NCBI GenBank assembly: GCA_017882285.1
Contig: JADGPS010000032.1
Coordinates: forward strand, 1 to 35,754
Direction of reading: 5' to 3'
Length of the DNA: 35,754 bases
Source: Paludibacter sp.
GTDB lineage: Bacteria > Bacteroidota > Bacteroidia > Bacteroidales > Paludibacteraceae
Below are positions 1-35,754 of the stretch, piece by piece. Position numbers and translations under genes: made by a program. The first letter of the stretch is position 1. Every line of letters begins with the position of its first letter. Below the pieces are notes generated by a model that did no database searches, had not been told where the DNA came from, and saw nothing but the letters and a program-made list of their open reading frames with translations.

Positions 1-98
1 AAATTACGACAGGTTAAACAATTAAAGGAAACCGCCGTGTGCGAGAGCATGCACGGTGGTGTGAGAGGGCGGGGGAGTAATCCCCCTACCTACTCGAT
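1..98 (+). mobile_element. 3' end of a group II intron (domains V-VI)
   Basis: Bases about 29-62 fold into a textbook domain V: the arms ACCGCCGTG and CACGGTGGT pair (one G-T wobble), a second stem TGC/GCA is closed by a GAGA tetraloop, and a two-base TG bulge sits on the 3' side. Directly after it, GGGGGA-GTAA-TCCCCC forms a domain VI hairpin followed by CCTACTCGAT. A92 is a plausible branch-point adenosine and the intron would end at about base 98 (ending in AY, as group II introns do). The reverse transcriptase/maturase gene, if present, lies outside the window to the left. The intron ends 43 bases from the 3' end of the peptidase gene, which is on the other strand, so it is inserted in an intergenic space. 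The intron class is not assigned. Full or truncated status cannot be judged from the 3' end alone. Confidence 0.88.
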
Positions 99-141
99 TG
101 TCTTGGCTCTTGATTCTATGTTCTAAAATCTTATATCAAAT

Positions 142-1005
142 TTATCTGATCCTTATCCGTTGTCCCTTTTTCAGTCTGGCTTTTGCTTTAAGACCATTCA
201 GGTGGCAAAGGGCTTTAACACTGGTACCGTTTCGGGCGGCAACTTTCTTCAACGTATCCCCTCTGCGAACTTTGTAATATTTGGCCGAGGCAAGTAATTT
301 TACCTCATGTTGATAGTAGAACGCATTCTTTTTGGTCAGTAAATAGGTTTTTGCATGTACCAGTCCGGTATTGAAATCAATAATATGAGCCGGATTAATG
401 GCATTTCCAATGTAGCGGGTTTCAAAATGGAGATGAGGACCGGTCGAATGTCCGGTATTTCCACCAAAGGCAATTAACTCCCCACCTTTAATATTTTGAT
501 TGAGAGCGACTAAAACTGCAGAAAGGTGTGCATAAACCGTTTCCAGACCATTATCGTGACGAATGACGATATAATTTCCATATCCACGACCTTCATAATC
601 GATAATCCTGACTTTACCGGAAAAAGCACAACGTACCGAATCACCCACTTTCAATCGTAAATCAATTCCAAAATGAAAGCGATAGCGACGTGGACCAAAT
701 ACTGAAGTAACTTCACCACGAACCGGAACGAAAAAGTTAGAACAATCAATCCGAACAGAATCCGGCATGCTGTCAATTGGTATTTTATACGGATTTACAT
801 GATCGCTTGTCCAGATATTGTTGTAAATATCTTCAGCAGGGTGATTTTCCATCAAGTCATCCGATTGATCGTTCAACATTTCCTTGTAAATGTTGACCGT
901 ATCTTTTTTCGGAATTAATGAAAAATTTGTTTGCTGAGAATAACCCCCAAGAATTGAGAGAAAGAAAGTGAGTACAGAAAGATATTGTTTGAGGGTAATG
1001 GGCAT
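142..1005 (-). CDS. exported M23 family metallopeptidase with C-terminal LysM domain
   Basis: Predicted cell-wall endopeptidase (LytM/M23 fold). Numbered from a start at base 1029 (295 aa), the zinc and catalytic motifs are complete: H119xxxD123 in HFGIDLRL, the YAH motif around H168, and HLHFE with H199 and H201. A LysM peptidoglycan-binding domain fills about residues 251-295 (YKVRRGDTL onward). A hydrophobic signal peptide ends near LGGYSQQ. I prefer the internal ATG at 1005, which starts MPITLKQ and gives a normal signal peptide. The ATG at 1029 adds eight residues and lies in the arm of an AT hairpin (1027-1061). It follows ndk by about 80 bases on the same strand, and no separate -7 box was found, so cotranscription with ndk is possible. 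Family and activity are well supported; the peptide bond it cuts is not known. Confidence 0.9.
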   Translation of the reverse strand: MPITLKQYLSVLTFFLSILGGYSQQTNFSLIPKKDTVNIYKEMLNDQSDDLMENHPAEDIYNNIWTSDHVNPYKIPIDSMPDSVRIDCSNFFVPVRGEVTSVFGPRRYRFHFGIDLRLKVGDSVRCAFSGKVRIIDYEGRGYGNYIVIRHDNGLETVYAHLSAVLVALNQNIKGGELIAFGGNTGHSTGPHLHFETRYIGNAINPAHIIDFNTGLVHAKTYLLTKKNAFYYQHEVKLLASAKYYKVRRGDTLKKVAARNGTSVKALCHLNGLKAKARLKKGQRIRIR

Positions 1006-1026
1006 TTGTTTTAATTTTCGATAAAT

Positions 1027-1061
1027 CAATTATCAATTATTACTTTATTAATTGATAATTG
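1027..1061. repeat. 13-bp AT-rich inverted repeat between ndk and the peptidase gene
   Basis: CAATTATCAATTA at 1027-1039 and TAATTGATAATTG at 1049-1061 are perfect reverse complements around a 9-base loop. It belongs to the CAATT-rich low-complexity DNA also seen at 22978-23070 and 34240-34280. It lies just upstream of the likely start of the M23 peptidase and downstream of ndk. It could form a hairpin in the mRNA, but lacks the GC-rich stem of a strong terminator. Confidence 0.75.
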
Positions 1062-1084
1062 GAAATTAGTTAATTGGTAATTGA

Positions 1085-1546
1085 TCAAATTTCGTCGTTG
1101 GCGTATAAAAAATTCAGATTGTATTGGTCGAACTCAAAAATTTCTGTTTCACTAAAAAAGCGAGCTAATTCGACTTCGGCATTTTCAACTGTATCAGATG
1201 TATGAATAATATTTTCCTGAATACTCATGCTGAAATCACCGCGAATGGTTCCGAAAGCCGCTTCACGTCCGTTTGTTTTCCCTGCCATTTCGTGTACAAT
1301 ATTCACGGCATCAAACCCTTTTAAACAACAAACAATCACCGGAGTAATCATCATTGAATCTTTAATTCGTTTAAAAAAAGAACGTTGAGCCAAATGGGCA
1401 TAATGTTCAGTTAAGATTTCATCTGTTAACTGCAACATTTTAATACCACATAATTGGATGCCTTTACGTTCAAAACGGTGAATAACCTCACCAATCAAGC
1501 CTCGTTGAATAGCTCCGGGTTTAATAATTACAAGTGTCTTCTCCAT
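1085..1546 (-). CDS. ndk: nucleoside diphosphate kinase
   Basis: Transfers the gamma phosphate from ATP to nucleoside diphosphates through a phosphohistidine, keeping (d)NTP pools balanced in the cytoplasm. The 153-residue protein has the family N-terminus EKTLVIIKPGA and the active-site motif NIIHTSD with catalytic H115; NGREAAFGTIRGDF precedes it as usual. The length is typical (about 140-155). A well-formed promoter lies upstream on the minus strand (see 1589-1618), so it is expressed independently of recG, which ends 88 bases upstream. Confidence 0.97.
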   Translation of the reverse strand: MEKTLVIIKPGAIQRGLIGEVIHRFERKGIQLCGIKMLQLTDEILTEHYAHLAQRSFFKRIKDSMMITPVIVCCLKGFDAVNIVHEMAGKTNGREAAFGTIRGDFSMSIQENIIHTSDTVENAEVELARFFSETEIFEFDQYNLNFLYANDEI

Positions 1547-1588
1547 ATTGTTGGTTCAAAAGGATGTGTTTTTTTTATTATTGCAGTC

Positions 1589-1618
1589 CAAAATTAAAGA
1601 AATGCCCGTAGCGGTCAA
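1589..1618 (-). promoter_or_regulatory. Bacteroidota-type promoter of ndk
   Basis: On the minus strand, TAATTTTG (complement of 1589-1596) matches the -7 consensus TAnnTTTG. A TTG (complement of 1616-1618) sits 19 bases upstream, the expected -33 element and spacing. Transcription would start near 1582, giving a leader of roughly 35 bases. Confidence 0.65.
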
Positions 1619-1634
1619 AACAAATTCCATATTC

Positions 1635-3731
1635 TTAACTTATAGAACCCCAATTTAAGGTATTTGTCTTCATCTTTCTTAATTGATTAGCCATGACCTT
1701 ATTTTCGTTTTGTTCAAGTTGTGGGTCTGTATTGAGAATCTCCAAAGCTGCATTCCGGGCAATTTCCAACATTTTCCCATCTTGTGCCAGATTGGCTATT
1801 TTCAAATCAAAAGGTAAACCGCTTTGTTGCGTTCCTTCGAGGTCACCTGGCCCACGAAGTCTCAGGTCAGCTTCCGAAATTTCAAATCCATCATTGGTTC
1901 GCACCATGATTTCCATACGTTTCCGTGTGTTGGAGCCTAATTTATAATTGGTTAGCAAAATACAAAACGATTGTTCGGCTCCACGTCCAACCCGTCCGCG
2001 CAACTGATGCAACTGCGACAAACCAAACCTTTGTGCACTTTCAATCACCATCACCGAAGCGTTCGGAACATTTACTCCCACTTCAATCACCGTTGTGGCA
2101 ACCAGTATCTGAGTTTCGCCCGAAACAAATTTCTGCATTTGATGTTCTTTCTCGGCCGTCTTCAACTTCCCGTGAACCATGTTGATTTTATAATGAGGAA
2201 AAACTTCACACATATATTCAAAACCTGTTTCAAGATTTTGCAAATCTATTTTTTCCGATTCCTGAATGAGTGGATAAACAATGTAAATCTGACGTCCTGC
2301 TTCCACTTGTTTGGCAATGAACTGATTCAATCCTTGCCTTTTATTTTCGTAATAATGGTAGGTTTGAATTGGTTTTCGTCCCGGAGGCAGTTCATCAATC
2401 ACCGAAATACTTAAATCACCATAAACGGTCATTGCCAGTGTGCGGGGAATGGGTGTGGCAGTCATAACCAAAATATGCGGCAATTGATTGTTTTTTTTCC
2501 AAAGTTTGGAACGTTGTTCCACGCCAAAACGATGTTGCTCATCGATAACCACTAAACCAAGGTTGGAAAATTTAACTGTATCTTCAATCAGGGCATGTGT
2601 TCCAATCAAAATATTCAACTTACCGCTTCGAAGTTTTTCATGAAGAATCACTCGATCTTTTGGTCGGGTGGAACCGGTGAGCAAAGAAACATTCACACCC
2701 AAATCACCCAAAAATTCTTTCAAACTTGCAAAATGCTGATTTGCCAAAATTTCTGTGGGAGCCATGATGCAAGCCTGAAAACCATTATCAATTGCCATGA
2801 GCATTGCCATTAAAGCCACCAGCGTTTTTCCGCTTCCCACATCGCCTTGCAGCAAGCGATTCATTTGTCTGCCGGAAGCAACATCAATCCGAATTTCACG
2901 CAAAACACGTTTTTGAGCACCGGTAAGTTCAAATGGCAAATAATCATTGAAAAAGGTATTGAAATAATGACCGATATGTCCGAAAACAAAGCCTTTGAAA
3001 TGTTGATCGCGCCACTTGGTTTGCTGGAGAATGTTGAGCTGGATATAAAACAGTTCTTCAAATTTAAGTCTTTGTCTTGCTTTTTTGAGCACATCAGCAT
3101 TTTTTGGGAAATGCACATTTACCAATGATTCTGTCAGATTCATCAACGCAAATTTCTTCAATAAATAAGCCGGAAGTGTATCGGGAATGCCGGTTTTAAT
3201 GCTTTGAACAAGCGGAAAAATGATTTTCTGAATTGTTTTGGAGTTCAGAAAATTGCTTTTCATTTTCTCCGATGTATTGTAAAATGGCTGCAATCCCATT
3301 TGTTCAGGTGGCGGCAGCTGCGAAGCCAACTCAATTTCAGGATGAACAATATTAAATCGTCCGTTGAATGGCGACGGCTTACCGAAAACCACGTATTGTA
3401 TGCCGGTTTTGTATTTGTCCAGCACCCATTTCACACCTTTGAACCAAACCAGTTCTATCGTTTCATGGCCGTCGGTAAAAATGGCTGTCAACCTTTGATT
3501 GTGACCTTCGCCTACTTTTTCGAAACGGATAATCTGCCCTTTTACCTGAACAAACGGCATTTCTTCCGAAATTTCGTGCAGATAATAGAACCGGCTCCTA
3601 TCGACATATTTGTACGGATAATGCCGCAACAAATCTTCAGCCGTACGAATGCCGAGTTCTTTGTCGAACAAATCCGCCTTTTTCGGTCCTACACCGGGCA
3701 GATATTTTATGTCTTGATTTGACAAATCCAT
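1635..3731 (-). CDS. recG: ATP-dependent DNA helicase RecG
   Basis: Branch-migration helicase that remodels stalled forks and recombination intermediates. The 698-residue length is normal (E. coli 693). Order: helix-hairpin-like YLPGVGPKKADLF at 10-22, OB-type wedge domain about 60-135, Walker A GDVGSGKT at 296-303, the DEQH box at 397-400, motif III TATPIPR at about 424-430, and helicase motif VI QLRGRVGRG at 576-584. The start ATG lies 6 bases after the stop of the upstream acyltransferase, and ispD precedes that, so ispD, the acyltransferase and recG look like one transcript. Long antisense open frames inside it are shadows. Confidence 0.97.
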   Translation of the reverse strand: MDLSNQDIKYLPGVGPKKADLFDKELGIRTAEDLLRHYPYKYVDRSRFYYLHEISEEMPFVQVKGQIIRFEKVGEGHNQRLTAIFTDGHETIELVWFKGVKWVLDKYKTGIQYVVFGKPSPFNGRFNIVHPEIELASQLPPPEQMGLQPFYNTSEKMKSNFLNSKTIQKIIFPLVQSIKTGIPDTLPAYLLKKFALMNLTESLVNVHFPKNADVLKKARQRLKFEELFYIQLNILQQTKWRDQHFKGFVFGHIGHYFNTFFNDYLPFELTGAQKRVLREIRIDVASGRQMNRLLQGDVGSGKTLVALMAMLMAIDNGFQACIMAPTEILANQHFASLKEFLGDLGVNVSLLTGSTRPKDRVILHEKLRSGKLNILIGTHALIEDTVKFSNLGLVVIDEQHRFGVEQRSKLWKKNNQLPHILVMTATPIPRTLAMTVYGDLSISVIDELPPGRKPIQTYHYYENKRQGLNQFIAKQVEAGRQIYIVYPLIQESEKIDLQNLETGFEYMCEVFPHYKINMVHGKLKTAEKEHQMQKFVSGETQILVATTVIEVGVNVPNASVMVIESAQRFGLSQLHQLRGRVGRGAEQSFCILLTNYKLGSNTRKRMEIMVRTNDGFEISEADLRLRGPGDLEGTQQSGLPFDLKIANLAQDGKMLEIARNAALEILNTDPQLEQNENKVMANQLRKMKTNTLNWGSIS

Positions 3732-3737
3732 TTTTTT

Positions 3738-4796
3738 TTAACCAGAAATATATTTTCCTAACGGAATTTTCCGCAACACAAAAATAATCCCAAAAGAGCA
3801 AACAAGCACTATGAATGTCAGTAATGGTAATGAAAGTAACGGATGTGCAAATTTCCAGTAAATGCCTTTATCGAATAAAAAGCTGATAACCAGTATGTGC
3901 ACCAGATAAATGCCATAGCTATAATTGCTTATATTGGTTTGAATCAGTGAAATGGGTTTGTTTTTAATTGAAGAATCTTTTATCCACATAAAAATCGCAA
4001 TCGACTGAATAATCGTATTTATCGACAAATAACTATACATGCTTAAGTCGAGCTTATGTGCTTTTTGACTAAAAAAATAAGTCGAAACTGCCGAGACTAA
4101 AACACTTAATATAAAAACTGCTGCTGCCGAAATTCTAATTCTACCAGAATAAACTGGTAATTTGCTCAGGTAAAAACCCAACACCAAAAAACCGGAATAT
4201 AAAAAGAAACCCAACAATTTACTTCCATAATTACCTGACCAACCGTACATATTGAGCGGAACAGATTTAAACGTAAAAGTAAGTACAACCCACAATAACA
4301 AGATATTAGAAATTGCAGACCTGTTTAATTTACGTAACCCTTTCCCCAGAAACGGTACAAAAAGATATATAAACAAAATCATGTAAACGTACCAGAAATG
4401 TTTGGAAATGCCCTCTTTCAGAAATAAGCCGGTTGCCCAATTCCAGATTGCCGAAAAATCATGTGGTTGCACTTTGGGTGCAAGCGTCGTCCATCTGTAA
4501 GCCCAATAAACTACCATCCAAAACAGAAAAGGAACCAACACACGTGAAAATCTTCTTTTGTAAAAATCGCTCAATTTGTATTCTTTTCCCAGCAAAGTGG
4601 CACCGCTCATCATTAAAAATAACGGAACTGAAAACCGCACAGCACTATCTACCATATTCCCAATCCACCAATACGGCATATTTTTGCCGTAAGTCATATT
4701 AACTAACGGGGAGGAAATATGAATGATTATTACACCCAGCAAAGCTAAAGCACGAAGGGAATCAAGCCATTGAATATTAGTTGTTTTTGAATCCAT
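3738..4796 (-). CDS. acyltransferase family 3 membrane protein
   Basis: Integral membrane O-acyltransferase (Acyl_transf_3/OafA-like). The N-terminus has the family motif WLDSLRALALLGVIIIH, with R15 and H26 at the conserved positions, followed by about ten hydrophobic segments in 352 residues. Members acetylate or succinylate polysaccharides, lipids or peptidoglycan; the substrate here cannot be told. It lacks the extra SGNH domain of larger members. It starts 7 bases after the ispD stop and ends 6 bases before recG. Its start is preceded by an 8-bp tandem repeat that also encodes the ispD C-terminus. IspD and recG neighbours give no hint of substrate. Confidence 0.88.
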   Translation of the reverse strand: MDSKTTNIQWLDSLRALALLGVIIIHISSPLVNMTYGKNMPYWWIGNMVDSAVRFSVPLFLMMSGATLLGKEYKLSDFYKRRFSRVLVPFLFWMVVYWAYRWTTLAPKVQPHDFSAIWNWATGLFLKEGISKHFWYVYMILFIYLFVPFLGKGLRKLNRSAISNILLLWVVLTFTFKSVPLNMYGWSGNYGSKLLGFFLYSGFLVLGFYLSKLPVYSGRIRISAAAVFILSVLVSAVSTYFFSQKAHKLDLSMYSYLSINTIIQSIAIFMWIKDSSIKNKPISLIQTNISNYSYGIYLVHILVISFLFDKGIYWKFAHPLLSLPLLTFIVLVCSFGIIFVLRKIPLGKYISG

Positions 4797-4799
4797 AAA

Positions 4800-4823
4800 A
4801 TCTTCAAATCTTCAAATCTTCAA
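4800..4823. repeat. three tandem 8-bp units (ATCTTCAA) at the ispD/acyltransferase junction
   Basis: Three exact head-to-tail copies of ATCTTCAA (plus-strand reading). On the minus strand they encode the last residues of IspD (FEDLKI), supply its TGA stop, and form the untranslated spacer before the acyltransferase ATG. The unit length is not a multiple of three, so gain or loss of a copy would change the IspD tail and stop. Confidence 0.85.
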
Positions 4824-5490
4824 ATTTGAGTAACGTTTCCGCCATTTCCAAATCAAATTTTGTTGTGATTTTGATATTCTCTCTGTTTCCTTCTACCAAA
4901 TGAATTTTTATTCCAATAGCTTCCACTACGGAAGCATCATCGGTAAATAATGGGGGAAAATCCTGTTCGTATGCTTTTTTCAGCATTTCACCATCAAAAA
5001 CCTGTGGGGTTTGAACCAATTTAAAAGTATTTCTGTCGACCGATTGGCTTCCATTACCAGTCAATTGTCGGATACTTTCCACTAAATCAACCACAGGAAT
5101 GGCGGTTCCATGCATTTCAGCGGCGTCGAAACAACGTGCAATGGTTTCCACACTTACCAATGGTCTAACCCCATCATGAACTGCCACTAAACCTGAGTTT
5201 ATTACAGCTTCCAGTCCGTTTTTTACCGATTGGAAACGGTTTTGTCCGCCAGCTACAATTTGATGCGAAAGCGTAAAAGCATGTTTTTTGCAAAGTTCTT
5301 TCCAGAAGTCAATCTGAACTGCCGGAAGAACAAGAATAAGTCGAATGGCAGCATCGTAGCGTTGAAAAACATCGAGCGTATGCATCAGAATCGGTTTTCC
5401 GTGTATTTCAAGAAATTGCTTGGGAATATCGGTGTTCATGCGTTCACCTTTCCCTCCGGCAACAATTAGGACTGTTTTTGATTTGGTCAT
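4804..5490 (-). CDS. ispD: 2-C-methyl-D-erythritol 4-phosphate cytidylyltransferase
   Basis: Third enzyme of the non-mevalonate isoprenoid pathway: MEP + CTP gives CDP-methylerythritol. The nucleotide-binding N-terminus [12 protein letters not shown], the [12 protein letters not shown] segment, the [10 protein letters not shown] motif and the TDDASVVEA segment near the C-terminus are all family signatures. The start at 5490 ([10 protein letters not shown], 228 aa) fits the family. An in-frame start at 5526 would add 12 unrelated residues and overlap a -7 box at 5514-5521, so it is rejected. The C-terminus ends in an 8-bp tandem repeat. First gene of a likely ispD-acyltransferase-recG operon. 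Confidence 0.95.
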
Positions 5491-5513
5491 GATTCGAAAA
5501 TTTAAAACTAAAG

Positions 5514-5521
5514 CAAAGATA
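5514..5521 (-). promoter_or_regulatory. -7 box for the ispD operon
   Basis: The complement reads TATCTTTG, a full match to TAnnTTTG, 24 bases upstream of the ispD ATG at 5490. No clear -33 TTG was found at the right distance. It shows that the ispD start is downstream of 5514. A divergent -7 box at 5648-5655 serves the opposite strand. Confidence 0.55.
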
Positions 5522-5647
5522 AGCATTAAGGATTGAATATCGAATAATTAACAATGAATAATTGTCATGAAATTTGATAATTACTAACTTACTAAACATT
5601 TATCTAATAAATTCGTAATTTCTGCCAATTAAACGGTAACATTTATA

Positions 5648-5655
5648 TAACTTTG
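5648..5655 (+). promoter_or_regulatory. -7 box for the SPOR protein-folE pair
   Basis: TAACTTTG matches TAnnTTTG and lies 21 bases before the ATG at 5676. Expected start of transcription is near 5661. The -33 element is not obvious. Confidence 0.55.
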
Positions 5656-5675
5656 CAGCCTAAAAATTCAACATA

Positions 5676-6155
5676 ATGAGAAGAAAATTTTATCCTATTA
5701 TTGTAGTTTTATTGCTGATTGGCTGGCAATTACAGGCACAGAAAAATCAGGATTCGAAAAAAAACAATATATTTGAAGTTCTTTCTACCCCTGACTCTGT
5801 TACTCACGCCACAGTTAGAATTCATCAGGATAAACGAATTGAAACCTTGTTGGCAAACAAAAAATTTACGAATCAAACAACCACAAATGGTTTTCGTGTG
5901 CAGGTTTTTTCGAGTAATGTGCAGCAAACTGCTAAAAACAAAGCTTTTAATATTGAAAAACAGATTCAGGAAGCATTCCCTGATCTGCTTGTATATGTAA
6001 ATTATACTTCACCTTTCTGGAAAGTGCGGGTAGGTGATTTTAAATCAAAATCTGAAGCACAAGTTTTTAAGAGTCAATTAATTGATTCTTTCCCGATCAT
6101 GAAAAGTGAGATTTATATTGTCCCTGAACAAATTGTTATTTCTTCCCTAAAATAA
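5676..6155 (+). CDS. exported SPOR-domain protein
   Basis: Signal peptide [22 protein letters not shown] (residues 1-22), a short polar linker, then a SPOR-like domain at about 72-153 (GFRVQVFSS through [22 protein letters not shown]). SPOR domains bind denuded glycan strands of peptidoglycan, often at division sites. No enzyme domain is present, so this is a small periplasmic binding protein whose exact role is unknown. The folE start follows its stop by 4 bases, so the two are likely cotranscribed, a link that seems accidental in function. Confidence 0.85.
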
Positions 6156-6159
6156 ATGT

Positions 6160-6759
6160 ATGATGGACTTTAATATAAATCAACCAGTTCAGTTCGATGC
6201 TGAAAAAACTGCCAAAATTGCTGAACATTACCATCAGATAATTGAACTTTTAGGTGAAAATGTAAATCGTGAAGGATTGCTTAAAACGCCTGAACGAGTT
6301 TCAAAAGCCATGCAATTTTTGATGCAAGGATACGAACAAAATCCAGAGGAAGTTATCAAATCGGCCATGTTTACCGAGAATTATCGTCAAATGGTGATCG
6401 TGAAAGATATTGATTTTTATTCTATATGCGAACATCACATGTTACCATTTTTTGGCAAAGCGCACGTGGCATATATTCCTAACAAACAAATCACGGGATT
6501 GAGTAAAATTGCCCGCATTGTTGAAGTTTTTGCCCGCCGTATGCAAGTTCAGGAACGCATGACAACGCAAATCAAGGAATGTATTCAGAAAACATTAAAC
6601 CCAATGGGCGTAATGGTTATTATTGAGGCTCAGCATCTTTGCATGCAAATGCGTGGCGTGCAAAAACAACATTCCATTACTACTACTTCCGACTTTACAG
6701 GCGTTTTTGAACAAGCAAAAACTCGGGAAGAATTTATGAATCTAATAAATAGAAAATAG
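6160..6759 (+). CDS. folE: GTP cyclohydrolase I
   Basis: Converts GTP to 7,8-dihydroneopterin triphosphate, the first step of folate (and tetrahydropterin or queuosine) synthesis. The zinc and active-site residues are present: C90 and H92/H93 in [21 protein letters not shown], then H159 and C161 in [33 protein letters not shown] is the typical helix. Length 199 aa is normal. Two adjacent ATGs (6160, 6163) are possible starts. It is canonical type IA, with all three zinc ligands. Confidence 0.97.
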
Positions 6760-6764
6760 TTTAT

Positions 6765-6792
6765 TGTAGCTGTTTTCTACAGATTTTTCTGA
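6765..6792 (+). terminator. weak hairpin after folE, overlapping the convergent gene end
   Basis: TGTAG (6765-6769) and CTACA (6777-6781) pair around a 7-base loop and are followed by GATTTTTCT. It may end folE transcription but also covers the stop codon of the convergent four-cysteine gene. The second copy of that gene (about 11112-11130) keeps most of this sequence but the stem is broken. Confidence 0.35.
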
Positions 6793-7121
6793 ACCAGTTC
6801 ATCAGCGATGCGAACATATTCGGCGCATGTGAATTGTTTTTCTTTAATGTCGGAACATAAAACTCCACCTGCTTTTTTGTAGAACTCTCCAACCACAGAC
6901 TTTTTCCCAATCTGACGAAGTAAGTGCTCTGCAGCAAATAAAGCACCGCAAACACCGCCTTCGGCACGTCCGCCACCCCATGCCCGGAATTCTTCAATTT
7001 CCTGATCGGTAATATCAAACTCCTTTTGAAATCCTTTCAGAATAGCTTGAGAGCAGTTTAATTTTTCAGGTAAAACATGAAAATATTCTTCTGATTTGAT
7101 TCTTTTATTTACTTCTTTCAT
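6777..7121 (-). CDS. C_GCAxxG_C_C-type putative redox protein (copy A)
   Basis: Small soluble protein of about 114 residues with four cysteines in the spacing of the C_GCAxxG_C_C family (probable redox or metal-binding proteins of unknown function): LNCSQA, GGVCGALFAA, VLCSDI and FTCAEY. The central motif is VCGALFAA, so the last glycine of the usual motif is alanine. The start is uncertain. ATG codons at 7136, 7124 and 7121 are in frame; I take 7121, which reduces overlap with the upstream glycosyltransferase (ending at 7105). It is 82% identical over 106 residues to the gene at 11121-11453. Both copies sit at the 3' side of glycosyltransferase genes with overlapping ends, which suggests translation with the cluster. 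Function unknown. Confidence 0.8.
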   Translation of the reverse strand: MKEVNKRIKSEEYFHVLPEKLNCSQAILKGFQKEFDITDQEIEEFRAWGGGRAEGGVCGALFAAEHLLRQIGKKSVVGEFYKKAGGVLCSDIKEKQFTCAEYVRIADELVQKNL

Positions 7122-8067
7122 CATTTTTAATTTCAAAATTTTCTTTTTTCCTGATTATATATTCAGGTCTGTTTTTTATTTCGTCAAAAAGATTTCCTAT
7201 ATAAGCACCAACAATGCCGATAGTTAACAACTGAACTCCACCAAAAAATATAATCAAGACGAATAATGAAGTCCAACCTGAATCAGCGTGAGTATATCCA
7301 ATAATTTTACCGAGTATAGACCAAATTGCTAAACCCAAAGCAATAACGACAGATATAAATCCTAAAGTGGTAGCCACTCTCAGCGGTTTCGTGGAAAAGT
7401 AAAGCAAAGAAGTAGTGGCGAGTTTCAGCATTTTTGCAAAAGGATATTTAGTTTCGCCGGCAAAACGCGCTTCACGTTCATAATAAAATGGAACTTGCTT
7501 AAATCCAACCCACGAAATTAGTCCACGAATATATTTCCCCTTTTCGTTTAACTTATTAAACTCATCGATTATTGTTCTGTCAATCAATCTGAAATCACCG
7601 GTATCGACGGGAAGCCGGACTTCAGAGAAAAAATTAAGCGTTCGGTAAAAAAGTTTGGCTGATATTTTCTTGAAAATTCCTTCTCCTTTGCGGGTTTTTC
7701 GGACACAATACACAACTTGGGCATTCGATTTTTCGAGCGTTTCAATCATTTCAGGTATCAACTCAGGTGGATCTTGTAAATCGGCATCGATAATTAAAGC
7801 CATGTCCGAAGAACAATTGTTGAGACCAGCAGTTACGGCTTTTTGGTGACCGAAGTTTCGTGAGAATGATATTATTTTCACTGTTTTGTCCGACTTCAAA
7901 AAACCCGTTAAAATGGATTCGGTGTTATCGGTACTGCCATCATTAATGAAAATAATCTCAGACTTCAACTGCAAAGTTGATAAAACTAATTGGAGTCTTC
8001 TGTACGATTCCACAATAACCTCTTCTTCGTTAAAACATGGGACAATTACGCTCAGTGATTTATTCAT
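7105..8067 (-). CDS. GT2 polyprenyl-phosphate sugar transferase (GtrB/DPM1-like)
   Basis: Family 2 glycosyltransferase of 320 residues that probably moves a sugar from a nucleotide sugar to undecaprenyl phosphate on the inner face of the membrane. Seen: SVIVPCFNEE (6-15), NDGSTDNTE (42-50), SRNFGHQKAVTAGL (69-82), the metal-binding DADLQDPPE (94-102), and two hydrophobic hairpin segments near 230-290 followed by the ExIKNRPEYII tail typical of GtrB/DPM1/YkcC proteins. Its start overlaps the GtrA-like gene by four bases (8064-8067), and GtrA-GtrB pairs are known from O-antigen glucosylation. The sugar cannot be predicted. Confidence 0.92.
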   Translation of the reverse strand: MNKSLSVIVPCFNEEEVIVESYRRLQLVLSTLQLKSEIIFINDGSTDNTESILTGFLKSDKTVKIISFSRNFGHQKAVTAGLNNCSSDMALIIDADLQDPPELIPEMIETLEKSNAQVVYCVRKTRKGEGIFKKISAKLFYRTLNFFSEVRLPVDTGDFRLIDRTIIDEFNKLNEKGKYIRGLISWVGFKQVPFYYEREARFAGETKYPFAKMLKLATTSLLYFSTKPLRVATTLGFISVVIALGLAIWSILGKIIGYTHADSGWTSLFVLIIFFGGVQLLTIGIVGAYIGNLFDEIKNRPEYIIRKKENFEIKNDERSK

Positions 8068-8459
8068 TGAATATCAGATTTGAAGGTGTAATATTTATTT
8101 AGCCAAAAATTGAAAATCGTGTAAACTGCAATTGATAACAGTTGACAAACAAATGAATCAAGAGTTGTAAAATGAAGCAGCAGATACAGGTTACCCAATT
8201 GAATCAGATAACAAATTGCAAATGTAATAATAAATCTAAGAATCGTGTCTGTCACTTTCATATTACTCGCAAAAGTCCATTTCCTATTCCATATAAAACT
8301 GTTTATCAGGCCAATAATGTAACCAATAATGTTCGAAACATAGTCGGAAAAATGCAAAATCTGTAGTAAAAACCAGATTGTAAGTGCAGTCAGAAGCGTG
8401 TTAGACACGCCAACAACACCAAATTTGACAAACTGGATTAATGATTTTTTATTTTTCAT
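8064..8459 (-). CDS. GtrA-like small membrane protein (putative lipid-linked sugar flippase)
   Basis: About 131 residues with four hydrophobic segments, opening LIQFVKFGVVGVSNTLLTALTIWFLL-like and ending FNFWLNKYYTFKSD, both marks of the GtrA/PF04138 family. GtrA proteins are thought to move undecaprenyl-phosphate sugars across the membrane. The ATG at 8459 (MKNKKSLIQF) is chosen over 8498 because the longer form adds 13 residues not seen in the family and overlaps the upstream gene more. With the chosen start the overlap with the upstream GT-C gene is 11 bases; it overlaps the downstream GT2 start by 4 bases. This gives a compact GT-C/GtrA/GtrB-like unit. Confidence 0.9.
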   Translation of the reverse strand: MKNKKSLIQFVKFGVVGVSNTLLTALTIWFLLQILHFSDYVSNIIGYIIGLINSFIWNRKWTFASNMKVTDTILRFIITFAICYLIQLGNLYLLLHFTTLDSFVCQLLSIAVYTIFNFWLNKYYTFKSDIQ

Positions 8460-9927
8460 GTTTTGGAAATGTTGAAACAAAAATACGTTCATAAACAATG
8501 ATTTTTACAAAACCTTCTTCAAAGCGTTTAATTGGCATCCATTTACTTTTGTCGTTTAATTCTTCAGCAAAATTATCTTCAAGGTTAGAAATGTTGGAGT
8601 AAATAAAATATTTTCGGTTTGTGTCAGAATTTACTGTTTTTGAGTTTTCTGACAATTCTATAAACTTACGATTTCCATAAAGACAGAATCCGGCTGATAA
8701 GTCGTTGTAACTGATGTTCTTCTCATCTATATATTTAAAACACTGATTACGAAGTTTATAATAAGGCAAATGAGCCAGTGTACAATCCCACGATTTTGCA
8801 ATTTTATCAGGATAAATCCAAAAATTTCCGGTAATTTCAAAGAAAATGATTAAAATAAAAGCATATTTCAAAGTTTGTTTCTTCAAAAAAGTAGCCATCC
8901 CCGAGGTTGCTAAAATAGTAAGGATAAAAAACTGAGGCATAAAATACCGGGCTGAAAAAGGCATTTGTGTGATGAAGATGAAGAGTGTGTATAAGCCTGT
9001 TAGTAAGACAAATACAGCTAAAAGAAATTTCTTTTCATCAGAAAGTTTTAATTTATTTTTCCACATAAAATAACCGAAAATTATTCCTGCCAGCCAAATG
9101 ATAATTCGTCCATTTTCAACAGATCTTAGTCCAAATTCAGAAAAATGTTTTGCTATTCTAAAAAAACTATTTGGCAAAGCATAATGTCCTTCTGTTGTAG
9201 AATTGACAAAAAACCAACCTCGGGTCAAAAAATAAAAAACAAAATAGACGGAAAGTATAACCAATGTAGGAAGATATGGAATCGTCATTCTGATATAATC
9301 TCGAATCTTTATTTTCTCTTTGGATTGTATGTTTTCAAAGTATAACTGGCTTATAAACAGAATTGTACAGGCAAATATTCCCCGCATATTGATGGAACAA
9401 AGAAAGAATATACCAATGGCAAGAAGTACATATTTGCGTTCAAGGATGGCTCGCAAAGAAAGAACAAAAGAGGTGAAAAGAATAAAATCGGGCGAAGCTA
9501 TACTAAATTGAGAAAGTAAAGTTGACTCTAATAACGAAATTGCTAAAATCCAACCGGCAATACCTGGATCAAAAAATCTGTAAATTAATTTCCAACTATT
9601 ATAAAGCAGAATTCCAAACCAAACAAGTACAAACACATGTGAAACCCAAAGTTTGTAACCAAACGCTTTCCACAAAGCGGCGGTTATAATTCCCATCAGT
9701 GGTGGATGATAACCGGTTGCAACAATTTCAGAGCCTGAATTTGGAGCCGGCATTAACAGCGATTTAAAATCCGTGAGATAAAACCAATGCGCTTCTTTGC
9801 TGATTTGTTGGATATTATCCCAAAAATAACAATGGTTGACTGAAACCAGCGTGAGAATAATGTAAACTAATGAAATTGGAATGATGAAAAACCAAAAATT
9901 CCTGTTTTCAGTTGATGGCAGATTCAT
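8449..9927 (-). CDS. GT39/GT83-like membrane glycosyltransferase
   Basis: Polytopic protein of 492 residues with about 10-11 hydrophobic helices. The first extracytoplasmic loop has an acidic residue after the first helix (FWDNIQQ, D37) and the second has GYHPPLMGI (H74-P-P), both typical of GT-C enzymes such as ArnT/PMT-like transferases that use polyprenyl-phosphate sugars. The C-terminal 110 residues form a soluble periplasmic domain. Acceptor unknown: lipid A, LPS core, O-antigen or protein. Its 3' end overlaps the GtrA-like gene and its 5' end overlaps the next GT-C gene by 20 bases. Confidence 0.82.
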   Translation of the reverse strand: MNLPSTENRNFWFFIIPISLVYIILTLVSVNHCYFWDNIQQISKEAHWFYLTDFKSLLMPAPNSGSEIVATGYHPPLMGIITAALWKAFGYKLWVSHVFVLVWFGILLYNSWKLIYRFFDPGIAGWILAISLLESTLLSQFSIASPDFILFTSFVLSLRAILERKYVLLAIGIFFLCSINMRGIFACTILFISQLYFENIQSKEKIKIRDYIRMTIPYLPTLVILSVYFVFYFLTRGWFFVNSTTEGHYALPNSFFRIAKHFSEFGLRSVENGRIIIWLAGIIFGYFMWKNKLKLSDEKKFLLAVFVLLTGLYTLFIFITQMPFSARYFMPQFFILTILATSGMATFLKKQTLKYAFILIIFFEITGNFWIYPDKIAKSWDCTLAHLPYYKLRNQCFKYIDEKNISYNDLSAGFCLYGNRKFIELSENSKTVNSDTNRKYFIYSNISNLEDNFAEELNDKSKWMPIKRFEEGFVKIIVYERIFVSTFPKHEK

Positions 9928-11044
9928 GTTTCAGACTTTTAATAAATTCGTCGGTTGTTAGAATTATAATCAGCAAATATACTGCAAAAGCAGGTGACAT
10001 AGGCAATATCTCGTTAAACCTGGAACACCGGATGTAGGAATAAAAAGAAATAAGAACAATTCCAATTGGTAAATGAATGTTTTTACGCAAAACCAAGAAA
10101 TACATAACGCCCATTATATCACCTAAATACAAATAACGCTCATGCATACCGGGTAACACAAAAGGAATTATAATTGCACTCAGAAAAGCCAATCGAATCC
10201 AATGTTCAAAAGAAAAATTGTATTTTTTGTTGCTTAATATCAGCCCAAAAACAAAAGTAATAATTGCAGTAAACAATATCCCGCCAAATTTTATAGGTTG
10301 ATACCATTCATTATTAAGCCAAATGTAGATATTCGGAAAATTTAGAGTTAGAAATGGATAACGGTTGGTTTGAGAAATGTAAACATTCAATAGATCAGAA
10401 AAAGTTCGTCCATAAAACCAGGTTGGCAGAATGCTAATGATAAAAATGATTGGAACTGCCAGAAAGTAATACCATCTGATTTTGCCCCGAAGCATAAGAA
10501 CCAAAAAAAGTGGAAGAATAAATGCGGTTTGCATTTTAAATGCAAAAGCTATTCCGAGAAAAAGAATTGACAGTAACTGTCTGTTTTTCAGGGCAAAATA
10601 AAAACTTATGATTGTAAAAGCTGCATATATAGAATCGCATTGCGATAAATAACTGCTATTGAGCAAAACCGAAGGCAGGAGTGGAACAACTGCCATGCAA
10701 ATCAAAATGTCCTTTTTGTTTTGAGTTTTTAAAACAACAATTTTTCCAATAAAAAACGCGGCAATATATTCAAAAATGATTGAAATTAGTTTGATAAAAA
10801 ATAGAGGATTCAGTCCGGTTTTGGCAATTAGAATCAGAATGTAAATATAAGCCGGAGTATAATCATAAAAATTAAATTTTAAAGATGAAAAATAACCATG
10901 CGACTTGATAAATGAAATCCATGGTTCAAGAAAACAAACATAATCTCCGGTTTTCACAGGCAGAAATATTGTTTTCAATATTAAGCCAACTATGATTAAT
11001 CCAGTCCAGATTAAATTATTTTTTTTTGTATAATAGTCCATCAA
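9908..11044 (-). CDS. membrane glycosyltransferase, GT-C type
   Basis: 378 residues, about ten hydrophobic helices, with acidic GDYVCFLEPW (D34) in the first periplasmic loop and NFYDYTPAYIYIL after it, a layout shared by GT-C mannosyl- or glucosyltransferases (ALG6/8- or GT87-like). SQCDSIYAAFTIISFYFALK and FKMQTAFILPLFL are also seen in that group. The specific family is not certain and no sugar or acceptor can be assigned. Its 3' end overlaps the next GT-C gene by 20 bases; its start lies 76 bases after the end of the second four-cysteine gene, so it may open the second half of the cluster. Confidence 0.75.
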   Translation of the reverse strand: MMDYYTKKNNLIWTGLIIVGLILKTIFLPVKTGDYVCFLEPWISFIKSHGYFSSLKFNFYDYTPAYIYILILIAKTGLNPLFFIKLISIIFEYIAAFFIGKIVVLKTQNKKDILICMAVVPLLPSVLLNSSYLSQCDSIYAAFTIISFYFALKNRQLLSILFLGIAFAFKMQTAFILPLFLVLMLRGKIRWYYFLAVPIIFIISILPTWFYGRTFSDLLNVYISQTNRYPFLTLNFPNIYIWLNNEWYQPIKFGGILFTAIITFVFGLILSNKKYNFSFEHWIRLAFLSAIIIPFVLPGMHERYLYLGDIMGVMYFLVLRKNIHLPIGIVLISFYSYIRCSRFNEILPMSPAFAVYLLIIILTTDEFIKSLKHESAIN

Positions 11045-11120
11045 CTGATTTGTATATAAGCAAATATGAATTTAATTTAAGGCAATCTCTAAAAACTCCT
11101 TATTTTCTCAAAGCTGTTTT

Positions 11121-11453
11121 CTATAGATTTTTCTGAATCAGTTCATCAGCCATACGAACGTATTCTGCGCAGGTGAACTGTTTTTCTTTTATGTCTGAGC
11201 ACAACAATCCCCCGGCTTTTTGCCGAAACTCTTCAACAACAGAATCTTTTCCGACCTGACGAAGCAATCTTTCTGCAGCAAACAAGGCACCGCAAACACC
11301 ATCTTTTGCACGTCCATCGCCCCAGGCACGGTATTCTTCAATTTCTGTATCAGAAATATTAAATTCCTTCTGAAAACCTTTCAAAACTGCTTGAGCACAA
11401 TTTAATTTCTCGGGAAGTATATGAAAATACTCTTCAGATTTTTTACGAGACAT
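11121..11453 (-). CDS. C_GCAxxG_C_C-type putative redox protein (copy B)
   Basis: About 110 residues, four cysteines: LNCAQA, DGVCGALFAA, LLCSDI, FTCAEY. It is 82% identical over 106 aligned residues (87 identical) to the copy at 6777-7121, and the match continues 9 bases past both stop codons (AGCTGTTTTCTA). That points to duplication of the whole gene rather than independent capture. Its start overlaps the end of the upstream GT-C gene by about 11-14 bases (two adjacent ATG codons, 11456 and 11453). Differences in copy B are mostly conservative, with more charged changes around the middle (GGGRAEGG to GDGRAKDG). Function unknown; a disulfide, iron-sulfur or metal role is only a guess from the cysteines. 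Confidence 0.8.
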   Translation of the reverse strand: MSRKKSEEYFHILPEKLNCAQAVLKGFQKEFNISDTEIEEYRAWGDGRAKDGVCGALFAAERLLRQVGKDSVVEEFRQKAGGLLCSDIKEKQFTCAEYVRMADELIQKNL

Positions 11454-12612
11454 CATTCTTTTTTTCGTTTTTATTCAGAGAATTGGAAATGAAACCCAAA
11501 CAATAGGGTAAAGCCAGAGTGAAATATGAAATGTCGTACAAGCTGTCTGTAAAAACGGTTCCTTGAATTCCCCTGGTATATATTAAACTCAACTGAGACA
11601 AAAGGACAAATACAAAAATAAATAAAGAAACAATCCAAAAAAACTGTTGCTCGTTTTTCCACTTGAAAGCTAACCATCCTCCAAATAAAATCAATAATAT
11701 CAGCAAATAAGGATTGCCAATACTGCTTTGTGACATAAATGGATTACGAGAAAAGAAAATCCAATTTGTTGTATCCCAAAAAATAAATGGCAAAAAAGTA
11801 AGCACTGCAATTCCAAAAACCGCCAATGAAAAACCTATTTTTTGTTTCCATGGAAGCTGTATGAATGGTTTGAAAAAGTACAACGCCAAAGGAAGAATGG
11901 CAGATAAACGGGTAGATGCAATAAGCCCACAAGCTATAGCAGCTAACCAAAAGTTTGTTGAAAGTGAATAATTCTTCTTTTGAAACCAAAGAATAAATAC
12001 AAAGACCAACAAAGCATTGCTGAGAGAATCACTTCTAACTGCAACTTCCCACCAATACGCCGGTGAAATGCAAAGCAACAGTAAAAAGAAAAATGATTTT
12101 CGGTATGATGGGAAAAAATATTGGATCGTTATTGCTGTAAGTAATAAAAAGAAAATCAAACCAATACCTACATCGCCCAGTAGATAAAATGGTATGTTGA
12201 GAATGTGCCAAACAGGAAAAGGTGAAGCAAAATTACTTTCGGATACATGTGTATGTGCTAAATAAGGATATTTCCCCTGAAATAAATTGTCTAAAAAGAA
12301 AGAAACTGCCGACCAACGATCTACACGAACTGAATATGGATCAATTTTAATTAACAACCCGATAATAATCAGTATCATTAAAATCAACAGTGACCAAAAG
12401 GCAATTTTAAATGTTTTTTCAGAAACTTTGTAAGAATAGAATTTGAAAATATAGACAGCAAAAAATAGAAATGTTGTGAAAAAAGCAAATATGATTGAGG
12501 AACTTGCTCCGACACGAGGAAAGTATTTAAATATAAACAATCCATTTATAAACAAATAAATTAATATTTGAATGAAATAGGATTTGTGAAATCGAGTCTT
12601 AAATACAATCAT
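11443..12612 (-). CDS. membrane glycosyltransferase, GT-C type (GT87-like)
   Basis: About 389 residues with 10-12 hydrophobic helices. After the third helix a loop carries DPYSVRVDRWSAVSFFLDN, then GKYPYLAHTH and PFPVWHILNIPFYLLGD, the GxxPY and acidic-loop layout of polyprenyl-phosphate-using GT-C enzymes. The start at 12612 is chosen because its ATG overlaps the stop of the upstream EamA-like gene (ATGA, bases 12609-12612). The longer frame from 12702 would translate 30 residues that are the other frame of that gene. Translational coupling GT2 - small flippase - GT-C follows. Sugar and acceptor unknown. Confidence 0.78.
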   Translation of the reverse strand: MIVFKTRFHKSYFIQILIYLFINGLFIFKYFPRVGASSSIIFAFFTTFLFFAVYIFKFYSYKVSEKTFKIAFWSLLILMILIIIGLLIKIDPYSVRVDRWSAVSFFLDNLFQGKYPYLAHTHVSESNFASPFPVWHILNIPFYLLGDVGIGLIFFLLLTAITIQYFFPSYRKSFFFLLLLCISPAYWWEVAVRSDSLSNALLVFVFILWFQKKNYSLSTNFWLAAIACGLIASTRLSAILPLALYFFKPFIQLPWKQKIGFSLAVFGIAVLTFLPFIFWDTTNWIFFSRNPFMSQSSIGNPYLLILLILFGGWLAFKWKNEQQFFWIVSLFIFVFVLLSQLSLIYTRGIQGTVFTDSLYDISYFTLALPYCLGFISNSLNKNEKKNDVS

Positions 12613-12932
12613 GCCATAATCAAATAAATAGAAGCAATGCCAAGTATTAACCCAACAATTTGTTTTGGTTGAATGCTTTCTCCAAACAAAAAAGCCCCAC
12701 ACAAAAATACCAATATCATTATAGCTATTGCCGAAGGAGGTGCAATTTTACTAAGCGGGAAAAGTCTTAAAACATAGAACTGAAGAAAAAATGCTATGCC
12801 ATACGTGGCTAAACTTATTAAAATAAAAACCAACCACTTTTTCCCATAAATGTCATTCAATGAAGCATTTTTCAATAATATTTGAGCCATCACAGCAGAA
12901 ATTACGCTTAAAATTGCTAAAAGATATTTCAT
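12609..12932 (-). CDS. EamA/SMR-type small transporter, ArnE-like (putative lipid-linked sugar flippase subunit)
   Basis: 107 residues with four hydrophobic helices and the SMR/EamA C-terminal pattern GESIQPKQIVGLILGIASIYLI. Helix 1 (LAILSVISAVMAQILLKNA) lacks the glutamate that small multidrug pumps of the EmrE type need, and has the AQxLLK pattern of ArnE-like proteins. Between a GT2 gene (overlap of 4 bases, 12929-12932) and a GT-C gene (4-base overlap), a role in flipping an undecaprenyl-phosphate sugar is the best inference. ArnE works with ArnF; no second half is visible here, so a homodimer would be needed. A simple drug pump is less likely. Confidence 0.78.
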   Translation of the reverse strand: MKYLLAILSVISAVMAQILLKNASLNDIYGKKWLVFILISLATYGIAFFLQFYVLRLFPLSKIAPPSAIAIMILVFLCGAFLFGESIQPKQIVGLILGIASIYLIMA

Positions 12933-13852
12933 TGTTTTTCAACGATATTAATTGTTTTATCGATAATATAGATGGGCCGCTTTTTCTGTTCATCAAACAA
13001 AAAACCAATATATTCTCCCAAAATTCCCAAAATAACAAACTGAATACTAAACATTATGCCAAGAAAAACAACTATAGTGGTATATCCCGAAACCGGATGT
13101 TCGATTATTTTCATTATCAAACTATAAATTGCCAATAAAATACTGAAAAACCCCGAAATTAACCCTAAATAAATACCTATTTTTAAGGGCAATTTGGATA
13201 AAGTCGCAACTGCGGAAATCGATAAAGATAAAAGTTTATGAAATGTATATTTACTTTTTCCTGCTTTCCGTTCATCAACGATATAAGTTAATGTAGTTTT
13301 ATTGAAACCTATTATTTGAATAAAACCTCTCAAAAACCGTACACGTTCGCGATAGTTTTCTTGTAAAATATGGCCAATTCGATCTGATATTAAAAAAAAG
13401 TCAGAAGCATTTGATTCAAAAGAATAAGGAGAAATAAGATTTAAAATTTTGTAAAACAGGTTAGATGCTTTATTTTTGTTTACTGATTTTCTTGCCATAT
13501 TGATAATGTCAACATCACCAATGATAAAACGTTCATACATTTTAGGTATTATAGTCGGAGGATGCTGTAAATCACTATCCATGCAAATTATAGCTTGTCC
13601 GGTTGCATAATCAATACCTGCAATCATGGCTGCTTCATGCCCAAAATTTCTTGAAAACTGAATTGATTTTATGTTGGAATTTTGAAATGATAATTCATCA
13701 ATAATTATTTGAGAATCATCAGTACTTCCATCGTTGACAAATATCAGTTCATAATCAAAATTGCAATTAATAAGAACTTCCATCAATTTATCGTAGAATA
13801 AATTCAAGACTTCCTTTTCGTTATAGACTGAAACTACAATGGATAATTTCAT
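12929..13852 (-). CDS. GT2 polyprenyl-phosphate sugar transferase (ArnC/GtrB-like)
   Basis: 307 residues from ATG 13852. Motifs: SIVVSVYNEKEV at the N-terminus, NDGSTDDSQ (40-48), SRNFGHEAAMIAGIDYATG, the DXD-like MDSDLQHPP (91-99), RFLRGFIQIIGF, and two C-terminal membrane helices followed by GEYIGFLFDEQKKRPIYII. Probable transfer of a sugar to undecaprenyl phosphate. It is a distant paralogue of the GT2 at 7105-8067. The longer frame up to 13960 adds 36 residues antiphase to porZ and is rejected. It begins 7 bases after the porZ stop (13860) and overlaps the next gene by 4 bases, so porZ and the sugar genes are likely on one mRNA. Confidence 0.92.
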   Translation of the reverse strand: MKLSIVVSVYNEKEVLNLFYDKLMEVLINCNFDYELIFVNDGSTDDSQIIIDELSFQNSNIKSIQFSRNFGHEAAMIAGIDYATGQAIICMDSDLQHPPTIIPKMYERFIIGDVDIINMARKSVNKNKASNLFYKILNLISPYSFESNASDFFLISDRIGHILQENYRERVRFLRGFIQIIGFNKTTLTYIVDERKAGKSKYTFHKLLSLSISAVATLSKLPLKIGIYLGLISGFFSILLAIYSLIMKIIEHPVSGYTTIVVFLGIMFSIQFVILGILGEYIGFLFDEQKKRPIYIIDKTINIVEKQ

Positions 13853-13859
13853 AATTAAA

Positions 13860-16226
13860 CTAATTAATAACCAGGATTTTAGTAATTGTACTTTGAGTTC
13901 CATCTGCACTTGCACAAATTGCCAGATAAATCCCGGTACTAACGCGTCGTCCATGTGCATCTTTGCCGTCCCAGGTGGCTAAGCTGCCATTCGAAACGGT
14001 TTCTGAAACTAAGTTACCATTAATATCTGTAATTTTCACCTGGGTATTTGCTAAAAGCCCGGTAATAGTGATAACGCCGTTATATCCTTGACGTACCGGA
14101 TTTGGATAAGCATACACATTGTTAAATGAACTTCCTGCTTCACTCGCATCACTTTGATAAGAAACAAGTCCTTGATCGGTTCCAAAAAAAACTTCTCCAG
14201 TCTGAGGATTTATTGCAATTGACAATATATTATTAGATAGTAATGGACTATTAGAAACAGTAAATTGTTGAATCGTTTGCTGCCCGTTTTCAGACATTAA
14301 ATAAACCCCTGATGATTTTGTTCCAATCCATTTCCGGTTGGCGCCATCAATAGCTATTGCCTGGATATTTTCATTTACAAGTAAATAATCAGCTAAATTT
14401 GTACTGTCATAGCGTGGTATCTTAACACGCGAACAGGTATAATCTGCATCATATACTTTTGATAAATTATTAAAAAGAAATGGTCCCATATCAGTTCCAA
14501 CCCAAACAACTCCATTTTTATCCTGAGCAATTGTAGAAACCGTATTGGGATAAATATTAATTAATTGTGTTTGACCATTGTTGTCAATTTCAGGATAAGT
14601 AAACGGGAATATAAAAACTGATTTATCGTCTGTTTGGTCTTTTATTGTTCCATTGTCATCAAATATAAAAATTCCGGGAGTAGAACGAACTGAGGGAATC
14701 CATTTTTGATTCGAATTTTGATTCGAAATCATGATCCTTCCTAAGGTTGGGAATAAAGGTTGGTTCATGTTTGGAAATGGATACATAAGTTTTGTCCAAG
14801 TGCCATCTGCCAAAAGTATTTTAATTCCAATAGCCTTTCCTTCTCTTATATTAATAAATAAAAGATTGCCGTTCTGGTCGTAAATTGCTCCATCTAATCG
14901 CATAAAATTATACGGATCATTAGAATCAACAGTTTCAATAGTGCTGCCACTTAAATAATTATGCCAAAAAAAGAATTCATTATTTTTGAATTCATATAAT
15001 CCTGTTCCGTATGATGTGACAAAAAAGTGTTTATCATCATTAGGATCTACAGCAACATTCATGAAATCCAAAACTGGATGACCCGTTTGACTTTTAATTG
15101 ATTGTGCCAGGATATTGGTCCAAACTCCATTTTCAAACATCATTACTACGCCTTCTCTCAGGTATTGAGCAGCGCCACGCCCTCCAGGAACTACAAATAA
15201 TTTTTGTCCGGCAAATGTCATATCCCATGGCATATTCACTGTGGGTCCTGCCGGTTTGAAGTAAGTTATTATTGGTGTTTCAGTACCGGTTTGTTTGTAA
15301 GAGATTACACCCAAAGCATTGCCGGCAAAATAATAAGTATTATTTTGAGAATCATATTCAGCATCGGTTATTGTACCTATATCACTTACGGTTTTACTAT
15401 TAAATTGATTATCGATTAGACAAACTGCATTGTTAGCAAAAACATGCATACTGCCATTGGAAACATTGAAGGTTGTTGCAGTAATATCCGACAAAAATGG
15501 TGTCCACAAATTATCGCTACCTTGTTTGTAAAGCTTTCCACCACGCAGCAAAATGAGTTGTCCGGCAAAAGAAGCTATTTTTTGGAAGTCTCCACTGCCT
15601 GGTAATCCGGTTGTAACAGACCAGAATTCAAAATTTACCAAATGAGTTTCAGATACTGATGCCTGAAAAATAGTAGATGTTGTTAAAGCGTAAATATTGC
15701 CATTATTAACTGTAGTATTCAGCACTTTAACTTCAGAAGCATTCGGACCGATATAATACGTATCAGCAACTTCTTTTTTTTGCATATTCAACACGACTAT
15801 ACCAAAATTACAAGATAAATAGGCTTTGTTTTGATAAAACTGGATATCATTTACATCCTTGCTTGAACTCATTTGTTTATTATACAAATCAGGAATATTG
15901 ATAACACCTCCGGTGCTCATTATGTCAATATTCCCATTTGAGTAAATTAATAGAAGCTCTTGATTTGCAGAATCATATTCAATACGCGAGATATTGGAGC
16001 CGTTCAGTCCACTTATTTTACTGTAAAACTCCATGCCTCCGTCTTGCTTGTCGATCGAAAATAGAGCACCTTCACTTACTGCGTAAATTTTATTAGCTGA
16101 TTGAGCAATTTGAGATACGTTATTATAGGCAAAATGCGTGCGCCATTTGCCCATTGCTACTTGTGCTATTGAAGTCAATGAGAAAAAGCTCGTTAAAACA
16201 GCTATGAAAAATATTCGTTTATTCAT
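13860..16226 (-). CDS. porZ: PorZ-like type IX secretion attachment-complex protein
   Basis: 788 residues: signal peptide (MNKRIFFIAVLTSFFSLTS...AQ), then MGKWRTHFAYNNVSQIAQSANKIYAVSEGALFSID and further repeats of a beta-propeller region, a second propeller-like part (IGTKSSGVYL, NNILSIAINPQTGEVFFGTDQGLVSY), and a C-terminal sorting domain (about 705-788) with YAYPNPV and the ending ATWDGKDAHGRRVSTGIYLA...ILVIN. This architecture and length match PorZ of Porphyromonas gingivalis (776 aa), which sits on the surface with PorU, PorV and PorQ and binds A-LPS, passing it to PorU for cargo anchoring (knowledge of the family). Residues I cannot align; assignment is by architecture. It ends 7 bases before the GT2 gene. 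No clear -7 box was found in the 157 bases upstream (16227-16383), where nothing else was seen. Confidence 0.88.
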   Translation of the reverse strand: MNKRIFFIAVLTSFFSLTSIAQVAMGKWRTHFAYNNVSQIAQSANKIYAVSEGALFSIDKQDGGMEFYSKISGLNGSNISRIEYDSANQELLLIYSNGNIDIMSTGGVINIPDLYNKQMSSSKDVNDIQFYQNKAYLSCNFGIVVLNMQKKEVADTYYIGPNASEVKVLNTTVNNGNIYALTTSTIFQASVSETHLVNFEFWSVTTGLPGSGDFQKIASFAGQLILLRGGKLYKQGSDNLWTPFLSDITATTFNVSNGSMHVFANNAVCLIDNQFNSKTVSDIGTITDAEYDSQNNTYYFAGNALGVISYKQTGTETPIITYFKPAGPTVNMPWDMTFAGQKLFVVPGGRGAAQYLREGVVMMFENGVWTNILAQSIKSQTGHPVLDFMNVAVDPNDDKHFFVTSYGTGLYEFKNNEFFFWHNYLSGSTIETVDSNDPYNFMRLDGAIYDQNGNLLFINIREGKAIGIKILLADGTWTKLMYPFPNMNQPLFPTLGRIMISNQNSNQKWIPSVRSTPGIFIFDDNGTIKDQTDDKSVFIFPFTYPEIDNNGQTQLINIYPNTVSTIAQDKNGVVWVGTDMGPFLFNNLSKVYDADYTCSRVKIPRYDSTNLADYLLVNENIQAIAIDGANRKWIGTKSSGVYLMSENGQQTIQQFTVSNSPLLSNNILSIAINPQTGEVFFGTDQGLVSYQSDASEAGSSFNNVYAYPNPVRQGYNGVITITGLLANTQVKITDINGNLVSETVSNGSLATWDGKDAHGRRVSTGIYLAICASADGTQSTITKILVIN

Positions 16227-16383
16227 ATAATTTGATAATATGCTAAAAATACGTATAAAATTTTTTGTTCAAATTAATAAAACTCAATTACACTTAATTT
16301 ATTTCATTTGAAGAAAATCATGTATTACTAAAGTTTTGTTTAAAATGCTAATAAACAGGTTTTTGAATGATTAAAATTTAAAA

Positions 16384-16959
16384 TTAATGTTGCAAATAAG
16401 CAACCAGTTTTTTTACAGCTAAAGCTCTGTGGCTGATTTGATTTTTTTCCTCAGCACTAAGTTGGGCAAAACTTACCACATAACCGTCAGGTACAAAAAT
16501 CGGGTCATAACCAAATCCACTTTTTCCGCGAGGTTGGATTGTTATCGCCCCATCAATTCTTCCTTCAAAGAATTTTGTTTCTTCCCCTTGAATTAAGGTA
16601 ATAACCGTTCGAAAACAGGCTTTTCTGTTTTGAGAGTTACCCAACAGCTTCAGAACCTTACACATGTTATTGTATGAATTGTGATTGTCACCGGCATAGC
16701 GTGCCGAAAAAATACCCGGTTCTCCATCCAATGCTTCAACTTCCAATCCGGTGTCATCAGCAAAACAATCGATTCCAAATTTTGTGTGAATATAGTTCGC
16801 TTTCAAAAAAGCATTTTTTTCAAGTGTTTCACCCGTTTCGGGAATATCATCTTCACAATCTAAATCTGCTAAACTGATGATAGAAAACCCGGGTTCAAGT
16901 ATAGCTTTGACTTCCGCCAGTTTATGTGCGTTATTGGTAGCAAAAACCAATTTTTTCAT
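16384..16959 (-). CDS. rdgB: XTP/dITP pyrophosphatase (RdgB/HAM1)
   Basis: Cleans the nucleotide pool by hydrolysing dITP, ITP and XTP to monophosphates. 191 residues from ATG 16959. Family motifs in order: LVFATNNAHKLAEV, DDIPETGETLEKNA, CFADDTGLEVEALDGEPGIFSARYAG, RGKSGFGYDPIFVPDGY, SAEEKNQISHRALAVKKL. The longer frame from 16983 adds eight residues and would begin at the start of transcription predicted from the box at 16991-16998. porZ lies downstream, 157 bases away, with no obvious functional tie. Confidence 0.96.
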   Translation of the reverse strand: MKKLVFATNNAHKLAEVKAILEPGFSIISLADLDCEDDIPETGETLEKNAFLKANYIHTKFGIDCFADDTGLEVEALDGEPGIFSARYAGDNHNSYNNMCKVLKLLGNSQNRKACFRTVITLIQGEETKFFEGRIDGAITIQPRGKSGFGYDPIFVPDGYVVSFAQLSAEEKNQISHRALAVKKLVAYLQH

Positions 16960-16990
16960 GAAAGAAAATATTTTAAGCATCAATTATCTG

Positions 16991-16998
16991 CAAAGATA
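16991..16998 (-). promoter_or_regulatory. -7 box for rdgB
   Basis: The complement reads TATCTTTG (full TAnnTTTG match), about 32 bases upstream of the rdgB ATG at 16959. It supports the shorter start. No clear -33 TTG was found. The rest of the 16984-17210 gap holds nothing else that I can identify. Confidence 0.55.
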
Positions 16999-17210
16999 AT
17001 TATTTTCGTCAATAAAAAAGTAAGGATTATTTTTGAAGTAAATCAGGTGGATAACAAAAACACTTTGTCCATCTCATTCACCGGATTTTTATGATTCGAA
17101 CAGAAGAAATTACAAATCATATTTTTTTTGAACTATTGTTCAACTTATTTTGTTTAATTTTCTATATGTTATATATCACTAGAGTTTTAATAAACAAATA
17201 ATGAAAAATC

Positions 17211-17678
17211 ATGAAAAAAATTATTTTATTGCTCATTTTTACAGTGAGCTTAGTAAGTGCTTTAAATGCACAGGTTGATAACAAAGCAATCGGAATCCGG
17301 TTTGGTGGTTTTACTGGTTATGGAGCAGAACTTTCCTATCAACAACCTCTTGGAAATGTCAATCGTTTGGAGTTGGATCTTGGTTGGAATTATTATGGTT
17401 TTGGTCTGAGTGGAGTTTATCAATGGGTTTGGAACATATCTGAATCATCTCCGGGTTTTAAATGGTATGCGGGAGTCGGAGCCGGTTTGGGCTCTTATCA
17501 TTACTCTTCTCCTTTAATAAATTCTTTAGGAATTGGAATTCTGGGACAAATTGGTATTGAATATAATTTCAATATCCCCTTGCAACTTTCTTTAGATTAT
17601 CGGCCTGGAATTTATATAATTCCGGCATTTTGGGGATCTTATGATGGAATTTGTTTAAGTGCCCGTTATCGGTTCTAA
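17211..17678 (+). CDS. small outer-membrane beta-barrel-like protein of unknown function
   Basis: 155 residues with a signal peptide (MKKIILLLIFTVSLVSALNAQ, 1-21) and alternating polar/aromatic strands rich in Gly and Tyr (YGAELSYQQPLG, LELDLGWNYYGFGLSGVYQWV, WYAGVGAGLG, LQLSLDYRPGIY). It ends in aromatic F (SARYRF), a common barrel C-terminus. Hence a small barrel of about eight strands is likely. No known family is recognised. It stands alone with its own terminator (17706-17750) and is convergent to the next barrel gene. Confidence 0.72.
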   Translation: MKKIILLLIFTVSLVSALNAQVDNKAIGIRFGGFTGYGAELSYQQPLGNVNRLELDLGWNYYGFGLSGVYQWVWNISESSPGFKWYAGVGAGLGSYHYSSPLINSLGIGILGQIGIEYNFNIPLQLSLDYRPGIYIIPAFWGSYDGICLSARYRF

Positions 17679-17705
17679 AAACTTAAATACATATATTTTC
17701 ACAAT

Positions 17706-17750
17706 GAAGCAGTCTCAAATTTATGTTGAGACTGCTTCTTATTTTATATT
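17706..17750 (+). terminator. rho-independent terminator after the 17211 barrel gene
   Basis: GAAGCAGTCTCAA (17706-17718) and TTGAGACTGCTTC (17726-17738) form a perfect 13-bp stem around a 7-base loop, followed by TTATTTTATATT. The T-rich tail is on the plus-strand side; the minus side is not T-rich. Confidence 0.85.
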
Positions 17751-17763
17751 AATTTGTTGAAAA

Positions 17764-18417
17764 TCAGAATATTTTCCAACCCAATGAAATTACAAAAGTA
17801 CTGGAAGGTAAATTGAAGTCGGATAATTTGGCATCGTACATATTGCCGATTAAATTATAACGAACATCTAAAGTCAACATTAGTAAATCAACACCAACTC
17901 CCATATCAAGACCTAACTGAGCTTTTTTAGCATCAGAAAGTAAAGAATTTGCATCGAAATTTCCTCCGGTCAGCTTGGTATATCCAAGAGTAGAACCTGC
18001 ATCGAAACGAAGTTTTGGACCCGCAAAAGCACGAACATTCAATATCTTCAAATCCAATATTTTGTATCCTAGTAATAATGGAACGTCAACAGTGCTGATA
18101 TTGACAAGTTTATCGACTGAAACATTTTTATTAACGGCATCATTTAGTGTCAAAATATAATCTTTTTTCTGGATTGAATAAAGTAATTCAGGTTGAAAAT
18201 ATACTTTATTAAAGCCAATGCGTGCAAAAACACCTGCCTGAAAATTGTTCCACACTTCAGCTTTTACATTGTCTAAATTATATGCCCCGGTTACTACCGA
18301 ATTAACATTACTAAACGAAAGCGAAGAATTGTATCCCGCTTTGATCCCAAAATTAAATTGTGCATAAGTAAAAGAAACACTCAGCAGAAGTACTGCTGCA
18401 ATAATGAATTTTTTCAT
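17764..18417 (-). CDS. outer-membrane beta-barrel protein, PorT/OMP_b-brl_2-like
   Basis: 217 residues, signal peptide MKKFIIAAVLLLSVSFTYAQ, then FNFGIKAGYNSSLSFS, VYFQPELLYSIQKKDY, VDVPLLLGYKIL, NVRAFAGPKLRF, QLGLDMGVGVDLLMLTLDVRYNLIG, and a C-terminal TFVISLGWKIF. This is the common Bacteroidota porT-like barrel (PF13568 type), with the PLLLGYK and GPxxxF motifs. It is not close enough to call it the secretion component PorT. The next gene on the strand, the lytic transglycosylase, lies 86 bases upstream (18504); no sugar or transport partner is visible. Role in the outer membrane unknown. Confidence 0.78.
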   Translation of the reverse strand: MKKFIIAAVLLLSVSFTYAQFNFGIKAGYNSSLSFSNVNSVVTGAYNLDNVKAEVWNNFQAGVFARIGFNKVYFQPELLYSIQKKDYILTLNDAVNKNVSVDKLVNISTVDVPLLLGYKILDLKILNVRAFAGPKLRFDAGSTLGYTKLTGGNFDANSLLSDAKKAQLGLDMGVGVDLLMLTLDVRYNLIGNMYDAKLSDFNLPSSTFVISLGWKIF

Positions 18418-18503
18418 ACAAATATTTTTTTAAAATTATGAATTCAAATGAGATGACTTTATATGAAAACGTAGAAAGATTACATTTAGTTTAAAACATT
18501 AGA

Positions 18504-19421
18504 TTAAAATATAACCCACATAGGGTTGTGAATTTTTATTTTAGAGCTATTGAATATAAAATCTTCTTTTTCGGGGATTTGTAAAACATATTCTTTTCCT
18601 GTTGGATTGGTTAATTTTCGATCGCGAAGCCAGCTATTAAAGTCTTTCAATTGAGCATAACTGATTCCATATTGTGCTGCCCAAACTGTCCAATCGGCTA
18701 CAGGTTCCTTAATAATTATGTTTTTTGTACGAATTGTTTGATAAAACTGATCATGTTCAATAGTATAACCAAATGCTTTCGGGTTTTCAAGAAATTGTTT
18801 CATGGCTAAAATCCGGAAAATGTAACGACTGGTTTCCGAATTCAATAACATATCAAATGCATCGTTAACCTGCTGATTTTCTTTTTCGTCCGAGATTCTT
18901 CCCATACCGGCATTGTACGAAGCAGCTACCATTGACCAGTTTTTAAATTTTGCATAGGCGCTTTTGAAATACCGGCAAGCTGCTTCGGTCGATTTTTCAA
19001 TATTATACCGCTCATCTACTTCATCATTCACTTCCAATCCAAATTGTTGAGCCGTTTTTGGCATTAATTGCCAAAGTCCGGCTGCCTGAACAGGTGAAAC
19101 AATTCGCACATCCAAATTACTTTCAATGACTGCCAGATACTTAAAGTCATCCGGAATTCCATTTTCATTTAAAATCGGTTCAATGATAGGAAAATAACGG
19201 TTTGCCCGCTTAATAATTAAAAAACTCAGCGAATGATTATAGGCAATGATGATTTGTTCACGGTCAAATCGTTCGTGCATATCGTAGCGTTCCAGTGAAA
19301 TTGTTTGCCCTGCAAACTCAGTTTTTGAAGGAATAGGGAATGAATAAATTGGTTCTACGCCTAAAACCGACTGAATGAAACATCCACACAAAAATAATAT
19401 GAATCCGGACTTGTTCCGCAT
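18504..19421 (-). CDS. membrane-bound lytic murein transglycosylase (SLT/GH23 fold)
   Basis: 305 residues with an N-terminal signal segment (FILFLCGCFIQSVLG). Catalytic glutamate E100 lies in KYLAVIESNLD, followed by SPVQAAGLWQLMPKTAQQFGL and AASYNAGMGRI, the usual SLT motif chain. It cleaves peptidoglycan between MurNAc and GlcNAc with anhydro formation (family knowledge). No LysM repeats of the MltD type are clear at the C-terminus, although a LysM-like stretch (AAQYGISYAQLKDFN...YVLQIPEKE) may be present at about 242-290. It has a -7 box at 19468-19475 and is monocistronic or followed by the 17764 barrel gene. Confidence 0.9.
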   Translation of the reverse strand: MRNKSGFILFLCGCFIQSVLGVEPIYSFPIPSKTEFAGQTISLERYDMHERFDREQIIIAYNHSLSFLIIKRANRYFPIIEPILNENGIPDDFKYLAVIESNLDVRIVSPVQAAGLWQLMPKTAQQFGLEVNDEVDERYNIEKSTEAACRYFKSAYAKFKNWSMVAASYNAGMGRISDEKENQQVNDAFDMLLNSETSRYIFRILAMKQFLENPKAFGYTIEHDQFYQTIRTKNIIIKEPVADWTVWAAQYGISYAQLKDFNSWLRDRKLTNPTGKEYVLQIPEKEDFIFNSSKIKIHNPMWVIF

Positions 19422-19467
19422 AATTAATCTGAATTATTAGTATTGAAATATAGCATTTTATTGATCA

Positions 19468-19475
19468 CAAAGATA
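19468..19475 (-). promoter_or_regulatory. -7 box for the lytic transglycosylase
   Basis: The complement reads TATCTTTG, 47 bases upstream of the ATG at 19421. No TTG at the expected -33 distance. The 19422-19628 gap otherwise holds the coaD promoter. Confidence 0.5.
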
Positions 19476-19558
19476 AGTATAATGACGAATTATTGTACTA
19501 AAATCTAAAAAAATCAAACTTAATAGATTGTTTTTTAATAGTTGAGGTCAACTTTTTC

Positions 19559-19566
19559 TATCTTTG
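19559..19566 (+). promoter_or_regulatory. -7 box for coaD
   Basis: TATCTTTG, a full -7 match, about 63 bases before the coaD ATG at 19629. It lies inside the extended frame that begins at 19542 and so supports the internal start. Confidence 0.55.
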
Positions 19567-19628
19567 CACTTGTTATTATCAGATTTTCGTTTTTTCACAG
19601 GATTATACCAAACTTGAAATTAAATACC

Positions 19629-20081
19629 ATGAAACGAGCCATTTTCCCAGGAACTTTTGATCCGTTTACTATCGGTCATTACAGTATTGTTCAGCGTGGT
19701 TTGACATTTTTTGATGAAATTGTCATTGGAATTGGACTAAATCAATCGAAAAAAACACTTTTCACGATAGATAAGAGGTTGGAAATGATTCAACAGGCAT
19801 TCAAGGATGAACCACGTGTAAAAGTAGCTTCTTACAATAGTCTGACAGTTGATTTTGCTCTTTCGGTTCAGGCTGACTTTGTATTGAGAGGGCTGCGTTC
19901 GGTCGGTGATTTTGAATACGAACGCACGGTTGCCGATGCTAATCGTAAACTGACCGGAATAGAAACGGTTATCCTTCTGACGGAATCTGAATATTCGTAC
20001 ATTTCGTCCACTGTAGCACGTGATTTAATTTCGTACGGAAAAGATATTTCTGCTTTTTTGCCACCAAATGTGAAACTTTAA
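19629..20081 (+). CDS. coaD: phosphopantetheine adenylyltransferase
   Basis: Penultimate step of coenzyme A synthesis: ATP + 4'-phosphopantetheine gives dephospho-CoA. 150 residues from ATG 19629; the N-terminus is [16 protein letters not shown] with the TxGH nucleotidyl-transfer motif at 14-17, and [11 protein letters not shown] (122-132) supplies the second ATP-binding motif. [22 protein letters not shown] is the family signature. The longer frame from 19542 begins at a TTG upstream of the promoter and is rejected. Followed after 42 bases by the protease; a copy of the CCCCTAAATCCCCT repeat lies between. Confidence 0.97.
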
Positions 20082-20083
20082 AA

Positions 20084-20111
20084 CCCCTAAATCCCCTAAA
20101 GGGGACTTTTA
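20084..20111 (+). repeat. C-rich intergenic repeat, copy 1
   Basis: CCCCTAAATCCCCT followed by AAAGGGGACTTTTA. The inner part CCCCTAAAGGGG is a palindrome. Related copies are at 21992-22018, 33169-33199 and 33260-33290. It starts three bases after the coaD stop. Confidence 0.85.
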
Positions 20112-20123
20112 AATACTTGAATT

Positions 20124-21773
20124 ATGAAGAAAACTTTTTATTTGTCGATTTTTTTTATTTGTATTACTTCAATTGTTTTTTGTACTCCAACCCCCCAACA
20201 GCACAGTTTTCGTATCAGCAAAAACCTGACTATTTTCAATTCCGTCTTTCGGGAACTGGATATATTCTATGTAGACACCTTGAATTACGATAAAATGGTG
20301 AAAACCAGCATTGATAATATGCTCGAGAAACTCGATCCTTATACTGTTTATTTGCCTGAGGAAGAAACAGAAGATCTGACTTTTATGACGACAGGTGAAT
20401 ATGCCGGAATTGGAGCCATGATTATGAAAAGTGGCAAGGAAGTCATTGTTTCAGAGCCCTACGAAGGTATGCCGGCACAACGAAACGGTATTCGTGCCGG
20501 TGATGTAATTCTGGAAGTTGATGACATAAAAATTGAAAACAAGTCAGTTAATGAAGTGAGTTCTCTGCTGAAAGGAACTCCCAATACGATCATAAAACTG
20601 AAATTGAAAAGACCCGGAGAGAAAAAAATCATTGAAAAAACATTTCAGCGTGAGAAAATACAGGTAAATCCTGTAAAATATTCAGCTATTGTATCCGACA
20701 AAGTGGGTTATGTCATGTTAAGCGAATTTACCGATCGTGCCGCAATCGAATTGAAAAGTGATGTCAACGAAATGGTTAAGAACAATCATATTGAATCATT
20801 GGTATTGGATATCCGAAATAACGGTGGCGGATTGATTGATGAAGCGGTAAAGATTGTTGGATATTTTGTACCAAAAGGTACTGACGTGGTGACTACAAAA
20901 GGGAAAAATAAAGAAGCCGACAGAACGTATAAAACTCCTTCTGAACCGATTTTTCCTCAAATGAAACTGGTAATTTTAGCGAATCGTTCTTCTGCTTCAG
21001 CTTCCGAAATTGTAGCAGGTTCTATTCAAGACCTCGACCGCGGTGTGATTGTGGGAGAAAAGACTTTTGGTAAAGGGCTGGTACAAAATATCCGTCCTAT
21101 CATTTTTGGTGGAAACCTGAAAGTAACCACTGCCAAATATTATATCCCCAGCGGTCGATGCATACAGGCAATAGATTACAGTCACAGGAATGATGACGGC
21201 AGTGTCGGTCATATCCCCGACAGCTTAACCTCTGAATTTAAAACCCGTAACGGACGTAAAGTGCGCGATGGTGGAGGAATAATACCGGATACGCTAACCA
21301 AAGATGACCGGAAATTGAATATTGCGTATTATATCTTTGCACAAAATCTGTATTTCGATTTTGCCACTCAGTATGTACTAAAGCATTCGGTTATAGCTTC
21401 TCCGGTTGATTTTAAACTTTCGGACGAAGATTTTAAATCGTTTACGGATTATTTGGTGGAAAAGAAATTTACATATACTACTCAAACAGAGCGATATTAT
21501 AAAGAATTATCGGATATGGCTCAGTATGAAGGATTGGATAAGCGAGCCAAAGATGAATTCGCAGCATTAAAAGCTAAGTTAGTACCTGATATGACCAAAA
21601 GCATTGAGGAAAACAAAGCTGAAATTTCCGAATTGTTGAGTATGGAAATTATCAAGCGATATTATTACCAAAAAGGTGAAATTCAGTATTCACTTCGTAC
21701 CGATAAAGATTTAAAAGTGGCCATTGACTTATTAAAAACCGAAGGAAGATATTCGAAAATGTTATCGAAGTAA
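20124..21773 (+). CDS. ctp: C-terminal processing peptidase, S41 family with PDZ domain
   Basis: 549 residues. Signal peptide about 1-21, a PDZ domain at about 90-175 (GEYAGIGAMI through GIRAGDVILEVDDI), then the S41 core at about 190-360. Catalytic residues by alignment to E. coli Prc: S292 in NRSSASASEIVAG, K317 and Q321 in GEKTFGKGLVQ. A C-terminal helical tail of about 190 residues ends the protein, similar to Bacteroidales tail-specific proteases. It degrades or trims proteins by their C-termini in the periplasm. It follows coaD by 42 bases, perhaps cotranscribed. Cargo in this organism unknown; a link to type IX C-terminal domains is not suggested by sequence. Confidence 0.93.
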   Translation: MKKTFYLSIFFICITSIVFCTPTPQQHSFRISKNLTIFNSVFRELDIFYVDTLNYDKMVKTSIDNMLEKLDPYTVYLPEEETEDLTFMTTGEYAGIGAMIMKSGKEVIVSEPYEGMPAQRNGIRAGDVILEVDDIKIENKSVNEVSSLLKGTPNTIIKLKLKRPGEKKIIEKTFQREKIQVNPVKYSAIVSDKVGYVMLSEFTDRAAIELKSDVNEMVKNNHIESLVLDIRNNGGGLIDEAVKIVGYFVPKGTDVVTTKGKNKEADRTYKTPSEPIFPQMKLVILANRSSASASEIVAGSIQDLDRGVIVGEKTFGKGLVQNIRPIIFGGNLKVTTAKYYIPSGRCIQAIDYSHRNDDGSVGHIPDSLTSEFKTRNGRKVRDGGGIIPDTLTKDDRKLNIAYYIFAQNLYFDFATQYVLKHSVIASPVDFKLSDEDFKSFTDYLVEKKFTYTTQTERYYKELSDMAQYEGLDKRAKDEFAALKAKLVPDMTKSIEENKAEISELLSMEIIKRYYYQKGEIQYSLRTDKDLKVAIDLLKTEGRYSKMLSK

Positions 21774-21775
21774 TA

Positions 21776-22006
21776 AGAGCCAAGAATCCCAAAGTATCGG
21801 ACACTGACGAAGTGGTGGCAATTGCCAAAACTCAAATTGGTGAACTGCTTGTGGCAAAACAAGCACGGGGAACTGAGGCAGTTGGAACTATCACGATTGC
21901 ATATCCGAACATTCAGGCAGTTGATGTGAAATGTTGCTATCTGTTTGTACGCAATGCCGATGGGAGCAAAGCATCGAAGTCGGTGTATGTGCCCCTAATC
22001 CCCTAA
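21776..22006 (+). pseudogene. C-terminal remnant of an unidentified gene, truncated by a repeat
   Basis: After the protease stop an open frame (a +1 or -1 shift from the protease) reads RAKNPKVSDTDEVVAIAK, continuing with GELLVAKQARGTEAVGTITIA and YLFVRNADGSKASKSVYVPLIP, then stops. It has no convincing start of its own (a GTG at 21812 is the first candidate). The last five residues, VPLIP, and the stop codon come from a C-rich repeat element at 21992-22018. The YLFVRNADGSKASKSVYV end recalls the C-terminal domain of Bacteroidota DUF6266-like proteins, a similarity I state from memory only. Probably the tail of a decayed gene. The gap 21774-22187 (414 bases) holds this remnant, the repeat, a terminator and a promoter. 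Confidence 0.5.
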
Positions 22007-22018
22007 AGGGAACTTTTA
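21992..22018 (+). repeat. C-rich intergenic repeat, copy 2 (imperfect)
   Basis: CCCCTAATCCCCT with one A lost relative to copy 1, then AAAGGGAACTTTTA with G to A. It provides the last codons and the stop of the remnant at 21776-22006. Confidence 0.8.
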
Positions 22019-22025
22019 AGAAAGA

Positions 22026-22070
22026 GATTCCCTGCAGATTGAGAGCTTTTGCAGGGAATTTTTTGTTTTC
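22026..22070 (+). terminator. rho-independent terminator after the protease/remnant
   Basis: ATTCCCTGCA (22027-22036) pairs with TGCAGGGAAT (22050-22059), extended by G-T and A-T pairs to about 12 bp, followed by TTTTTGTTTTC. It ends the coaD-protease transcript. Confidence 0.8.
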
Positions 22071-22172
22071 AAGAAATTTGAATAACAAAAGTTTGCTATT
22101 CAAAAGAAATTCTTAAATTTGTAAAAAATAAAGCATTTAATAGATTTCGTTAACTATTTCAATAAATTTTTC

Positions 22173-22180
22173 TATTTTTG
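22173..22180 (+). promoter_or_regulatory. -7 box eight bases from the methyltransferase ATG
   Basis: TATTTTTG matches TAnnTTTG and is followed by CGACAGA then the ATG at 22188. If transcription starts 6-7 bases after the box, the mRNA would have practically no leader. Confidence 0.5.
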
Positions 22181-22187
22181 CGACAGA

Positions 22188-22967
22188 ATGAAACGACTCC
22201 GATTGGTATATAAATATATTCTTCATTTCTTTTCTGCCCGGAATACGCGCGGATTTGGCGTTCATTCTCCGTATCTGTTTCAATTTACCCGTTTTGTGAT
22301 TTATGATAAAAGTGTTTATTATATTTTCCCCGAAATTGAAAATATTCGAACGGCATTAAAAAAAGATAACAGTATATTGGATATCAAGGATTTTGGTACG
22401 GGGAAAGATAGAAGCAGAAGAGTCTCTGATATTGCTGTCCATTCCATAAAATCGGCTAAGTACGGGCAATTGCTTTATAAAATTGCTCATTTTTGTAAAT
22501 CAAAAAACATCCTGGAACTGGGTACTTCCTTGGGTCTGACTACGGCTTATTTAGCTTCTTCTTCCTCCAAAATTCGGTGTGTGAGTTTAGAAGGAAGTGA
22601 CGAAATTTCAGCGATAGCCAACAGGAACTTTAAGAAGTTGCATCTTAAAAATATACATGTCGAAGTAGGAAATATAGACTTAACGCTTCCGAAAGTATTG
22701 CATGATTTTGATATATTGGATTTGATTTTTATCGATGCGAATCACAAATTACCGGCAATTTATGACTATTTTGAACAATGTTTGATAAAAGTTCATGCTA
22801 ATTCCATACTTATTGTTGATGATATCCATTGGTCGGCTGATATGGAAAAAGCATGGAACAGCATAAAAAATCACCCAAAAGTTACGTCAACCATCGATTT
22901 ATTTCAATTGGGTATTGTTTTCTTTCGGGCTGATTTAAACAAAAGACACTATAAAATGCGTTATTAA
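22188..22967 (+). CDS. class I SAM-dependent methyltransferase (O-methyltransferase-like)
   Basis: 259 residues. SAM-binding motif I is NILELGTSLGLTTAYLA (107-123), the acidic end of strand 2 is CVSLEGS (131-137), and the family's FIDANH (181-186) and IVDDIHWS (209-216) follow as in Methyltransf_24/catechol O-methyltransferase-like enzymes. The N-terminal 60 residues (YILHFFSARNTRGFGVHSPYLFQFTRFVI) form a conserved Bacteroidota extension. Substrate unknown. It is the first gene of a plus-strand run that includes a cobalamin adenosyltransferase, but no methyl-cobalamin link is implied. Confidence 0.85.
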   Translation: MKRLRLVYKYILHFFSARNTRGFGVHSPYLFQFTRFVIYDKSVYYIFPEIENIRTALKKDNSILDIKDFGTGKDRSRRVSDIAVHSIKSAKYGQLLYKIAHFCKSKNILELGTSLGLTTAYLASSSSKIRCVSLEGSDEISAIANRNFKKLHLKNIHVEVGNIDLTLPKVLHDFDILDLIFIDANHKLPAIYDYFEQCLIKVHANSILIVDDIHWSADMEKAWNSIKNHPKVTSTIDLFQLGIVFFRADLNKRHYKMRY

Positions 22968-22977
22968 AAAAATGTGC

Positions 22978-23070
22978 CAATTACCAATTATCAATTACCA
23001 ATTATCAATTATCAATTTCCAATTAACCAATTAACCAATTAACCAATTAACCAATTAACCAATTAACCAA
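22978..23070 (+). repeat. CAATT-rich repeat tract ending in an 8-bp tandem array
   Basis: Begins with irregular CAATTACCAATTATCAATT-type units and passes at 23019 into six exact copies of CCAATTAA (23019-23066) and a partial seventh that joins directly to the adenosyltransferase ATG at 23072. The whole space between the methyltransferase and that ATG is built from this sequence, including the region where a ribosome-binding site would lie. Confidence 0.9.
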
Positions 23071-23071
23071 T

Positions 23072-23617
23072 ATGAAATTATACACAAAAATAGGAGATAA
23101 AGGCGAAACCGGATTAATAGGTGGGACTCGTGTGCCGAAAAATGATGTTCGAATAGAAGCTTATGGAACGGTTGATGAACTAAATTCGTTCATCGGTCTG
23201 CTTACAACGTATCAGATTCCCGATACAGATTTCAGGTTTTTACGACTTATTCAGAATAATTTATTCAGAGTGGGATCACATTTGGCAACCGATACAGCCA
23301 AAGTTGAGTTAAAACAAGCCTCGATTTTAAAACCGGAGAGTATTGAGCAAATAGAAAAAGAAATTGACCGGTTAGATGCTTTATTGCCCGAATTGAACTC
23401 GTTTATATTGCCCGGGGGCTCACAAACAGGTGCATTGAGCCATATTTGCAGAACAATTTCACGAAGGGCAGAACGTCGGATTTTTGATATGAATGAAGTT
23501 TATTCAATTGATAATCAAATTCTTGTCTATTTTAATCGCTTATCGGACTATTTTTTCGCTTTATCACGCTATTTGACACTCGAAACAGGTGGAAAAGAAA
23601 TTTATTGGAAAACATAA
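23072..23617 (+). CDS. ATP:cob(I)alamin adenosyltransferase, PduO type
   Basis: Transfers the adenosyl group of ATP to cob(I)alamin, giving adenosylcobalamin for mutases. 181 residues. N-terminus KLYTKIGDKGETGLIGGTRVPKND (ATP-binding), EAYGTVDELNSFIGLL, PGGSQTGALSHICRTISRRAERRI with the catalytic R131-R132 and R135-R136 region, and NRLSDYFFALSRY close to the C-terminus, all PduO/MMAB signatures. Its ATG is preceded only by the CCAATTAA array, with no obvious Shine-Dalgarno sequence. Adenosylcobalamin would serve methylmalonyl-CoA mutase in propionate-forming Bacteroidales, an inference from lineage. Confidence 0.95.
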   Translation: MKLYTKIGDKGETGLIGGTRVPKNDVRIEAYGTVDELNSFIGLLTTYQIPDTDFRFLRLIQNNLFRVGSHLATDTAKVELKQASILKPESIEQIEKEIDRLDALLPELNSFILPGGSQTGALSHICRTISRRAERRIFDMNEVYSIDNQILVYFNRLSDYFFALSRYLTLETGGKEIYWKT

Positions 23618-23637
23618 GAAAGATAGAAAATAATTCC

Positions 23638-23645
23638 TATTTTTG
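23638..23645 (+). promoter_or_regulatory. -7 box for the DUF2795 gene
   Basis: TATTTTTG, followed by CAG, about 66 bases before the ATG at 23704. Full match to TAnnTTTG; no good -33 TTG at the normal spacing. Confidence 0.5.
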
Positions 23646-23703
23646 CAGAAAAATAGAAATATAACACATTTAACTTACTAACTTTAAAAAAATTAAGCTG
23701 ATT

Positions 23704-23925
23704 ATGTATTGGACGTTGGAATTAGCTTCTAAAATAGAGGATGCACCCTGGCCGGCAACAAAGGATGAATTAATTGATTATGCAATGCGTTCAGGATCAC
23801 CTTTGGAAGTAGTCGAGAATTTACAGGAAATTGAGGATGAAGGTGAAATTTATGAAAGCATAGAGGATATTTGGCCGGATTACCCGAGTAAAGAAGACTT
23901 TTTTTTCAACGAAGAAGAATACTAA
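23704..23925 (+). CDS. DUF2795 small acidic protein
   Basis: 73 residues, MYWTLELASKIEDAPWPATKDELIDYAMRSG onward with EVVENLQEIEDEGEIYESIEDIWPDYPSKEDFFFNEEEY. Strongly acidic C-terminal half. The DUF2795 family is highly conserved and widespread in Bacteroidota; its function is unknown to me. It has its own promoter and possibly its own terminator (23961-24025). It lies 182 bases ahead of the porP operon on the same strand but is not obviously part of it. Confidence 0.88.
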   Translation: MYWTLELASKIEDAPWPATKDELIDYAMRSGSPLEVVENLQEIEDEGEIYESIEDIWPDYPSKEDFFFNEEEY

Positions 23926-23960
23926 TGATTGTGTGAAAGCAACTTCTTTCATTTAAAATG

Positions 23961-24025
23961 AATTGTTTTAATTAATCCGGGCCATTTCTTTTGAAATAAA
24001 AAGGCGAATTGAAACAATTTTTTGA
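23961..24025 (+). terminator. possible long-stem terminator after the DUF2795 gene
   Basis: AATTGTTT (23961-23968) is complementary to AAACAATT (24012-24019), enclosing an inner GCC...GGC region, followed by TTTTTGAGTG. The outer stem is AT-rich and the loop long, so function is uncertain. The rest of 23926-24107 shows no gene. Confidence 0.3.
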
Positions 24026-24107
24026 GTGATTTTCAGTTTGATTTAAAACGCAACCCATTAAAATTCGAAATCAGGTATAGGTTGTGAAAATATTACTTTA
24101 GGTTCCT

Positions 24108-25058
24108 ATGAAAAAAGTAGTTTTAAGTGGATTGTTATTACTGGTTAGCATAGGTACAGTCGTTTCACAATTTGATGCACAATTAAGTCAATACATGTTT
24201 CATACTTCGGCGTTCAATCCTGCGGCGGTAGGCGATGGCAATATGATTCAAATAACCGGACAACACAGAATACAATGGTTAGGGATGCCTAACGGTGGTC
24301 AAACCACTGAATTTAGTGTTAATTCACCCTTGAAGTTTGGCAATATCAATCAGGGAATCGGGTTAAAGTTTTTAAATGATAAAGTGGGGCAATTCACCAA
24401 TCAGGCGGCTCATTTACAATATGCCGTTAAAAAACAAATTGGTACGGGTGTTTTGAGTATGGGGGTTGATCTTGGATTTGTCAGTTTGGGATTTCATGGT
24501 GATAGTGTTCGCACTATCCCAATAGGAGATTATCATGATATGACATCCGACCCGGAAATTCCGAAAAGCAGTGTTGTAGGAATGAGTTTTGATATGAGCG
24601 TAGGTGCTTTTTATTCTACACCTGCCTTTTATGCAGGGATTTCCTATTTACATTTGAATAATCCGACGGTAAACTGGGGCGACAAGTCAGAATTCAGACA
24701 AACCGGGTCATTATTTGTAACAGGAGGTTATAATTGGGTCGTGCCGGATTCAAAGTACGTATTTAAACCAAGTACACTGATAAAAACCGATTTCAGTTCA
24801 TTTCAATTCGATTTAACCGCCCGAATGGAATATGACAACAAGTTTTGGGGGGGATTATCGTATCGGTTGCAGGATGCTGTCGTGTTTCTTGCCGGAATAA
24901 ATATTTCAGGAGGATTGTCAATCGGATATTCATACGATTTGCCTACTTCACAAATTATTACAGTAAGTTCGGGTTCGCATGAAATATTGGTTATGTATAG
25001 TTTCGAATATGTTTTTGGAAAACGAAATAGTAAATATAAGAGTATTAGAATATTATAA
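24108..25058 (+). CDS. porP: type IX secretion protein PorP/SprF family
   Basis: 316 residues, signal peptide MKKVVLSGLLLLVSIGTVVSQ, then the family opening FDAQLSQYMFHTSAFNPAAVGDGNMIQITGQHRIQWLGMPNGG and an outer-membrane barrel to the C-terminus. PorP-like proteins bind type IX motor parts at the outer membrane (PorP with PorE/PorK/N by family knowledge). It heads the porP-K-L-M-N run, the same order as P. gingivalis. It precedes porK by about 70 bases. A weak -7-like TACTTTAG (24094-24101) was seen upstream but not at a consistent spacing. Confidence 0.93.
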   Translation: MKKVVLSGLLLLVSIGTVVSQFDAQLSQYMFHTSAFNPAAVGDGNMIQITGQHRIQWLGMPNGGQTTEFSVNSPLKFGNINQGIGLKFLNDKVGQFTNQAAHLQYAVKKQIGTGVLSMGVDLGFVSLGFHGDSVRTIPIGDYHDMTSDPEIPKSSVVGMSFDMSVGAFYSTPAFYAGISYLHLNNPTVNWGDKSEFRQTGSLFVTGGYNWVVPDSKYVFKPSTLIKTDFSSFQFDLTARMEYDNKFWGGLSYRLQDAVVFLAGINISGGLSIGYSYDLPTSQIITVSSGSHEILVMYSFEYVFGKRNSKYKSIRIL

Positions 25059-25129
25059 GAATCAAACGTTTTGTTTGATAAAATTATAAATTGCCACAGT
25101 TTTTATTTCAAATAATAAAAATCACCAGA

Positions 25130-26494
25130 ATGAAAAAAAATCTGATAATTATTGTACTGAGTTTCCTTATGGTTGCTTGTAACAAGCCTGCAGGAGAGTT
25201 AACAGGCGTTGGTAAAAATAAAAAATTTTTTGAAGCACAACCCTATGGAATGGTTTTCGTAAAAAGAGGTTCTTTTATGATGGGAGCGAATGACCAATCA
25301 GCAATCGGTGCTTATACTGATAAGTCGATTAATGTAACGGTTGATGCTTTTTGGATGGACGAAACAGAAATTACAAATGATAAATACAAGCAATTTGTAA
25401 ATTATGTACGTGATTCTATCGCTTTGCGAATGTTGGTAATGGCAGGAAAAGACGAGTATCGTTTAAAGTTTAAAAATCAAACCGATGATGCAACTCCTGA
25501 AACGGCACGCCTTGACTGGAAAACAAAAACTCCCTGGAATTCAAAAGATGAAGATGTTAGAAATATATTAGAATCACTTTATTATAAAGACAACAATGCT
25601 TTAGGATTTAAAAAACAAGTAGATCCGGGGAAACTTCAGTATAAATATGAATGGATTAACTATGATCAGGCCGCATTGCCACAAAATAGATACAATGTTA
25701 ATACCGGTGCATATTTCAAAAATGCTGAAGCACGAATTGATACTTCTTATGTAGAAAACGGAGTAATAATAAATAAAACAATCAAAAGGAAGTTATTATC
25801 AAGAAAAGATTTAATCTCAACACGTATCGTAAATGTTTATCCTGACACGATTATGTGGTTGCGCGACTTCCAGTATTCTTATAACGATCCGAAAATGAGA
25901 ATGTATTTCTCAGCTCCGGGATATTCAAAATACCCTGTAGTTGGTGTTACATGGGAACAAGCACAGGCATTTTGTCAATGGAGAACGCAATTTTTCAATA
26001 GTTCAAATGCAATTGGAGGACAAGATTATCGATTGCCAACAGAAGCAGAATGGGAATATGCTGCAAGAGGTGGACGCAAATTAGCCTTATATCCCTGGGG
26101 TGGAAATTACGTAAGGGATAATAAAGGATGCTACCTGGCAAACTTTAAACCAATGCGTGGAAGTTATTCCGACGATAATGGTACTACAACCATGGAAGTT
26201 TCCAAGTTTCCCCCCAATGATTTTGGGTTGTTTGATATGGCCGGAAATGTGGCTGAATGGACTTCTTCAGCCTATAATGAATCAAGTAGTACTTTAGTTT
26301 CCGATATGAATCCTAGTTTTCAGTATAATGCCAAAAATGACGACCCCGATGTGTTGAAACGAAAAGTTGTGAAAGGTGGATCATGGAAAGATATTGCCTA
26401 TTATTTACAATGTGGAGTAAAAACGTATGAATATCAAGATGAGAGTCGACCCTATATAGGATTCCGTTGTGTTCGATCATATAATGGTGAATAA
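25130..26494 (+). CDS. porK: type IX secretion lipoprotein PorK/GldK
   Basis: About 454 residues. From ATG 25130: signal peptide ending in the lipobox-like LMVAC, with the lipidated cysteine at residue 17. Then a formylglycine-generating-enzyme/sulfatase-modifying (SUMF1) fold: GSFMMGANDQSAIG, DAFWMDETEITNDKYKQFVNYV, PVVGVTWEQAQAFCQW, YRLPTEAEWEYAARGG, FDMAGNVAEWTSS and GGSWKDIAYY...RPYIGFRCV. PorK and PorN form the periplasmic ring under the outer membrane. The earlier TTG at 25091 adds 13 residues without a signal and is rejected. The C17 lipobox is typical for GldK. It ends 32 bases before porL. Confidence 0.95.
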   Translation: MKKNLIIIVLSFLMVACNKPAGELTGVGKNKKFFEAQPYGMVFVKRGSFMMGANDQSAIGAYTDKSINVTVDAFWMDETEITNDKYKQFVNYVRDSIALRMLVMAGKDEYRLKFKNQTDDATPETARLDWKTKTPWNSKDEDVRNILESLYYKDNNALGFKKQVDPGKLQYKYEWINYDQAALPQNRYNVNTGAYFKNAEARIDTSYVENGVIINKTIKRKLLSRKDLISTRIVNVYPDTIMWLRDFQYSYNDPKMRMYFSAPGYSKYPVVGVTWEQAQAFCQWRTQFFNSSNAIGGQDYRLPTEAEWEYAARGGRKLALYPWGGNYVRDNKGCYLANFKPMRGSYSDDNGTTTMEVSKFPPNDFGLFDMAGNVAEWTSSAYNESSSTLVSDMNPSFQYNAKNDDPDVLKRKVVKGGSWKDIAYYLQCGVKTYEYQDESRPYIGFRCVRSYNGE

Positions 26495-26526
26495 TTATAA
26501 AACAACAAGATATATTAAATAAAAAA

Positions 26527-27408
26527 ATGGCAACAATAAAGTCGAAGTTTAATAGTTGGTGGAACTCACCTCAAGGTAAAAAATTCGCCGGATCGGCTTA
26601 TAGTTTAGGTGCTTCAATGGTCATAATTGGTGCAATGTTTAAAATACAGCACTGGACAGGTGGTGGTCTAATGTTAGGAATCGGAATGTCGTGTGAAGCA
26701 ATTTTATTTGCTTTTGGTATTTTTGATAAACCATTTAAAGAATACCAATGGGATAAAGTGTATGATTTTGATGGTAATTCCAAAGAAAATGGGTTAATGA
26801 CAGGCAATCAACAAAATAGCGGCACTGTTTCAAGATCTGTTGGATTGAATTATACCGAAACAATAAATGACGATGACGTTAAAAAATTATCCGAAGGGAT
26901 TAAAAATCTAACAACTACGGCGAAGCAATTTACTGAACTTTCAGATGTAGTAGGCGCAACCAGCAGCTTTGTTAAAAATATTGATAATGCTTCACAAATT
27001 ACCGGTAATTTTGCAAAGACTCAGGAAGTTTTAAATGGAGCTACAAGTCATTTAGCAAATTCTTATCAGGGAATAACAGACGGTATGGTTACTGTTGAAA
27101 AAAACACGAAAGTTTATGCCACGAAAGTTGAAGATATTAATAAAAATCTTGCTTCGATAAATTCAATTTATGAAATACAGTTGAAAAATATTCAGTCACA
27201 ATCTGAAGGTTTAACCCAACAAAATGAAAAACTCAGAACTGTAAATAGTGAATTAAATATTATTGTAGGTGATGTACAGAAAATGAAATCAGCTACAACA
27301 ATTGCGGCAAATGAAGCCGAAAATTTTAAAGCAGGTACGACTAAGTTGGCACAACAAGTGGCTGATTTAAATCAGGTTTATGGCAATATGTTAAACGCTT
27401 TAGGCTGA
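26527..27408 (+). CDS. porL: type IX secretion motor protein PorL/GldL
   Basis: 293 residues. Two transmembrane helices at about 22-40 and 46-66 with the family sequence SAYSLGASMVIIGAMFKIQHWTGG and LMLGIGMSCEAILFAFGIFDKP. E57 in the second helix corresponds to the conserved acidic residue that is thought to carry protons. The large cytoplasmic part is coiled-coil-like with repeated Thr/Lys/Glu segments. PorL and PorM form the inner-membrane motor driven by proton flow. Its length is nearer PorL of P. gingivalis (309) than the Flavobacterium GldL (215). Confidence 0.95.
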   Translation: MATIKSKFNSWWNSPQGKKFAGSAYSLGASMVIIGAMFKIQHWTGGGLMLGIGMSCEAILFAFGIFDKPFKEYQWDKVYDFDGNSKENGLMTGNQQNSGTVSRSVGLNYTETINDDDVKKLSEGIKNLTTTAKQFTELSDVVGATSSFVKNIDNASQITGNFAKTQEVLNGATSHLANSYQGITDGMVTVEKNTKVYATKVEDINKNLASINSIYEIQLKNIQSQSEGLTQQNEKLRTVNSELNIIVGDVQKMKSATTIAANEAENFKAGTTKLAQQVADLNQVYGNMLNALG

Positions 27409-27452
27409 ACAAAAAGGAATTTTATTGATAACCAAATTAAAAAAGAATTCCA

Positions 27453-28991
27453 ATGAGTGGAGCCAGAAATTGTCCTGAAACGCCCAGACAAAGAATGATA
27501 GGTATGATGTATTTAGTGTTAACCGCAATGTTGGCACTTAATGTATCAAGCGAAATTTTGAATGGGTTTACCATGGTGGATAATAGTTTGCATAAATCAA
27601 TAGAATCTGCTGAAATGAGAAATAAAGATATGTATGCAGATTTTCAGTATCTAAATAAAATAAATCCGAACAAAATTCATGAATGGTTAGAAAAAGCTAA
27701 ATTGGTTAAGGTAAAATCCGATAATCTTTATAATTATATTGAGGATTTTAAGATACAAATTATTCGTTTGACTGATCACAAAAAAACAAATGACAGTGCT
27801 TACGTAAAACAAATTCTTGGTAAAGATAATTTAGATAATGCAGGATTATACGGTATTACATACGGAAATGGAAAGATATTGAAAAAGAAGATAGAGGAAT
27901 ATCGTGATTTCTTAATAGCATTATCTGTAAATAATCCTTCCAAACAAAATATGTATAAATCTATTTTCTCTGTTACTAACAGCAAAGATGGAAGGAATTG
28001 GGAAGAAGCAATGTTTGAAATGATGCCGGTTTCAGCAGTTATTACTATTTTAACTAAGTATCAAAGTGATGTCAGGACATCTGAAGCAGAAATTGTACAA
28101 TATTTGAAATCTCAAACCGATGCAATGGATTTCAGGGTAAATAAAATTTCAGCATTGGTAGTACCAAATACCAGGTACGTAATTCGTGGAGGGAAATATA
28201 CTTCTCAAATTGTTCTTTCAGCTATTGATTCAACAAAAGTTCCAGAATATTATATTGGTTCAACTCCAATCAGAAAAGGTTTTTATGAAGTAAATTGCTC
28301 TAAATCAGGGGCATTTAATTATTCCGGATATATAAAACTTCCCGGAAATGATGGATCCATTAAGATGTATCCATTTAAAAGCGATTATATTGTTGGTGAT
28401 CCTTCGGCAACTCTTTCGAATGAAGCTTTGAATGTTGTCTATCGCGGTATTGATAATAAATTCAGTATTTCAGTTCCGGGAGTAGCAGCAGAAAATGTAT
28501 CTGTTAGGTTGACAGGCGGTACAATACAAAAAGTGAATGGAAAATATATTATCCGGCCGACTCAGGATGGTGAGATCAATATATCCGTTTATGCTAAAAT
28601 TGATGGAAAAGATTTGCCAATGGGCGGTGGTTCTTATCGTGTAAAATACATTCCAGACCCAAAATCTTATCTACAATATGCTGACGCAGGGGGAGTGACC
28701 CGGTTAATGCAGGATGGAGTTTTGTCGAAAAGAACACTCAAATCGGATGGTGTTTCAATTATTGCCAGCTATGGACAAGATGAATTAATAAAAGCAAACT
28801 TTAATGTAACATCATTTACAATGGTGACAATATTTGGGTCGATTAATACAGCAGGGTCACGCTTAAATTCCAGAATGTTATCTGATATTGACAAGTTAGA
28901 AGGTGGAGATTTACTCACACTGAAAAATATAAAAGCTGTTGGTCCTGATGGTAAAATACGAAGTTTAGGCCTAGTTCAAGTACAAATTTAG
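27453..28991 (+). CDS. porM: type IX secretion motor protein PorM/GldM
   Basis: 512 residues. Hallmark N-terminus MSGARNCPETPRQRMIGMMYLVLTAMLALNVSSEILNGF: one transmembrane helix (about 15-35) after a short basic cytoplasmic tail, then a long periplasmic part of four domains (D1 helical; D2-D4 beta), ending in DPKSYLQYADAGG...LRSLGLVQVQI-like sequence. PorM makes a dimeric shaft from the inner-membrane motor to the PorK/N ring. It lies 44 bases after porL and 36 before porN. Confidence 0.96.
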   Translation: MSGARNCPETPRQRMIGMMYLVLTAMLALNVSSEILNGFTMVDNSLHKSIESAEMRNKDMYADFQYLNKINPNKIHEWLEKAKLVKVKSDNLYNYIEDFKIQIIRLTDHKKTNDSAYVKQILGKDNLDNAGLYGITYGNGKILKKKIEEYRDFLIALSVNNPSKQNMYKSIFSVTNSKDGRNWEEAMFEMMPVSAVITILTKYQSDVRTSEAEIVQYLKSQTDAMDFRVNKISALVVPNTRYVIRGGKYTSQIVLSAIDSTKVPEYYIGSTPIRKGFYEVNCSKSGAFNYSGYIKLPGNDGSIKMYPFKSDYIVGDPSATLSNEALNVVYRGIDNKFSISVPGVAAENVSVRLTGGTIQKVNGKYIIRPTQDGEINISVYAKIDGKDLPMGGGSYRVKYIPDPKSYLQYADAGGVTRLMQDGVLSKRTLKSDGVSIIASYGQDELIKANFNVTSFTMVTIFGSINTAGSRLNSRMLSDIDKLEGGDLLTLKNIKAVGPDGKIRSLGLVQVQI

Positions 28992-29027
28992 AAACATTAA
29001 TTGGTAAACAAATAAAGAGTTTTTAAC

Positions 29028-29936
29028 ATGAAAAAATATTGGATTGTTTCTATAGTCATTGTCATGACTATTGTTCCAAATTTGCTTTCTGCGCAGGAAA
29101 AAGAAATTCCATTTTTCGATAAAAAGGGAAATGTAAGGATACAAACAACAGAAATGGATGCTCTTGCCGACACGATAGCAGTTGTAAATCACAGAGCCGA
29201 TGATATTGTTTGGTCGAAAATTGTTTATAGAATTATCGACATGCGTGATAAGCAAAATTATCAGCTTTATTTTCCAATGCGTCCAAATGATCAGTATAAA
29301 GGCCTGTTTAGGTTGATGTTAGATGCGATTTGTAAAGGTGTTCCGGTATACAAGCGAAATCCACGTGAAATTGTACCTTCATTTAATGACAGTGCTCGTT
29401 TGGGAGGCGATGATTTATCAAAGGCTTTTGCTTATGATAATAATATGGATAATAATCTGATTCAGATTGATCCTGTTACAAATCAGGCAAAAGTTGTTAA
29501 TGATCAATACTTTAATTATGTTCGAAATCAATTTAAATTTTTGATTCAGGAAATAGTATTTTTTGATAAGCATGCAACGAGGATGTATTCAAAAGTCATG
29601 GCTATAGCTCCCTTGTATGCTTTGCATCCTGATAATACACAATCTCAACAATCAATTAAATTTTTTCAACAGTCCGTTCTTTGTTGGTTCGCGTTTGATG
29701 AACTTCGTCCGTATTTAGCTAAACAATATGTTATTCCAAATGGTAATGAAACACAGCGTTTGACTTATGACGAGTATTTTGCGCAAAAATTATATTCAAG
29801 TTATTTGTTGGGTGACAGTAATATGTTCAATAGGATGTTATTAGAATCAGAAGTGAATCCGGATAAAATTCGAAAAGAACAAAATCGCATTGAAACAGAC
29901 CTTTTGAATTTTGAAGAAGACCTTTGGGAATATTAA
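29028..29936 (+). CDS. porN: type IX secretion ring protein PorN/GldN
   Basis: 302 residues, signal peptide MKKYWIVSIVIVMTIVPNLLSAQ, then ADDIVWSKIVYRIIDMRDKQNYQLYFPMRP, LFRLMLDAICKGVPVYKRNPREIVPSF, FLIQEIVFFDKHATRMYSKVMAIAPLYA and the C-terminal segment ending DLLNFEEDLWEY. It is the periplasmic partner of PorK in the ring. Last gene of the core operon: a strong terminator follows at 29961-29988. Confidence 0.94.
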   Translation: MKKYWIVSIVIVMTIVPNLLSAQEKEIPFFDKKGNVRIQTTEMDALADTIAVVNHRADDIVWSKIVYRIIDMRDKQNYQLYFPMRPNDQYKGLFRLMLDAICKGVPVYKRNPREIVPSFNDSARLGGDDLSKAFAYDNNMDNNLIQIDPVTNQAKVVNDQYFNYVRNQFKFLIQEIVFFDKHATRMYSKVMAIAPLYALHPDNTQSQQSIKFFQQSVLCWFAFDELRPYLAKQYVIPNGNETQRLTYDEYFAQKLYSSYLLGDSNMFNRMLLESEVNPDKIRKEQNRIETDLLNFEEDLWEY

Positions 29937-29960
29937 TTCTGTAAATGTAAAACTAATATT

Positions 29961-29992
29961 AAAAAAGACGGCTTTAGTCGTCTTTTTTTGTC
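29961..29992 (+). terminator. terminator of the porP-N operon
   Basis: AAAAAAGACG (29961-29970) and CGTCTTTTTT (29979-29988) form a stem around GCTTTAGT, with the T-run on the 3' side. It separates the secretion operon from the response regulator, whose own -7 box is at 30021. Confidence 0.8.
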
Positions 29993-30020
29993 TTTATGCT
30001 GAAAAAGCATTTTAAATCAG

Positions 30021-30028
30021 TAATTTTG
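30021..30028 (+). promoter_or_regulatory. -7 box for the response regulator-mnmA pair
   Basis: TAATTTTG, followed by CATC, 46 bases before the ATG at 30074. Lies inside the open frame that starts at 29996, so the true start is 30074. No convincing -33 element. Confidence 0.55.
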
Positions 30029-30073
30029 CATCAAATTCAATGTATTTATTTTTTTGAATATGGAAATGTCATA

Positions 30074-30727
30074 ATGAGAAAGATATTAATTGCAGATAAT
30101 CAGGATATTTCAAATGCAGGGTGGCATTATATCCTTCATAATCAGATTGATGTTTCTGAAATACGGGATGTTTCCAATAAGAAAGAACTACTGAGTTTAT
30201 TGACTGAGTGTCCTGATTCAATTGTTATTCTCGATTATACTTTGTTCGATTTTGAAAGTGTAAATGACTTACTTATTTTCCAGGTTAGATTTGAAAACAT
30301 CGATTGGATTTTGTTTTCAGATGAATTAAGTGACGACTTTTTACGTACGTTATTATTTAATACACACTCCTTTAGTGTGTTGATGAAAGATAGTTCGAAA
30401 GATGAAATTGTAAGTGCATTGAAAGAAGCAATAAAAGGAAATCGGTATATTTGTAATCATGTAATTAATATTTTGCTCGATAACACTAAAAATTTGCATC
30501 ACCAACCATCAAAGCAATTACTTACGCCTACTGAACAAGAAATATTAAAAGAAATGGCTCTTGGTAAAACAACGAAAGAAATTGCAGCCCAACGATTTGT
30601 AAGTGTTCATACAATAATGACTCACCGTAAGAATATATTCCGAAAAATAGAAGTAAACAATGTACATGAAGCCACCAAATATGCCATGCGTGCAGGTATT
30701 GTAGATTTGGCCGAATACTATATTTAA
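30074..30727 (+). CDS. NarL/LuxR-family response regulator
   Basis: 217 residues from ATG 30074. Receiver domain 1-120: acidic pair site D8 in ILIADNQ, phospho-acceptor D54 in [10 protein letters not shown], conserved S82 in ILFSDE and K105 in LMKDSS. A linker is followed by a LuxR-type helix-turn-helix at about 150-215 ([43 protein letters not shown]). The partner kinase is not in the window. It is not PorX, which has a PglZ-type effector domain. It is preceded by the terminator of the secretion operon and followed 14 bases later by mnmA, a likely cotranscript. Whether it controls the por genes is unknown. Confidence 0.9.
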
Positions 30728-30741
30728 ATTACAATTTAAGA

Positions 30742-31803
30742 ATGAATATAGCAACCTTATTATCAGGTGGTGTAGATAGCTCTGTGGTAGTACATTTGTT
30801 GAAGGAACAAGGTTTTACACCTACTCTGTTTTACATAAAAATCGGGATGGACGATGATGAACTTTTACACTGCAGTTCTGAAGAAGATATAGAAATGGCC
30901 TCGTTGATTGCCCGTAAATACGGCTGTAAGTTGGAAGTAGTCGACTTACATAATGATTATTGGGATAATGTAGTTGCATACACAATTGATAAGGTAAAAC
31001 AAGGGTTGACTCCGAATCCGGATGTGATGTGTAATAAGTTGATAAAGTTTGGCGTGTTTGAACAGCGGGTTGGAAAAGAATTTGACAAAACAGCTACCGG
31101 ACATTATGCCACCACCACCGAAATAGAAAGTAAAATCTATCTTTCAACCGCTAAAGACCCGATAAAAGATCAAACCGATTTTCTGGCTCAGATTAATTAC
31201 CTGCAAGTATCAAAACTTATGTTTCCTATCGGACATTTGATGAAGAGTGAAGTTAGGGATATTGCGGTTAAAGCCGGATTACCAAGTGCAAAACGGCAGG
31301 ATAGTCAGGGAATTTGTTTTTTGGGGAAAGTGAATTACAATGATTTTATTCGTCGATATTTAGGCGAAAAAGAAGGACCAATTGTAGAACTGGAAACAGG
31401 AAAGATACTTGGGAAGCATAAAGGTTATTGGTTTCATACAGTTGGTCAACGTAAAGGGCTCGGACTTTCGGGCGGTCCTTGGTATGTGATTAAAAAAGAT
31501 GTAGCTGATAATATCGTTTATGCTTCAAAAGGTTTTAATGTGGATGCACAATACGGTTATGAATTCACCATGGGCGATTTTCATTTTATTACCGAAAATC
31601 CTTGGAAAAATACGCGTGATGAAACTAATATTACATTTAAAATAAGGCATACGCCCGAATTTACTACCGGAAAAATAATGAAAACACCGAATGGATTTCA
31701 TTTGGTTTCCAATCAAAAACTTCAAGGAATTGCTCCCGGTCAGTTTGGTGTAATTTACGATGTTGATTCAAAAATTTGTATCGGAAGTGGTGAGATAATA
31801 TAA
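30742..31803 (+). CDS. mnmA: tRNA 2-thiouridine(34) synthase
   Basis: Thiolates U34 of tRNAs for Lys, Glu and Gln. 353 residues: the PP-loop SGGVDSS (8-14) for ATP, active cysteines C97 in [12 protein letters not shown] and C192 in [13 protein letters not shown], the tRNA-binding THATGHYA-like TATGHYATT at about 117-125, and the C-terminal [15 protein letters not shown]...YVI barrel. N-terminus [10 protein letters not shown] starts at ATG 30742, 14 bases after the regulator. Convergent to metY. Confidence 0.95.
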
Positions 31804-31809
31804 GGAAAA

Positions 31810-31829
31810 CCTCTCATAAGAATAAGAGG
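31810..31829. terminator. short hairpin between convergent mnmA and metY
   Basis: CCTCT (31810-31814) pairs with AGAGG (31825-31829), with a 10-base loop; on the minus strand it is followed by TTTTCCTT. A weak, possibly two-way, terminator. Confidence 0.35.
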
Positions 31830-31856
31830 CAATCCTAATATAATTTATCAAACGAA

Positions 31857-33227
<1,371 letters not shown>

Positions 33228-33259
33228 TTATAGATTGATTTATTTAAAAAGTTTGTCTT

Positions 33260-33290
33260 AAAGTCCCCCTTTAGGGGGATTTAGGGGGCC
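33260..33290 (-). repeat. C-rich intergenic repeat, copy 4 (right arm of inverted pair)
   Basis: The same 31-base element in inverted orientation, abutting the cysK stop codon (33290-33292). With copy 3 it could form a long hairpin with a loop of 60 bases in the cysK-metY transcript. Confidence 0.9.
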
Positions 33291-34237
33291 TATAACGGAT
33301 ATTCTTCAAAAGCGTAAAGCAATGTTGAAAGATAACGTTCGCCTGTGTCTGGAAGTAAAGCTATTATTATTTTTTCTTTGTTTTCAGGACGTTGAGCAAC
33401 CAATGTAGCAGCATAAGCAGCAGCACCGGATGAAATTCCAACCAACAATCCTTCTTGTTGTGCTAATTGGCGTGAAGTAAGAATGGCATCGTCATTACTC
33501 ACTTGAATAATTTCGTCCACTACATTAGGGTCATAGTTTTTTGGGATAAAACCGGCACCAATTCCCTGAATCTTATGCGGACCGGGATTCCCACCCGAAA
33601 GAACAGGAGAGTCTGCCGGTTCAACAGCAATTATTTTTACATTCGGATTGTGTGCTTTCAAAGAAGCTCCAACTCCGCTAACGGTTCCTCCGGTTCCAAC
33701 TCCGGCAACGAAAATGTCTACTTTCCCGTCGGTGTCGCGCCAGATTTCTTCACCGGTTGTACGTTTATGTACTTCAGGGTTTGAAGGGTTTTCAAATTGC
33801 TGAGGAATATAAGAAGCAGGATTTTCTTCGTGCAATTCCAATGCCCGGGCAATGGCGCCTTTCATACCTGTTGCTCCGGGAGTCAAAACCAGATTTACTC
33901 CAAAAGCTTTTAATAGATTTCTACGTTCCAGACTCATGGTTTCGGGCATTGTAAGCGTGAGTTTATATCCTTTTATGGCTGCTACCATTGCCAATCCAAT
34001 TCCTGTATTTCCGCTGGTTGGCTCAATAATTTCAATGCCTGCTTTCAGAATTCCTGCTTTTTCTGCATCTTCAATCATGGACAAGGCAATGCGTTCTTTC
34101 ACGCAACCGGCAGGATTAAATGATTCAAGTTTTGCAATTACTGTGGTTTTGAGACCTTTATTTGCACTGTAATTTGAAAGTTGAACGAGTGGGGTATTTC
34201 CAATTAGTTCGGTGAGATTCTTTGCTATTTTTGCCAT
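33290..34237 (-). CDS. cysK: cysteine synthase A
   Basis: Makes cysteine from O-acetylserine and sulfide. 315 residues, fold-type II PLP enzyme: [16 protein letters not shown] lysine K47 in [37 protein letters not shown] and VGISSGAA motifs. The lysine context (AGCVKER) differs from the usual GGSVKDR by a cysteine and E for D, yet the residues that hold PLP are intact. Its promoter at 34316-34346 is one of the best in the window. metY follows. Confidence 0.95.
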
Positions 34238-34315
34238 AACAATTCAATTTAATAATTATTCAATTCAAAATTTCCAATTCATAATCCATTTTTTGGGTTA
34301 GGGATTTTGTACTTG

Positions 34316-34346
34316 CAAAGATAAGTGGTATTTCATTGCTTCACAA
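34316..34346 (-). promoter_or_regulatory. Bacteroidota-type promoter of cysK
   Basis: On the minus strand TATCTTTG (complement of 34316-34323) and a TTG (complement of 34344-34346) are 20 bases apart, the standard -33/-7 layout. Transcription would start near 34309, with a leader of about 70 bases that holds CAATT-rich low-complexity DNA. No SAM riboswitch was recognised in the leader. Confidence 0.65.
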
Positions 34347-34421
34347 TCGCAATGATGGGGTATTTTTTTATACCATGTTTATGGTAGGAGAATTATACAA
34401 ATTTAATAAGATTTCAATAAT

Positions 34422-34453
34422 AAAGAAAAGCTACTTAATTCGCAGCTTTCTTT
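34422..34453 (-). terminator. hairpin after atpG, end of the ATP synthase operon
   Basis: AAAGAAAAGCT (34422-34432) and AGCTTTCTTT (34444-34453) pair with one bulged base around an 11-base loop. On the minus strand it is followed by TTATTATTG, a modest T-rich tail. Confidence 0.5.
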
Positions 34454-34468
34454 AGTTTAACTATATTT

Positions 34469-35335
34469 TTAGTTTTGTCCGAACGAACCGCCCACAATAT
34501 CGAGTAATTCGTTGGTAATGGCTTGTTGGCGGGATTTGTTGTATTGTAGTGAAAGTTCTTGCAATATATCAGTGGCGTTGTCCGTTGCAATTTGCATAGC
34601 CATAGTACGAGCGGCGTGTTCCGAAGCATTCGAATCGAGTAGGGCTGTATAAATTTTCAAACGAAGTACTTTCGGTATCAACTCATTCATAATGGTTTCT
34701 CTGTCGGGTTCCACAATATAATCGAGAGCTACAGTGCCTTTCTGACTTGGCTTGAGTTGAATAGGCAAAAAAGTCTCAGAAATCAAAATTTGTGAACTTT
34801 TACTTGCAAAATGGTGATAAATCAACTCAACCTTATCAATATCTTTATTTCGAAACATTTGAATTAAATCATCTGATAAATTCAATGAAGCAGCATAACT
34901 TGGCTTATCAGCCATTGCTTCAAAATTTGCTTCCGGCTCAAAACCCAATTTGCGACTGGCTTTTGCTACTTTCTTCCCAACAGGATAAATCAATATATGT
35001 TCTCGACCCAATGAATGATATTTTTCAACTGTTTGAATCAGTAATTTTGAAACATTAGTATTATAACCACCACACAAACTTGAATTTGATGAAAAAACTA
35101 CTATGGCCACACGTTTCACCTCCCGTATTTCTGAAAACACAGCAGAATTGTCTTCTTCAGCACCCAGAAAGTTATTCAGTAAACCGTTCAATCGTTGCTC
35201 ATACGGGAAGAAATTCTCGATGGTCTTTTGTGCTTTACGCAATTTTGCCGAAGAAACCATCTTCATTGCCGATGTGATCTTCTGAGTCGATTTGACAGAC
35301 TGAATACGTGATTTTATTTCCTTTAATGAAGACAT
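34469..35335 (-). CDS. atpG: ATP synthase F1 gamma subunit
   Basis: Central rotor shaft of the F1 motor. 288 residues (E. coli 287). N-terminal helix MSSLKEIKSRIQSVKSTQKITSAMKMVSSAKLRKAQ and C-terminal ASEHAARTMAMQIATDNATDILQELSLQYNKSRQQAITNELLDIVGG are the two halves of the coiled coil, with SSNSSLCGGYNTNV in the middle domain. It follows atpA by 92 bases and is the last gene of the operon, as often in Bacteroidales, with a hairpin at 34422-34453. Confidence 0.96.
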   Translation of the reverse strand: MSSLKEIKSRIQSVKSTQKITSAMKMVSSAKLRKAQKTIENFFPYEQRLNGLLNNFLGAEEDNSAVFSEIREVKRVAIVVFSSNSSLCGGYNTNVSKLLIQTVEKYHSLGREHILIYPVGKKVAKASRKLGFEPEANFEAMADKPSYAASLNLSDDLIQMFRNKDIDKVELIYHHFASKSSQILISETFLPIQLKPSQKGTVALDYIVEPDRETIMNELIPKVLRLKIYTALLDSNASEHAARTMAMQIATDNATDILQELSLQYNKSRQQAITNELLDIVGGSFGQN

Positions 35336-35427
35336 AAATTCAATTTACAATTTAGCAATTTACAATTGAAAATCACAAACTACTAACTAAGATTCTTTAC
35401 TACCAACTAAAAACTACCGACTAGTTA

Positions 35428-35754
35428 CTAAACTGCCAGTCTTTTTGCTACTTCGCCTGCTACCTTTTCTATAATTGCGGTTACTTCGTCGTTGATAATC
35501 CCTTTTTTGAGAACATCAAGAACATCTGCTTGATGTGACAGTTCCAACACCATCAAAAATTCCTTTTGGAATTCCTGAACTTTGATAATCGGTACATTTG
35601 CCAACAAACCGTGCGTTCCGCAATAAAGAACCGCTACTTGTTTTTCAACCGACAAGGTTTCATGCAAAGCCTGAACAAGCAAACGGGTATTTTTCTGTCC
35701 TTTATCAATGGTCATAGCTGTTACCGGATCCATATCACCGCCAAATTTTGTAAA
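35428..35754 (-). CDS. atpA: ATP synthase F1 alpha subunit, C-terminal part
   Basis: Only the last 108 residues are inside the window; the gene runs off the right edge. The frame from base 35754 reads FTKFGGDMDPVTAMTIDKGQ onward, the C-terminal domain of AtpA (FxKFGxDxDPxT), including KNTRLLVQAL and the closing EVAKRLAV. The internal ATG at 35733 is not a start. It is the upstream gene of atpG, with an AT-rich 92-base gap (35336-35427) between them. Confidence 0.93.
   Translation of the reverse strand, partial: FTKFGGDMDPVTAMTIDKGQKNTRLLVQALHETLSVEKQVAVLYCGTHGLLANVPIIKVQEFQKEFLMVLELSHQADVLDVLKKGIINDEVTAIIEKVAGEVAKRLAV

Follow-up and report, generated by a model that had tools for sequence, protein, structure and literature searches.

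The window analyzed here is a 35,754-nt stretch of a Paludibacter sp. genome (contig JADGPS010000032.1), in which the type IX secretion (T9SS) gene porZ is followed on its own strand by a string of sugar-transfer genes that runs up to a convergent folE (Table 1). We refer to the interval behind porZ as the slot.

Table 1. Genes of the porZ slot and its borders in the window, in the direction of porZ
Feature	Position	Strand	Basis
rdgB, conserved left neighbour of porZ	16384..16959	-	PF01725 2.7e-64
porZ, T9SS protein, 788 aa	13860..16226	-	NCBIfam NF052228 equivalog, 707 bits (cut-off 260)
GT2a, GtrB/ArnC-type polyprenyl-phosphate sugar synthase, 307 aa	12929..13852	-	PF00535 3e-28
Small EamA/EMR-type membrane protein, presumed lipid-linked sugar flippase, 107 aa	12609..12932	-	EamA PF00892 1.2e-8
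GTC1, GT-C-fold glycosyltransferase, 389 aa	11443..12612	-	fold (predicted model)
C_GCAxxG_C_C family protein	11121..11456	-	PF09719 1.3e-8; overlaps GTC1 by 14 nt
GTC2, second polytopic GT-C-like gene (class inferred)	9908..11041	-	no Pfam match
GTC3, third polytopic GT-C-like gene (class inferred)	8449..9927	-	no Pfam match
GtrA-type membrane protein (flippase)	8064..8498	-	PF04138 1.5e-26
GT2b, second GtrB/ArnC-type GT2	7105..8067	-	PF00535 3.3e-33
Second C_GCAxxG_C_C protein, last of slot	6777..7136	-	PF09719 8.8e-9
folE, convergent right boundary of slot	6160..6759	+	PF01227 6.2e-76

The porZ stop at 13860 and the GT2a ATG at 13852 are separated by 7 nt, and the GT2a, flippase and GTC1 genes overlap by 4 nt at each junction, in both cases as ATGA (12932-12929 and 12612-12609). 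A check of the coordinates reproduced exactly the layout given in the first-pass annotation, which had seen the string only as far as GTC1. In fact it reaches 6777: 79 nt separate the first C_GCAxxG_C_C gene from GTC2, after which GTC2, GTC3, GtrA and GT2b extend to 7105 as a second module of two GT-C-like genes, a GtrA and a GT2, and the last slot gene ends 17 nt from folE. We infer that the string is co-transcribed. A scan of the window for the Bacteroidota-type promoter consensus gave 139 matches, compared with 139 in shuffled sequence. The same folE boundary is found in 21 relatives, and in most of the loci inspected rdgB precedes porZ. The window also holds an acyltransferase-3 gene (3738-4796), which lies beyond folE and outside the slot.

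The porZ product is identified as PorZ by NF052228 together with an N-terminal propeller domain (Pfam PF21544, 1.5e-42), and its C-terminus carries a T9SS signal (TIGR04183, 24.3 bits). There are some 70 matches to the type A CTD in the Paludibacter genome, which also has porV and an adjoining porU-like gene. In P. gingivalis, PorZ binds A-LPS and has been described as the deliverer of A-LPS to PorU (PMC8545088). The binding of anionic LPS on which the first-pass annotation relied calls for some caution: a 2026 mass-spectrometry study dropped phosphomannan from the definition of A-LPS, in which it sees ordinary O-polysaccharide carrying one branched linker saccharide (PMC13086638). In P. gingivalis the linker carries a branch pentose and an acyl-like C4H4O3 group, neither with a separate enzyme assigned to it, and phosphoethanolamine is located in the O-polysaccharide and core (PMC13086638). 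The sugar that links cargo to LPS varies between the species examined (PMC11969387).

GT2a matched GtrB sll0501 (5ekp; phmmer 2.8e-53, residues 2-298) and ArnC (9hwj; phmmer 2.3e-35, residues 2-302), a full-length homology that includes the C-terminal membrane part and places it in the GtrB/ArnC type. An assignment as the ArnC equivalog was rejected (135.6 bits, against an NCBIfam cut-off of 529), as was that of the GtrB/ArnC-type GT2 as the PgfS equivalog (224.5 bits, cut-off 500); GT2b, with 264 bits to PgfS, is also below the cut-off. The small protein has an EamA-superfamily domain and the length expected of ArnE, ArnF or EMR proteins (~110 aa), making it a putative transporter of that kind. 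Its profile found no match among PDB sequences, and a gene of the same type occupies the same position in five relatives.

GTC1 had no match in Pfam or NCBIfam at E 0.001, and a sequence search against the PDB returned none either. Its structure model (pLDDT 91.9) resembled GPI mannosyltransferase I (Z 17.6), ArnT (Z 15.9) and also PimE in VIA-align 2, and the best 35 rows (Z 7.7-17.6) were all GT-C enzymes, oligosaccharyltransferases or the GPI-transamidase subunit PIG-U. The model aligned over residues 54-389 to GT-C structures, which indicates a GT-C membrane core; Foldseek alone gave weak matches, the best to ArnT (E 0.03). Residue D98 lies just after a long helix in the model, and at least 90% of 57 sequences share it; by its place it may be the acidic residue expected of GT-C enzymes where the first periplasmic loop begins, and so a candidate for the catalytic Asp. 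Judged by its modelled fold, GTC1 represents a porZ-associated family of glycosyltransferases that has as yet no name and no model in Pfam or NCBIfam. The homology of GT2a and the fold of GTC1 bear out the initial view that the GT2, flippase and GT-C genes form a set suited to adding a sugar at the periplasmic side.

Although GTC1 is rare overall, 18 of 22 Paludibacteraceae genomes have it no more than 6 kb from porZ, where 0.12 would be expected (10 of 12 by genus), as do 5 of 15 genomes from other families; the search profile was made from porZ-linked copies and is biased toward them. Taking all named loci, porZ is present in the GTC1 flank in 52 of 68, and porZ-linked copies reach Prevotella, Segatella and Azobacteroides. 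The pairing occurs in four orientations, with many rearrangements. GTC1 stands beside rdgB-porZ and an acyltransferase in three of the nine genomes of one family (f109), and porZ is 3.7 kb from GTC1 in genome G602. GTC1 at times adjoins rdgB or folE without porZ; it is with rdgB in Dysgonomonas alginatilytica and in genome G281, where porZ is 80 kb away. The link between porZ and sugar genes proposed at the outset is therefore real and wider than could be known from one sequence. The exact GT2a-EMR-GTC1 trio is limited to Paludibacteraceae and a few relatives, whereas the GT-C gene and the class of enzyme in the slot are conserved beyond them. The first-pass annotation had named a neighbourhood kept only among close relatives as grounds for refutation, and this applies to the exact trio alone. 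A search of the literature found no published description of a porZ link with such enzymes.

The slot itself is variable. Of 107 Paludibacteraceae genomes, 42 (from 15 of the 33 genera) have as the first gene 3' of porZ one for a glycan-modifying membrane enzyme, drawn from the mutually unrelated GT2, GT-C, acyltransferase-3 and EptA-like classes, and more than half of the Paludibacteraceae porZ genes have another gene or none there. Acyltransferase-3 and EptA-like enzymes usually act on LPS or other polysaccharides. An acyltransferase-3 directly follows porZ in 14 of the 107 genomes, where its genome-wide count predicts 0.12, and in 9 of 33 genera; because the genomes are related, P values overstate the independence of this enrichment and that of GTC1. 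Among relatives with a porZ-folE slot, 7 slots are empty and 14 filled, 13 of these with a glycan gene; GTC2 and GTC3 both recur there, and in three relatives GTC3 comes directly after porZ. Where recO follows, 63 slots are empty and 4 filled, three of them by acyltransferase-3. In most of the phylum recO follows porZ; together with the many Paludibacteraceae porZ genes that lack such a neighbour, this shows that PorZ as such can do without a slot gene. One genus of a different order has a dedicated acyltransferase family, with eight of nine copies in a porZ-AT3-recO arrangement. In the tree, the porZ-linked acyltransferases branch apart from most others of the same genomes; the AT3a and AT3b lineages occur for the most part at porZ loci, and the other acyltransferases of those genomes lie elsewhere. 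Slot content turns over fast within one genus. As a control, genes 3' of porV fell in these enzyme classes in 0 of 30 cases. Genes can also gather at a site simply because it is permissive. We count this against the mechanism considered below, together with the GTC1 copies that lie apart from porZ, the many porZ genes with no such enzyme beside them, the bias of the GTC1 profile and the distant A-LPS genes of P. gingivalis.

Several known systems can be compared with this locus. Clusters for O-antigen glucosylation in serotype conversion (GtrA-GtrB-GtrC) likewise bring together a polyprenyl-phosphate-sugar GT2, a small flippase and a polytopic transferase. The downstream module has a true GtrA and, with its GT2 and GT-C-like genes in the same string, may be a gtrABC-type cassette. 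The first module differs in using an EamA/EMR-type protein for GtrA, in a GTC1 of another sequence family and in its place behind a T9SS gene. The ArnC-ArnE/F-ArnT pathway, which adds L-Ara4N to lipid A, shares the ArnC homology of GT2a, the EMR-type small protein and the ArnT-like fold, but GT2a reaches 136 of the 529 bits of the ArnC cut-off, one small protein stands for two, and the string has no Arn sugar genes. If our proposal holds, the slot would serve the LPS attachment of T9SS cargo, as does the Wbp/Vim pathway for the A-LPS linking sugar of P. gingivalis. That pathway, unlike the slot, works through nucleotide-sugar enzymes of the cytoplasm and Wzy-type assembly; its genes, like the known A-LPS genes of P. 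gingivalis, lie away from porZ, and none of them was seen in the porZ slot. In relatives the slot can be taken by OafA-type acyltransferases (PF01757) or EptA-type transferases, both of which are absent from it in the window.

From gene families and their neighbourhoods, we consider tailoring of the LPS used by PorZ and PorU the most likely role of the slot enzymes, with moderate confidence. In this mechanism, porZ would head a variable slot whose genes decorate LPS on the periplasmic face of the inner membrane. Undecaprenyl phosphate would receive a sugar from GT2a, the small EMR-type protein would flip the lipid-linked sugar, and GTC1 would transfer it, either as a branch or as a cap; another sugar would come from the downstream module of GT2b, GtrA, GTC2 and GTC3. 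The decorated LPS would then be the form handed by PorZ to the PorU sortase. As acyltransferase-3 or EptA-like genes replace the set in relatives, the constant element would be decoration of an envelope glycan rather than one particular sugar.

The slot genes could instead serve general O-antigen variation, altering bulk LPS or capsule in serotype conversion and in avoidance of phages or immunity, with the porZ site merely tolerating inserts and offering steady expression. We think this rather unlikely, even though Gtr-like, OafA-like and EptA-like classes are those of serotype conversion generally, and the rapid turnover within one genus and the GTC1 copies beside rdgB or folE would fit it. 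It accounts poorly for the concentration of GTC1, AT3a and AT3b at porZ loci, when the remaining acyltransferases of these genomes are found at other sites, for a porZ link that outlasts changes of orientation and side, and for the lack of anything similar at porV.

Alternatively, the target of the GT2, flippase and GT-C set would be not LPS but an O-glycan carried by PorZ or by other proteins of the envelope; Bacteroidota have general O-glycosylation at D(S/T)X motifs (PMC11969387). The GT-C fold also covers protein O-mannosyltransferases, and the GTC1 model matches one of these, Pmt4, with Z 14.1. We nevertheless find a protein target improbable, since the best fold matches of GTC1 are transferases of lipid-linked glycans and the acyltransferase-3 and EptA-like enzymes of the same slot typically act on LPS or polysaccharide. 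Chance or shared descent, with a single insertion behind porZ inherited without functional meaning, is a further alternative, for which the confinement of the exact trio to Paludibacteraceae and close kin speaks. The several unrelated families in the slot, the several orientations of GTC1 and the acyltransferases that have entered the porZ-recO interval in a different order already disfavour this, and make it very improbable.

If the slot enzymes do tailor the LPS used by PorZ and PorU, a further possibility, which we put forward tentatively, is that the slot encodes a variable set of marks on the LPS linker (a branch sugar, an acyl group or phosphoethanolamine), a code that the strain's own PorZ or PorU would read before cargo is attached. 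Anchor chemistry and reader would then evolve as a linked pair, and type IX anchoring would have dedicated enzymes in GTC1 and the porZ-linked acyltransferases. The enzyme families beside porZ provide named candidates for linker steps such as the acyl-like group and the branch pentose, and their presence in some close relatives and absence in others offers natural comparisons between species. The sugar signal that fastens surface proteins thereby becomes testable gene by gene.

The genome that carries the window is 3.18 Mb in size and 98% complete, and the window is its contig 18. The first-pass annotation had described porZ followed by a GT2 gene (GT2a), an ArnE-like flippase gene (here of EamA/EMR type) and a GT-C gene (GTC1, polytopic). 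This layout proved exact: GT2a starts 7 nt past the porZ stop, and each of the next two genes overlaps its predecessor by ATGA. The string is longer than had been noted. Beyond GTC1 lie a C_GCAxxG_C_C gene, two polytopic GT-C-like genes, a GtrA gene, a second GT2 gene and a second C_GCAxxG_C_C gene. It ends at 6777, where the convergent folE starts, with a largest gap of 79 nt and no other above about 10 nt. Two C_GCAxxG_C_C proteins are found within one glycan slot, the slot being the interval from porZ to the next boundary gene on its 3' side. G140 and G144 have the same family in their slots, G144 with no other slot gene. A further acyltransferase-3 (AT3) gene stands between ispD and recG; several Paludibacter genomes have it there, and it is missing from G130, G061 and G136.

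Features of the window in and near the porZ string
Feature	Position	Strand	Remark
porZ	13860-16226	minus	NCBIfam PorZ equivalog, 707 bits
GT2a	12929-13852	minus	first gene after porZ
EamA/EMR-type protein, 107 aa	12609-12932	minus	second gene after porZ
GTC1, polytopic protein	11443-12612	minus	third gene after porZ
C_GCAxxG_C_C protein	11121-11456		
C_GCAxxG_C_C protein	6777-7136		
Acyltransferase-3	3738-4796		between ispD and recG

GT2 enzymes of the GtrB/ArnC type load polyprenyl phosphate; flipping of the loaded product is ascribed to small proteins of the EMR or GtrA kind, and GT-C enzymes, whose catalytic acid sits after a long helix, use the flipped product on the periplasmic side. This is also the side on which enzymes of the OafA and EptA types modify envelope glycans. 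Over its full length GT2a is homologous to GtrB, a polyprenyl-phosphate glycosyltransferase of solved structure (2.8e-53), and to ArnC (2.3e-35), and scored far below the NCBIfam equivalog cut-offs for ArnC and PgfS. GTC1 had no match in Pfam or NCBIfam and no sequence match in the PDB. Its AlphaFold2 model, built with 57 relatives as input, has a mean pLDDT of 91.9, and structural alignment matched it to GPI mannosyltransferase I (Z 17.6), ALG3 (17.2), PIG-U (16.1), ArnT (15.9) and PimE (13.7), all GT-C or related. The matched core comprises residues 54-389, with additional helices ahead of it. Asp98, in the motif VDRWSA, is kept in at least 90% of the 57 sequences, and in the model it follows a long helix, making it a candidate for the catalytic acid. 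The nearest GTC1 sequences were those of Paludibacter sp. UBA6032 and UBA5753, and named relatives of this kind put the genome in Paludibacter (Paludibacteraceae).

At E 0.001, porZ was detected in 149 of the 150 genomes from Paludibacteraceae, in 153 of 159 sampled across the order and in 184 of 238 across the phylum (145, 140 and 145 above the curated cut-off), and its flanks were read in 205 genomes. Outside Paludibacteraceae, the commonest gene after porZ was recO (62 of 95 loci), which was never seen at that place in the flanks read within the family. There, the first gene after porZ was a glycan-modifying membrane enzyme or GT2 in 42 of the 107 genomes with a readable neighbour, spread over 15 of 33 genera: acyltransferase-3 in 14, GTC1 in 8, GT2a in 6, EptA-like in 6, PMT_2-type in 3, GTC3-like (named for the third polytopic GT-C-like gene of the window's slot) in 3 and another GT2 in 2, the classes being verified by Pfam on representatives. 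A count of 42-43 of 107 would still be far above a hypothetical 5% background, the genome-wide rate having been measured for the acyltransferase-3 class alone. The remaining genomes had tsaE or folE at this place, or else an argB-like or unrelated gene; tsaE was immediately 3' in 10 (L045, L050, L059, L084 and six further loci). As a control, we used porV, encoding another T9SS outer-membrane protein. In 30 family genomes its 3' gene was mostly ispF, and none of these glycan classes was found there.

Convergent folE forms the right boundary of the slot in 21 Paludibacteraceae genomes, of which 7 have an empty porZ-folE interval and 14 a filled one; the window is an additional filled case. These 14 intervals hold 35 genes, 30 of them glycan genes by class; of the other five, two are methyltransferase-like, two belong to the C_GCAxxG_C_C family and one codes for a radical SAM protein. 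Elsewhere in the phylum, the porZ-recO interval was empty in 63 cases and filled in 4, three of these with acyltransferase-3. A methyltransferase-like gene interrupts the GT2a-EMR-GTC1 string at L033:5709-6440, with similar genes in L073, L076 and L083.

The search profile for GTC1 was made from porZ-linked copies and leans towards finding these. GTC1 was found, as a single copy, in 22 of 150 Paludibacteraceae genomes and lay within 6 kb of porZ in 18. A set of 393 genomes from across the order gave 15 carriers outside the family, 5 of them with GTC1 within 6 kb of porZ; in one other carrier GTC1 adjoins rdgB with porZ 80 kb off, and in one it adjoins folE. A GTDB r220 scan gave 68 named loci, of which 52 included porZ, mostly adjacent (Paludibacter, Prevotella, Segatella, Hallella, Azobacteroides and Symbiothrix), and 16 did not, several of these ending at a contig end. 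Four arrangements occur, two with GTC1 on the 3' side of porZ (same strand, or convergent) and two with it on the 5' side (ahead of rdgB-porZ and co-directional, or divergent). The tree of 80 sequences requires 24 changes between them. Staying near porZ while the orientation switches is the pattern that selection for linkage would produce. In genus g14, GTC1-rdgB-porZ-EptA-like form a single string. In Dysgonomonas alginatilytica (L295) and in L327 (G281), GTC1 overlaps rdgB with porZ not adjacent, possibly a relic of an older arrangement.

The acyltransferases repeat this pattern. PF01757 averages 3.0 copies per genome in the 150 Paludibacteraceae, and 14 copies directly 3' of porZ were observed versus about 0.12 expected (107 genomes, 9 genera). 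These statistics treat related genomes as independent, and the genus counts are safer (acyltransferase-3, 9 of 33; GTC1, 10 of 12). In a genus of another order, 150 genomes yielded 9 members of one acyltransferase family, and 8 of these lie within porZ-AT3-recO. The porZ-linked acyltransferases fall into a few lineages, separate from most other acyltransferases that these genomes carry (6 label changes versus 16.8 when shuffled, on a tree with long-branch warnings). The order porZ-AT3-GTC1 is seen in Prevotella loci L284 (confirmed by Pfam), L286 and L289.

Some porZ genes are themselves unusual. Reading frames of about 1360 aa occur in L265, L268, L276, L282 and L297 and in G021, G070, G126 and G134. 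In these four genomes the extra part aligns to PorZ profile positions about 280-670, so a propeller may be duplicated. G151 has two complete porZ-like genes in tandem (contig 20, 212649-217296).

What is directly established for the porZ slot is its layout, its families, the fold and the linkage. The original observation is upheld, and it is widened by the recurrence of GTC1, acyltransferases and other glycan classes beside porZ. Gene context speaks strongly for the proposed link in function with PorZ, which is a probable one. The enzymes of the slot are of familiar types; what appears to be new is the GT-C family linked to porZ, together with the variable slot. In the open-access literature we found no description of porZ linkage to an acyltransferase/glycosyltransferase neighbourhood. 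In P. gingivalis, PorZ has A-LPS as a ligand and PorU as an interaction partner (PMC8545088), and the A-LPS genes are located elsewhere than porZ (PMC7323717). Linking sugars are not the same in P. gingivalis, T. forsythia and P. intermedia, and that of P. intermedia is partially methylated (PMC11969387). A 2026 study of P. gingivalis describes an acyl-like C4H4O3 group and a branch pentose on the linker, and phosphoethanolamine on the O-polysaccharide and core (PMC13086638). We infer that the three slot classes, namely sugar branch, acyl and phosphoethanolamine, would match these three kinds of decoration.
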